Assembly: GCA_023078555.1 (NCBI GenBank) | Contig: CM041196.1 | Coordinates: 1,178,001-1,242,000 of the forward strand | Direction: 5' to 3' | Source: Ulva prolifera | Taxonomy: Eukaryota; Chlorophyta; Ulvophyceae; Ulvales; Ulvaceae | DNA: 64,000 bases | Shown: in pieces, positions 1 to 64,000 of the stretch | Position numbering within the stretch: the stretch's first letter is position 1 | Layout of the letters: the number at the start of each line of letters is the position of its first letter | The notes under the pieces: generated by a model | Told to the model about the DNA's origin: nothing | Seen by the model: only the letters and a program-made list of their open reading frames with translations | The model's database searches: none | Translations under genes and position numbers: made by a program

Positions 1-1018
1 CGTTCTTGAACGCTTTTGTGACGTTAGTTGGAAAGTGCGTTGCAGCTGTTCGCAGTGCTGAGCTGAGTTGGCCACCAGTCGAACTGTGGCGTAAGTGCAC
101 CGAACCATGCACGCGACATCAGTACATTCGCGGTCAGGCTGAACAGCTGTCGGCTTGCATGTCCGGGCCGAAAATTCTGCATGTGGGAGACATGCTCGCG
201 GAAGTTCTCAGCAAAGTCGGGACACCAAGGATCCCTCTCGCAGCGTGGCTATCAGCCCTGTGAGTTACTCTTGATACAGCCTCCCTCACAGTTGTAAATA
301 AACTGCATATCCATATACATCCAAATCTTGCTTCCACAAGCGTTGGCCAGCCGGGTTTAGATCTGTGGAACACCTCGCTGCTCGTGAATGGCTCCGAATT
401 GACAGCTATCCGCGCAGATGGATCTCTGGATAGCCTTCCTCCGGCTATGCTCCTTTTTGCTGGTGCTGCTGGCTGCATGGCCTGCCCGGGTGCGTTCGAT
501 TGTGTCGTCCTGCTCTTGCAACAGCGCGCGCCGCGCGTTGTGATGGCGTGCTCACAGAGGCTTTGTTCGCCTCTAGAAGATTTCAATTGTATGTATGTGC
601 GTGTGCCGTCAATGTGGAACGGTGATGCTGCTGTTTGCATGGCATGTGGTTATGTCGTTTGCCTTGCCACCGTCGGCTACCCAAAGCCATCTACTCCGAT
701 CTCGGCGGTCGGTAACTTCTCCATTATGGTGCTTGACATGTGAGCCTGATGGGGAATGTTGGCGCCGTTTGGGCGCCGACTGGCAGGTGCTGGGAAGCAT
801 TGCTTGCGGCTTCGCGCGGACAGGGCGTTGATCAATTCATGCGAAAATTTTCATGTCACACTCATATGGACAATTCGTTGCATAGTGGTAGCAATGCGCG
901 ACACTGTTAGCTGTAAATGTAGGGGGTCGCTGGAGCGCCTCATCCAGGGGGAGCGGGTATTGGTGGAGATAAAGATACAGGGCGGGCGTACGGTGAAGCC
1001 GCAGGCAGATGGGCAGGA

Positions 1019-1794
1019 TTGCGCATGCCTCCGAGCTTATTTTCATGGTCTTCGCCCTACAATGATTCCAGAGTACCTCGGCTTCCTTCAGATGCATGGC
1101 TATCTTATCTCCTGCAGCCAGACCGGCCAGACTTTGCAATAGGACCCGACAGCAGACATCACGACGTGGCTGGGCATTCTCATGATGTCTCAAGTAGTGT
1201 CGTGGCAATGATGGACCGCTTTCTTCAGTATCCACGGCTGGCCCCCAGAATATCCCCACCAGTGTGCTCCCTGCCGCAACTGTCACCTGCATATGCTACT
1301 GCTGGTTTAGTCCATTCCTCACAGCTCTTGCAAGAGTGTAGGTAAAATCATGTGGCCAAAATTCAGAAGAGCGGCTTACAGCAATCTTGCAAGCTGCAGC
1401 GGCGGGTGAGCCCCCAACGCTGGCAGTGCGCAGTGTCACGTGCGAGGCTGATGCAACAAACGAACTGGCAAAACTTGCCGACTGTCAGCAGCCAGCACGC
1501 ATTGTGATCCTCGTTGATCAGATTCTGCGATTCAATGCGGGGCAGCCATCCACCAGTGTCCTCTGGGTCATGTCTGTGGTGTGTCCTGCCTCTACCTGGC
1601 TGTCATTACCACAAACTGCAATCCTTGCTTCGTCTGCAGCGATGCTATCGAATAAAGCTTCACTCTGCACATCATGCGGTGGTTTCCTTACGCTGTGGAG
1701 TTTGAGTAATGCAAACAGCCTCGCCAGTGGTCTGGACCGGCCGGTCCTAACAGCCCACTTCTTCGCACAGATCAGACAACAGGCACATGGGTAG
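1019..1794 (+). CDS. possible upstream exons, unknown protein
   Basis: Two open stretches look mildly coding. The first (about 1060-1337) reads as a hydrophilic, His- and Ser-rich segment. The second (1382-1794) contains a hydrophobic run including ILVDQILRF and a short Cys pair. They can be joined in phase by removing 1338-1381, but that intron would be only 44 bases, shorter than any other intron modelled in the window. They lie upstream of the U-box gene on the same strand and could be its 5' exons, but the exon ends do not phase simply with the acceptor at 2200. No family is recognised. Confidence 0.25.
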
Positions 1795-2200
1795 GCATGC
1801 ATGTTCTGAACGTGTACACCTTCACATACACAGTGAGCGTTGTTGAGATATGTCACAGCGTGTCTGCCTGATTCACAGCTGCAGCCTGCCACCGTTCGCG
1901 TCATCCAGCAAACATTCGCTCGCATGGACCGTTCTGTACACTCATGACAGCAATGCCTCGCTGGGCTTCTTGTTCAACGTTTCAGGCGTGCTGCACGTCT
2001 TTTCATCGACTGCATGGACCTTGAACTTTCCATTTGTAGATGTGCTCGCAACCCACATGAATGTGCAGTTGCGACCGATCACGAGGTCTCTAGCCCGCCA
2101 AACGGCCACCCCCGGCCACCCCCGAGCATGCCATAGTACCTTGGAGTTCAAACGTTCGCTGTACCAGGCATCAGTGGACCCACAGCCGTGCCGCCTGCAG

Positions 2201-4246
2201 GTGGCAAACTCCCTCAGCACGCTCGCCGCGATGCAGACCGACCTGCCGGCGGCGCTGCTGTACAGCGAGGTCGTCGTGCGCAAGGCGGTGCGGTGGAACG
2301 TGCCGCTCAGCGCGCTCGCGCTCAAGGTCATGCGCAACGAGGTCGTCGTGCCGCTGCTGGCCGCGCCCGTCGCGCTGCCCGCCCGCGCCCGCCGCTGCCC
2401 CGCCTGGCGCGTGCACCTCCACGCCATCACCATGCTCACCTACTGGCACGGCTACGACGTGATCGTGGGGTTTGCGGCGGAGCTCGCGCGGGAGGCCGTG
2501 GTCGATGCGCTCGGCGCGCCGGCGGACTCGCCGGAGCGCCGTGAGGCTGTCGCGGCGACGACGCCGCTGTACCGTGTTGCGCATGTCGTGACCGACGTGC
2601 TCGAGTGGTGGCGGCAGCCGCAGGCGCGGGACGTGCTCGCCGCGGTGCCGGAGGCGGACCTCTGGGCGGCGTTTGTGCTGCGCGCGCAGGGGGACTCGAG
2701 CTGGGAGGCGCAGGCGTCGCCGGTGCTCGTGCGGCTCATGTCCGGGGACCTCCCGAGCCTGCGCCGGCCGACGCCGGTGGAGCTGCGGCCGGGCGACATC
2801 ACCGCGTTTGTGCACAGCTTCAAGATGACGCTGCTGCGCTACCGCTGCCTGCAGACGCCGGCGGGCGTGCCGGAGTCGGCGGTCGTGCGCGCGCTGACGA
2901 TCTCGCCGGGGTGCCCGTCGCTGCGGGGCTTCATGCGCACGGCGGAGGGCCGCGCCGCATATGTGCGGCCGCACGCCGCGGAGCCCGGCCTCACCGGGGT
3001 CATCGTGCGCGCGCTCGCACGCGCCGCGCTGTCAGTCAACATGCTGCGCGACTCGGCGCTGCTGTGGCTGGACGGCGCGGTCGCGCGGAGCTCCGTTGCG
3101 TGGGGGTCCATTGTGCAGCCGTCGCTCGCCGTGCCGCCGCCGCACCCACAGACGCTGTTCGAGTGGATGGCGTCGACGGACCCGTGGACCGTGTTCGGGA
3201 CGTCCGTCGCGGCGCTGCTGGCCGTGCTGCGCGTCGTGGTGCGCCTGACGTCGGCGTTCTCGACCGCCGCGACCCTCTCCGCCACCCCGTCCCCATCGAC
3301 TCCAGCGCCGGCAGTGACCGCTGCTCCGGAGGCCCCACCGGCGCAGGCGAGCACCACCCGGAAGTCCTCCAAGCGCGGCGCAAAGGGGCGGCACAAGGCC
3401 GCGCGTGCCGTGAAGGCCGCCCCGGTGGCAGCCCGTGCAACCGACCCGAAGCCGGCCGCGGCGTCGGAGCCGGCGCCGCGGGCACCGGACCCGCCCCCGC
3501 CCCCGCCCGCCCCATGCCCGTCCGTCTTTGACCCCATTGCACAGCGCTTCCGCACCCCTGGCGGCAGTTCCGGTATGCACCTGCAGCGGGAGCTGCTGCC
3601 GCTCGCCGATGTTCCCGTCACGGCGTCCGCGGTCTCGCACCTCCGCACCGCGATGCTCCCGGCACGGCTCGGCGACCTCCGCCCTCCTCTCGCCGCCGCC
3701 GTCTGCGCCGCGCTGCCCAGCCTCCTCTACATGCCGCCCGCTGCGCTCGTTCGCTGTGCTGCACACGATGCGAAGGCCGCATCTCAGCCGCCGTCCCCCA
3801 CCGTCAAGACCGACGCGGACGCGAAGCTTTGTGCCTCTGACAGCCCGTGCGCCGGGGGGGAGTACATCCCGAGCAGCGGCGGCGTGCCGTGCGCTCACGA
3901 GCCTCCGACGACCGTCGCTCTGCTGGACCGGGTAGGGGGGGTGCAGGCGGGGGAGGAGGGGGCCGCGCTGTCGTGCGACCTGAGTGCGAAGCTGCAGGTT
4001 TACCGAAAGGAGGAGTGCGGCCATGTTCCTGAGCTGTTCCTCTGCCCAATTAGCCGCGAGGTTATGGAGAACCCTGTGCTTGCGAGCGATGGGCATGTAT
4101 ATGAGCGTGCACAGATCGAGGCGTGGCTACATGCGCACCAGACGTCGCCTATGACCAACATGGCCATGCGGCCCGAGGTGGCGCCGGTGCTGTCACTGCG
4201 CAGTGAGATCCAGGCGTTCAAGCAGCGTTTCCCACACATCGTCTGA
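2201..4246 (+). CDS. U-box domain E3 ubiquitin ligase
   Basis: The C-terminal 70 or so residues form a U-box: ELFLCPISREVMENPV, then a DGHVYER segment, then W and SPMTN, the usual fold that recruits E2 enzymes without zinc. The reading frame is open from 1850, but composition jumps to high G+C near 2200, just after a good acceptor (CTGCAG at 2195-2200). I therefore start the supported coding part at 2201; the first in-frame ATG there is 2231. The N-terminal about 330 residues are Ala/Leu/Val-rich and helical with no recognised fold. A Pro/Ala/Lys-rich low-complexity linker follows (about 3280-3530). The stop is TGA 4244-4246. The family role, substrate ubiquitylation, is inferred from the U-box alone; the substrate is unknown. 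Upstream exons may be missing. Confidence 0.8.
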   Translation: MANSLSTLAAMQTDLPAALLYSEVVVRKAVRWNVPLSALALKVMRNEVVVPLLAAPVALPARARRCPAWRVHLHAITMLTYWHGYDVIVGFAAELAREAVVDALGAPADSPERREAVAATTPLYRVAHVVTDVLEWWRQPQARDVLAAVPEADLWAAFVLRAQGDSSWEAQASPVLVRLMSGDLPSLRRPTPVELRPGDITAFVHSFKMTLLRYRCLQTPAGVPESAVVRALTISPGCPSLRGFMRTAEGRAAYVRPHAAEPGLTGVIVRALARAALSVNMLRDSALLWLDGAVARSSVAWGSIVQPSLAVPPPHPQTLFEWMASTDPWTVFGTSVAALLAVLRVVVRLTSAFSTAATLSATPSPSTPAPAVTAAPEAPPAQASTTRKSSKRGAKGRHKAARAVKAAPVAARATDPKPAAASEPAPRAPDPPPPPPAPCPSVFDPIAQRFRTPGGSSGMHLQRELLPLADVPVTASAVSHLRTAMLPARLGDLRPPLAAAVCAALPSLLYMPPAALVRCAAHDAKAASQPPSPTVKTDADAKLCASDSPCAGGEYIPSSGGVPCAHEPPTTVALLDRVGGVQAGEEGAALSCDLSAKLQVYRKEECGHVPELFLCPISREVMENPVLASDGHVYERAQIEAWLHAHQTSPMTNMAMRPEVAPVLSLRSEIQAFKQRFPHIV

Positions 4247-4410
4247 CGTGTGGGGCTGCCTGTTCAAGTTTCTACATTTATGTTTTGATTGCAGAACCGT
4301 GCGCAACTCGAAACGTAGCTAAGAGTGTGCATTCGGACATGCCGTGTCATGCAGTTTCTGATGCAGTTGCTTGTAATTCATTCTGTCGATCACTTTGATT
4401 ACAGTCATCA

Positions 4411-5168
4411 TCACGATGAGGTTGCTACGTTTTTGCGGATGGCCCCGGCCATTGTGTTCATGATTATCGGCACATCCACTGTGGTCTCGAGTAGCATCTC
4501 GAGACGTTTCTTGCTGTCTCCAGGAGGGACGCGGCCATCGGGGAATGGATCCTCGCCTGCTTTGAATCTTGCAAAGAAGACCGAGTCCTGGACGGCACAG
4601 TACAGATGTCATGGAATGTCAGTATTGCATATGTACGGCTCGGCATCTACCAGAACATACCTCACCCACATCTTCTACTTCACACTGGATCTTTCCGATG
4701 ATGCTGATTCTGCCGCTGATCACCCGAAGGAATGATATGCTGAAGCCCGCGGGTAGCTTGTCAGCTTGCAAGGGAAGCGCAAATGGCATGTTCTGGCCAC
4801 TGGATGTCAACGTTGCTGCCCATTGATACATACCACCTACAAATGCATCTCTAGACACGCCCCTGCACGGCCGTGCATCTTTGGCGACAGCGCGGGCAAA
4901 TGCGTGAACTGATGGATGCGAGACTCGCGTCCACGGTTGAACACGCATCTTCCGCATGCCCCTCGTGAGAGCGACACCAAAACGACACCGTAGCTGGTAT
5001 GTATTCGCACGTTGGAAGCTTCGCGGTTCCGAGTTGAATGCTGTCGCTCTGATCGATCAGCGCAGATGCTGCACTGCAAGAGACATTCCGGCATGGTCGC
5101 ACGGAAACATGCGGGCGACAAGGTAAGCACGGCTGAATTCGCCTGTGTGTCTTCAATGTATGAGCCAT
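4411..5168 (-). CDS. DUF7148-like conserved (probably plastid) protein
   Basis: Four exons on the minus strand (5131-5168, 5011-5073, 4661-4850, 4411-4587) join in phase to 155 residues. Key segments are IQLGTAKLP, then MYQWAATLTSSGQN, LPLQADKLPAGFSISFLRV, and a C-terminal block DSVFFARF... ending DVPIIMNTMAGAIRK. This order (GTxKLP, YQWAxxL, PLxxDK, then a terminal MxxAIR) matches what I recall of DUF7148, an uncharacterised family in plants and algae often predicted to be plastid-targeted. The first exon, starting at ATG 5168, is the least certain: a longer transit peptide could start further upstream. It ends tail-to-tail with the U-box gene and is divergent from BUD31, sharing about 370 bases of 5' flank. 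Confidence 0.68.
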
Positions 5169-5534
5169 TGCGGGACCGATAGCGAGGGCAATACGACCAA
5201 CGGTTGCGTTGCAAACAGAATATGGAAGTACACTGCCCGGCGAAGCTAGTCGGCTGATTCTTACCGCCCAGGAGATATTTCGTGTCCACATAGCTGAAGT
5301 CTTGTGGTTTAGTGTGGTCCATCCAGCCTTTCGCAGGAAGCCAGCCCAGCCATGCCCCTGCGGCATGGCCACAGGTGATGTAGAGCACTTCCGCCTCGCC
5401 TGGGTGTGCAGAGAGCAGCAGTGCCCCGCTTGTTGGAATGCCAGAATATTCGCTGCAAACTCTTCAATCAGGTATCAGTAGGCTGCTGGTTCGTGGGCAA
5501 TACGTTCGGTTGTTTTGACGGCAGAAGGCTCACA

Positions 5535-6327
5535 ATGTCCGGAGTTCGTCGCAGGCTTAAAGGCAAGAAAGCCCCGAAGGGATGGCTGCAGATGGAAGAG
5601 GCGATAGAGGATTTCGAACAGCAAATGAAGGAAGCCGTGAACGAAGATCATTTGGGGAAGCGAAAGTGTCAAGTGACATGGAAAGTCCATCGGATACACT
5701 GGGAGAAGAATCGATTCATATACGACCTCATGTATGTAAGAAAGGCAATAACAAAAGAACTGGTGCGCGTACATCCCAGCACGCTGCTGTGATCAGGCCG
5801 GTGTGCCCCGTCCGTGACGTCTATCCATTTGCAGTTCGACTGGCTAACCAAGGAAAAAATAGCAGATGCAGCGCTCATAGCTAAATGGCGAAAACCAGGA
5901 TATGAATTTTTGTGTTCCATGCTTGCAATACAAAAGAATGGACACAATTTTGGGACAACTTCACATTGCCGTGTGCCACTGAAGAACCGAGCTTCTGCAC
6001 AACGAGTCACTCCGGATGTAAACACAGGATGTGTCAGCTGTGCATCATGTACGCCCTAGCTTTTTGTAAAATGATTCCTCAGCACAGATTTTTCCTGGGT
6101 TCAATCACCCACCGGTTGCTTGTTCAGGTGACAGCCGTTTTGGTGGGCCCATCTGGTGGAATACACCTCTGAAAGATGAAGACGATGAGGCTGCCGAGGA
6201 AGAGCATCGGACACAATGGGAACAGGACGGGGAAGCAGCTGCGAAGCGCAGTCGTCCACAAGAAGATGATGACGACGAGTTGCCGGAGGATGTCCAGGCA
6301 CGATTGAAGGCTTTGCGTGGCGAGTAA
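5535..6327 (+). CDS. BUD31: BUD31/G10 pre-mRNA splicing factor
   Basis: Exon 1 (5535-5768) gives a Lys-rich start and the hallmark GKRK...RIHWEKNRFIYDL...RKAITKELV. Exon 2 (from 5835) gives ALIAKWRKPGYEFLC and NFGTTSHCRVP, as in BUD31, a component of the activated spliceosome. Two ends are possible. Reading on gives TAG-type termination at 6059. Using the donor GTACGC at 6049 and the acceptor TTCAG before 6129 completes a TGT codon and adds an acidic tail (DEDDEAAEEEHR..., DDDDELPED) ending at TAA 6325-6327. The second is preferred because the junction regenerates Cys and the tail frame is open. Several conserved zinc-cluster Cys are replaced (see findings). It is head-to-head with the DUF7148-like gene. 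Confidence 0.82.
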
Positions 6328-7339
6328 GCCGTTACTGCGAGAAGTAACGGGCGACACGTTCGTCAGATGCCTTTGCTTTGATATGATCCCGAAACATTTG
6401 GAGAGCGTGTGCCCCCAAAATGCAAAACATCTGTAGACGCGAGATCGCCAGAGCGTCATACCAGACAGGCAGCAGTGTCATGCGCCATGATCACACGTTT
6501 GTTAGATTCATGTATGCCCAACGCGGAACAAGTCCTCTGTAGCCGATCTGACTGTGGTAGAGCGTCTTGGCAGGGGCACTCTCATGGTCGTTGGCAAAGC
6601 TGACCATGCTTCGAAACCTGAGATCTCAAGTCTCGTGTCCGCCAGAAAATGAGAGGAAAGTCCGAATAAATAGCTCATAGTCCCTTCGTGTAATGCAAAC
6701 ACAGCACGACCACACGCGGTGGCACCCACGTCAGAAGTCCCTGCAGCTGGGCTTGTTTACAATGAGCACTGTGTGATCGTGGAAGGTGGCTCATCTTCAT
6801 GTTTTGCGGTACGATCAAGTTCAGCCGAGAGCGAGGGAGTTTTCTTTGTTGTTGTGCCCCTAGTGAGCCTTCCACGTGTGGATCGCCATTGAAGCCAAGA
6901 TACTGGCGGGCCGGGCCTGGGCAGCGTGTTCTGGGCACTCAAACCCCATCATCAACAAGTGGAAGAGCGAATCAGAGTGCGAACGGATACAAAAGCTCGA
7001 AGTGTTACCCCATCCGCAATCAGACAGCGGATGGCTCCTTCAGGGAAGACCTGTCAGCCTGTGTGGCTGTCTCGATGATCCGATGGATGGTGGAGTAAAC
7101 CGAGATCAGGGCTAATGAACAACCATACTCACCACTTTGGCATCTAAAAGCCACACCACTTCAGGCCTTGGGGACTTACTCACACAGGTACATGTGAGCA
7201 GGATGTATGGCCGCACTGTTGCACGGAGCCTGACAATGCTAGACTGATGAAGCAGACAACACGTTTCGTCTGATAATTCGTCTGCTAAACGAATAACTTA
7301 TGTATGTTGTTGTCTGTGGGATCAAGTTCCGCCATGGGC
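6328..7339. other. spacer, no supported gene
   Basis: I see no supported gene here. A stretch near 6870-7110 (+) is open in two frames after a plausible acceptor (CCCCTAG at about 6861), but neither translation resembles a known family and codon use is not biased. The spacer separates the 3' end of BUD31 from the 3' end of the minus-strand unknown at 7340. Confidence 0.4.
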
Positions 7340-7879
7340 TCATTCACTCTTGCTCCCAGAGTCGCTCCACAGCTCCTCCACGAGCTGCTCCCAGACCGCG
7401 TTGACTGAGCCTGAACGTGGACCAGCTGCGACGTGAACGTATTGTGCAATTCTCGCTTGCCACTGTGCAGGCTGCTTCCACTGTGCATCCTGTGCGAGTG
7501 TGCCAGTCGGTGCTAGTTCTGCCAGCGTGTTCGCTGCTCTCATGAGATCGACTCGTACACCCTCTAGAGCCTGACTAAGCCGCCAGTCCATTTCTGAGTC
7601 TATATTTTCTGATTGACGCGGCGGCAGTGTAGCTGATTCTTCGCGCTCTCGCAGACGCGTGTGAAACGCACGATTCGCATGTCTAGCATGCAGACCTCGC
7701 CCGCTCACTGAGCACAGCTCTGCACAGCGAGGCCCCAAAACCACGCCAAGATGCACACGCGTCGCTAAATATTGCCTACGAATAAGATGATGCTGCACGA
7801 TGTTCCAGCAACAGCTCGGCGACTGCCCGAACTGGATGCCTACTGGGCAGAGGACAGGACAGCTACGGCGTGAGCGCAA
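7340..7879 (-). CDS. unknown protein, C-terminal part
   Basis: An open frame of up to 179 residues on the minus strand ends in a hydrophilic helical segment: RLREREESATLPPRQSEN, then MDWRLSQALEGVRVDLMRAANTLAELAP, then WEQLVEELWSDSGS. The regular helical pattern and continuous openness suggest a real 3' exon. The upstream end is unclear: the N-terminal part is probably intron read-through before an acceptor, and a Cys-rich frame at 7840-8181 might hold an earlier exon. I do not recognise the family. Confidence 0.4.
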   Translation of the reverse strand: MRSRRSCPVLCPVGIQFGQSPSCCWNIVQHHLIRRQYLATRVHLGVVLGPRCAELCSVSGRGLHARHANRAFHTRLREREESATLPPRQSENIDSEMDWRLSQALEGVRVDLMRAANTLAELAPTGTLAQDAQWKQPAQWQARIAQYVHVAAGPRSGSVNAVWEQLVEELWSDSGSKSE

Positions 7880-8571
7880 GGTAGATGCGTAACCTGAAAG
7901 CGAAACTTACGATTTCTACAAGTTTGCCCATCCTCGACCCCCGTGTGGATGTCCACACACGCCTCGTGCCGTCCCGAGCTCGCACAGCATGCTGCAGTGG
8001 AGGTTGCGATCGCCCAAGTGTCCACCGGGGCGCAGCCATGCTCGCTACCCCGACGACCACGGCCCTGACCGGAATATGCATTGCTACAGGCACTGCAGGG
8101 CCAACACATTTTGCATATATACCCAGCTCCTTGACAGTCTACATTATCATCTCCACTCACCAGCAAGTCACATCTTTGCAAGCCCAGCCATCTCGAGCTA
8201 GAGCTGTATTCCCTCTAATCTCCGCAGGTTCCCATTGAAGCCACAGCCTCACAGGTCCACAACAGTACGTGCCCACCCTGGCCTTTGCTGCCCCTTTCTA
8301 CATGATGTTTGTATAAGTTTCAGCCCCATCAACGACATAGCCTCGGGCTGTGACTCTCGCGTGCTGTGCCTCTGCAGTCGCTGCATGCAGTTTGTCGCGC
8401 CAGCTCTTAAGAGCTCAATTGATCATCGTCGACGTCTGCAGCCCTGATTAGGTTTGAGATTCAGTTCCTGAAGAGACCCGAAGCATCATAATTAGCACCC
8501 CGTGCAGGCTCGCCAACATCCACAAAGGAATTCCTGACTTCCACATCAGCAACGTCCCCAAGCAGCAGAAG

Positions 8572-10269
8572 ATGAGCATCCTCGCAGTTCTCGCCCTGGC
8601 GGTGACCCTGGTGGCCACACCCTCCACAGTCCAGTCACGCCCCCTGGCTCTGGTACCCAGCGAGCATGCTCTGCAGCGAGGCACACGCCCCCTTGGCGCC
8701 GGCCGGCAGCTGCGCATGAGTGAGACCCCACCCCTCTATGCAGCCTGTCACGTGCACTGCTTGTTTCCATGCATATGGACTGCAGTTCACCTCATACAAG
8801 TGGAATTCTAGAGCAGCGACGTTGACTCGAGTTTTGGACTCACTGGCCGTGTCATCATCGTCAACTGTCAGCTTAATACACGGGACCGGGCTCATATGCG
8901 TGCGTTCTTGCAATCGCCAGGAGTGACCTTGCCAACCTAAGCCCGCGGGCCGTGCAGGCAACTCCAACAACGACGGCAATGAGGGCAATGAGGGCAACGA
9001 GGGCAACGAGGGCAACGAAGGCAATGAGGGCAATGAGGGCGACGAGGGCGGGTGCGCTTCACAGACCCTGCTTCCGCATCATCCCCCCTGCTGGAGAGCT
9101 GCCGCCTTGCAGCAACCTAATCATGACTGGTACCAGTGGTTCATGAGCACTGGTGCCAGTGGAGCCTCGGCCTAGATACTGGTGGCCTGCAGTGAGTGTC
9201 GACATGAACTCAGGTGGGGCCTGATACCTGCTACAGATGCTACACATACGATTGTATACAATCTGAGACACCTCGCTGGTGCACCACCACGGCAGCCAGT
9301 GTGCACATGCCCATGCACATGCATGTGGCCCGCCTTGCTGCCTTTGTCCTTGTAACACATGCACATGCACATGCACATGCATGTGGCCCGCCTTGCTGCC
9401 TTTGTCCTTGTAACACATGCACATGCACATGCATACAAAAGGCTACTCCACTGTGCTGATGACAGAGCCCCCCATGCAGGCCCCCCCGGCTGCCGAGCCG
9501 CCGCGGCGGCAAGTTCCAGGTGTGCGTGCGCGGCGAGAAGCAGCGCTTCGGCAGCGTGCTGGGCGTGCGCAAGCCCGAGGGCATCACGGTGACCGCCGAC
9601 GGCGCCTGCACCTTCTCGGAGTACGCCGGCGGCTTCGACGGCTACTGGAGCGTGGACGCCGGGGACGGCCACGAGGACGGCCTCGCCCTCGCCGCGAAAC
9701 TCGTGCGCCGCCCTCCCCCCGCCCTGCCCATATGCATGCATGCTGTGCCCACGTGGGCCTACTGCAGCTGCAGAATTCATAGGTTATGGACGTGTTTTGT
9801 TAGCTGCGTACTCGCGGCTCTGAGACGCGCCCTCTGCCTACACATCAACCAACCGCCTGTGGCCTCCCGAGCGACCTCTTGTGTGTCCTGATGGGGTCGC
9901 GCGCTGGCTTGTAAGAGAACCTTTCGCTGAATGGTATGCCCAAAACCGAGGCGGAGGAGGACCGGCCCAACTCGGCCTCTCCGGCGGGGTCACTATCATT
10001 GCGAGAGGTGCCCGGCGGCGGAGTGGCTGAGGTGTGCTGTGCTGCAGATGCTGGGCGACACGGGCGCCCGCGTCGGCGAGGCCGCCGGCCGCCGCAACCC
10101 CCGAAACGCGTTTGTGAACGAGTTCCTGCTTGCGGTGCGCGACCGCGCCGACCCCCGCAACCTCGACTTCCCGGAGCACGCCGAGCTCGCCGACGGCGGC
10201 GAGCGCGTCAAGAACATCGCCAAGGCCTCCCGCGCCTGCACCGCCCTCATCGAGGTCCACCGCTGCTAG
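8572..10269 (+). CDS. secreted protein with Gly-Asn-Glu repeats
   Basis: Four exons (8572-8719, 8958-9051, 9480-9702, 10048-10269) join with phases 1, 2 and 0 to 228 residues. Exon 1 encodes a clear signal peptide (MSILAVLALAVTLVATPSTVQS). Exon 2 is almost wholly a run of Asn-Glu-Gly triplets ending in Asp-Glu-Gly. Exon 3 carries a compact domain with FQVCVRGEKQRFGSVLGV and DGYWSVDAGDGHEDGL. Exon 4 carries an Arg/Ala-rich domain ending CTALIEVHRC. Cys are few and paired across exons 3 and 4, compatible with disulfides. No family is recognised. The same triplet repeat, far longer, occurs in the protein at 20.4-21.9 kb, suggesting both are extracellular or cell-wall components; that link is inference. 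Confidence 0.7.
9315..9434. repeat. 58-bp tandem duplication in an intron
   Basis: A unit beginning CATGTGGCCCGCCTTG occurs at 9322 and again at 9380, exactly 58 bases later, flanked by runs of CACATG. It lies within intron 2 of the secreted-repeat-protein gene. The two copies appear identical over the unit, so the duplication is recent. Confidence 0.85.
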
Positions 10270-11477
10270 CCACCTCTGATGAACTGACGATATATCGCCA
10301 GTTGCAATGCCGAGGCGCAAGCACCTGGCATACGCTGGGTGCCTTATGCAGTCGAATGATCGTGTTGCAGCTGGCTGATGATGGTTCCCCCGGTTCCCTT
10401 GAATTGATGAAGACTGCCCTTTTCAATGGCATGCATGGCGGTCTTGGTGCGGTGCGGCGACAGCTTCCAAGCCATACGCATGCGACGGCCGCACGTGCTC
10501 TGTACAGAGGGGTACCCCTCAACGTTGATTGCGCGTGGCTGGAGGTGGCCTCTAGGGCCGGTGCTGATGAAGGGGAATATATGATCGCGCGGGGATTGAT
10601 GTGTGCATGCATGCGTACGGCGGGCACCCGTGACGTGATGGGTAATTTCTCGGGGCTGCTGTGCCCGTGACGGCTTCGTCGATGAAGCTCTAGGCATGGC
10701 AGCTCACATGGTGATGAGACCGATTTCGACATGCTGACATGCATGATGATATGACAGCCGTCCTTGCTGCGGACGCCTTTGCGATGGTGCTGATGCCAGT
10801 GTTTAGCCTTCTGGCAGGCGAGTGGAGCAGTTTCCACCAGACTTGATAAGTGGCCTTTTCTTTCAGTGCTTTCAGCCCTAGATGTACGTTCTGCTTCTTG
10901 GGCGGTCACAGCCGCGGTCATGTAAGCAGGACAATTACAAACACGTTTCCATGGCCTGCACGCCGCTGAGGTCTTGGCCGAATGTTAAGGTGTACATCTC
11001 AAGCATGAGCATATCCAAGCAGTTTAAAGGGGCAAATCAATGGTTCACACAGGAGCTATGCAACTGTGTCCCTTGCCCCATCATATCACATGCAGTCGTC
11101 CACACATTCCACCAGCCTGGCACAACACTTCTACGCGGATTCTGAATCCACTCCTCTAAGTAGTTTTCCTTGCGCACACATCACACAACCGCAAAGCAAG
11201 TCCGCCCTGCGTCCGTTCGATGTCAACGGCACGCAGCCTGGGCAGTCCACACCTCCTATTCCAGCAAACTCAAACTCTGATAGCCTTGCAAACATCTCCA
11301 TGCAGCCTCACCAGCAAACCAGCCTTAACAAACCACCCCCGAACAACCCCACACGCGGCCGCTGCTTCGACCACCGGCATCCATAAATGCAGCCCAGGAA
11401 CTACGCGGCCATGCTGCAGGGTATGAGATACATACACATAACACTGGCCCATGCACGTCACTAGGCTAGCCCTACAG
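10270..11477. other. spacer, no supported gene
   Basis: Low-bias sequence between the plus-strand secreted-protein gene and the 3' flank of the minus-strand oligopeptidase. A long minus-strand frame (10247-10921) and a Ser/Pro-rich plus frame (11066-11386) are open, but neither shows family motifs or the G/C-ending codon bias of nearby exons. Confidence 0.4.

Positions 11478-11509
<32 letters not shown>
11478..11509. repeat. poly(C) homopolymer, 32 bases
   Basis: An uninterrupted run of C on the plus strand. It lies about 450 bases beyond the stop codon of the minus-strand oligopeptidase gene, so it reads as poly(G) in that gene's sense direction. Confidence 0.9.
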
Positions 11510-11510
<1 letters not shown>

Positions 11511-11907
11511 TTCCACCACATAGATTTGTAGATGGGGGTGTGATGGAAGTCAGTGACTACACGTGGCGCCTCTGTGCGCCGCTACCCGTCTCATCCAGCG
11601 AGAATGCACCAAGGCAATAAAGGACTGCGTTCGGGCATGAGACATATTCACCCAACACAAGCACTGTGGAGCTATGTATCAAAGTACGCCATGGAATAGC
11701 AATGCCTACTTCCAGCGGCCCCGCACGGCCGCCGGCGTGCATGCGCGACACGGCTAGCGTGCTCACACACCCCTTTAATCGGTGGTGTTGATGATCGCCA
11801 AGCCCACACAACCACACTCTCTCACTCCCAAAGCCCGGGGTACATGGGGAAGGGGGGATTTGGGGGGGGGGAGGTTAATTCATATCAACCATGTAAATGC
11901 GTCACAG

Positions 11908-11941
<34 letters not shown>
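11908..11941. repeat. poly(C) homopolymer, 34 bases
   Basis: An uninterrupted run of C on the plus strand. On the minus strand it is a G34 tract that begins 23 bases after the oligopeptidase stop codon, so it would fall inside the 3' UTR if the transcript extends that far. Confidence 0.9.
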
Positions 11942-11943
<2 letters not shown>

Positions 11944-11964
11944 AAAACCCTTTCGGTGGGATGG

Positions 11965-14900
11965 CTACAGGGAGCCGTCATCATCGGTCCAGAACGGCCG
12001 GTCGCCCGTGCCGCCGCGCTGAAGCAGGCTCTGCAGCAGGAACGTCTTCTCGAGGGCGATCTGGTTGGCGTCGTCGTAGAAGTGCCCCCCGCCGTCCCAC
12101 AGCAGCAGCACCGGCGCGGCGGCCTGCTGGTGTGCGCGCAGCCGCCACGCGTACTTCACCGGCCCCCACCACTCCACGCGGCTGTCGCGCAGCCCCGCCG
12201 TCACCAGCACCGCCGGGAACCTGCACCGCCCTCGCGTGAGCCTCACACCGCCACCGCCACGCGGGGGTTCTGGAGCGTCATTGTAAATGGTAATTGGCTA
12301 CTGGTCCGCAGGGCAGCAGGGGGCCTGCTGTGCTGTGCTGTGCTGTGTCTAGAGGACCTGACCGTGCTGTGCCATCCACGCGAGCCGGCTGCAGACGTTA
12401 CGCAGCTGACGTTGCGAGGCAGTTGGTGAGTGGGAGTCTCGGCATTTGGTGCAATCATGCTGACTTTGAGTGCGAGCGGAGCGTGTGTGCGGGTTATACT
12501 AGAGTCGGGGAGCCTATCAGCAGCCCAAACTCTGGCTACACTTTGCCTCATCATCGGCCATTGCAATCAGACAGCGTCAGCCGCACGCGACATCTTGAGA
12601 AAGTTAATGCAGACAGGCCGGGGCGCACTCGCTGGGCGTGATGCTCTTGTGCGGCGACATGCGCGCCCACATCGGCGGCACCTCCGGGTCCGCCGGGTCC
12701 CCCCACTCCGCGTACTCGTGCGCCGTCAGCGGCAGCGACGGGTCCGTCATCGTGTTGAGGATCGTGACGAACGGCCGCCGCAGCAGCGTCGCCGCGAGCG
12801 CGAGCGGCACTTTGTTGAGGACGTGCGCGGCGAGCAGCGCGCCCGCGGAGAAGCCCTCAGCCGCGACGAGGCCGGGGGCCGTGATGCGGCGGTCGAACAG
12901 GTGGCGCAGCGCGGCCGCGTAGTCGTACATGGTCGCCCACTTGCGGTGGACTGTGGCGGCGAGGTGCCACGCGCGGCCGAGCTCGCCGCCGCCGCGCACG
13001 TGCGCGGTGATGATGACGACCCCCCTGCGTACTACGCTGAGATGTTTCGTTGCTAGATTGTGTGGCCTGCTTTGGTGCCCTGCCATGCCCCGGCCAAAGC
13101 TCTGGTGAAGTAGGTGTTATGCGCAACGATATAATGGGCTTTGCAGCTGCAGTACCACCGTGGCGACGTGAGACATCAGTCCACACGAATGCATGCTGAG
13201 CCGGCTCTGAGTACGCTGTCCCAAACGCGACGCCGGAGCGAGCACATTCGATGAATGCAAGAAGCAAAGTAAAGTCGATGATCTACATATGCCTCGTACA
13301 TCCGCAGAGGCGCACGCGCACACGCATGGGTGCGGCCGTTCCCCATGCCCCAAAGCAAAAGAATGATCATTTGTATTTGCCAGGGTCGCAGAGCTGGCAA
13401 CGGACCTGTTCAGCAGCGGGAGGTCGTCAGGGTGGAACCCTACATCCGCGCAGAGGCCGTACGCGCCGTACGCACGCAGCACCGCCGGCCGCGGCCGCCC
13501 GCCAAGGTCGCCTTGCCACGCGAGCGTCAGCGGCATCTCGGCGCCGCCGCCGGCGCGGCGCGCGATGCGGGCCTCCGCTGCGGAGTGGTCGTCAGCCTCC
13601 GCACCCTCCTCATCGGCGGCCGCCGGGCCGTCGCCGGTGGAGGCGGCGGCCTCGACACGCGGGAGGAGGCTGTACACCATCTCGAGGTAGTCGGACTCCT
13701 GCGGCGCCTCCGCGACTGGCACCTGCGCATGCATGGTGAGGCCTTACAATGGGCTTCCGGCGGCCGTGGCTGCGGCGAAATGTGCTGCAAATCCATCTCT
13801 GAGACCACTGATGCAAGACAGCAGTGCGGGCCGTGCCTGTCCTGCAGATGGTCAGACTGCACAGGCACCGGCAACCCATGCAACCCGATTCACGCTGCCG
13901 AGGATGCGCAGGCACCGGAGGAAGCATGCAGTCTCGTATGACCCCATGTGGACACAGCCGCCAAACACCCAGCAGTTGCAAGGAGAGTCTGTGGGAATGA
14001 CAGGAGCGTGGCGCTGCTACGACCATGCAGCGTGCGGGTCAGCCATGGGCGACCGCGGTGTCGCACACAGCACACAGCAAACGCCAGCGTCCTACGTAAA
14101 GCCCGGTTCGCGCAAAAGAGGTGGTGCGATTGGGGCGCCTGCTTGCGGCTGAGTCCGCCGTATGCATGGGCCATGGTGGCTTGGCTGGCAGTAGCACGGG
14201 GGCGCACGTGGAGCCGCTGCGTGCGGATGCCCTCCACCGCCTCCACCGCCTCCGCAGGCAGCGGCGCAACCGGCAGCAGCCGCCGCGTCGCGAGGTCAAA
14301 GCTCAGCTCGCGCTCCGGGTGCGCCGGCGACGCCGCGTGGCACACGTACACCCCGGCCCCAAAGTCCAGGTTTGCGCCGGGGGCCACCTGCAGCGCCCAG
14401 TCCGGCAGCGGCAGCGCCGGCAGCGCCTCCAGCAGCTGCGGCTCCGGCGCGGCCGCGGCCGCGGCCGGCGCCGCGGCGGCCGCGTCGATGCCGAACAGCC
14501 CCCACGGCGCCGTCAGCAGCAGCGGCACGCCGTCGCGGCGGCAGCACAGCACGAGGTGGTCGCGGAAGAGGACCATGTCCTCGAGCGCGATCACGGCGTT
14601 GGGGCTGCGGAGGGCTGCGGCGGAGGCGCGGGCGGGGGCGGGCGTGGCGACGGCGCGGGTGATGAGGGGGTGCCACGCGGCGCGTGCCCCGGGGGGCTCC
14701 CCCGGCGCCGGAGGCGCTGGCGGCAGACACACGGATATCCGATACTCTGGAGACTCGGCGGCGGCGGTGGCGGCGGCTGCCTCGGGCGCATCGTCATCCG
14801 CAGGTGGCATCGAATGCATGATGACGAGGCGCCCGTGTGCGTGGCACACCCAGTACAGTAGGCCTTCACGCACACGGGATCCGTGAGCGAGGTGTGTGGC

Positions 14901-17329
14901 CACACACCCACATGTGGGTGTTTGTGCGTGGAGGGCGCATGGGGGGTTGCGTGCATGCGGGTGGTGTTGAGTGGCTGTGGTGCCTTGAGGTGGTTCCGTT
15001 CTGGGCAATGGCTGCAGTGTGGCAATGGTTCTGCGATGGGCCAGCGCAGCTCATACCTCTCCGCCTTACATAGGCTCTGCAATACGCTTGTGCCAGTGGC
15101 GTGAGGTCGATGCCCACATGCATGCAGCCGCCATTAGGCACCCGAAAGCGAGAGGCGCGCTCGATCTACGACCTGCTCTCCGGGTGTCCACACACTGTGG
15201 GCGGTGGAGGCCGCTTATCAATGTGACTAACCCCAAGATTTATGACCTAACATGCTCCAGATTTGAAGCTTGCTGTACAGCGAAAGCCATTTTCGAGGAG
15301 GTGCGCTTTATCACAGCTCAGTGCTCGGATTCTACTTGACACTTTTTTGAACAGGAGCACATGGAGTGCACTTATGAAGAGATTGCTTCGGGGAGGGGGG
15401 GTGTTCACCTGGGCAGCGGCGGTGCACGAGCGCGGGCGCGGCGGAGGGGTCCGCGGAGTCCATGGTGTGCACCTCGGTGGCCGTCTTGCTCATCGCGGTG
15501 ATGGTGACATAGCGCGCGTCGCGCGTCGCGCTCACGTGCACGCTGAAACCCTCCTCCTCCTGTGAACGACGCCAACTCTGAGCTGACGAGGCCACACTGA
15601 CCATGAACGACTGCTCCAGCTGTCAGCTTTACTCAGGCCGGTGATATGGAGGATCACGACCCATGTGACCGACAGACCGCACATGCAGGTGCAGGTGCAT
15701 AGTTGCGATGCGGGCCCGCGATTGCGGGGCACTCCTAATGATCAGGGTTCCCACGCGAAGACAAAAGAAATAACCTACGACCTCCCAGCAGCAGCGCTTG
15801 GGGGGGGGGGGGGGGGGGGGGGGGCAGGGGCGCATGCTCAGTGAGCATGCGTGCAGGCTTTCAGGCTGCAAAGTGGCAGTGTGGGCAGGAGCCACGTGAG
15901 CAGCCTTCGGCCATTGTGAGAGCACCCCCGCAGGCTGGCGCACCGTTCGGGGGCCGAACACTGCTGCGCCGAAGCAACTGTGGCTCAAGCGACTCTGCTT
16001 GCTCCGCCTGAAGGGCCACTACAGGACCTCGTACGAAAGCACCACGCCACAACGGCCGCACACGCAGGCCGAGGCTGAGGCGCCGCTGCTGTTGTTTTTG
16101 CTGTAGGCGTGTGAGCCGAACCCCCGCTGTTAGACGTGTGAACCAAACCTCGCTGTGTTGGATGTGAGTGGAGACAGCTCCGACAGGTCCCATGCGCGAT
16201 AGCACGGGTGGTAGCGCAGCAGATATCTCTGTTGAGGTGATGAAGCACAGTGGGAGGGGTGATGGGAACCGGACCTCCTCATAGAGCAGCCGGTCTAGAG
16301 CTTCAGGGGTGCCCACTCGGTGGAGCCAGGCCTCTGTGGGGGTGGCAAGAGCACCGACACGGCTGTACACCACATGCTGGCCATCTGCGAGCCACTGCAG
16401 AGTGCCGACGGCTTCCAGGGCCTCGCTATGGGTGTGTGAGTTTGCGTCAGCACCAGTCTGCATCACGCCTGAGAAGCAGACTGTTGTTCCGACTGGCTTG
16501 ATCAGGGCGGTGAAGGCATCTGGATGGCGGCCATCGTTGACCAAGATGGCGACCTTGTCTTGGTCAGGACTCAAGCGTAGGTCTGCGATCTGGTGGAAGG
16601 CGTCCCCGAAGTCGTCTGCAAGAGTGAGTGCGGGTCAGGCTCGCTGGGGAACAACACAGTGGACAAAGTGCACAGCTGAGCATATGCGTCGTCGACGCAA
16701 GGACGGTGTAATCAAGGAATAGGTGTATACATACCGTGCTCGGCGGATGCGATGACTGTTCGAGCGCCACCCGCTGCTTCCTTCATCCAGCATGGTGCCC
16801 CAGAGGGAGTAGATGATGCTAGCAGCTTGCTGTCCCCGAAGACTGCGGGCTCATCAGCCTACGCGAGACAGCCGACATGAAAAGAAACATGAGTGCCAAG
16901 CATATAGCGCTCAGCTATCATTTTGGGATGTCTCAACGTCAACCTGTTGGTTCCGGGGACTCCTTCAAGGACTGGCAGTGATCATACCTTCTGGAACGCA
17001 CGCCGGTACTTCAGGATCTCATGAAATACCTGTTTACGTAGTGTTGACTTGAAGACGTCGGAAGACCGCAGGCGCTGGTCTTCCTCGACCATGGCTGTAT
17101 GCGTGGCATTTGGATCATCTCCGAGATCCGAGTACTCATCAAACCACTGCACATTGCCTATCCGACGTTCGCCTTTCTTCTTCAGGAACTGATTGAGAGC
17201 TGGTATGGCCCACTGAAACGCCGAGCGAGCTCCTGCGCCGTCGAAGCTGGCAGGACCAGCGACTGACGACACAGATAACAGCACATCTCTGCCGGCTGAC
17301 GCCGCGCGGCAGACATGTCTTGCAAGCAT
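11965..17329 (-). CDS. S9A prolyl oligopeptidase / oligopeptidase B-like serine peptidase
   Basis: Eight minus-strand exons (16988-17329, 16735-16858, 16275-16615, 15409-15559, 14208-14863, 13406-13722, 12629-13024, 11965-12220) join in phase to 860 residues. The N-terminal half has propeller-like blades (WLADGQHVVYSRV, TRDARYVTITA). The C-terminal half is the hydrolase: AVLRAYGAYG, then TAHVRGGGELGRAWH, nucleophile Ser in GFSAGA, Asp in LVTAGLRDSRVEWW and His in GGHFYDD. These match the S9A order and the Arg-Gly-Gly-Gly-Glu signature. The start at ATG 17329 leaves an Arg/Ala/Ser-rich leader (MLARHVCRAASAGR) that could be an organelle presequence. Poly-Ala in exon 5 and an acidic/Ala stretch in exon 6 look like lineage insertions. 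It probably cleaves short peptides after Pro or basic residues; the specificity cannot be read here. Confidence 0.88.
15800..15824. repeat. poly(G) homopolymer, 25 bases
   Basis: A run of G on the plus strand inside intron 3 of the minus-strand oligopeptidase gene. In the gene's sense direction it is poly(C), about 240 bases before the acceptor of exon 4. Confidence 0.9.
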
Positions 17330-18068
17330 ATCAACATTTACAATTCACCTCGATAGGTATACAAGCTTCAATAATATGCAAGAAGGCACACAGCGTGCGC
17401 TTCTCAAGAACAGATATGTACACCGGGACGGGATTGCTGCCAAACAACGCCATTTGGCCGAAGCTGGACAAATCATTCGCACGCCATTGTTCTGGTCCAC
17501 CATGATGTGCAGTATGTCACATCTCGCGTCTAGCGCGCCAGGTTCGGCAGGTATGGGCAGTCTCGACATGGCGCAAGTTGATCACCCTCGTACTGTACAC
17601 GTGGCATTGACAGCCCAGCTGGCCCACCACATGTGCAAGCCGTGCGCAGCCCGCAGATAATAAGGTCAGCGCTGCGGAGGCACAGCTCCGGCGTAGGTTG
17701 ATGAGCCGCACGTTTGATTGGCCACTGCGAATTCACCCCCGGCCCGTGGGCCTCAAGCTGCCTAGCTGAAGAGTCTGCATGTAAGAGATGTCCAAGAAAT
17801 ATCATACGCACACGATCTGCTCACGTTTTCCAGTAGATTCACGGCCGTTCACCGGTAGCGCTTGCGATAAATGTTACACACGGCCACCCGGTTCCTGGGA
17901 ATTGTTTACTTTAATTATAATCCTATATATGCAGCATCAGTTGATTCAAACGCCATACCAGGCCACAGCGGCCGCCTTCGGTATTGCATGCTGCAGCAGG
18001 CGCTCCCATCCGGCTGCAGCTGGCAGGTGAGCTGTTGAAGCACGAGGTTGGTGTGAAGATGAAGATCT

Positions 18069-18111
18069 GTGATAGTCCAGTGGTAGAGCGGTCTTATCAC
18101 TGGACTGTCAC
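18069..18111. repeat. imperfect inverted repeat (hairpin)
   Basis: The 14-base arm GTGATAGTCCAGTG (18069-18082) is matched by CACTGGACTGTCAC (18098-18111), with one mismatch (a G-U pair in RNA) and a 15-base loop containing GGTAGAGCGG. The left arm and loop resemble a tRNA A box, but no T-arm or acceptor stem follows. Confidence 0.6.
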
Positions 18112-18783
18112 AAGATCCCCGCAGGAGATCTGGGCAGGGGGTAGTCTAGACATTGGCGGCGTCCCAGCCGACGACGCTGTAGCTGGCCCGGCCAGCCGGA
18201 CCGAGGCGAGTGTGTGCCTGCACTGCTGTAGTGAGGCTGTTGGTGCATGCATAGGCCTCCGGAGCGGATGGATCCATAGCAAGCAGTTATTCCGGTCCCT
18301 GCGGCGCCCGCGCTGGCGTAGCACCTCGCCCGGGCCAAGGCGGCACAACACACCGGCCGCTCTGGGCCCGTTGCAACCCATGGGGGGCGCAGCGCCGCCA
18401 ATCGGATGTGGTCGGGGCGAGGGTGACGGCAGCACGGGCGGTCGGGGTGGAGAGGGCGGCCTGAGAGGCTGTGGGGAGCGCTCCTCGCATGATGCTCCTC
18501 GCAGTCGGCCGCGGAGCCGCGCCTGTGGTGCAGCCGCAGTTGTTCACGCCACGCATCGGCAGACGTGATGCATGCCAGCTGTCCCTCTAGAGGGACCTCC
18601 CGGGAGCCGGACCGGGACGTCCCGTACGGCCAGCCTCAGGAATCGGCCGCGGCTGCATGACGGCGGCGCCACGGTCTGTACACGCGGCAGATGGGAGCGT
18701 GGTTACGGGGGTGAGGGGAAGATCTGTTCTTGGAGGCATCTCCACTGGGCATGGGAACAGCGATTGGAGCCTACAGGCAGCTA

Positions 18784-18786
<3 letters not shown>

Positions 18787-18813
<27 letters not shown>
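18787..18813. repeat. poly(C) homopolymer, 27 bases
   Basis: An uninterrupted C run in the spacer upstream of the oligopeptidase gene. No gene context is evident. Confidence 0.9.
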
Positions 18814-18814
<1 letters not shown>

Positions 18815-20040
18815 TGGGCTCATCTTGGACTAGACCTGAACAGTGATCAGAACATTACATGCTAGTGAGGGATGTTAGGTGGACTCTGAGCTGTCAGAGG
18901 ATCGTGCACGTGCAAGTTGCCACAGAAGAGTGGACGGGCAGACACACATGTGTCGGCATACGTGGTCCCGTTAACTCGGAGTTGTTAATGTCCAAGGAGA
19001 CACCATGCAAGAGTGGACGGGTAGACACAAATATGGCACAAGAATCTCGAAACAGCATGAGACACATGCAACTTGGTTGCAACACAAATGTAGCCCTCGC
19101 ATTGTACGCCTCGCCACATCACGGTTGATGTCCAGCATGCGTTAGTCAAATGACCTCGATCTGCATCAGAAACCGAGATACACGTGGCTTCAGGGAATCT
19201 GCTGCCTGGCCGCGGGACTGTGTAGTGTGGTCAGGACGAGTCTAGTCTGGCCTTCATACAGCCCACTGCCCCAGAGATGCTTTGCGTGTTCGCAGTATCG
19301 CTTGTGTGAGTGTGCGGTCTCGCTTGTCATATGATTCACGAGGTAGTCTTCGGTTGAGGTCTGAACGTGTGTGCGACGACCACCGCGATTTCAATGCTGT
19401 TCCCTCCCGTACAGCTGATTTCCTTGGGAAGTTGCATGGATATGCGCATATCTCACCTCAAGTACATGGCCATGCCTGTGCTGTCTAGGTGTGCAAGTGG
19501 AGCGCAGCTTACTTCTGCTTCAGCAAGAGTGTGGCACAAGCGGTAACAGGAGAGCTAATGCTTCTATATGATGAGCTATCTAATGCTACTATAGCTCCTT
19601 TTGGGAACAGTGGTACGAGACACCAGCTATATGCGTAGCTTGAAACTTCAGTTTTCGTGTTCAGATGCAGTATGCCTTACCAGATATACACAGGCTCGTA
19701 TCGCTTTGCTGTCTCTAGACAGGTAATGTATTCCGATCTTAGAAAATGGCACTGGTTCTGGTGGCAGGTTACAGGACCGTGGGCCTGTGAGGGCATGGAC
19801 AAATGTGTACCACGGCAGTGCCAACAGAACCATAAGTTGTTACGGTTTTATCATGCCCAGAATGCTATATCAGCAATCCTATCCACCAAGCATCACTTTT
19901 CTCTGTACCTAAAGCAGGACTTTCTGATGTTACCAATGCAGGCATACCTGCTCGTCGTAGCCGGCCACTGAATGTATTGTGTTGGCTGCAAATCGGGTTT
20001 TCCCACTCGTTCTGGTTATACCAGCATACACCTTGGCATC

Positions 20041-20078
20041 AGTGTACACCGAAGTTCAGTGTACACCGAAGTTCAGTG
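20041..20078. repeat. 17-bp tandem duplication
   Basis: The unit AGTGTACACCGAAGTTC is repeated twice head-to-tail, starting at 20041 and 20058. The spacer around it has no gene. Confidence 0.85.
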
Positions 20079-20447
20079 ACTGAACATGTGGATCACATGC
20101 TGCAGCATGCCTTGGGTGCCACAAGGCAGTCATCGCAGTCGTAGCTTAGAAACAACATGTGAATGTGCGTAGACGTTGATGCAGACAAGCTGTTCACAGT
20201 GTCATGCCAACTATGAGACAGCTGTGAGGAGAAAATCAATGCAGTGATGGCCAACAATTGCATTGCATGGTAGGCAGCAGCTTTATAATGAAATTACAAT
20301 GAATTTTCTACTCTATATCTAGCTCATCATGAGAACCCTTGCAGGCAAACGAAGAGCTGCACTACTGTGGTGAGACAACCCACACCGCCTATCCATCCTA
20401 TCACCTGATCGGCAACTACTGTCCAATCAGGCTGTGTGGTGTGCGGC

Positions 20448-21854
20448 TTAGTGATCAGGGACAACCTCCTCGACGATGGTCTCGGCGTTGGAGCCAGCGG
20501 TGGAGCCCCCAGCGTTGCCGTCGGCGCCGTCATATGTCTCGCAGCCCTCGATCTCAAGGAACTTGGAACCAGTGGCGGCGGTGACAGTGGTCTGGGCCTC
20601 AGCAGAGAGGCAGCCGGTCTCGACGATGGCCTCAGCGAAGGCGAATGTCCAGACCTTGGCGTAGGCGACAGCAGCACAGTTGGTGTAGGCAGCAGCCCAG
20701 GCAGCCTCGTTGCCACGAGCGCAAGCCTGCACCTCAGCCTTGGCGAACACAGAAGCAGTGAGGTCGATGAATGTGGAAGCCTGGGCGATGGAGAGTGACA
20801 TGACGTCGACCTCGCAGTGGCACGAGGCGTACGCAGATGCCACAGCGGAGGCGTGGGCGGATGCGGTGGCCTCAGCCCAAGCAGCGGCGGTTGCGGAGGC
20901 AGAGGCGCAGCCAAAGGCGTTGCCGACAGAGACGCAGTCAGCCTGGGCGGAGGCCACTGCCTTGGCCACAGCAACGCCAGCGGCCTCAGCATAGCCAAGC
21001 ACCTGGACGATGGAGCCAGTCCAGTCCTCGTCACAGAACGCGGTCAGAGCCTGAGTGCACAGGTGGAGGTGAGCATCCTTCATGTCAGAGTACACTGATG
21101 CGGATGCAGAGCTGCTGCAAGTGGCATAGGAACCGGTGGAGCCCCCAGTGACGGTGTATGCACCATGGCCTGTTGTGCCCTCATCGCCCTCGTTGCCCTC
21201 ATCACCCTCATTGCCCTCGTTGCCTTCGTTACCCTCATCGCCCTCGTTGCCCTCGTTGCCCTCATCGCCCTCATCGCCCTCTTCGCCTTCGTCGCCCTCA
21301 TCGCCCTCGTTGCCCTCGTTGCCCTCATCGCCCTCATGACCCTCGTTGCCCTCGTCACCCTCGTTCCCCTCGTCTCCTTCATCGCCCTCATTCATCTCAG
21401 CACCTTCGTCGCCCTCATCGCCTTCATCGCCCTCGTCGCCCTCATTGCCCTCGTTGCCCTCATGTCCTTCGTCACCCTCATTGCCCTCATTGCCCTCGTC
21501 GCCCTCGTCTCCTTCGTCGAGGCCTTTGTCCCCCTCGTCACCTTCATTGCCCTCATTGCCCTCGTCCCCCTCGTCACCTTCATTGCCCTCATTGCCCTCG
21601 TTCCCCTCATCACCCTCATTGCCCTCATTGCCCTCATCGCCCTCGTCACCGACGCCATGGGCAAGCGTGTGCGTGTATGTGTATGTTGGCTTGATCAGGT
21701 GGGTGTGTTCCCAGGCGAAGGGGTCTGGTGACACCATGGAGGTCAGCAGCTCGCGGCCGTGGCGCACGCCGGTGGCGGCCATCTGCTTGTGGCCGACGGT
21801 GTGATCAACAGAGGATGCTGCTGCTGCGGCAGAGCCAGCCATCATCATGCTCAT
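20448..21854 (-). CDS. Ala-rich, Cys-containing protein with long Gly-Asp/Asn-Glu repeat
   Basis: From ATG 21854 the frame gives 468 residues. There is a short Met/Ala-rich start, a linker with a His/Tyr/Thr-rich segment, then about 50 triplets of Gly-(Asp or Asn)-Glu. The C-terminal domain of about 230 residues has small residues alternating with others (ASASATAAAWAEATASAHA, AVAYAKVWTFAFAEAIV) and about a dozen Cys. Alternating Ala/Ser suggests beta-rich or silk-like packing, and the Cys suggest an oxidising compartment; both are inference. The frame stays open upstream past an acceptor (GTGCAG before 21875), so a first exon with a signal peptide may lie near 22.0-22.2 kb, below a TATA box. 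The triplets link it to the secreted protein at 8.6 kb. No family is recognised. Confidence 0.75.
   Translation of the reverse strand: MSMMMAGSAAAAASSVDHTVGHKQMAATGVRHGRELLTSMVSPDPFAWEHTHLIKPTYTYTHTLAHGVGDEGDEGNEGNEGDEGNEGNEGNEGDEGDEGNEGNEGDEGDKGLDEGDEGDEGNEGNEGDEGHEGNEGNEGDEGDEGDEGDEGAEMNEGDEGDEGNEGDEGNEGHEGDEGNEGNEGDEGDEGEEGDEGDEGNEGNEGDEGNEGNEGNEGDEGNEGDEGTTGHGAYTVTGGSTGSYATCSSSASASVYSDMKDAHLHLCTQALTAFCDEDWTGSIVQVLGYAEAAGVAVAKAVASAQADCVSVGNAFGCASASATAAAWAEATASAHASAVASAYASCHCEVDVMSLSIAQASTFIDLTASVFAKAEVQACARGNEAAWAAAYTNCAAVAYAKVWTFAFAEAIVETGCLSAEAQTTVTAATGSKFLEIEGCETYDGADGNAGGSTAGSNAETIVEEVVPDH
21178..21650 (-). repeat. coding minisatellite, 9-bp unit
   Basis: A long array of a 9-base unit reading GAG-GGC-(A/G)AT/C on the minus strand, encoding Glu-Gly-Asn/Asp, with about 50 copies. 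Variation is mainly the Asn/Asp switch and synonymous third positions. A few units have drifted (Lys, His, Ala-Glu-Met, Leu-Asp). Synonymous diversity implies the array is old or maintained as protein. Confidence 0.9.
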
Positions 21855-22264
21855 CACTGATGCGTAGATCCTGCACGGCAAACATGGTAAGGCAGCTGCA
21901 TGGCATCCTGTGACATGGTAAGGCCAATATATTATAGTATATATTATTCTACTATACTATATAGTAGTACTGGCATGCATGTCAAAACCTAAATGGTGTG
22001 AGAAACACTGTACATGTCAGCCAAGGCTGCGGCTGCCGGTGACGGTAGAACAAGTGTTTGCGCAAGAATGGTGCAGAGCGTGGGAGGCGTACATGGTGTT
22101 AGGGTTGGGGTGTGGAGAGGCTGTGGAGAGTGGTGCTGAAGCTGGTGGCACTATTACTGCAGAAGCAGTGGAGAGTACGTGTGATAGCTTGAGCAGGAGG
22201 AGCTGTTGAGAACAGGTCGAAGCTGATGGAGTGTTGGTAGACAAATCGTACTGGGTGCGGTGCT

Positions 22265-22271
22265 TATATAG
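22265..22271 (-). promoter_or_regulatory. TATA box for the Ala-rich repeat-protein gene
   Basis: The minus strand reads CTATATAAGC here, a strong TATA match about 410 bases upstream of the ATG at 21854. With a start site about 30 bases downstream there is room for a 5' exon and an intron ending at the acceptor before 21875. Confidence 0.45.
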
Positions 22272-22274
22272 TGT

Positions 22275-23524
22275 TTGGGCAGTGGCACCACGATGGCGCT
22301 CACGAGTTGCGCAGTGGAAGTCGCGGACGGCCCGGGGCAACTGCGTCACCGAGCGTGCCTGCAGGGCAGCCGGTCATGAACGAGGTGACATAACGGGACC
22401 ACGTGCATACGTACTTCCGTGGTTCGACATGTCACGATAGTCATGCATTGTGCCACGAGGCCTGAACTGCCGCCAATTCCAGGTCCTCCCCAGCTGGGGC
22501 GCCAACGGGTTCTTACAGGATGGTAGCCAGATGCAAATTGTAAGGCCAGGCTCAACAAGAGCTGCACACTGCACAGCGTAGCCGCATACGCAGAGCAGTC
22601 GCAGGCAAACTGCGCAAGTAGGACGGCCACGTACGTGCTATGATCATCTCGAGATATCGGTAAACCTGCATGCTTGAATCATTGATGCACGCAAGCCACT
22701 CCCGGCATCATTCGGCTAGTACTGCAGTATTCTGGAAAGGAGTATACTGGAAATGCTTCTGATCAGCACATTGACGGCGACTACGTTGTGGCGATCAGTA
22801 GGTGGCACGACGAAGCGTGCATCGAGTGCTGGGATACTGCTGAAGTGCAATTTTCCGTGCGTATCTCCAGTGTGAGATACCAGTGTGCAACGGACATACG
22901 CGACGTCGCTGTACACCAGTCAGTCGAAATCCACTCCACGGGCAGCAAAGTAACAGCTGAAAGTTCCGAGGAGACCATCATCTGTCGTATGTTTAACAAA
23001 CGTTGCCTTGACTGTCGAGAAGCGTCGAGACACCATGGCGCTTGCGGCTGTTCGCGAATCACCAAACCTGTCCATCGACATTTGTTGACGTTAATTCATG
23101 CTTCCAATGATCGAAAGTTTTTTTCCGCTTCGCCGCACTCTACATTTGATCAAGGTTGCTGTTGCTGCCTATCTTCGCCGTGAGGATGCTCACAGCAACT
23201 TTGCATAGTGTTCGCTCGATGAGGAACATCGTGATGCAAAGGATCGTGAGCTCTTCATCGCAAATATGCTGCCTAACTCAAAAACTGACAAGCCCGATGC
23301 GACACAATCGGATGATTCACGTCGCGAGCACGCAGCGGGACCTGCAGCCTCGCACAACCTGCTTTTGGACTGCAAGTAGGCAACTAGTAGAAATGTGGTG
23401 AGACTGTGTCTGACCTTGTCTTCTGGACAAGGCTGCGCTAGACAACCGTGGAGTTGGGACCACGCGATCATCAATCAAGTGGCCTGCGGCAGGGCCCTCT
23501 CCACGAGAAATTGATTTAGATTTA
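22275..23524. other. interval with one weak coding fragment
   Basis: No gene is firmly supported. At about 23211-23379 (+) a hydrophilic stretch reads CSLDEEHRDAKDRELFIANMLPNSKTDK and ends at a stop, looking like a 3' exon. The in-frame sequence just before it (AYLRREDAHSNFA) is separated by TAG, so either an acceptor (GCATAG) starts the exon there or the frame is broken. I cannot place earlier exons. Confidence 0.35.
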
Positions 23525-23953
23525 TTAAAGTTTCAGTGGTGCGGGTGCCCTGATAAATGATAGCAGCGTGCGCATGTCCATCGGTGCGCAGATGCTAACA
23601 GGAATGCTGACAAGGATCCGGCAGTCGCGCCCGATGTCAACGTGGAACTTAAGATAACCTCGGTTGCACTTGACACTGACTCGCGCAGGCATGTCGTTCC
23701 CATCGCGGTGATAGGTCGACGCTGAGACCAGGCTGGAGCTGCTCCTTGTCACTTTAGGCAGGTCAAACGGCCGAACCATGCAGACATCCCATCTGCCTGG
23801 GATAAAATAGAAAGACTACTATTCTCACATTTTTTAGCTGAATTACCACGCGTGTCCAGCATTCTGTCGATCAAGAGTCGAGCTTGATCAGTGCACGTTC
23901 CGCAACAGGTTGCCACGCATCTCGGCTGAGACGGTGACACTAGGTTTCGCCAT
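23525..23953 (-). CDS. unknown small protein, two tentative exons
   Basis: The 3' exon (about 23525-23800) follows a good acceptor (TTTTATCCCAG). It reads RWDVCMVRPFDLPK, a Ser-rich stretch, then RVSVKCNRGYLKFHVDIGRDCRILVSIPVSICAPMDM..., a well-formed alternating strand pattern that looks real. A short 5' exon with a good ATG context (23897-23953, MAKPSVTVSAEMRGNLLRN) lies just upstream, but its donor phase does not fit the exon-2 frame directly, so either the junction is elsewhere or a microexon is missing. I do not recognise the family. Confidence 0.35.
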
Positions 23954-24204
23954 GCCAGGCAAATTTACGTTTGTGTCTCTCTACTGCTCTTTGGATGCTC
24001 GTGATTCGATTTCTGTCCAGCTTGCAAGTGATGGTGGCTTGGCGGATTCGGAGTTTGAGAGTATCATGGAGGATCATCAAGAGACAGTGAAAAGGGAGGA
24101 TCATTTTTTGTGGCTGATGATGGGGGCAGATGATACCTCATGCAGTGGTACAACAGCATCCGCTGCCTCCAACTGCGCCATACGCAATGCATTGCTTTGA
24201 GGAG

Positions 24205-24475
24205 GGTCGGCACTCAGGTCTCATGCACGTCCAATTGAACCGCGAGCACCTCAGAAAGCTCCAGAACACAAGGAAAAGTCCTATAGACTCACAGTCACCT
24301 CTTGAATCGATTGTACGCAGTCTGGGCGTAACAGGCAAAAACGCCCAGCGAAATCGGTGTTTTTCGTGCAAAACACCCGTTTTGCCCAGCGACGTCTCAG
24401 ATGGCCTCAAATGGTGCCCAGCGTGTGCCCATCGTGCTCAGTGGGCAAAGAGCACTCGAAAAACACTATAATATG
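24205..24475 (+). mobile_element. dispersed repeat, copy 1 (inverted pair)
   Basis: The first about 100 bases (GTCGGCACTC, CATGCACGTCCAATT, GAACCGCGAGCACCTCAGAA, AGCTCCAGA) recur in inverted orientation at about 25490-25775 with few differences. The rest is diverged but keeps the same layout of repeated GCCCAGCG/TGGGC motifs and a CACYMTAATATG end. It encodes no transposase and is probably a non-autonomous element; the class is not determined. Confidence 0.6.
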
Positions 24476-24545
24476 ATGCCTTGCTGTTCCACTGTCTGCC
24501 GACTCCACTTGTGTCACCGTGCGGTGTTCGCGTCCGACCAGCACC

Positions 24546-24752
24546 ATGGCGGGCGTGAATACTAGCGAGACGAATCCCAACGAGTACCATGATTTCGACG
24601 AGCTTACCGGACTAGCAAATATGCAGCTGTCTTGTGTGGTGAACAAAGAGCAGGTGGATGACGTGCTCCTTGCTGAGAGACGCGAAACATCGCAGCAGCT
24701 CCAGTGTTGTGAGCTTCATCTTAGCATTGTTATCAGACTACCTATACTTTGA
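24546..24752 (+). CDS. possible first exon, unknown protein
   Basis: A 5' exon candidate starts at ATG 24546 in a CACCATGG context and reads MAGVNTSETNPNEYHDFDEL, then KEQVDDVLLAERRETSQQLQ, an acidic helical segment. A donor (GTGAGC) lies at about 24709. No convincing following exon was found within 1 kb, so it may be spurious. Confidence 0.25.
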   Translation: MAGVNTSETNPNEYHDFDELTGLANMQLSCVVNKEQVDDVLLAERRETSQQLQCCELHLSIVIRLPIL

Positions 24753-25489
24753 TTCCTGTCCATACAGTACTGAGTGAACCTTCGGATCAGTCAATGTAGC
24801 ATGCTACACTGCATAGCAGTGCTCCTGTACACCTTGAGATCGCAGGGACAGCAGCACCACCGACCAGATATATTCTTCAAAAGCGATCAGGATGTTAACT
24901 TGAAATGTACATGCCTATCATCAGCATGGACTGCAAGCAAGCACCATTCTACAAAATGGGAGGCTTGCATAGGCACGTCATTGTTCGCTTGAATCCACAA
25001 GAACATGCAGTAGATCCACGCACAGTGTTACAGCCTGCCATGGTCCTAAACATGCCCGATCTGCTGACGAGAGCGATACACTGCTTTCCAGTGGTACAGA
25101 GCCACACATGTATGCAACCAGGTCGTCACACGTGAGCTGGATGGAAGGACAAGTGTCACACATGCTATCAGGAAATGCCAATCAGGACATGCCAATCAGA
25201 TGCGCTGCAGAGTGTGTGCTTGGCTCTGTCGTGATCAACTGTTGACAACGCCCAGCGCTATGGAGTACAAAATGCAACAGCCAACCTGCCCCCCAGCCAG
25301 AGCAACAGAGCGCAAGCAACAGTCTCGCCAGACCCGAAAAGCCATCTCAAATACCTCCGGTGATTATTCTGTGCATACCAGCTTCTAGCGACGCGGTCGA
25401 TGGCGTCCCAGGGAAGCAAACATGGCAGATCATGCACTGTGCCGCCCGCAGCAACACAACAGACGAGTTATAACGCATCAGGATGCACA

Positions 25490-25775
25490 ACAGGCATATT
25501 AGGGTGTTCCAAAGCCATTGGGCATGCTTCGGGTGCCGCTGGGCGCGTTCTCGCGCTCGCTGGGCACAATGGGGCCTTTTGCCCAGCCATGCACGCGGAT
25601 TTCGGGCCAAAGGTCGATTTCGCCCAGCGACTTAAAACATAAATACAGCAGCATTTAATGAGGTTACTGTGAATCTATAGACGTTCCCAGCGCTGTCTGG
25701 AGCTTTCTGAGGTGCTCGCGGTTCAATATTAATTGGACGTGCATGAGGCCCGAGTGCCGACCCCCCTTAGCTTTG
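25490..25775 (-). mobile_element. dispersed repeat, copy 2 (inverted pair)
   Basis: This is the reverse-complement partner of 24205-24475. The two are about 1 kb apart, so the region could fold into a long hairpin in a transcript. Copy 2 carries a small insertion (AATATT) relative to copy 1 and a more diverged GCCCAGCG-rich tail. Confidence 0.6.
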
Positions 25776-26638
25776 CTTCTCTCAGCTTGCACTGACAGCC
25801 TAAGCTGCTCACGCGATAGTCCGAGTCGACGTTGTCACGACAATCGCGAGCCATCATTCTGATCCACTACGTGTCGGGTACTTCGGCGCCCAGCAATTGC
25901 AATCTTGGCCATGGGCAGACGTGCACGTGCAGACGTGCGTTTGCACATGAAGACGTGCGTTTGCATGGTGCGAAGATGCAAGACACAAACGGCGAGATGC
26001 CGAGGCTCACGAAGGATGCGTAATACATGCAAGCACCAACGCGACACAACGCGCGGCTGAGCGACGTCCGCAGCACGGACGCGCTTCATGCTCGGCAGCA
26101 GAAGATTGGCGACACACTTGGCGACTCTTGCACACTGCAGCACACCGCGACAGCGCCCTTGGCCCGAACAGTTTATATTCACGACACTCAGACCGTATCT
26201 CCTCTCCACTCGCTCTGTCTACGAATTAGCCTCCACCTGCATCCAACAGCTATTTCAGCGGCCACGAGAACCCACAGGCAATACCAAGCTTACCTTCGAC
26301 CGACACCCGCTCAGACAAGACAATGTACGCATCTGCTTGAAATCACGACTGCTTCGATCGATTTTGTCTAGTACTCACCATGCCGCCTTGAGCTTAAATC
26401 CGACGTTCCTTCCACGTCACCTGCTTCAAGCGTCTATAGCGCTAGGTACTAGACACCTCTTGCATGGCCGTGTCGGCGCATGTCTTGATTGCGTGCCACA
26501 TGCATTCACATGTGATTGCAAGAAGCATGTGCTCAGACAAACATTGCCGGCACCTCGAAGTCCCGGGACCGTCCATGCAAGAATGGCCTTCACATCAACT
26601 GTACCGTATCGTAACGTGAATCTGTAGTAAAATGATGT

Positions 26639-27166
26639 ATGCGTTGCATCACACAGAGCACACGTCTGCGCAGCCCAGGGGCCCCCACCCACCATGGCTC
26701 ATGCATGTGCAGGGCTTTCACCGCAGGCAGGGCATCCAACCAGTTCATCGAGGTCCGATACAAGGGGCGCAGGCTCCAGAAGAACCCTGCCGTGGCCGCC
26801 TCCACCACACCGCCGAAAGGCCACCGTGGGGGCCGCAAGCACACGGCAGGGCACGGAGGCCCCACCACAGCCGCCGCAGATCTACAGCCGCCGCGGCCCT
26901 GCAAGGTGTACCCCGAGTTCCCTCCGGGTCTGGAGCACCTGTGCCGCCCCTGCCGCTCATCCAGCTGCAGTGCCAGTGCAAACATGGCTGCACATGACGC
27001 CGAGGTGGCCTACGGCACAAAGATCAAGACCCCTAGGAGTCCAGTCGCACCACCACGGCACCCTAGCCACAGCCTCAGGAGGTCGTTCACCCAGCCCCCT
27101 GCCTGTCGGCACATCGCCATCGACCTGGGGTCTCTGGTTGAGTTCCCATCGCTGAGAGATGCGTAG
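26639..27166 (+). CDS. unknown basic protein, probable 3' exon
   Basis: The frame is open to TAG 27164-27166 with strong G/C-ending codon bias like genuine exons here. It probably begins at the acceptor GTGCAG at 26709-26714 rather than at ATG 26639. The product is basic and Pro-rich: NQFIEVRYKGRRLQKN, then KGHRGGRKH, then VYPEFPPGLEHLCRPCRSS with a Cys-x-x-Cys, ending RHIAIDLGSLVEFPSL. No family is recognised and no upstream exon is identified. Confidence 0.45.
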   Translation: MRCITQSTRLRSPGAPTHHGSCMCRAFTAGRASNQFIEVRYKGRRLQKNPAVAASTTPPKGHRGGRKHTAGHGGPTTAAADLQPPRPCKVYPEFPPGLEHLCRPCRSSSCSASANMAAHDAEVAYGTKIKTPRSPVAPPRHPSHSLRRSFTQPPACRHIAIDLGSLVEFPSLRDA

Positions 27167-28266
27167 AGCGCCTGACAGACACTAGGATTCTAGGAGGTCA
27201 ATGTGGATCACCACATGCATGTTTCATTTCAATTCATGTGTTGCACTGAGAACTATGCCGTTGCTAGAAGCAAAGCCCCGCTGTAAATGTGCAATACCAC
27301 TGGGGTCGGCACACTTGCCTGATATGTGCTGGAATCGAAGAGGCCGAGATGACTGCAATGTCTGTCAAGTCAGCGACTCGAAGGTTGCACCACCGGTCTA
27401 TGTCCACTGCTATGTCACTATGCGACTATGCCACTACTATGTCTAGATGGTTCTTGAGCTGGGCGATGAAATCAGGCCATTGCAGCATATGGCCTCATAT
27501 GTATGAGTTTGCGTGTGAGCGGGGGCTAGCAAAGGGGCCCGTCCTGCATGCCCAGGGCATCATACGATCAAACAGGCCACAATGGGAGCCACCATGGGAG
27601 CATTGTTGATTGCATAGACCAATCAGTGTGGCTGGCTAGCATGGCTGCAGCGGGCATTGGCCCCTGCTGTACTATTACTAGATGATACTATATATACAGG
27701 CTGCAAATAGACACTGCCGCTCATATCGCTTGCCTACGTCCGAAAGAGAAGAAAATGAAAACCCGTCCGCAAAGACGGCTTGGCATGCGTCCACGCTGCT
27801 CAAGCTCTCTGGCAACGGGAACACCGGGACTGGCCAACACAGTCGCCGGCGCTGCCGCCCCCCAAAACCGCAACTGAAACTTCTGGAGGCACCGGCGCAG
27901 CCACAACCTCGCTGCCGGCCCGAAAACCACAATTATGCGATGCGAGCCCCAAATGCCGCGTTTATCAACCGCATTGCGGCGGCGCCGGTGGGGGCGTGCT
28001 GAACGGCAGCCCCTCTGCCTGCCGGGGGCCACTGCCGGGCCGGGCCTGCACAACGCCCTCAAGCACAACAGGCGTATCTCGAGATAGTCCCTCGCTTCAC
28101 AAACAGATACATCCCACACGCGGGCACTTGCAGCGGCGCATCATGGCGCGCCCCCAGACATCGCACTCAGATCCATGTTGCAGCCAATATGTGATGTGAT
28201 CTGGGCCGGCTCGGACGACCAAACCCTGGAGCACACACGGACGTTTCAGGGTGCGCAGGCCCGCAC
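27167..28266. other. spacer with TATA-like motif
   Basis: A TATA-like CTATATATACA lies at 27688-27698 (+), followed by Pro/Gly/Cys-rich open frames (27780-28199 and 27682-28002) that lack motifs. A short plus-strand gene is possible but unsupported. The right end is the 3' flank of the minus-strand SulP gene. Confidence 0.35.
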
Positions 28267-31200
28267 TCATCCGACGCCTGCGCCGCCCTGCTGCACCACC
28301 TTCATGTGACTCGCCGTGCTGTGCATCTCGTTGTGCACGACGACGTGCTGCAGCATGACGGCGATGAGGGGCGCCTCGGCGAGCATGCGGCGGTAGGCCG
28401 CCGCCGGCAGCCGCAGCACCTCCGCGTCCGCCGTGCACACCGCGCCGAAGGAGCGGCGCTGGCGGAGGAAGAACTCGAGGTCGCCGGTGACGCCGCCGGC
28501 GCCGTAGCGCAGCGCGCGCGCCGCGCCGCCGCGCCGCGGGGCGGCGGCCGCCTCGGCGGCAGGCGACTCGAGGGAGCTAAACACCTGCGCCTCCCTGCAG
28601 CCGCAGCATGCTGGTCACAAAGCGCATGCTTCACATGCATTGGCGCGCCGGACAGAGGTGCGAGAGAGGATGTGCAAGACGACCAAGCGGGCCACATTCT
28701 CTGCTGCAAGCAAACAGCAGATCGGATGATGATTGATGGGCCATCAATCAATGATGGCAAATGCATAGGCAGCCAGGAGGCAAGTCCCGCACGGCGGCAA
28801 CGAAGCTAGACAGGTCGTCCACCTTATCACCTAGAGCAGCGCCACCTTTCCGGTTGCAGGTTCCAGTAGATACCAGAATCCTCTAGCTAGGCCTGATGCT
28901 ACACTCCCGAGCGGGATACACAAGGAAGACACGTGCAGCGGGGCAAATCCAGCAGCACCCCAACGGCAGCCCGAGCGCGCGGCTGCGGCACGTCTGCGAC
29001 TGCGCGGCGTGTACGACAGCGCACCGCGTGAACGCGTCAAAGTCCCACTCGCACATGATCTCCCCGCTGAGCACGATGTACATCGCCGACGCGTCGTCCC
29101 CGGCCGCGTACAGCTCCTCGCCGGCGCGCAGCCGCACCGTCTCTCCGAAGCGCTGCAGCCCCTCCGCGACGTCGGCGGCGGAGAGCGCGGGCAGCATGGA
29201 GCGCGACGGCTGCGCCTGTAGCCACGGCGCGAGGTGCATGTCGACGACCTCTTCGAGGCGGAGCGCGCCGCCGGCGCTCGGCATCAGGCCCTCCCGCACT
29301 GCCACCTGCGCCACCCCGCGCACGCCGTCACATGCATGCGCTGCTGGAATGTACGTGAGCACCCGGCGTGCCTGTCACATGCAAGCCAGAGTCGTCCCTG
29401 AATGGGACCCTTCTCGGGCCGGGAAAACCCGCCTAGCCGAACCAGAATGCCCTGCGGAGGCCACGGAGAACCAAGGTCGCCACAGCTGGCGTGTACATGC
29501 ACCTCCTCGAATTGAACAATCAAGGTAACTGGAGAACACGTGCACCGCGCGATAACGAGTAGGATCACCCAAAGGATCGAGTGTTGTGCAGTGCCACACG
29601 ACGGCCGCCTCTAGCAGCCGCGTGACCATGCATGCTGCCCCGCATCAAACCCAACGGTGCATCCGCCGGAAGCGGGCGAGCGAGGAGACGGCTCTAGCGC
29701 AGGGGCGCGCCTGCAGGAAGTGCGCCTCACACCACGCCAGCGCGTCGTCCAGCGTGTCGAAGCACGGGCACGTCCCCGACGGCGCGTCGTTCGCCTCCCC
29801 CGGCGGCCCCTGGCCCCCGTCCCGCGCGACCACGCCGTTTCCGACCAGCAGCGCCCACCGCGGCGACGGCCGCCGCACGCCGGTGATCACCAGCGCCACG
29901 CCGCACGCCGCGCTCGCGAGCCTCATCTTCTTGAACGTCGCAGCTGCCGTCGCGTCCATGCCAGAGATCCCCGAGAAGTCAAGTAGCAGGAAGCGGCGTG
30001 CGGCGTGCAGCGCGGCCGCCGCGTGCGCGAGGTCGAGCCCCACGAGCCGGCTGTCCGCTGCGGCGGCGGCGGCGCCGCCTGGCGCGTCGCCGTCCACGTC
30101 CCGCTTCTCCACGCCAGAGTGTGCGTGGGGGAGGGCCCCGGGGCCGCCGGCGGGGGAGGAGGAGAGGGAGGGGAACTTGCGGAGGGCGGCGTCGAGGCGG
30201 GCATCGGAGTCGCGCGCCGCGGCGGCCACGGCGACGGCGAGGTCGCGCACGCGGTCGCCGAGCAGCACCGAGCTGCCGAAGAAGACATACCCTGACAGCG
30301 ACACCGCCTGGCTGCACGGCACAGCCCCCAAATCAAGGGTGTGTGAACGTGTAAACAGGGCGAAAATGCATGCAGGGTTCACTTGGGGCACCTCCACAAG
30401 AGCAACCATAAGCTGTGGCTACGCATGCGCATGGTAGAGCATCATATACAGTCACCCAAGAGCATCATATACAGTCACCCAAGAGACGATTGCAAGCTCC
30501 GTCTTGGACAATGGAGAGCTACGCTTCACCATGGACCACAGCGCGACAGGGAGCGAAGGGGTAGGAGTTTGGAGATCACACATGTGGGAGCGGAAGAGCT
30601 CGAGGACGGCGCGCTGGCGGTACGGCCGCACGCATGAGCTGATGCTCGCGATCGCCGTCAGCGCCCGCACCTGCATGGCAGCAATACGACATGACCACTC
30701 GGCGGGTGCGCTTTGCATGTACGACACCATGCCGCCTGAAGCCACGAGCAGCACAGGCTGCCACCGGCGGCTTTGGTCAGTCGCCGGCTGGACTGCTACA
30801 GACGACCGAACGGGTCCAGACACAGCACTCCGGCACACCCCTTCCAGGCCACATAGCGCAGCACACATTTCGAGGGGCGCTGCTGAGTCTGCATCCTCAC
30901 AAGTAACAATCCACAACTACAAAGTGGTCGTGTGAGCAAGTGGGGCCTCCTGGTCATCCGCGCACACCACCAACAAGCCGACACGTGCAAGGACGGCGCA
31001 CCGGCATGCATACACTAGCACCCATGCATGAGCTCACACGCATGCACACCTGGACCTTGGAGTACTCCACCGCGAAGTGCAGCGCGCAGCCGACGATCCC
31101 CACGGCGATGCCGACCTCGAGGCCCGTGACCGCGAACTGCGCCGTCGTGACCATGATGACCGCAAACACCGCGAGCGTGAGGGCGTACTCCGTGCCCGTG

Positions 31201-34200
31201 AACCGTGAGTACGACAGCACGAGCCAGTCGAGCGAGATCTCGAGGCCGAAGACGAGCAGCAACGCGCCGTAGTAGAAGTTCGGGAGGAGCTGGATGACGG
31301 AGGCGGGCACGAGGAAGAGGGCGGCCTCGGCGACGGCGAGCAGCGCGCCGTTGACGCGGTGCGTGCACCCTGACCGCATCGTGAAGATCGTCTGCGAGAA
31401 GATGTAGGAGCCGGTGAAGCCGACGCCGCAGACGCCGGTGATGAGGTTGCTGACGCCGACGGTCACGAGCTCCGCGTTGTAGTCGACCTGCGGGGGCGCG
31501 GAGGGGTCGCCGGGCGGGGGTGCAATGCATGCTGTGCGTGCGAGGCGTGGCCGGGGGACGAGCTCTGTGGTCGAGTGATACAGGGTACGGGTGTTGCTTA
31601 CGGGCAGCGTTGGGTCATCGGGCCCGATTACATAGAGCAATTCCGAAATATAGGTCTAATTTCTGGATGGCAGCCCCGGGAATGCTGCAAAGCGACCCAA
31701 CACTGCTTACAGGGGGAGTGGAAGAGCCATGCGCAAATGTCGCAACTTACAAACACTTGGGAGCAGCACTGCAGCCGCTGTGTTCATGCCGTGATGCAGA
31801 ATTCCACTATATGTAAACACTGTACCGTACTAAATTCCAAAGTCCATCGACAAAATTGGCAGCGTTTCATGGGGTCTGGGTCTAATGAATCTGATTTGTG
31901 TTGGGCCAGTCACCCTGAAAACTACTGATTTTATATACCTAGCTAGGTACCTAGTAAACCCAGCGTTATGCGTTACATGTCGATGGACTTAATTTAGTAC
32001 GGTATTACACAGGTGGTGCTATGTATGCTTGGGCAGGAGGGTGCGCGTGACTGGGTTGCCGGCAGATGCAGCCGTATATATATGCTGCGCACAAGACACA
32101 TGCTTTGATATCGAGCCACACCTGTGCACATCACTGGCCCGGAGCCTCCCCGTAACTTCAGGCCTCGATCTAGGCCTCAAGTGACTGGAGGAATGGGGCC
32201 TCCCTAGAAACGATGACAATGCCACACTGGCACCAGTGGTTCACGAGCAGGCGGTGTCCAAGCATGCAAACATGCACACCAAGCGTGCATACGGATGCGG
32301 TGGTATGAGAATAGCGGGGCGAGGCACACCTCGTACGGCAAGCTCGCCTGGATGGCGGTGATGTCGAGGCAGCTGCCGAAGAGCACGACGCTGAAGAGCG
32401 CGAGCGTCATCGGCAGCTGCCGCGCGAGCACGCCCCACGCGATGCGCTCCGCGCGCCACGGCAGCAGGTCGTACAGCTCGTACACCTCCCAGAAGGCCTG
32501 GCCGCCGCGGCCCGCGTCCGGCATCGTGACCCAGCCCGCGTCGCCGAGGCGCTGCAACAGCTCGGCCCAGGTCGCGCCGGTGGCGATGGTGATGCCAAAG
32601 AGGGTGATGTAGTACAGCGCCGGCACCTGCGGCACGGCGGGACTTGCGTTGTTCTTCTCGAGCGCCTTCAGACGCGGGGACACACGGGGTACAAGTCTCA
32701 TTGCGGCATTCCTTTGTTGACATCAGGGCTGTACGAGACGGCAGTATCAGCGCCCGGGAGGGGAGAATCACAGTATCATTGTACATGTGTAACGCGGGTG
32801 ACAGATAAACCAGAGGAGGGGAGTGCCCGTGATGTGGTGGCGGCCGCCGGCAGGCGGGGGGGGGGGGGGACCAGCCAGATACACACATTGCACGAGCTCG
32901 GACCACTGTTTGGCAGGGCACCAGAGCATCGCAGCCAGGCCTCGCAACCAAACACAGCGGCTTGAAGATGCACAAACCATACACCCCAACACTCATGCAG
33001 CTTGTCCAAGTGCCAGAGGTGCCGCACCAGGCAGAGCACGGTCGGCATGCACAGCGGGTGGCGCCAGTTGCGCAGCGTGAGGTAGATGAACGCGAAGCTC
33101 GCGAAGCCCGCCGCGGTGCGGGGCCAGCAGTCCGCGCCGAAGATGAGCGCCCACGACGGCAGCGAGCCGACGGCCTTGCCCGACGACTGCGCGGCGCCGG
33201 CGGCGAGGCAGAAGTAGCCGACGTACCCGAGGTACCCCGCGACGACGGGCAGCGGGATGTACGCGATGAGGCCCGCGAGCTTGCGCCTGCATGGAGTCAT
33301 GCATGGTGTACATGCATGCGTGAGCCTGTGCAGCAGCCGAGGCGCCGTGTGGGGGTACCCCTGGGAGGGCAGCCGCTGGAGCGCAGTGGTACAGGGGTGA
33401 GGGATCCCCTCTCGAGAGGGGGTTTCGTTTTCAAACGCAGCTGAATTAATCCTCACTGTGAAGCGAGTCAGCGCCGCGACACGAGCTCTGGGGGGGTCCC
33501 AGTTCACTACGAGCTACGGGCCACTCACGTGCCGCGCGATACTGCAGCTGGACTGTTCTGCACGGTAGTAGGGCCGCAGAGTGCAAGCACGTTGCAAGCA
33601 CGATGCAAGCAAATCGCAAGGACATGGAGGGCAGCGTTGCACTGTGGCGCGGCCGTGACTGAGCTAGACCAGCAGCCATGGCTGCTGAGCTAGGCGCTGC
33701 CGACTGGATGTGCATTGCATGCTCGATGAGGCGATAGTGATGCAAGAGGTGGCAGTGGCACACACGTGACATATGCATGCCAGAGGCTGTGCTGCACCGG
33801 CATGGCAGAAGTACTGGAGAGGGAGGGAGAGGCGGGTGGCCGCACTTGCCAACGATGATGAGGAGCACTCCGGTGATCGCTGTGGAGAGGGTCATCGCCA
33901 GCAGCGTGGTCGTGACCATGAGGCGCTCCGTTGCTGCTTGCTCCTCCTCTGTTTCACCACTGACTGGCAGCAGAGACGTGACGCTGGTGGACATCGCAGA
34001 CAGGAAGATGAGGCCGACGTCCTGGACCTGGCCGATGGCGAAGGGCAAGGAGGAGAGGCAGGAGAAGGTGACCTGGTGGATGGCGGAACCAAGAAATACG
34101 AGGCGGGAGAGGGCGGGCATGAAGGGGATGAAGCGCTTGCTGGGAAACATGATGGCGACATATGCCAGCGTGCAGGGGAGGGAGACGATGGTGTTGATGA

Positions 34201-35007
34201 TGCCGACGACGATGGCGTCTGAGAGCTCCTGTGCAGACGTCTGGGGGGGCTGGTGGGTGCTTTCCTGGACTGTTGATGGGGCATTGGGGAGCAATGGCGT
34301 GGCCGCACTCGCCTGCAACACGAATATGAGCACAACTTGGCGTCAGATTACGCCAACAGGTGCAAAAGTTTCAGTTCAACTGATTCTTGGTGGTGGATGA
34401 CTGTGTGTCCCAAGCATGGAGCTGTCGGAGGCGTGCAACGTACCTGTCCCTCTACAGTTGGACGACAGGACGAGGCAAAGCTCCCGGAATTGCGAGCATG
34501 CCTGGCGCGCAGTGACTGTGCAGAATCGCTGATTTGCAGAACAGCGGCGTCTGCTGGTGCTCCCGGTGCTGGTGGTGCCTGAGCGTCGTTGTTGAATGGG
34601 CCCATGTCCGCGATGGAGTGGATCCGCTGCATAGCGGCGACACGATGATACAGGCCGCGGCGACACGATGATACAGGCCTCTGCAACGGCAGCACGCAAG
34701 TCCGACAGAGCAACAACAGAGGATGAGGCAGGTTCGTGGGTTCCACCTCCGTTGCCGTGCTCTCGGTCCGGCTGAAGCTGTCACCGTCGTTGCTGCCCTG
34801 GTCCAGTGATGGCCTGCGGCCAAGCGAGGGTCGATTCTCCAACACCGAATGCTCTCGACCTCGAAAGGATCCAACAGCTCCAGCTGCTGCCAGATTGTCC
34901 AAGAACGACATGTTGAAGCTCCCCGAGGCTGGTATGCTACGGGGCGCCGCATCCTGAGCCCGGGCTGGGATGGCCACAGCTCGCGAGTCTCGGGGTGAAG
35001 CAGACAT
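28267..35007 (-). CDS. SulP (SLC26) permease with STAS and cyclic-nucleotide-binding domains
   Basis: Nine minus-strand exons (34444-35007, 33846-34312, 33028-33286, 32330-32626, 31050-31487, 30582-30670, 29651-30311, 29025-29305, 28267-28594) join in phase to 1127 residues. The order is a 190-residue Ser-rich cytosolic N-terminus, SulP membrane segments (IPLPVVAGYLGYVGYFCLAAG; ELVTVGVSNLITGVCGVGFTGSY; PNFYYGALLLVFGLEISLDWL), a STAS domain (GYVFFGSS; FLLLDFSGISGMDATAAATFKKM; FDTLDDALAWCEAHF), then a cNMP-type barrel (LRAGEELYAAGDDASAMYIVLSGEI ... GGVTGDLEFFLRQRRSFGAVC). This resembles the YGR125W/VSB1-like SulP subfamily of fungi and protists. It probably moves anions or amino acids across an internal membrane under nucleotide or conformational control; substrate and ligand are inference. 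The exon 7 donor (GTTTGA) is the weakest junction. Confidence 0.88.
30436..30484. repeat. 23-bp tandem duplication in an intron
   Basis: The unit AGAGCATCATATACAGTC... (23 bases) starts at 30436 and again at 30459, within intron 6 of the SulP gene. Confidence 0.85.
32856..32869. repeat. poly(G) run, 14 bases, in an intron
   Basis: A G run on the plus strand within intron 3 of the minus-strand SulP gene. In the sense direction it is poly(C), about 230 bases before the acceptor of exon 4. Confidence 0.8.
34634..34679. repeat. 23-bp tandem duplication inside SulP exon 1
   Basis: A 23-base unit beginning GCGGCGACACGATGATAC occurs at 34634 and 34657. It lies in the Ser-rich N-terminal coding exon. 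The unit is not a multiple of three, so the two copies are read in different frames, yet the overall frame stays open. Confidence 0.85.
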
Positions 35008-35040
35008 GGGATGCAAAATCTACTGCCAGCAAACGACACT

Positions 35041-35050
35041 TATTATATAG
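35041..35050 (-). promoter_or_regulatory. TATA box of the SulP transporter gene
   Basis: The minus strand reads CTATATAATA, 34-43 bases before the ATG at 35007. With initiation about 30 bases downstream, the 5' UTR would be very short. Confidence 0.5.
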
Positions 35051-35773
35051 AGCTGGGAATCATAGGCTAGGCTGATCATGGCCTGACGTACGTCACTTTT
35101 CCCGGAGGATGCAATCGCAATTAGCAGTTGCCTTGTCGGCGTCGACAAGGGAGCTACTTCGCACGTGAGTCGGGGAGCTCGCATGTCTCATGTGCTCCAC
35201 ATGCTTATGAGGCGTCACGCGAGACAGTACAGCTTGCTGCATTCTCCTGGCCAATGTCTGGCCGGCCTGCGGCCGGACTGTCGGCATGCATACGGTGTCA
35301 CCAACATGCTGCCCAGATGCAGAGTGTAGGCGTTTTCAGTCACAGCGATGTTTGCAATTCAAAGATCGCACTGCCGCCTCTGAGGTCCCCTACGTGCTCC
35401 AAAGCTGGACATGATAGCGCTACGGCGCAGATTCGCGGCATGCCTTGATGCAAATGTGATGCAATTGTGATGACTGTTACACCTACACCACAACAGCTCG
35501 GAGGCGGACGCAGAGGTGGCGATCGGCTTCCCCCCTGGGACACATTCCCCGACCTCCTGCCCTTGAAGCCGCGACAGTGCCTCCTGGTCATGGAAAAAAC
35601 ATGGCTTTTGGTCAACATCGGCAAGATCTGGGTGGAAAATCTCTACATCAACCTCAGCCGTACAAGGGTGCAGTTGAACTTAGCTCACATGTCAATGTCC
35701 AATAGGATACGGCTCAGTAAATTCAGATTTACGTTATTTTACATCACTGCTGGGGCACGCAGCGGAGAGGAGT
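35051..35773. other. spacer, no supported gene
   Basis: The upstream flank of the SulP gene. A plus-strand frame (35467-35877) is open into the retroelement fragment but lacks codon bias or motifs. Confidence 0.4.
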
Positions 35774-36511
35774 GTGAGCCCAGAATGGAGCGGAGTGATA
35801 CCACGGCACCCACGAAGCCCGCCGATTGCGGGCACCGCCCAGCCCGCCGCGACGCCGCCAGCGCAGATCGGGGCTGAGCAGTTTGAGGCTGTCCTGCGCA
35901 ATCTGGAGCGTGGAAAGGCCGCGGGGCCGAGCGGGTGGATGTATGAACACATCCGCTGCGCCGGCCTGTACGTCGAGCGCACAGGGGAGGCTATTCGGAG
36001 GTACACAATTCTCATCCTGGCCGGGCGGATCGCCCACTCGGTGAACCTGCTCGCGTCCCGCCTGGTTGCGCTTGAAAAGCCGTCGAGGGCCCCACAGCCC
36101 AGTGCAATCGGCGAGACCTTCGTTCCACTGGCCAGCATGCACGCCCTGCCGTGTCTGCCGGACACCGGCGCCCTGCTGGCCCCTGTTCAGATCGGCGTCG
36201 GCATCGAAGGCCACGCCGAGATCCCAGGGCATGCCCTGCGGCCGGATTTTGCGGACCCCGACACCGTCCCGGTTGCCACGGACCTCCGGAACGCCTTCAG
36301 TGAGATGTCCCGGGAGACGATGAGGGCGCAGCTTGCCGAGACTCTGCCGCAGCTCCTGCCGTACTTCCACACATGTGTACAGTGTACGGGCAGGGCAGCC
36401 CGCGCATCGCCATGCGGCCGGACGGCACCACCGCAGAGCTCTGGAAACTTCACCACCGCAGAGCTGCGCAGGAAGTCTCCTTCTAGCTTGGTGCCGTCGC
36501 TCTGGTGGTGA
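35774..36511 (+). pseudogene. broken non-LTR-type reverse transcriptase fragment
   Basis: A G+C-rich island carries the finger/palm start of a reverse transcriptase: a segment with GKAAGPSGWMYEH, then RLVALEKPSRAPQPSAIGET, then LLAPVQIGVGIEGHAE and DLRNAFSEMSRETM. This matches RTs of LINE-like elements often seen in algal and other eukaryotic genomes. After about 36370 the conserved continuation (a VYGQGSP segment) lies in another frame, so there is a frameshift. The region that should hold the YxDD catalytic motif, the endonuclease and the 3' tail are absent. It is a decayed fragment, not an active element. Confidence 0.75.
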
Positions 36512-37194
36512 CAAGGAGTGGCGAATCGTTTTGTCGTAGACGCGTGCTAGCAGAGCTCTGCAGGAAGGGACGCACGCATTCCACTTGCAGGACGCGCGAC
36601 AGAGTGGCCGTGGATTGTCTGTCACCCCCGAGTTGGTCAACGTGAACGCGTAGTCTCTAGTGGCGAGCCCAAGCTGGGCTGCGTCAGATTGGGTATTTTG
36701 AGTACACTCGGTGTTGAAACGAGGCGTTTGTGCAGGCGGCCTCGACGTGTGCTGCAGAGCTTTGACTGCTGACACATTTGAAGGCGGTCGGCAATCAGGA
36801 GTGGCACGGTATGTGCAACTTGGTGCATGCGTATGTGTTTGCGTCATGCTACCAGAGCAACGCTTACACGCTCACAAGCCCAGCCTACCTGTCCGGCTGT
36901 GCCCTCGAAACACACACCAGGCGGACATGTAGATGCGGAAGGGTACATACTTCTTTCATACAACCTTCCAACACACAAAACCATCTCTGAGAACGTCGAG
37001 GACAGCACACATGCCACGCCCGGCGTTGCGGCACACCTATGATAAGTGACGACCAGTGGCAGCCCATGTGGCACCCCTCTGTACCACAGAGCCCCGAACG
37101 CCGAACTCTCTGCACTTGACCGCGGTTCCCAGAGTGCCGGCACAGCGGCTGGCCGCGGAGTCCACGCCCCGCCCCCTTGCCGGCCGGGCCGACG
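36512..37194. other. spacer, no supported gene
   Basis: Nothing recognisable lies between the RT fragment and the 3' end of PRP31. Short open frames on both strands lack bias. Confidence 0.4.
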
Positions 37195-39727
37195 CTATCG
37201 CAGCTTCCGGAACGACTGGAAGCCTGACAGCTCCGAGAAGTACGACTCCGTGCCGCCCGCCCGCGCCCCCATCTCCACCGTCGCCTCCTCCGCGCGATTT
37301 GGGTTCTCTAGCTCTATCCCCTGCGCATGTGAAAACGCAAGCGTCGAGGCCGTCCCCGACAGCATCCCCCCCGCACCAGCCCCCTTCTTCATCGCCTTCT
37401 GCATCGCCAGTTCCTTCTTCTTGATCTTACTCGCTGCCTGCATCACCTTGAGCTTCCCGTGGCCGTCTTTCCCCAGCATTCCAAGCCCAAACATCTCATC
37501 CCCGTCAATATACTCCTCCTCGACCTTCCCAAACTGCATCCGGTTCGCCTGCTTCATCATCTCTGTCGCGGCCATCTTCTCCTTCTGCTTCCGGAACCTC
37601 GCACCCCCACGCCGCTTCTTCGCGACTGCGTCCGGCTTGGGCAGCGGCTTGCTGATCGCGGCCGGCGGCGGCTCGAGCTGCTTCTCGAGCGTGCGCTGCA
37701 TCTCGGCGCGCATGCGCCCGCCCTGCGCGCCGTCGCGGCCGCCGGCGGTGCCATACGCGTCGAAGCGCGCGAGCAGTGCGACCTTGTTTGCGACCAGCTT
37801 CGCGCCCTTGCGGCGGTGCTCCGGCGGCAGCGCCGTTACCATCGGCGCGCCATACACAAAGCCCTGGTTCGCGCCGATGTTGGCGCTGCTGAGGCCGGCG
37901 TTGATGCGCTTGCGCTGCCCGAGCACCTGCGCCACATGCCACACGCACCATCAGCGTCAGCACCTTCGTGGCGCCGCCACGGTGCCGCCGGCTGCTGCCA
38001 GCAGTTTGCCCACCCCACACATTACAAGCGCTCGAACCGTTGTATGCCACAGTATAACAGCAAACTACAAGGCATCGCAACAGAAGGCAGCAGGTCACAC
38101 GGCCCACGCCCCCTGCGGCGGCTTGGCGTCTACGGCAAGCTCCTTCAGAACTGACGCAGTGTAAAGCTCCATTCAAACAGCACACCCAACACAGTGGAGC
38201 CAATGGCGGTTCCAGGGCGTGAGGAGCGCACCTGGATGTTGCATGCTGGCATCGTGCTCAGCGGTACGAGCCCCCCCGCCGCGCCGACCAGCTTCGCCGC
38301 GATCTCCGCCCCGCACACCGCCGACAGGTTCGGCGCAACGAGCGCCATACGCGAGCCGACGAAGCTGTGCAGCTTGGCGCGGTCCGCGTCGAGGCGCTGC
38401 GCGAGCGCGCATGCGTCCATCACCTTGCGCAGCTCGGCGGGGGGCAGCGCCTGGCCGTCCGTCGTCGAGGCGGACACGGAGACGGTCATCTGGACGTGGC
38501 GGGGGATGACGTCCTCGAGGTCGATGGCGATGACGTTGTCCTCGTTGCCAATACGCTCGACGACGCGCGCGTACGCGAGCGGCTCGAGGACGAGCCCCTC
38601 GAGCTCTGGGAAGCGCTTCTTGTACCTGCACGCCGAGATGCGGAACGTGATGTGCTAGTCTACAGCATGTGGTGCTCTGTGGCATGAGCACCGGCTTCTC
38701 TGAAGGTGCTGACATGTTGATGAATCAAATGGCTAGACAAAGGCACGCTAATTGGCCTGGAAAAACTAAGTGTGGTGTGACCTATCGAGATCGTCACAGC
38801 GGCGTCAGGATGAGGAGTACGCGCAAGGACAGGCGATGATTGCCCTGGAATCTGCCTGCTCTGCTTGTTCTGACCGGCAGTGCAGACAGTGCATCAACTC
38901 CGAGGCAAGGGCGAGGGCATGGCGGAGCGCCAGGCAAGGCACACATGGAATCAGAGCCACGGACATACGTAGATGTTACTGTGTTCATATGGAGCAGTGG
39001 CAAACCCGGTTGCAGCAGGCAGACGGCTGCAACACCGCTTCCTTGCGATTAGCAAAGCATCAAGCAGGACTGCAGCAGACACAGCGCAGCCAGGGAGCCT
39101 GCTGCATCGGCTGTGCATCCTCCAGGCTCCGTCAGGCATGGCATGGAGCAACACATGTCAGTCTGCAGCGTGAACGTTGCGCACTTTTGCTTGATGAAGG
39201 CGTGTGTCTTGGTGATTTCATCATCGACACTCATGGCCAGCTCGTTGCAGGTCACGATCAGCCTGTAAACGGGGTCGGCGTCTGATGGGCCTGCCCAGGA
39301 ATCAGGCATAGCGTCCCCATGCTTAGCAACCTCTTCATCAACCTTGCGCAGCGCGTCTTGGTATTTCTGTGTGCTGGATAGAGTAGCGATGCTGTGAATG
39401 TCGTCCGCTTTGAGGGACTCCAAGTCCATGAACCCCGGCTCCTGCAGGCCTGGGTGCGTCAACGCAGGTTAGTGTCGCGAGAGTATCACTTGAAGTAGCT
39501 TTTAATCGCAGACATTGGGGTGCACCGCAGTTTCGGGATACATGCGCGGGCAAGCTGTGGATGCATGGTGCCCACACACATGCCTTGCAGCAGTCAACAT
39601 GTTCTTGCGGAATATTGCGCACCTGTTTCTCATCTTCCTTGACAAAGATGTCGTTTTTATCGACATCTTCATCGCCGTCTGACAAAGCATCAAGATCAGC
39701 AAGGAATGCGTCTGTCAGTGTGGCCAT
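37195..39727 (-). CDS. PRPF31: U4/U6 snRNP protein PRP31
   Basis: Four minus-strand exons (39623-39727, 39185-39441, 38232-38625, 37195-37926) join in phase to 495 residues, close to the usual length of about 500. Features in order: acidic N-terminus; a coiled-coil/NOSIC start (DSWAGPSDADPVYRLIVTCNELAMSVDDEI); YKKRFPELEGLV; the Nop domain with DVIPRHVQMTVSVSAST and VAPNLSAVCGAEIAAKLVGAAGGLVPLSTMPACNI; then the Prp31 C-terminal domain (KKRRGGARFRKQKEKM...KQANRMQFG, SGTASTLAFSHAQGIELENP, SYFSELSGF). It binds 15.5K and U4 snRNA and stabilises the tri-snRNP. All three donors are GTGCGC. It is divergent from RPS18, about 550 bases away. Confidence 0.95.
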
Positions 39728-40274
39728 GGCCAATCAGTGTTCACTGGAGGCACGCTGGGCCACGCCCTGGCACGGGACAATGGTCACAGACTGTTCGTAC
39801 AGACGCTACAGCAATAGAATACAGGACAACAATGTATTTCCTGGATGAAGATATTTGCAAGCAGATACAGGTCGCGGAGATGAGCACACTATTATAAGTG
39901 CATACGGCACGCGCGCATCGAAAGAAGGAAGACGTATCGAGTTTGGAAGAAAATGTACTAAACTTGCCTGCTTCCAGAAATCAATTCAGCGCCTATGGTG
40001 ATGCATGACGCTGCAGAACCTGTGCATAGAGGTTGAAGCCGGGTGTTGATCCAAAGTACGTCTGTAGACACCGAAGATTCGCGAACAGCCGAGCTCAGGC
40101 TGCAACGGTGCACCCGCGGTGACGAGTCCGGGGGCCCGCCGCCATAAGTCACAATGAGCGCAGCGTCCTACAGGCGAAACGTGATGCACGCTAGCTGAGA
40201 CAAATGGTGTTGCAAGGCATTCGATCTTTCTTTTCCAGTCGACCGCGTTCTTGCCGACTGTAGCACAGATCAGA

Positions 40275-42056
<1,782 letters not shown>

Positions 42057-42394
42057 GTGGTGTTGCACATTTGGATGATTTTGTAACCTACCAGGCTGCA
42101 TGAAGATGCTTGACGTCAGTGTGCAGCATCATCCGCGTACATCTGTACCACATATCTTGTATTCATCCCTGTTGCCCAGCACTTTGCTTTGGCCAGTTCG
42201 ATGTTCACCCAGGAGTTGCAGTCAACCAGCATCACTCGCTATGCATGTGTCCTTCTCGAGTTCGCTACATGTCAGGAAGCAATAATGCAAGCGTCTCGCG
42301 TAAACTTATGGAACGCACGAAAGAATTATAAGGATGCTTGGGAATGTAGCCAGTCGGGTCTCACAATTCACCTGTCAAATATGACTTCCGTTCC
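42057..42394. other. spacer, no supported gene
   Basis: About 340 bases between RPS18 and the coiled-coil gene on the same strand. It probably holds the RPS18 3' end and the next promoter. No motif is evident. Confidence 0.4.
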
Positions 42395-43417
42395 ATGTCG
42401 TCATGGTCGCAGTTCAGAAGTGCGCGGGAACAGCACGTCACAGCAAGTCCATTACAAGTAGAGATTGAAAATCATCGTCATGAGCTGCTGGGGCTGGAAA
42501 CTGCAATTGCAGCAGACCGAAGCACAGCTGGACGCAATGCGCGCAAATCGCGAGACAAGGAGCCAGCCAGTCTCGTACCGGCGCGAAGATGCCCCCGCGT
42601 CCTGGATGCCTGTCTGCCATGATTGTATACATGTTTTGGGATGTGCTGGAACCAAATTTGGCGTACGGTACGCATGCACCCGACTCCGCGCACAACACGT
42701 GTAGGTAACAATGTGGTTTGTGACGCTGCGGTTCACAACATTTGGTTGGCCAGGCACTATCTTTGGCATCATCCCTATTTACTGCATTCAGGCAGCAAAC
42801 TAATGTCGGTCCATTCGATTGTGAAAGTGCTGTTGGGAGCTGCATTGCCTCCTGCGACAGTATGTCCTCCGCTTCTGTCAACAAAGACAAGGAGAATATA
42901 GCCCACGTCCAGAATCATGCAAGAATATCTCGTGCTCATCAGCACGCCGGGGAACCGAAGCTGCAGTCGCAGAGTCAGGATATACATGCTGTTCAGGCTT
43001 TGAGCTCGGAGGTGCGCCCAACAGTACTGTGTCGCCATTCAAGGAACATCACATCAACGTTGTAAGAACGGGCAGGAGCCTTTTTAGCATTTCTCAGTAA
43101 ATGCGTTTCATGGCAACCTGTGCTCCTGCAAGGGCACGCTTCTTGACACACAGTGGCCATCTCCTTAAGGATGCCATTCAGAAGTTTGCAGCATGCTGTA
43201 GGTGGCCAGTTTACGAGGTCAGGTGGCAAAAATCCGAGAGCGGGAAACGCAGTGGCAGCAGCGCTTGGCTGAAGCTGAGACAGAACGGCGCTGTGTTCAG
43301 GCCCTGTGGCACGCTGAGAGGCAGCGCCAAGCACTCATGCGTGATGCCGTGCTGTCCACCGTTGCATCTGCTAGTAGCGATCTGAAGCTGCGATTGACCA
43401 AAACTACCCTGAGATGA
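42395..43417 (+). CDS. coiled-coil protein, unknown
   Basis: Two 3' exons are well supported. Exon 42792-43011 (Ser/Gln-rich, NKDKENIAHVQNHARISRAHQHAG, QALSSE) joins in phase 0 through the donor GTGCGC to exon 43202-43417 (VASLRGQVAKIRERETQWQQRLAEAETERRCVQALWHAERQRQAL), a clear coiled coil that ends in a short basic tail. An upstream exon from ATG 42395 (IENHRHELLGLETAIAADRS) also looks helical, but its donor and phase to 42792 are unresolved. A competing frame (LQLQQTEAQLDAMRANRETR) is also helical. No family is recognised; possibly a cytoskeletal or centrosomal adaptor, by analogy only. Confidence 0.5.
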
Positions 43418-44648
43418 TGCTGGATCCCACATTGTGACGTTTTTTACCCGTTCCACATGACCACTGTTGAACCCAGGCAAGTTGAGCCTTTCCATTCCGG
43501 GCGGAACATGCCACAACGAGTTGTCTTTTCCAGGCATCAATTATTGTTGAATCCATATAACACATCATTGATGTGGATTGAATTGGTCACAGACCTGACG
43601 GCATGTACATGTGCGCATTGCAGTTTCACACATCGATGGTTCGGGCGGGGTGGTACTGTGCCCTGCTCAATGATGTTACGCATGCCAACTCATTTCAGCA
43701 TGTGTAGCAAGGCATGCTCAGCAAGGTGTCGTGGAACAGGTGCCCACGTTCAGTCTTCTGTGGCAGCATCTGCGCTGGCTTGCAAGGAGGTAGCTTGTTG
43801 AACAATGAAAGGCTGAACTAAACAGTGGGGTCACATTCATGTGGATGAGTGCTGATGTAGACGAGTTGAGAATGGCATGCTTATGTAAGACTCTTCGGAG
43901 ATTGCTCAGATGAGCAGCTGTATATGAATCAATCGTGTCTTGCTACACTCCAGCTGTCTGAACTACCCACACAGCGTGGCAGCTGACTCCAAATGTGAGT
44001 CGGGGTGCATGTACTCTGCCGACATCGATACAGACATTTTTGTTGACACAAATGAAAGGAATAAAGTACGCGCTGGCAATGGACATACCTCCAGCTAGGC
44101 CTTTTGCAGCTATCATCCCTATACATGTGCAACACCATGCATGACCACTGGATTTTTCTGCGGATGCAGAAGTCGAAGATATAGAATGCTCAGTCTGCGC
44201 AAGCCACACCTCAAACCTGTGTATCATGGCATGGCTGCGTTCGATCATACGCATGTTTATAAGCACATGCACGCGACACTACGTAACCCAGGCGTGCACG
44301 GTGCCCAGCTCAGGCAGACGAGGTGAAGTATAGCACTGTATCAGCGCTTGGGCTCTCAAATGGGATTGCAGCTGTGCATTTGAGCTGTGACCAAGCCCAT
44401 GCATGCAATGGGAAAGAGAAGAATGTGCAGCCGGTCAAATATGGCCGAGACCACATGAGCTGGGGTCCAATGGTGCAAGCAACGGCAGATGTGGCTCCTA
44501 CTTGATCCTGTCCAAACTTCGTTGACCTGAGACGTGTGAGTTCAAATCCTGCATAATTCTGCCAGCCTAGCACTACCTGCATTTTGTAGGAGGTTCCTCA
44601 CAGATATTCGATAGGGCGAATTGGCATAGTTGTACCTTTTTCACCAAG
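43418..44648. other. 1.2-kb spacer, no supported gene
   Basis: Low-bias sequence between two plus-strand genes. No coding frame with splice support and no RNA gene were recognised. A B-box-like GTTCAAATCC near 44540 lacks pairing arms. Confidence 0.4.
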
Positions 44649-46777
44649 ATGAGCGGCCGAGCACCTCGTCGGGGCGGAGCGCATTCCGGTAGCATTTCGG
44701 GGCCACAGCCAGAACCAGCGGCGACAGGTATGCTCGGCGTGCGATACAATCCCAGCTGTGTATGCCTACCACACTCATGATTGAATACAGTGGGATTGGA
44801 CATGTAGGGAGCAAGAAAGCGGTTTGGAACCATGACTTCCTGAACAAGAAGCCATGGCATCCGCTGAACCGTCAGAACCAGGCACGCATTTTCGAAGCCG
44901 AGCAGGAGTATTTGGACCGCAAAAAACGTGATGACGCTGCCAAAGCGGAATTTGAAGCTGAGCAGCAGTACCTAGAAACTCTAGCCCATCTCCCTGGCAG
45001 GCAGGCTGATAAGTATCGTCAAATGCAAGGTCCCGCCCGACTCTCATGCGACGTCTACCAAGCAAACGCTCCCGTAAGATATGGAAAATTGCATGAATAA
45101 ACCTCGTAGGACATCCTCGCACTTTCATCTTTCAACTGTTCAGGTGTCTCTTGGATGTACATCAAGCCACCAGGCCTGGAGGGACAGCAGGACTACCGCA
45201 CACACGATGGGGGACCAGGTGTGAAGCCAACCCGCACAGATCTCGTGTGGACTGCTTTGCACATCAGATTCACCCGTACTTGTCGATCTGCCACGTTCGC
45301 GCTGTTACACACCAACGGCCCGTGTAGAAGCTAGAGCATCTCAAGAGGAGCAAAAGCCAGTTAGTGATAGCCGGCAACCACACGCTCGGCCCACTGAGCC
45401 AGGCACAGCAGTGACCACGGAAGTAGCAGCACCCCCTGAACGCCGGCGAGGCCCTCTGAAGCGAGAAGAGCGTGGCCAAGGTGTGCTCTCCAGGATGCCC
45501 GGCTCAGCAGGTTCCTCTGATGTAAGGTCAGTGCATTCATGCATTCGCGACGAAGTATACCTCGCTATGTCTTCCACACATCCGCAGTTTTTTTCCAGCA
45601 CCGATTTGCCAGCCATGGTCCATGATTCTGCTTGAAGCCAGGGCAATAATCGGCGACGTGGCAATAATTGGCGACGTGCTGCTGGCGCTTGGCCAATGTG
45701 ATGGTGAATGATGCACGGGTATCTCATGAGCACAGCCGGAGCAGACACGCAAGCAATATGCGCCGATTGAAGCCGCTGCTAATACGCACTTCTCCCTTTG
45801 CTGGGTTTCGCAACAACCTCCTGGGGCATGCAGCTACTCTGTTGACTGAGCACCATACATTTCCAACTCCGTCGCTGTGTTGCCACGAGAGGCTGATGGC
45901 GAGAAATGTGGGCATGCGGTGTCACACAACTGCGCGTCCACAGTGGCAGTGCTGCACTGTGACAGGGTGGAGCATGTGCACAGGGACGGCGAGGGCGCTC
46001 GCCGTGAGGTTCCAGAGGCGCGCTGCAAGCCCGCCGATCGGCGGCGCGGCCGTCGGCGCTGAGTGCCACGAGCTCGTTGCAGAGGACGCCGTGGATACCG
46101 ACGCGATGCTTGCAGCCCTGCTGCAGCGCGAGGAGCGTGCCGGCAGCGTGGACGAGTCCGCTGACGAAGGCGCCAAAGGGGGTGCCGCCATGCGAACCAC
46201 TCCACATGAGTCCGGCGAGCGGATTCGTGGCGATGGGGAGGCACGTGGAATGCGGGACAGGGACCGCACACGGCAGCGTGAGCGCTCTGGCAGGAAACGG
46301 CGCAGTGACAAGCACCGGGATGCGGGGATGAGTAGTGATGATGGTGGGGAACAAAGGGGAGCGGATGGGCGAGGTAGAAGTGGGGGTGACGAAAAGGTGG
46401 CTTGCGAGAGGAAGCGCAGCAGAAGAGGTGATGTGGGAAGCGATAGTGGCGATAGTGATTGTGAAGATAGGAAGAAGAGGAGGCGGTCACACAAGGGGAA
46501 GGGCAAGCATCGATCAAAGGATCGGAGGCACAAGGCAGAGCACAGGAGTGGTCCTAGGGGGTCTGTGGAATTGCAGGAAGCGATTGAGTATTTGATAGGT
46601 CAAGGAGTTGACGTTTCGCAGATTGTCAAGGGGGCGCGCGGGTACCATGTGTGGAATGCCATGCCATGTCCAGATGTCTGCGTCAGCTCAGCCACTCGTG
46701 CTGCCCGGATGTTGACTACTGTGCCCGCTGTTCATTTGTCGACCGACAACAGACCAACTCAAACGAAAACAAGGTAA
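44649..46777 (+). CDS. CIR/CWC25-type N-terminal domain, Arg/Lys/Ser-rich nuclear protein
   Basis: Five exons (44649-44727, 44808-45029, 45144-45218, 45328-45480, 45984-46777) join in phase to about 440 residues. Exon 2 encodes the Cir_N-like motif KKPWHPLNRQNQARIFEAEQEYLDRKK with a long Glu/Gln helix. Exon 3 continues with VSWMYIKPPG, as in CIR1 (corepressor/splicing associated) and CWC25. The last exon is rich in Arg, Lys, Asp and Ser (KKRRRSHKGKGKHRSKDRRHK), typical of nuclear splicing proteins, with a predicted helical end (ELQEAIEYLIGQGVDV). There is no zinc knuckle. The start of exon 5 could also be 45966, in the same phase. A role in splicing or transcription is inferred from the N-terminal domain. 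Confidence 0.72.
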
Positions 46778-46959
46778 AGTAAACTCAAAGTACATGCGAG
46801 TTCAGGACTGGGCGAGGGCGTCAAGGGCTGGAGCAACAGCGCCAAGCGATACTGTACCGCGCCATCGTTACAGGACAGTAACATAGAGCATGGCACTGAG
46901 GCACTACTCTGTCACGCTCAGATCAGCGATAGAAGCGAGCAATATACAGTACTCAACAG

Positions 46960-47193
46960 TCAAAAATCCAAGTTGTTTGGCTTCACCTCCTCGAGGTTCC
47001 CAGTCACGACAGGAAAGCTGCCGGGCTTGCCCCACGATGCCATGCGCCTCCGTCTACGCTCACTCGAGGCTTCGCGCTGCCCGTCCACGATCGTATTCCC
47101 AACTTTGTCGGTTTCGGCATCGCTCTCTGAGCTGGCGTATTGAACCGTCGTCTTGCGCAGGTCTGACCTCGTGTCGTGTAGCTTCAGCGGCAT
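46960..47193 (-). CDS. small basic protein, unknown, possibly partial
   Basis: From ATG 47193 the frame gives 77 residues: MPLKLHDTRSDLRKTTVQYASSESDAETDKVG, then a basic cluster SSERRRRRMASWGKPG, ending EEVKPNNLDF. It follows an acceptor (TTTGCAG at about 47209-47215 on the minus strand), so it may be the 3' exon of a longer gene. Acidic-Ser then Arg-rich order suggests a nuclear protein. No family is recognised. Confidence 0.45.
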   Translation of the reverse strand: MPLKLHDTRSDLRKTTVQYASSESDAETDKVGNTIVDGQREASSERRRRRMASWGKPGSFPVVTGNLEEVKPNNLDF

Positions 47194-48357
47194 TGCGGCA
47201 GCGCCGTTCTCCTGCAAAGCACGCGATTCAATGAGAAGGCTGATAACAGCACACTGTATGACAAGAACTGCCTTCTCTGGGCAGCTCCACACTGTTCATG
47301 TGGCGAGGTCTCACTGCCGTCTGCCACATCAGCACGTGGGGTTGTGGCGCACCGGCAAAAAGCTAGCCGCATGCGGCGTGACAGCAGGCATAGTTGCCTG
47401 CTGCCTTAGAGATGCGTTAATCATCGAATTTGGAGCACATCGTGTTGATGATACACCGCGAGCGTGCGTCGCTGCCGTTGCCTGGGACATCATGCTGGCC
47501 ATGACTAACGAAACGCAGCACTAGAAAAGAAGCCGAGGAGAAAAAGAATTCAGTCAAGAGCTGATGGGAAGGCCGTTTGAGCGTTCAAGCCGTGTTCACA
47601 GGGATGATGAGATGGCTGCCGTAACAGACTATGAAGTTCGAAACACTTGCAATGAAAAGCTGACCGAGGCCGTACTGAAAGCAGCGGAGTGAACAATTAA
47701 AAAGCAACTCTTGACTAGAGCCTTATAAACCTGGCGCAGCGGCCGGCCTGGACCAACGCACGCTTTTCGGAAAAGCGCCATGCACATCCCACGCGGTCGT
47801 GCACTAGCGAGATATCGAAGTTTCACATGAAGCTGACAACACCTCGCACTATCACCAGAGCTCGACACTCAGCCCAGCATGCCGTCACGTACCGCATACA
47901 ACCCAGGCCACACTGCGTTGCACTCCCCCAGCATGCGCCACGGGCCTCACACGGAAAGAACTCCCCGCAGCAGTTCCCCAATTGTGTCACATGAGAACAG
48001 CCAGAATGGCAAGCACAGACACCGCACATGTCCGCACAGCAGCTAGCATCGGCATACACGACATGCACTGCATGTTGAGGAAGCACGGGACAGCTGGGCG
48101 CACAGGAGGCACGGGACAGCTGGGCGCACAGGGAGACAGCGTCTCGCTCAGCACTTCTGGGTCACCAGGCCCGTCCACACAGAACAATGCCGAACAAGCA
48201 GCAATGACTTCTGTAGGGACGCCGTAGGAATGCTGCTACGTCACCCGACGCTGCCGCTCAGGCGCCCGCCCGCCGACCGCTGTTCGCTCCAAGGTCGGAC
48301 GACTGGAGGCACACCTGCTGGTTTGAGGCCGGGTACCAGCGGCACCGGCCACGGCGC
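47194..48357. other. 1.2-kb spacer, no supported gene
   Basis: Between the small minus-strand gene and the 3' end of PYRR. It contains a 26-bp tandem duplication at 48083-48132 and no coding support. Confidence 0.4.
48083..48132. repeat. 26-bp tandem duplication
   Basis: The unit GCACGGGACAGCTGGGCG... starts at 48083 and again at 48109 in intergenic sequence. Confidence 0.8.
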
Positions 48358-51300
48358 TCACACAGCGTGCTCCAGCGGCTCCCCCCGCAACGCGCTGCAG
48401 CCGCGCTCCTCCGCCAGCACCCGCGCCCGCACGCGCTGCAGCACCGCCCCGAGCATATTCCGCCCCGTGCCCGTGCGGCCAGCGCCCCAGAAGTAATCGT
48501 TCGGGCTCGCCTCGACGAGGTGGACCTCCTCCTCCGCGGTGCTGAGCAGCATCGCGCGCGGCCCCGCGTGCCGCCGGAACTTCTCGAGCACGGCGGCCTC
48601 CATCACCGCGACCTTCGACTCCGCCCAGTCGGCGCGCACGAGCTCCGCGTCGACGCGCTCATGGAAGCGGCCGCACCGAGCGGCCTCCTCTGGCGACGGC
48701 GCAGCGACGATCTTGTCGATGACCGCCTCGGAGCGCTCGCGCACGGCCGCGGCGACCGCGCCGTCCGCATGCATGAACTTCTGCGCCTGGTAGAAGTGCT
48801 CGACGCTCGCCCAGCGGCACTGCAGCGCGGGGGCGGCGTCGGCGGCCGGGTGGTCGGCCTGGCCGCGGGGCATGTCGATCGGGTGGGGGGAGAAGTTGCT
48901 CAGCGCGCCCCATTCGTCCCACGCCTTGAAGAACTCGACGACGCCGCGCGTGCCGCTGCGCTGCCGCCGCATCGCGGCCGCCACGGCCGCCATCGCGTCG
49001 TGCATCTCCCAGCTCTCTGATAGCGCCGCGCCGCCGTCGCGCGCGGCCGTAGCGGCGCCTGCGGCAGCGCCGGCTGAGCCGGCGCCCGCAGTCACAGTGG
49101 CGAAGCCGCCGCCGCCACCGGGTGACGCAGCGACCATGCTGCGGAGGAACGGCGGCATGGCAGTCGCGCTGCCGACGGGCTCGGAGCGCTCGAGGAGCTT
49201 GCGGTAGAGCGCAAAGGCGCCACCGGAGGAGGGGAGGGAGCCCTGTGCGAGGATGTCATCCTCGATGATCTCGTACGTCGGCTCCAGCAGCGGCACGGCC
49301 TGCACGGCAGCAAGATCACCCACGGCCCACATTGTTCGGCGTCATCTGCGTAGACCGATAGTAGAGGCGTGGGTGAAGGGGGGGGGTGAGGGGGGGGGGG
49401 GGGGTCTTCGGTGCTTACTGCCTCTCCTCCTTTGTCCGTGCAGCATCATTCTGAGACGTCGCCACATGGATGACGATGCCGCACTGCAGGTTCTCCACAT
49501 AGCGGCAATGAGGCATAGGCGCGTTTGCGGTCCAGCGGACACTGAGGCCAAGCCACACCACACGTCGCTGCCGCCACGCATTCCCTCCACATGCCCAACA
49601 AAAGAGCGGAGGCTCCATCAACGCGGCTGCACTGACCAACACTGCACATGTCGTGAGCGACCCACCCGAGCCTAAAGCAACATCCCTCAAGCATGCACAC
49701 AATCACGGCCGCCGCAGCCAGAGGGCAGAGACACCGACTGCAAGAGCTCCGAGCAACAGAGCGGCCCACAAGCATGGCACAGGGCAGCGCCGCGCCTGCG
49801 TCATCTGCACGAAGCCGAGGTTCCCGACGGGCGTGTAGCTGTTCGTGCCGCCGATGATCTTGGGCGCGATGAACGTCATCACCTTGTGGATCGTGCCGCT
49901 CGCGAGCGCCGGCGCCGCGAGGGTGCCCCCGCACTCCCAGAAGCACCGCAGGAAACCCCGATCCGCGCAGTACGCCGCGACGTGCGCCGGCGTCAGGAAG
50001 TCAAACTCCACGACCTCGACGCCGCGGTCGCGCAGCGCGGCCTGCGTGCTTGGGTGCGCGCCCTGCTGAGTCATCACGATCGTCGGCGCCACCGACACGT
50101 CAAACACGTTCGCGTCCTGCACCCCGCCCTGGGTTTAGATCACTGCGGGGGTGATCGGGGAACAGCACTCACGCCGCTGGAGATTGGACTGCCTGCTAGT
50201 CCAAGAGCCTGCCCACAACGAGCCCCCCCCCACCCCCACCACCACGTAATCATGATTTTCTGGGTGGCAGGCCCAACAAAGATTAAAGTTTTTTTTTACC
50301 TAGACCCCATATAACGCTGCCCTAGGTGTCCATGCTTTTGATTGAATACGGTATATCATATCCGTGCACCAGCAACCAACAAGGCGGGAGGCCCGGGGGC
50401 GCACCGGCGGGAGGTCGAGGCAGCGGGTCATGATGACGCGCGTCGGGAAGTGGCCGCTCTCGCGCCGCGTCGTCAGGCGGGGGTTGTCGCGGCGCACGGT
50501 ATTGCCGCCGACGATGACGGTGTCGCTCGCGGCGCGCTGCTCAAACACGCGCTGCCGCGACGCCGCGTTGCTCACCCACGCGCTGTGCCCGGTGTGCGTC
50601 GCGATCTTGCCGTCGAGGGTCATCGCGTACTTGAGCGTCGACATCGGCACCCCGAGCACCTCCCGGTGCAGCAGCGGCTGCAGCAGCGGCGCAGTGTTTA
50701 AGCTCTCTCTCCAGCAGCAGTGCGGTGTGCCTGCCATCCGCGACCGCCTGTGTGTGATAGCTTGACAGCTCCTTGTGCCAGTGTTGTAAACGGCACTGTA
50801 ATGTAGATTGTGCTGGTGCTCAGCCATACAATGGTAGAGTTTGTGTAAGTCGCGTATATGATCTGTGAGCGGCATTCTGCTGGTGCATTGGGGGAAAGGG
50901 GGGGGGGGGGGGGGGGAGTGCACGAGTGTGACAGGCTGTTTCAGCTGAGACAAGGGACAAGTTGCGGGGGCATGCGGCGTGGGAAACCTTGTGGCCGTGA
51001 GCCCTCTGTATAGAATCACAAGTGCGTGGGTTATAAATATAAGCGCGCAGAAAGACCAGCGCAGGCTGACTCCATGGCGAGGGCTGACCCGCAACCTGCA
51101 AACACCTGCGCTCTGCACATCTGCGGGCATCGCAACGATGGCCATACGTGCGGCCGGATGGGTGTATGTGACTTGCATGGATGGTAAGCCTGCAGCATGT
51201 GATCGGAATCGTGCAGGGGGCTGGCTTTGCTAATGGTGTACCCCGCTTTCGGGCATGCATGTGAAGGGGGAGTGCGTCAGAGAGGCCAGAGTGCACGGGA

Positions 51301-52558
51301 TTCGCCTTGCCACAGAGAGGACACATACGGCGAAGCTTCGAAATCAGACTCACAGAGTCGGAATGTGTGGTTGCAGGGCTGTGCGAGCGCGGCGTGCTGT
51401 TTGGCGGCGGAGAGCAGCCAATTCGAGAGCAGAAGCAGGTCAAGGTGGCGATATGTGTGCCCGATGCCATGGAGGGTCACTATTCGCCTCTCATGTGGGA
51501 CCTGCTGGCCTTGTGTATTGAGCGTTGTTGCATTATGCACGCCCAGGCAGCGCACAGTGGTGCATGTGGACGAGGGGATGTGAACACATTTGATGGTGAT
51601 TAAGCCAGCATGCTCAAACAGCATGACTTTGAGAAGGCACAACTGCACCATCAGGATGAAAATGCCACTTGGCCTGGGAGACAGAGCATGCAGACCAGAT
51701 TGCCGGCCAGATGAGTTCAGATTGTCAGGTGTTGGACGGCTGTGCTGGGGATAGATGTATGCGAGGCAACTACTGCTGCTGTGGCGACGACACAATTGGA
51801 AAGGCAATGACAGGTGCCCTGACGCAATGAAAACAGATGCAGATGCCGAGATACGCACCTCGTTGGCACGGAGGCAGCTGCGTAGCGCCTTGTACGCGGT
51901 GGTACCTTCTGTGAAGGCCTCAGGATGTGCTTCGACAAGCTGAACTTCGATGCCACTGGCTTGCAGTATGCTGACAGCAACCCCCCGCATATGCGACAGC
52001 GGATGTCTATGGCCCATGACAACTCGCTTGACACCAGACTGGAGCATGAGCTCTAAGGCTTTGGTGTCGCCATGGCAGTCCCCTGTTTCGAGGTTGAGGT
52101 AAACGGTGGCACCTCGTGCAGCTGGGCCTGCATCCCGGAGCAGCTGCTGCTCCGCCGACGGGGCACCTTGTGCCCGCTGATATGCTTTCCCAGCAACAAC
52201 GCCATCTTTGGTCACGATTATAGCGCCGTGATTGGGATGGGGGTATGTCAACCCCTCGGACGTCAACGACAGCTCTGCAGCCTGCTGAACGAAGGCAATG
52301 TCGGACTCTGCATCACACGTTGTGCACTTGACTGCATCTGAGACGTACCAGCGCAATTTGCTGACCGTTGTTTCCACAGCTTTGCGCGTCTGCGACCATA
52401 TCGATCATGCACGGGTTGGCAAGGTCGAGGCCGCTCACAACCTGGTGAAGCAAAGCACAGCATTGAATTCTGCAGCTTGAGTAGATCCACACCGAGTAGA
52501 TTACTTGCATAGTGTTGAGGAATGTTGTATGCGCGTCGCTCAGTCGTAATACGTCCAT
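48358..52558 (-). CDS. PYRR: pyrimidine reductase PYRR: inactive deaminase + RibD reductase + NADAR
   Basis: Minus-strand exons 52442-52558 (tentative), 51859-52389, 50405-50677, 49796 (or 49781)-50116 and 48358-49299 join in phase to about 727 residues. Exon 2 is RibD-deaminase-like (GLTYPHPNHGAIIV ... ATVYLNLETGDCHGDTKALELM), but the zinc motifs HAE and PCxHxGxTPPC are degraded (SAE; no paired Cys), as in plant PYRR. Exons 3-4 are the reductase (STLKYAMTLDGKIATHTGHSAWVS; VGGNTVRRDNPRLTTR; FWECGGTLAAPALASG). Exon 5 is a NADAR/COG3236 N-glycosidase domain (WGALSNFSPHPI; ASVEHFYQAQKF; SPNDYFWGAGRTG). The gene is expected to reduce the deaminated ribosylaminopyrimidine in plastid riboflavin synthesis and to destroy damaged intermediates. 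The N-terminus, and thus the transit peptide, is uncertain. Confidence 0.88.
49391..49404. repeat. poly(G) run, 14 bases, in an intron
   Basis: Within intron 4 of the minus-strand PYRR gene. In sense it is poly(C), about 90 bases before the acceptor of the last exon. Confidence 0.8.
50898..50916. repeat. poly(G) run, 19 bases, in an intron
   Basis: Within intron 2 of the minus-strand PYRR gene. In sense it is poly(C), about 220 bases before the acceptor of exon 3. Confidence 0.8.
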
Positions 52559-53375
52559 AGCGCAACGGCCGTGCTACCACGCTCGCTGAACCGCGAAAAC
52601 GCGCAGATCCGTGCAAGGGCATACGTGTAGGAGCAGCTGTATGATCCCCTGGCCTTGGGACACTCTCACTGTAATCTAGGCTTCAAAACATGACCTATTG
52701 CATCATGCCAGTGTCACTGATGAAGGTATCACCTCACAAACCAACCTTCTATGTGAACGTGCTGTAGTTTATCCCGTGGAACTAACATCAGGAAAGCACA
52801 CAGTAATTGTGTCTCTGGGGATCTAGATAGTGGTAACTGGGGAAGCTTAGGTGTGGTGCAGCCACATCTGTGCGTAGGCCACGCGGAGGAATGCGGCTCA
52901 CGCAAGACATTGTGCCACCGGTGACCACGTACACCAGCGACGCAACTCCTGGCGAGGCTCTGCGACATGAGTGAGATCTCACATGCGTGCACAAAACGTT
53001 GAACTCATTGGCTTTGATGCTGGTGTGCAATCTTGCGGACACAGCGTTCAATTCAGGCATCACCGCTTCATGCCGCACTGCATGATCACGTCGGCAACGC
53101 CCTTCCTCATTCCGGCACTGTAGACACGTTCACTTCTGCATCAGTCTGTGGAAAGCGCGCTAGAGCTCACTGTCCACTGTTTGATTGTCCGTGAACTGCC
53201 GTGTTCCTGGAGTGCGAGTGCCTGTGCCCTTGGGCTGCGTTCCGGCAGAGTCGTGCCCTAAGCTATGGTCACTATGAACAGAGTGCGGGCCAGGATGCGA
53301 CTGAAATAGCTGCGTGAAAGCTGTAGCAGATCCTGCGTATACCTGCTGTGGTCTTCATATCAAATAGGCGTGACA
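52559..53375. promoter_or_regulatory. divergent intergenic region, PYRR / TTC4
   Basis: About 800 bases lie between the start of PYRR (minus) and the start of the TTC4-like gene (plus), so both promoters should be here. No clear TATA box is visible on either side and no further gene is supported. Confidence 0.35.
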
Positions 53376-56300
53376 ATGGCTGCTCGACCTGTGATCACTC
53401 CCGGCCTGGATCCAAATGATCCAGCCGATGTATGGCTGGACAGCCTCGATGTCAGTCACATCAAACCACTAGATGATGATTGGGAGAACCATCCGTACTG
53501 GGCTGACCAGGACGACCTCGAAAACGACGAGAGCGACCTCGCCGCAGCGGCCAGGGAAATGGCAATCGAAGACTCCCCAGAGGAGAAAGCCGAGGACTGC
53601 AAGGTGCATCACCCGAGTCTCACGCGCTTTCTTTATTCCATTCGCAGCGTCGACTGCAGCGCATCGAAGTCAGCTGCCCAGGCACTCCACGTCTGCCAGT
53701 GTTGCCTCATCGATGCGTGGTACAGCATCAGCAGCACTGGGAGCTCATCGCGCTGTTGAAATGCAGAACATTGGCAACGACCTGGTCAGGCAGGGCAAGC
53801 AGCGGCAGGCGAGGCAGCTGCTGCGGGAAGCAGTGGACAAGTACACAGCCGGCCTGCGCTTCCTGCATGAGGCCAACTCCAGTGACAACACTCTCCGCTG
53901 TGTGCTCCACAGCAACACGGCGCAAGCACACGCGCACCTCGGCAACTGGCGGAACTCCCTCTATGTGCGAATCCTGCCAGCTGCTGCCTGATCTTCCCAT
54001 GCCGGTTTCCGTTTTCTCAGGGAGATACAAGCACAGGACTCAAAAGGTCCGGCTGCCATTACACGCATAGCCGCCGCTGGCAGTGTCCGTCGTGGAATCA
54101 GAGGCTGGACTGCATGAACCTGTGCAACCTCTGTGAACCCGTACGATCACCTGCCACCGTGAGAATTGGTTGAGCATGAGAGAGAAGCTGCACGTCCGTG
54201 GTGGCTCGATCTGTGCGACCATCGCAGAGGAGAGGGGTGGGCATGCAGAGCGCGCGGCGGGCGCTGCAGGCGGACGGGAGCCACTTCAAGTCGTTCCTCC
54301 GGGCGGCGGCGGCTGCAGCGCGGCTGCGAGAGTGGACGCTCGTGCGGCAGCTCTGCGCCGCCGGCCTCGCCCTCGAGCCCGATAACCCTGACCTCCTGCG
54401 CCTCGACAAGGTGCCCCCTCCCCCCCCTGTCTGTTATCATACATCTCGAAATTGTTTTCGTGTGACTGTGATTACTTCTATTGTGTTCTACCCCGGACGC
54501 TTTTACTGGCCCTATGCCATGCGTGCTGTGGGGTGCCTTTGTGCATCTGCGAGCCACCGGTCTCGCAGTAGAGCCGCTGCTGCAACGGTACCCATATCAT
54601 ATCAGTGCCATTCAAGCCAGGCAGTTCTCACCCCCATGATCCCCCTCGCGATGGCTATGCAGCCATGCATCCAGCCTCTCGTCCTCTCCAGCCCGCCCCG
54701 CTGCCCCCAAGCCACAGTGCCGTATTCAGGAGGCGCAGCATGAGGAGGCGGAGCGGCGCAAGCGCGAAGAGTCACAGCGCGCAGCACAGCACGAGCGCGA
54801 GCGGCCGTTCCGCGCCGTCGCGCGCTGCCTCGCGGCCCGCGGCTTCGCGATGACGCGGCCGCAGTTCGGGTTCCAGAAGAACCAGGGGGCGTTCCTGCCG
54901 TGGCTGGAGGGCGCTGACGCGGCGGAGGCCGCCGGCGCCGGGGTGCCGGCGCCGGGAGCGCTGCACTTCCCCGTAATGCTGTACTACCCCGAGGCCTCGC
55001 CGTACCATGACACGATCGAGGACGTGTGCGAGACGGACACGATCAGGGACCACCTGGAGGCGGTGCGTCGCGCACGCTGCTGTCATGACACATGCATGTG
55101 TGTCATGCACTACGTGACACACATGCATGTGTGTGAAGCACTACGCCCTGTGTTCCCCGTGTCTGTACTGAGGCGGGGTGTTTGGCAAGGGTTGCATGAA
55201 ACAGGGCCTGCGGTGTCGATTTGTGACGAAATCGCTTTTGCTTACCTGGTGCGATTTGCTGTCCCTGGTATGTGGCCAAACATCGTTTGTTCAGAGCTGC
55301 GGTGTATGCTACTCAGTACGTGGCAAGCAAGCCTGTGGTTTCCACAGCAACGTCCGGATGCTGCCGTCTGGCGCTTGCAGCTCGCCACGGTGCCACGTGT
55401 CCGAAGTGTTCGCAGCCACCTGCAGGCAGTGCGTCGCGCCGCTGCTGCACAGCATATCACCGCTTGAGCAGTGTCGCATCCTGTGTACCCCATGGCCGTA
55501 CTGCCTGCTGGTGAGCAACACGCGATGCAGGGCATCTTTTGCCGGTACGGATCACAACCGCTATTGCTTTACTGGCGCGATGCGTTTTCCCTGGCACGTG
55601 TCAAACCAACTGTCTTTCACTGCTGCATCATTGCGTCGGATCGTGGCTTCAGGCGGTCCTGGCGGCGGTGCGCCGCACAGATGCTGCTCAACTCATGACC
55701 TGGTGGAGTCCTGCATTTGGTTACAAAGCAGAGAGGCCGGGTACCGGGCTGTTCCTAGGAATCCATCCGCAAATCCACTCACGCGGGTTCCTGCATGTGT
55801 TTATGCATGCACGATCACATAGCCTTCGTGTGCCGCATGGATTGAGGCTTTGGCAAGAAATGCGGCACGCAGGCCTCCAGTGCCCATGTGTGTCCACAAG
55901 GTTTCTGGCGATTCACTTGTGCCGTGTTGTTTTGCCGGTGTTTGCCGAAGGAGTTCTGGTTTGCTTTGTTGCATTGTGTGCCTTCCAGCATGTGCCATGC
56001 CTGTCCTTGTGTCCCACAGCAACAAACCGTTCCGCACGCACAGCTCATCATGGCGCCTTGTGTCCGCAGTGCGGCACGGCCCATGACAGCATGTGGCCAG
56101 AATCCACCGGAAATAATGGCTACAGGGGTGAAAGAATTCTGGCCATGCTGTGCAGGCGTTTGGGGAGGGCACGCCGGCGATTGGGTGGGACGAGGAGGGC
56201 GCGTACACGCGGGCGCGGGTGCGGCTGTTCTACTGCTCGCACTGCGGCACCGTGCTGCGGGAGGCGCAGATCACCGAGACGCTGCAGGGGCGCTTCCCCT

Positions 56301-57060
56301 CGGGCTACGTCGAGACGGGCTGCCAGGTACGCACCCGCCCACACGGCGCCGCACTTGCGGCTCCTGCAGCCGCGCCGCGTTTCCCTCTCTCTCTCATGCC
56401 GTGCGTGGCAGCACGGTGTGCATCCACATCAGATCCTGTTGCAACACGTCCAACAACAAGCAACGCTGATGAAGAACACTTTAAGAAGCCGACACGTCAC
56501 AGGGGCATGCATACACACATGCATCCCTGTGTGATGTTGCGGACGAGGACAGGTGGCAGGAGCGCGACACGCTGCTGCTCTCTGTTCGCGCTGCAATTGC
56601 ACCACGGCTCCCACAGCACAGCACAGCACAGCACACGCATGCACGCCCCATGCACGCCCGGCTGATGAAGGGCCAGGTGAAGCGCCCAGCAGCATCGCCT
56701 CTGCCCACACACAACCCGTACTTCCCACAGCCGCCGCCGCGCCAGTCCCATCCACTCGCCTCCAGCCAGCGCACACGCACACGCACACCCAACCCGTACT
56801 TCTGCAACACCGCAGCCGCACACATCGACAGGTAGGCCAGCGGCGGCTGCACATGCATGGTGACGCGCGCGGTGTGGTGTGTGCAGAAGTACGGGCCGCG
56901 CACGTCGGCGATGGTGCCGGTGGCGGAGGAGTGGACGTTTGCGGAGCTGCTCGCGCGGCCCGACCACGTCATGCCGGGCATCCCCGTGCTCTTCGTCGTC
57001 GCCGCCGGCACCGCCTTCCACGACCGCTTCCTCAAGTCCTTCGACCCCAACGGCCGGTAG
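53376..57060 (+). CDS. TTC4: TTC4/CNS1-type TPR co-chaperone
   Basis: Six exons (53376-53603, 53767-53964, 54249-54410, 54730-55062, 56156-56326, 56887-57060), all in phase 0, join to 421 residues; human TTC4 is about 387. Exon 1 carries the acidic N-terminus (SHIKPLDDDWENHPYWADQDD). Exons 2-3 carry TPRs (NIGNDLVRQGKQRQARQLLREAVDKYTAGL; VLHSNTAQAHAHLGNW; ALQADGSHFKSFLRAA). Exon 4 has a Glu/Arg-rich helix and ALHFPVMLYYPEASPYHDTIEDVCETDTIRDHL, and exons 5-6 the wheel-like C-terminal domain (EWTFAELLARPDHVMPGIPVLFVVAAGTAFHDRFLKSF). The family binds the HSP90/HSP70 C-terminus and eEF2. Exon 5 contains a Cys-x-x-Cys (LFYCSHCGTVL) that I do not recall in relatives. Intron 4 is long (1093 bases). 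Confidence 0.85.
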
Positions 57061-58806
57061 CCGCACACGCCGTCAGCTGTCTCTGGCAGTACTGTGGAGC
57101 TTCGCTTCGACTGACCCGCGTCCTTGTCACACCTTGACGAGATCAGACATTGACGCAGTGACAGCAGGATTGCTGCAGCGGTGGTGGTCGTGGGTACTGG
57201 CAGATGCTGCGGAGGCGGCTATAGCGACCGATAAGCGCCAGGATAGGCCCATGTGGCGCATGGGCACAGTCGGAGAGGCGTTGCAGGCATCGTCAGCTTG
57301 GCCCATGTGTGTGGAGGCATGTGCTCACATGGCTGAAGTCATGTCGGACGGTCTCTGGTGGTGGCAGCAGAGGTCTGCACTCTGCACCCTTCGTACGACC
57401 TGTGGTGGAGGGGGCCGTGCTCCGAGGCCACGGGTGAAGGGGCTGTGCAGCGTGTGGGCATGATGTGCCAATTGGGTGAGAACATGCTATACCCGGCCGG
57501 CTGGCTGCTGCCTTGTGGCTGTCCGTGCTTCTAGCGATGCTCCGTGCCTGAAGGCGGCCGGGCAGCAGGCCCTGTCTGAAAAACACGTTGGTTTCCGAGG
57601 GGTTGGTAGCATGGTGCTGAATACGGCCTGCACGGGGGATTATTTCTGTAACTCTGGTCAAGTCATTTCGCCTCACAACAGCACGGAATGTTTGGCCAAA
57701 GCAGAAATGCGCATGCGCGAGACTGGTGCTGCAGTGGTAATCATTTGTCACCAACTCACCAGCGAAGATTTTTATGCTTGTCGCATGACTCTAAAGACCC
57801 ACAGGGAGCACCAATGCTTATCAGGTGACGAAACCATAGGCCCTCATGGCCGTGGGTGACAGTTCTTGCAGCGGCTGCTGTGTTCAATACACCGCCTGCC
57901 CACAGGATGCGCCAGCCCCGTGAGCCCTGCAGCAGATGCATTGGGTATGATGGCGCTGGAGATGATGCCTTCACCAGCATGGAGGCGTTGAGACGAGCAG
58001 GCGCCCGCATCCACGAGAACTGCCGATACGATCCTGATGTTACAAGCGTTCCAGTGCTCTGGCCAGTACAGCTCTATCCGTCTACATTGAGACAGACATA
58101 TCAATCCAGAAATAGATGTATATGAGGCTCTGGTGCGTGTCCCCTGGTGTGCACATGGCGGCCCCTGCCTCCGCTCCAGGCACACATCAGCCTTGAAACA
58201 AAACGCACGTGCTCAACTGACCACTGAAAGAAAACCGCCCAACTTGCAAACGAGGCGTGAGCACCTCACACCGGCGAACCATGCACCAACCACGCATCAG
58301 CGGTGGTTGGCAGTGAGCAGCATAAGGAATTTGCATTGCTCAGCACCGCCTGAGCGAGCCTGGGAAACTCGCTGCCCCATGCATGGTGGATGGCCGGTGG
58401 GGCTGCCATCAACAACCACAACTGATTCATCATTACGTCGATGTATATTGATTGCGCCGTGTCCCGATGTAGTTCGCTATAGCTTCACGTCTGGCTTCCG
58501 TGTGGCTGCTGTCAAGCAGCTACACACCCTCACGGACCTGCGAGAGTTTCTGTTCTGACTTGAAGCCATTCCTGGTGATGAACACTACAGAACAGCCGCA
58601 GGCGAAAATGGAAAGCCCTCTGGGAATGATTTGTGTGGCTTCTCTCTGCCACTGCTTTCTGCCCTCTGTCTCCTGCTGTGGCTTCAACATAGAGGTGGCT
58701 TCATGTGAGGGATGCTTGCGACAGGCTGGAGCCTGCAGCTGAGCTGGTAAGCGCTTTTGCGTTTCCCGCGGACAGGACGGCTTTGCAAGACCAAGCTGTG
58801 GCGAAT
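57061..58806. other. 1.7-kb spacer, no supported gene
   Basis: Convergent interval between the 3' ends of TTC4 (+) and the EF-hand gene (-). Plus frames at 58133-58558 and minus frames at 57844-58185 are open but carry no motif or splice-supported extension. Confidence 0.4.
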
Positions 58807-59550
58807 TCATCGGCAGTGCGAAGCAGCGTAGACGAACTGGTCAAAGGTGAGGTTGATGCTCGAGGAGCCCTTCGCATATCCCTCAAACATCCCGCTTGCA
58901 GACTGCAGGAAGATGGTCAGGCCAACAAAGCCTGGCATGTCCAGGTGCCCCAGGCATGCAGGGTCGTAGGCCGCAAAGAGGGATCCGAAAGCTGGCTGTG
59001 ATAGACTGAATCCTGCACGTAGCTGGCCTTGAGAAGTTGTGTGTGGGCCGGCAGCACAGAGAGCACAGTCACCTGGCGGAGCATCGTTTTGATGGTGACA
59101 GGAGGACATGCAGGCCCTGAAGAGCGACTCGTGCCTGCCTGTTCCAAGGCTGTCTCCACCTCTGTTCTTGACAGCTTCCCATCTCCATTGCGGTCGATGA
59201 TTTTGAAGTTTTCTTGTGTCTGGAGGATGAAGTTGTGCATCCGTTCAAATCCTTCAAAGTCAACCACACCGGTGCCTGCTGGATCATACATTCTGCAACC
59301 AGGGCTCAAGTGATCACATCTTTGACAGCGCGCACGTCGTCAGCAGCTCTCTAGATGGCATGACATACCGTACGAGGGCTGCAACAGTCTGCAGGCTGAA
59401 GTGCATGCCTCCTTGCGACAAAGCTTGCTGCAACTCGTAAGGAGAAACGGATCCGTTGCTATCTTTGTCCACGAAACTGAACCACTGCAAATCATCATCG
59501 AGTTGGTTGCGCCCTGGCGTGGGCTGGCACAGCAACGCTTCGACAAGATC
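58807..59550 (-). CDS. penta-EF-hand calcium-binding protein (5' end incomplete)
   Basis: Three minus-strand exons (59369-59550, 59135-59292, 58807-59012) give the C-terminal about 180 residues. EF1 reads FVDKDSNGSVSPYEL and is canonical. The next EF region, at the exon 1-2 junction, reads YDPAGTGVVDFEGF. EF3 reads IDRNGDGKLSRTEV and is canonical. EF4-5 are degenerate (YDPACLGHLDMPGF; INLTFDQFVYAAS). This order and spacing match the ALG-2/PDCD6-peflin group, whose Gly/Pro-rich N-terminus may sit in an unplaced upstream exon, possibly starting at ATG 59600. Exon 2 to 3 fits the family spacing (ALEQAG then FSLSQPAF) only if the donor is GC rather than GT (see findings). Likely a calcium-dependent adaptor in membrane traffic, by family. 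Confidence 0.82.
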
Positions 59551-59600
59551 CTACGAGACAGCTCTGCAGAGCTCAAGAATTCACGATCAGCTTGAATCAT

Positions 59601-60376
59601 GGATGCCCATGTTGTTCTTGTTCACAACAGCCTCATGTAGTTGTACGGCCCTGTGAGCTTGGCCTCGACCTGTTATCGAGGTAGGATATTCCGCGCAAAG
59701 CATAACAGCTATACTGCAAGCTTATGCAGCGGCACAGAGACGAAGCCTGCACACAGGCAAGGCAGTGTCGTCCCCACACCGCAATCGGAATGCGGTGTAC
59801 TTCACACCTGTTTCAGAGATGGGTCAGACATAGCGCTCTGCTGCGCGGCCAGGAAGCTACGTCAAGCGTAGATAAATAACGAGTTCAGCAGCAACCAGAT
59901 GTGAAGGGAAAACGCTCAGACTCTGGTACAACGGCAGATGTATGGGAATGGCGCGCTGATCATTGAATGCACAAGGAAGTTTGCTGTTACTGCACTTGTG
60001 AAAGTACGCATGCAACAGCACAAGATGTTGTTTACGCTGTATGCTCCACAACGCAGCGATGTTGCATGTTTTGATCACTGCTGTCGCTATGCACGCTCAG
60101 CATCCCTGAACTTCGTTTGCCGCGTCGTCTCAGTAATGCAAACGGGGCCTCACAAGGGCTCATTCGCGCGCGATAATGCAGCACACACACTGATGGATGC
60201 TGCTGCTGTCAGGTTCACATTTGGGCCAACGCTGTAGCTGTTGCGTCGCGTGCGATTTGGCACCGCTGAGACAGCCTGAACTGTGCTCGCAACAAGTACC
60301 GCTGGTCATACAGTCTGGGGCCCTGATCGTTTGAGTCACTTCCGAAGACGCGTGTTTAATATAAATTTCAAGCTTC
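59601..60376. promoter_or_regulatory. divergent intergenic region, EF-hand gene / ATG7
   Basis: About 780 bases between two divergent genes. An AT-rich TTTAATATAAATTTC lies immediately before the ATG7 start codon, too close to serve as a standard TATA box if the ATG at 60377 is right. No gene is supported here. Confidence 0.35.
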
Positions 60377-63300
60377 ATGGCGACTGATACTTTGAAATTT
60401 GTACCCCTGCAGGTATGTTTCGCATCGTGCTTGCGTGTGACCATCCACGCTCTGCCTGCGACAGCTCCTGGGCCGGCCACGTTCGTTCAAGTGAGCATGA
60501 GTGCAGCTGAAAGTACCTGCCAACGTCTGGTCATGGATCGGGCAGCACAAGCTTGATCATGTGAAGCTCGATACGGGCCCATTTACGGTGACTGGTACGT
60601 TTGGATTTGTGTTCACGAAATCCCGGCATACTGCTGGTGCCAGCCCAGGGCGACACCGGTGCAATTTTATGGTCTGCTACATATGCGAGAAGCAGAATGC
60701 AGGGCTGCTGCTCCCCGCTGCGTTCCATCGCGGCAGTGGACAAGACTCCGCTGTCGAGCTTCAGGCAGGTCTTCGTGAGACAGCTGCTTCAGAAGCAGCG
60801 GAATCAGATCCCTCGCGCATAAGTCATCTCATTTCCTGCACTGTCTATGCCTTCAATCAGCCAGAGCACCTGGCGGACTCGGATAGATGCAACAAGTTGC
60901 TGACACAGGTGTGTGGCCCATCTCCTGGCATATCTCGCACTCCCACTGCATGCTGCCACTTGAAGCGCAGTACAGTCCAAGTGTCTGGAAAAAATTACCA
61001 CTTGAAGCTAAATGCAGTCCAACTGCCTGGAAACATTGACGTGTCCAGAGCTCGAGCACGTGCACTATCTGTGGTGTAGAGTATCCAGATCGCAGAGGAG
61101 GCATGCTCACAAACATGAGACGCTCCATCACTGTTGCTACAGGCGGGCGAAGCTCTTCGGAGCAGCATCGCGTCAGGAGCTGCATTTGACGATCCCTCCG
61201 TGCTGTGGAAGGGGCTGCTGTTGGTCTACGCTGACCTCAAGCGCCACAGCTACAGCTACTGTGCAGCATTTCCATATCTGAAGCTGCCCCAGTCATGTGG
61301 AGTACTGCGCTGCCAGCCACTGAACGCAGCGTACCCAGCCGCAGCTCCAGCCATGATCGAGGCCTTGGGGCAGCAGCATGACTGGCCCGTCTTGATCTCT
61401 GTGGGTGGAACTGCTTCGAGCAACCAGCAGGTGCCCCCGTTTCGCCATGTCTGCGTGATGACCGTGCTGCACCAAGCAACAAAAGAACACTGCTGCACGA
61501 TGCATTATTATCGATGCAATGGGATCATTGGCTCAGAACTGGGCAGGGGCTGTAGTGGTTGTGCTGACATCGTGATTGGCCGCCCCTCGCGGTGCGGAGG
61601 GCAGCGCCCTGCGGGTATGGCGAGATGCACAACTGGTGTTTCCATGCACACCCGCGTCCCTGATCCGCTGTAAGCAGCCTGACAGTCGCCCATCTTCACA
61701 CTGCTGCAGGTCTACTTGGCCGGGCTGAACCACATTTCATAACAACACACATTAAAAAAAACAATTTTAAAGACACAAAAAAAATTGAAAAATCACACAG
61801 ACACAGACACGCTATCTGTAAGACCGACCCTTGTCTGATCCGGAAAAAAATAAAAGCACCCGATCACTATGAACCATCACTCGTCTGCAACGTTTGGTAT
61901 GTGGACCACAGCCTCCTGCTCACACATACACCTGGCTCATTTGTAGGCAGGCATGGGTGACCGCAACATGGGTGACCACAACATGCTGAGTACGCAGGTG
62001 ACACCCTTCAAGCACCTCGCGAGCTTGGTCCGCAGCGGGGAGGGCGACCCGGTGTGGCCAGAGGGGCTCGCCGTCGCCACCCTCGACACGGGCAGCCCCG
62101 CCGGCGTGCTCGGAGGCGGCGCCCGCAACGTGCTCGCGCTCCTCGCGCACCACTTCCCAGCCGCCGCGGTGCCGCTCCTCGCGCTGCGCGCTGCGCACGG
62201 CGCGCTGTCCGCGGAGCACTCGCAGGCGCTGACGGTGCAGCTGCCGGCCGGCATGCATGCGGAGAGCGCGCCGCTGCTCGGCTGGGAGGCCAGCCGGCCG
62301 CACCCGGTGCGCGCCCCCCCTGCTGCTGCTGCGATGTGTGCTGTGTGCTTGTGGGCGGTGGCGGTGGCTTTGACTCGCGGCTGGGACTGACCCGGGCGCT
62401 GCAGCCTGAGTGTGCACGGCCTCTGTGTTGCAGTTTGTGCGGTGGTCGGTCTGGCCCGAACCCATGCAGGTTGTTTTTGCGGTGGCCTGAACGGGCAACC
62501 CGGGGGTAGACAGCCCCCTGCGTCTCGAATGGGCTCTGATGGGGTACCGAGTCCATGGGCTCAGGCCATTGCATGGCACACGACCAACGCATACCGCGAG
62601 ATAACACAGCCGGAGGCGCTGGCGCGTTTCAGGGGGGCTTGCTAGGACCACAGCATCGGAATGACGCCGCATGCGAAGCCGATGAACCGCGCATGCTGGA
62701 CACCGACCCCCCTCATTCGCTGCCATCCACCAGCGCTCGCACCCACACCTCCCTGCTGCTCTGCTCCCCCCAACCACACCCATCACCGCCGACCTCCACC
62801 ACAAACAACAGAATCATCACAAACAACAGAATCACAATCGCTCGCCCGCCCCTCCTTCCTCGCCGATAGTCCACTTGGCAGCGCATGCATGGGGCCCATG
62901 GCGTGCAGGAGGAGCCGGGGGTGCGCGTGCCGGTGGCGAAGGTGGCCGAGCTCGCGGCGGTGCTGGACCCGGCGACGCAGGCGGCGCAGGCGGTGGCGCT
63001 CAACCTGAAGCTCATGCGGTGGCGCGCCGCGCCGGCCCTCGACCTCGACGCTGTCGCCGCCACCCGCTGCCTCATCCTTGGTGCGCCCCAGCATGAGACC
63101 CCGCATGGGACTCCGGCCCCACGTGGATCCGAGTGTTTGGTTGCTCTGTTGCATGCCTGCTCCGGGTTTGTGCTGTTTGGGCTTGTGGGTTTGGGCTGGT
63201 CGCATGAGGGATGCATTGCCCGCGCAGCCCCACCCCCAACTATTTCTGTACATTTATCTTGACTTCCCGCTGGCATTGAAGCGCCAGGTTTATGCACGCT

Positions 63301-64000
63301 TGATCGACAATGGTAGCGTCACCTACTAGTAAGTTACCACAGCCAGCCAGAGGGCACAGGTGATCGGCAGTTGCAGTCTCGAGTGCGCTGCGCCCTGGGG
63401 GCATCACAGCATGGCTGTCCAGCATGGCTGCCCAGCCTACGCTACCGAGAGCACCTTTGAGGTGGACTGCCCACAGTGCGTTGCCGGGTCTAGCGGCGGC
63501 TAGGTACAGCCGTGCCCGCAGTGCGCGGTGCTTGCCTTTCACTGCGACCAAAGACATAGTGCCGATGACACAGCACTGACGGCTTTGCGCCGCTGCAGGG
63601 TGTGGCACGCTCGGCTGCGAGGTGGCGCGCACGCTGGTGGCGTGGGGGGTGCAGTCACTCACTCTGGTCGACAACGGCCGAGTCGCGTTCAGCAACCCCG
63701 CCCGGCAGTCTCTCTTCCAAGTGCGCGCACCTCAGCCCCTCCGTGCCAGACATGCATGACGCCTGCTGCGCTCCACGCACGGGCTTGCGATTGACGTGAC
63801 TTTGTCGCTCGTGCGTGGTGACGACGCGTACCGGTGGCTACAGGTGGAGGACTGCGTCGACGGCGGCGCGCTCAAGGCGGAGGCCGCGGCGGCCGCGCTG
63901 CGCCGCATCGCGCCCACCCTCGATATCTCAGCCGTGCCCCTCACCATCCGCATGCCCGGCCACCCCCCGGTCACCTCCGAGATCGACCAGGCTGCCCGAG
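60377..64000 (+). CDS. ATG7: ATG7, E1-like autophagy enzyme (3' end beyond the window)
   Basis: Eight exons (60377-60412, 60507-60594, 60644-60768, 61143-61430, 61998-62306, 62909-63080, 63599-63720, 63844 onward) join in phase. Exon 1 starts [12 protein letters not shown]. Exon 4 has [33 protein letters not shown]. Exon 5 covers the rest of the N-terminal domain. Exons 6-7 enter the ThiF-type adenylation domain: [16 protein letters not shown], then the nucleotide-binding [41 protein letters not shown]. Exon 8 has [24 protein letters not shown] and IRMPGHP. ATG7 activates ATG8 and ATG12. The catalytic Cys lies beyond the window. The glycine loop reads GCGTLG, as against GAGTLG in human ATG7. 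Confidence 0.92.
61748..61856. repeat. A-rich low-complexity stretch in an ATG7 intron
   Basis: Several A runs (7-9 bases), interspersed with ACAC and ATTTT, stand out from the G+C-rich surroundings in intron 4 of ATG7. No element boundaries, target duplication or coding were found. Confidence 0.6.

Follow-up and report, generated by a model that had tools for sequence, protein, structure and literature searches.

A predicted SulP transporter of Ulva prolifera in which STAS and a cNMP-type barrel probably share one chain

A gene on the minus strand of the Ulva prolifera DNA analysed here (a stretch of 64,000 nucleotides, hereafter the window) raises the question of whether a SulP permease, a STAS domain and a cNMP-type barrel are made as one polypeptide, and whether the barrel responds to cyclic nucleotides. 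The window corresponds to C1:1178001-1242000 of an assembly that totals 88.9 Mb over 44 contigs, which was the genome searched.

Gene model and domains of the spliced protein

The spliced model runs on the minus strand from 35007 to 28267 and comprises nine exons and eight introns, all in phase, which yield 1127 residues between an ATG start at 35007 and a TGA stop at 28269-28267. The introns are without exception GT-AG, each with a CAG acceptor, and the nine in-phase exons and 1127 residues proposed by an earlier sequence-only reading were thereby rebuilt. The exons are as follows.

34444..35007, minus strand: exon 1, N-terminal tail, residues 1-188, without Pfam match (open frame from the ATG to the donor CAG/gtacgt)
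33846..34312, minus strand: exon 2, beginning of the SulP membrane domain, residues 189-343 (splice model and Pfam)
33028..33286, minus strand: exon 3, SulP membrane domain, residues 344-430 (3' end picked among in-frame alternatives)
32330..32626, minus strand: exon 4, SulP membrane domain, residues 431-529 (5' end picked among in-frame alternatives)
31050..31487, minus strand: exon 5, SulP membrane domain, residues 530-675 (splice model, Pfam, and phmmer against the PDB)
30582..30670, minus strand: exon 6, joining the membrane domain to STAS, residues 676-704 (class STAS model at 683-729)
29651..30311, minus strand: exon 7, residues 705-925, STAS interrupted by about 78 inserted residues (Pfam and class STAS model)
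29025..29305, minus strand: exon 8, linker and first barrel half, residues 926-1018 (barrel model at 976-1012)
28267..28594, minus strand: exon 9, second barrel half with the phosphate-binding cassette, residues 1019-1127, and stop (Pfam; barrel model at 1041-1106)

The G+C content is 66-76% in exons 3-9, 54-62% in the introns belonging to them and 50-62% in the introns as a whole, with exon 1 (62%) and exon 2 (61%) being less distinct. Exon 1 appears to be the least certain of the nine, as it rests on its open frame and on a candidate TATA-like element, CTATATAATAA, spotted by eye at 35050-35040, about 32 bases 5' of the ATG. Two junctions are not unique. The phase at the junction of exons 3 and 4 permits many in-frame joins, and the one used was chosen because its GTGCGG donor resembles the GTGCG donors that begin introns 2 and 8 and because it gives continuous SulP-like sequence. 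The donor of exon 7, TGG/GTTTGA, is atypical, and another in-frame GT (GCC/GTCTCC at 29689) leads to a protein 13 residues shorter. The fusion is retained under either choice.

In the spliced protein the N-terminal tail is followed by the SulP permease, STAS, a linker and the cNMP-type barrel. When Pfam was applied to it, PF00916 was matched at residues 222-612 (E 1.2e-13, 51 bits against a cut-off of 23.2) and PF00027 in two stretches, the best of which is 1048-1092 (E 2.4e-8, 34.3 bits against a cut-off of 27.5), whereas PF01740 at 708-852 reached 20.0 bits, just below its cut-off of 22.6. The permease and barrel matches predicted by the earlier reading were thus recovered above their cut-offs, and the STAS match was not. 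A STAS model made from bacterial relatives scored 49.3 bits over a pair of segments, 683-729 and 808-851, that flank the insertion of about 78 residues; the STAS domain expected of an SLC26/SulP protein is therefore detected with the class model, and PF01740 alone stays under its cut-off. A bacterial SulP-barrel model matches the barrel colinearly, at 976-1012 and then 1041-1106, relative to which about 28 extra residues lie directly N-terminal to the cassette.

A phmmer search of the PDB returned ten sequences at E <= 1. The strongest were the SulP structure 5da0 (E 5.7e-5) and a match of the barrel to the cyclic nucleotide-binding protein 5d1i (E 1.9e-4). A hydropathy run on the protein produced overlapping segments only, in which the helices are not separated.

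Several neighbouring frames could be assigned in the window. Upstream of the SulP-barrel gene, a frame at 35684-36511 (plus strand) resembles part of a reverse transcriptase by eye, with no Pfam match at E <= 0.01, and 37195-37950 (minus strand) holds a frame of a Prp31-type splicing factor (Prp31_C, Nop). A U-box protein is found at 1847-4246 (plus strand). The open frame at 20448-21956 (minus strand) contains a long (D/N)EG repeat (NEGDEGDEG...) and is probably of low complexity. On the minus strand at 48358-52404, matches to a PF00383 deaminase (below the cut-off), RibD_C and NADAR follow one another in strand order in neighbouring frames. This looks like a riboflavin-pathway gene, presumably of the PYRR type of plants and algae.

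Paralogue, bacterial relatives and the number of genes

A second SulP match is present on contig C2, at 9618369-9618566, and a barrel match lies 2.6 kb downstream of it, at 9621173-9621325. In this region (L037) the membrane domain, STAS, linker and barrel have the same order as in the window gene, and a single open frame, 6094-7233 of the region, spans STAS, the linker and the first barrel half. Identity between the hand-joined paralogue and the window protein is 45.3% over the membrane domain and 46.5% over STAS, and falls to 35.5% in the linker and 30.2% in the barrel. The similarity of both genes restarts at the CAG acceptor, with VAVREGL in the window gene and VAAASGL in the paralogue, and continues into the linker, where LRLEEVVDMH (residues 940-949, in exon 8) resembles LRLEDFVAMH. 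The genome holds at least this one paralogue, the count being a lower bound from two family searches.

The membrane domains also separate the barrel-tailed class from ordinary permeases. With the model made from barrel-tailed relatives, that of the window protein reaches 187.6 bits, against the 51 bits of the general PF00916, and that of the paralogue reaches 158.9 bits. The ordinary SulP that the genome encodes on contig C3 shows the reverse, its best exon scoring 24.0 bits with the class model against 113.7 bits for one exon with PF00916. Hence the membrane domain of the window protein fits the barrel-tailed class far better than the general family. Among the 30 PF00027 matches listed, none is closer than about 327 kb to the ordinary C3 SulP. 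The barrel scores 40.6 bits with the bacterial SulP-barrel model and other cyclic nucleotide-binding domains (CNBDs) of the genome score up to 49.5, so that descent from SulP barrels is not evident from the barrel's own sequence, which was rejected as proof of such an origin.

The bacterial relatives were obtained from a contig scan with a barrel-bearing alignment (A1), of which the best 80 of 395 relatives were kept, belonging to several phyla by record title. A scan with the window protein alone as query gave no relative among 48 pattern matches. Pfam was applied to 59 of the best 80, the 21 left out including L074 and L106, which have irregular match lengths, and in all 59 the three domains were matched at E <= 0.001, a figure biased towards barrel-bearing proteins because the query itself contained a barrel. 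These values do not support the view, put forward by the sequence-only reading, that the arrangement is uncommon. Bacterial transporters such as WP_241949021.1 (Shinella, 726 aa) carry the three Pfam domains on a single chain, ordered as in the predicted window protein. In the membrane domain, none of 82 bacterial rows (the 80 loci and the plasmid proteins P0002 and P0003; L045 and P0001 are one record) exceeds 26.8% identity to the window protein, and the four bacterial proteins that were aligned lack its long N-terminal tail and its STAS insertion.

A tblastn search of plasmids gave eight records, seven regions of which were read (H7 was left out). By alignment, three annotated proteins and one unannotated Caballeronia frame have the barrel. 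By eye, proteins of 586 and 502 residues end without one, and a Kovacikia frame ends at 512. The 586-residue protein, P0004 of Acaryochloris, is a class member that ends after STAS; hence class membership alone is no proof of a barrel.

The alternative to a single chain is a pair of genes, namely a SulP-STAS gene that stops at a TGA just past exon 7 and a separate barrel gene formed by exons 8 and 9. Retention of intron 7 would in fact lead to an immediate stop (HRWV and then the TGA at 29647-29645), the donor of this intron is the atypical one, and an in-frame methionine, Met933, is the eighth residue of exon 8. Against this, the stretch from STAS to barrel is open throughout in the paralogue, which therefore reads through whether spliced or not, and the VAVREGL just before Met933 resembles the paralogue's VAAASGL from the acceptor on. 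The bacterial relatives, moreover, are single frames with all three domains, and yeast Vsb1 is one chain (PMC13160679). We thus consider two genes very improbable. The splice model, the paralogue and the relatives together argue that SulP, STAS and barrel are probably joined in one chain, as the earlier reading had it.

Comparison with yeast Vsb1 and LtnT

Vsb1 (YGR125W) of Saccharomyces cerevisiae has 1036 residues and consists of an N-terminal tail, SulP, STAS, a helical junction and a C-terminal RmlC-like (cNMP-type) barrel (PMC13160679). Truncation of its barrel abolished activity, although most truncated forms were still vacuolar (PMC13160679). The authors modelled a dimer with a large barrel interface, considered nucleotide or metal binding unlikely and suggested oligomerisation (PMC13160679). 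The same study found Asp223 to be essential and needed for cationic amino acids, and cites LtnT, the latent nitrate transporter of Synechococcus elongatus, as a SulP transporter with a barrel domain (PMC13160679). Terms for STAS or cyclic nucleotides were not found in portions of the main text of PMC7440668, which also concerns Vsb1, and a figure legend in the portion of PMC5541321 consulted names a cyclic nucleotide-binding domain, with the carrier protein unspecified there.

The Vsb1-like layout anticipated from the sequence was borne out, as in both proteins a long N-terminal tail is followed by SulP, STAS, a linker and the barrel (1127 residues in the window protein, 1036 in Vsb1). With LtnT, as cited in that study, the combination of a SulP transporter and a barrel is shared. 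The same design being found in bacteria and yeast, it was already known; the two Ulva paralogues show the Vsb1/LtnT design in a further eukaryote. Among the literature matches listed, none was recognised as dealing with a eukaryotic barrel-tailed SulP, which is no proof of absence.

A presumed Vsb1 fragment, the spacing of which fits the residue numbers of the published Vsb1 study, was aligned with MAFFT against the window protein. Exon 2 holds the places of interest, Cys235 and Tyr239, together with a QVQD motif that ends in Asp286. In the alignment with this presumed fragment, Tyr227 of Vsb1 falls on Tyr239, Asp223 falls on Cys235 (Ile in the paralogue), and Glu278 falls on a valine, Asp286 being one residue before it, a placement decided by the position of a gap. 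In 71 of the 82 bacterial rows the QVQD motif likewise closes with an acid (Asp or Glu), so an acid near that place is a class trait.

These residues bear on whether the window protein is a Vsb1 orthologue that imports cationic amino acids into the vacuole. The shared layout and similar length, the common tyrosine and the acid one residue off the Glu278 place speak for it. The residue that is essential in Vsb1 (PMC13160679) is nevertheless a cysteine here and an isoleucine in the paralogue, and valine stands at the aligned Glu278 place, both according to the presumed fragment. On this alignment, carrying the substrate over from Vsb1 is unjustified, and orthology in this sense is quite unlikely. 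An anion would be a more likely substrate than cationic amino acids.

The phosphate-binding cassette and the role of the barrel

In barrels that bind cyclic nucleotides, the glutamate of the phosphate-binding cassette contacts the ribose and the arginine contacts the phosphate, and alanine is the usual residue at the place of Phe1068 of the window protein. The cassette, aligned with the 82 bacterial rows, is the following.

28438..28497, minus strand: phosphate-binding cassette GGVTGDLEFFLRQRRSFGAV, with Gly1056, Asp1057, Arg1066, Ser1067 and Phe1068

The bacterial cassettes resemble it in the glycine, present in all 82 rows, and mostly in the arginine (62 of 82), and differ from its Asp1057 in having glutamate in 81, the remaining one having aspartate. 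Arg1066 lies ten residues past the cassette glycine, aligns with the family arginine and is invariant in a five-row alignment. Hence, where the earlier reading had described Gly-Asp in place of Gly-Glu and a shifted arginine, the substitution stands, and the shift is ruled out because the arginine is in register. Of the Gly-Glu and Arg expected in a cNMP sensor, the window protein thus has Gly and Arg in register, with Asp for Glu, and the doubt on cAMP binding voiced earlier gains support from this change at a place where glutamate is nearly universal among the bacterial rows.

The paralogue's cassette reads Gly, Ala, Arg, Ser, Ser, with alanine at the place of the glutamate, and these two SulP barrels have drifted at this residue. 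Elsewhere in the genome, Gly-Glu-Arg is retained by 12 of 21 distinct barrel rows, a number that excludes duplicate segments and rows in which the cassette Gly or Arg falls in a gap. As PF00211 cyclase domains are also matched at three places, the genome probably uses cyclic nucleotides. A separate cluster of five PF00027 matches (L011, L013, L020, L021, L028) occupies about 2.1 kb at C1:8028267-8030383 on the minus strand and is tandem-array-like.

A barrel working as a cNMP sensor that gates transport would be compatible with Gly1056, Arg1066 and Ser1067 in canonical register, with the one bacterial row that also has aspartate (the change is rare, not unprecedented), and with a messenger that is probably made, as the cyclase matches and the other CNBDs suggest. 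The replacement of the glutamate, Phe1068 in place of alanine after Arg-Ser, the insertion of about 28 residues right before the cassette and the paralogue's alanine all argue against it, as does the opinion expressed for Vsb1 that nucleotide or metal binding is unlikely there (PMC13160679). Such a sensor is, in our view, doubtful. Although Arg1066 is kept, Asp1057 in place of the ribose-contacting glutamate and Phe1068 in place of alanine suggest that the response to cAMP or cGMP is probably weak or absent.

The reading that we favour, and hold to be reasonably probable, is that of a Vsb1/LtnT-type SulP transporter made as one polypeptide, in which the C-terminal barrel would mainly serve regulation or dimer formation and its cNMP binding would be weak or nil. 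Two subunits would dimerise by way of their membrane and STAS domains, and the barrel, hung on the linker past STAS, would pack against this dimer in the cytosol. Transport would depend on it as a regulatory element or a clamp, a role transferred by analogy from Vsb1, where its basis is a predicted model and truncations.

A further, rather improbable option is that this lineage's SulP barrel, having lost the ribose-binding glutamate (to Asp or Ala) and retained the phosphate-binding Gly and Arg, senses a non-cyclic phosphate ligand or free phosphate and couples transport to it. The natural variants Gly-Asp and Gly-Ala, both with the arginine kept, would be useful for telling a barrel that senses a ligand from one that is purely structural.

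The bacterial SulP barrels vary at the other contact. The cassette arginine is absent in 20 of the 82 rows (L064-L124; 13 Ala, 3 Ser, 3 His and 1 Tyr), with Gly-Glu kept. Given the arginine is missing in a quarter of these barrels, loss of cNMP binding may be common in the class.
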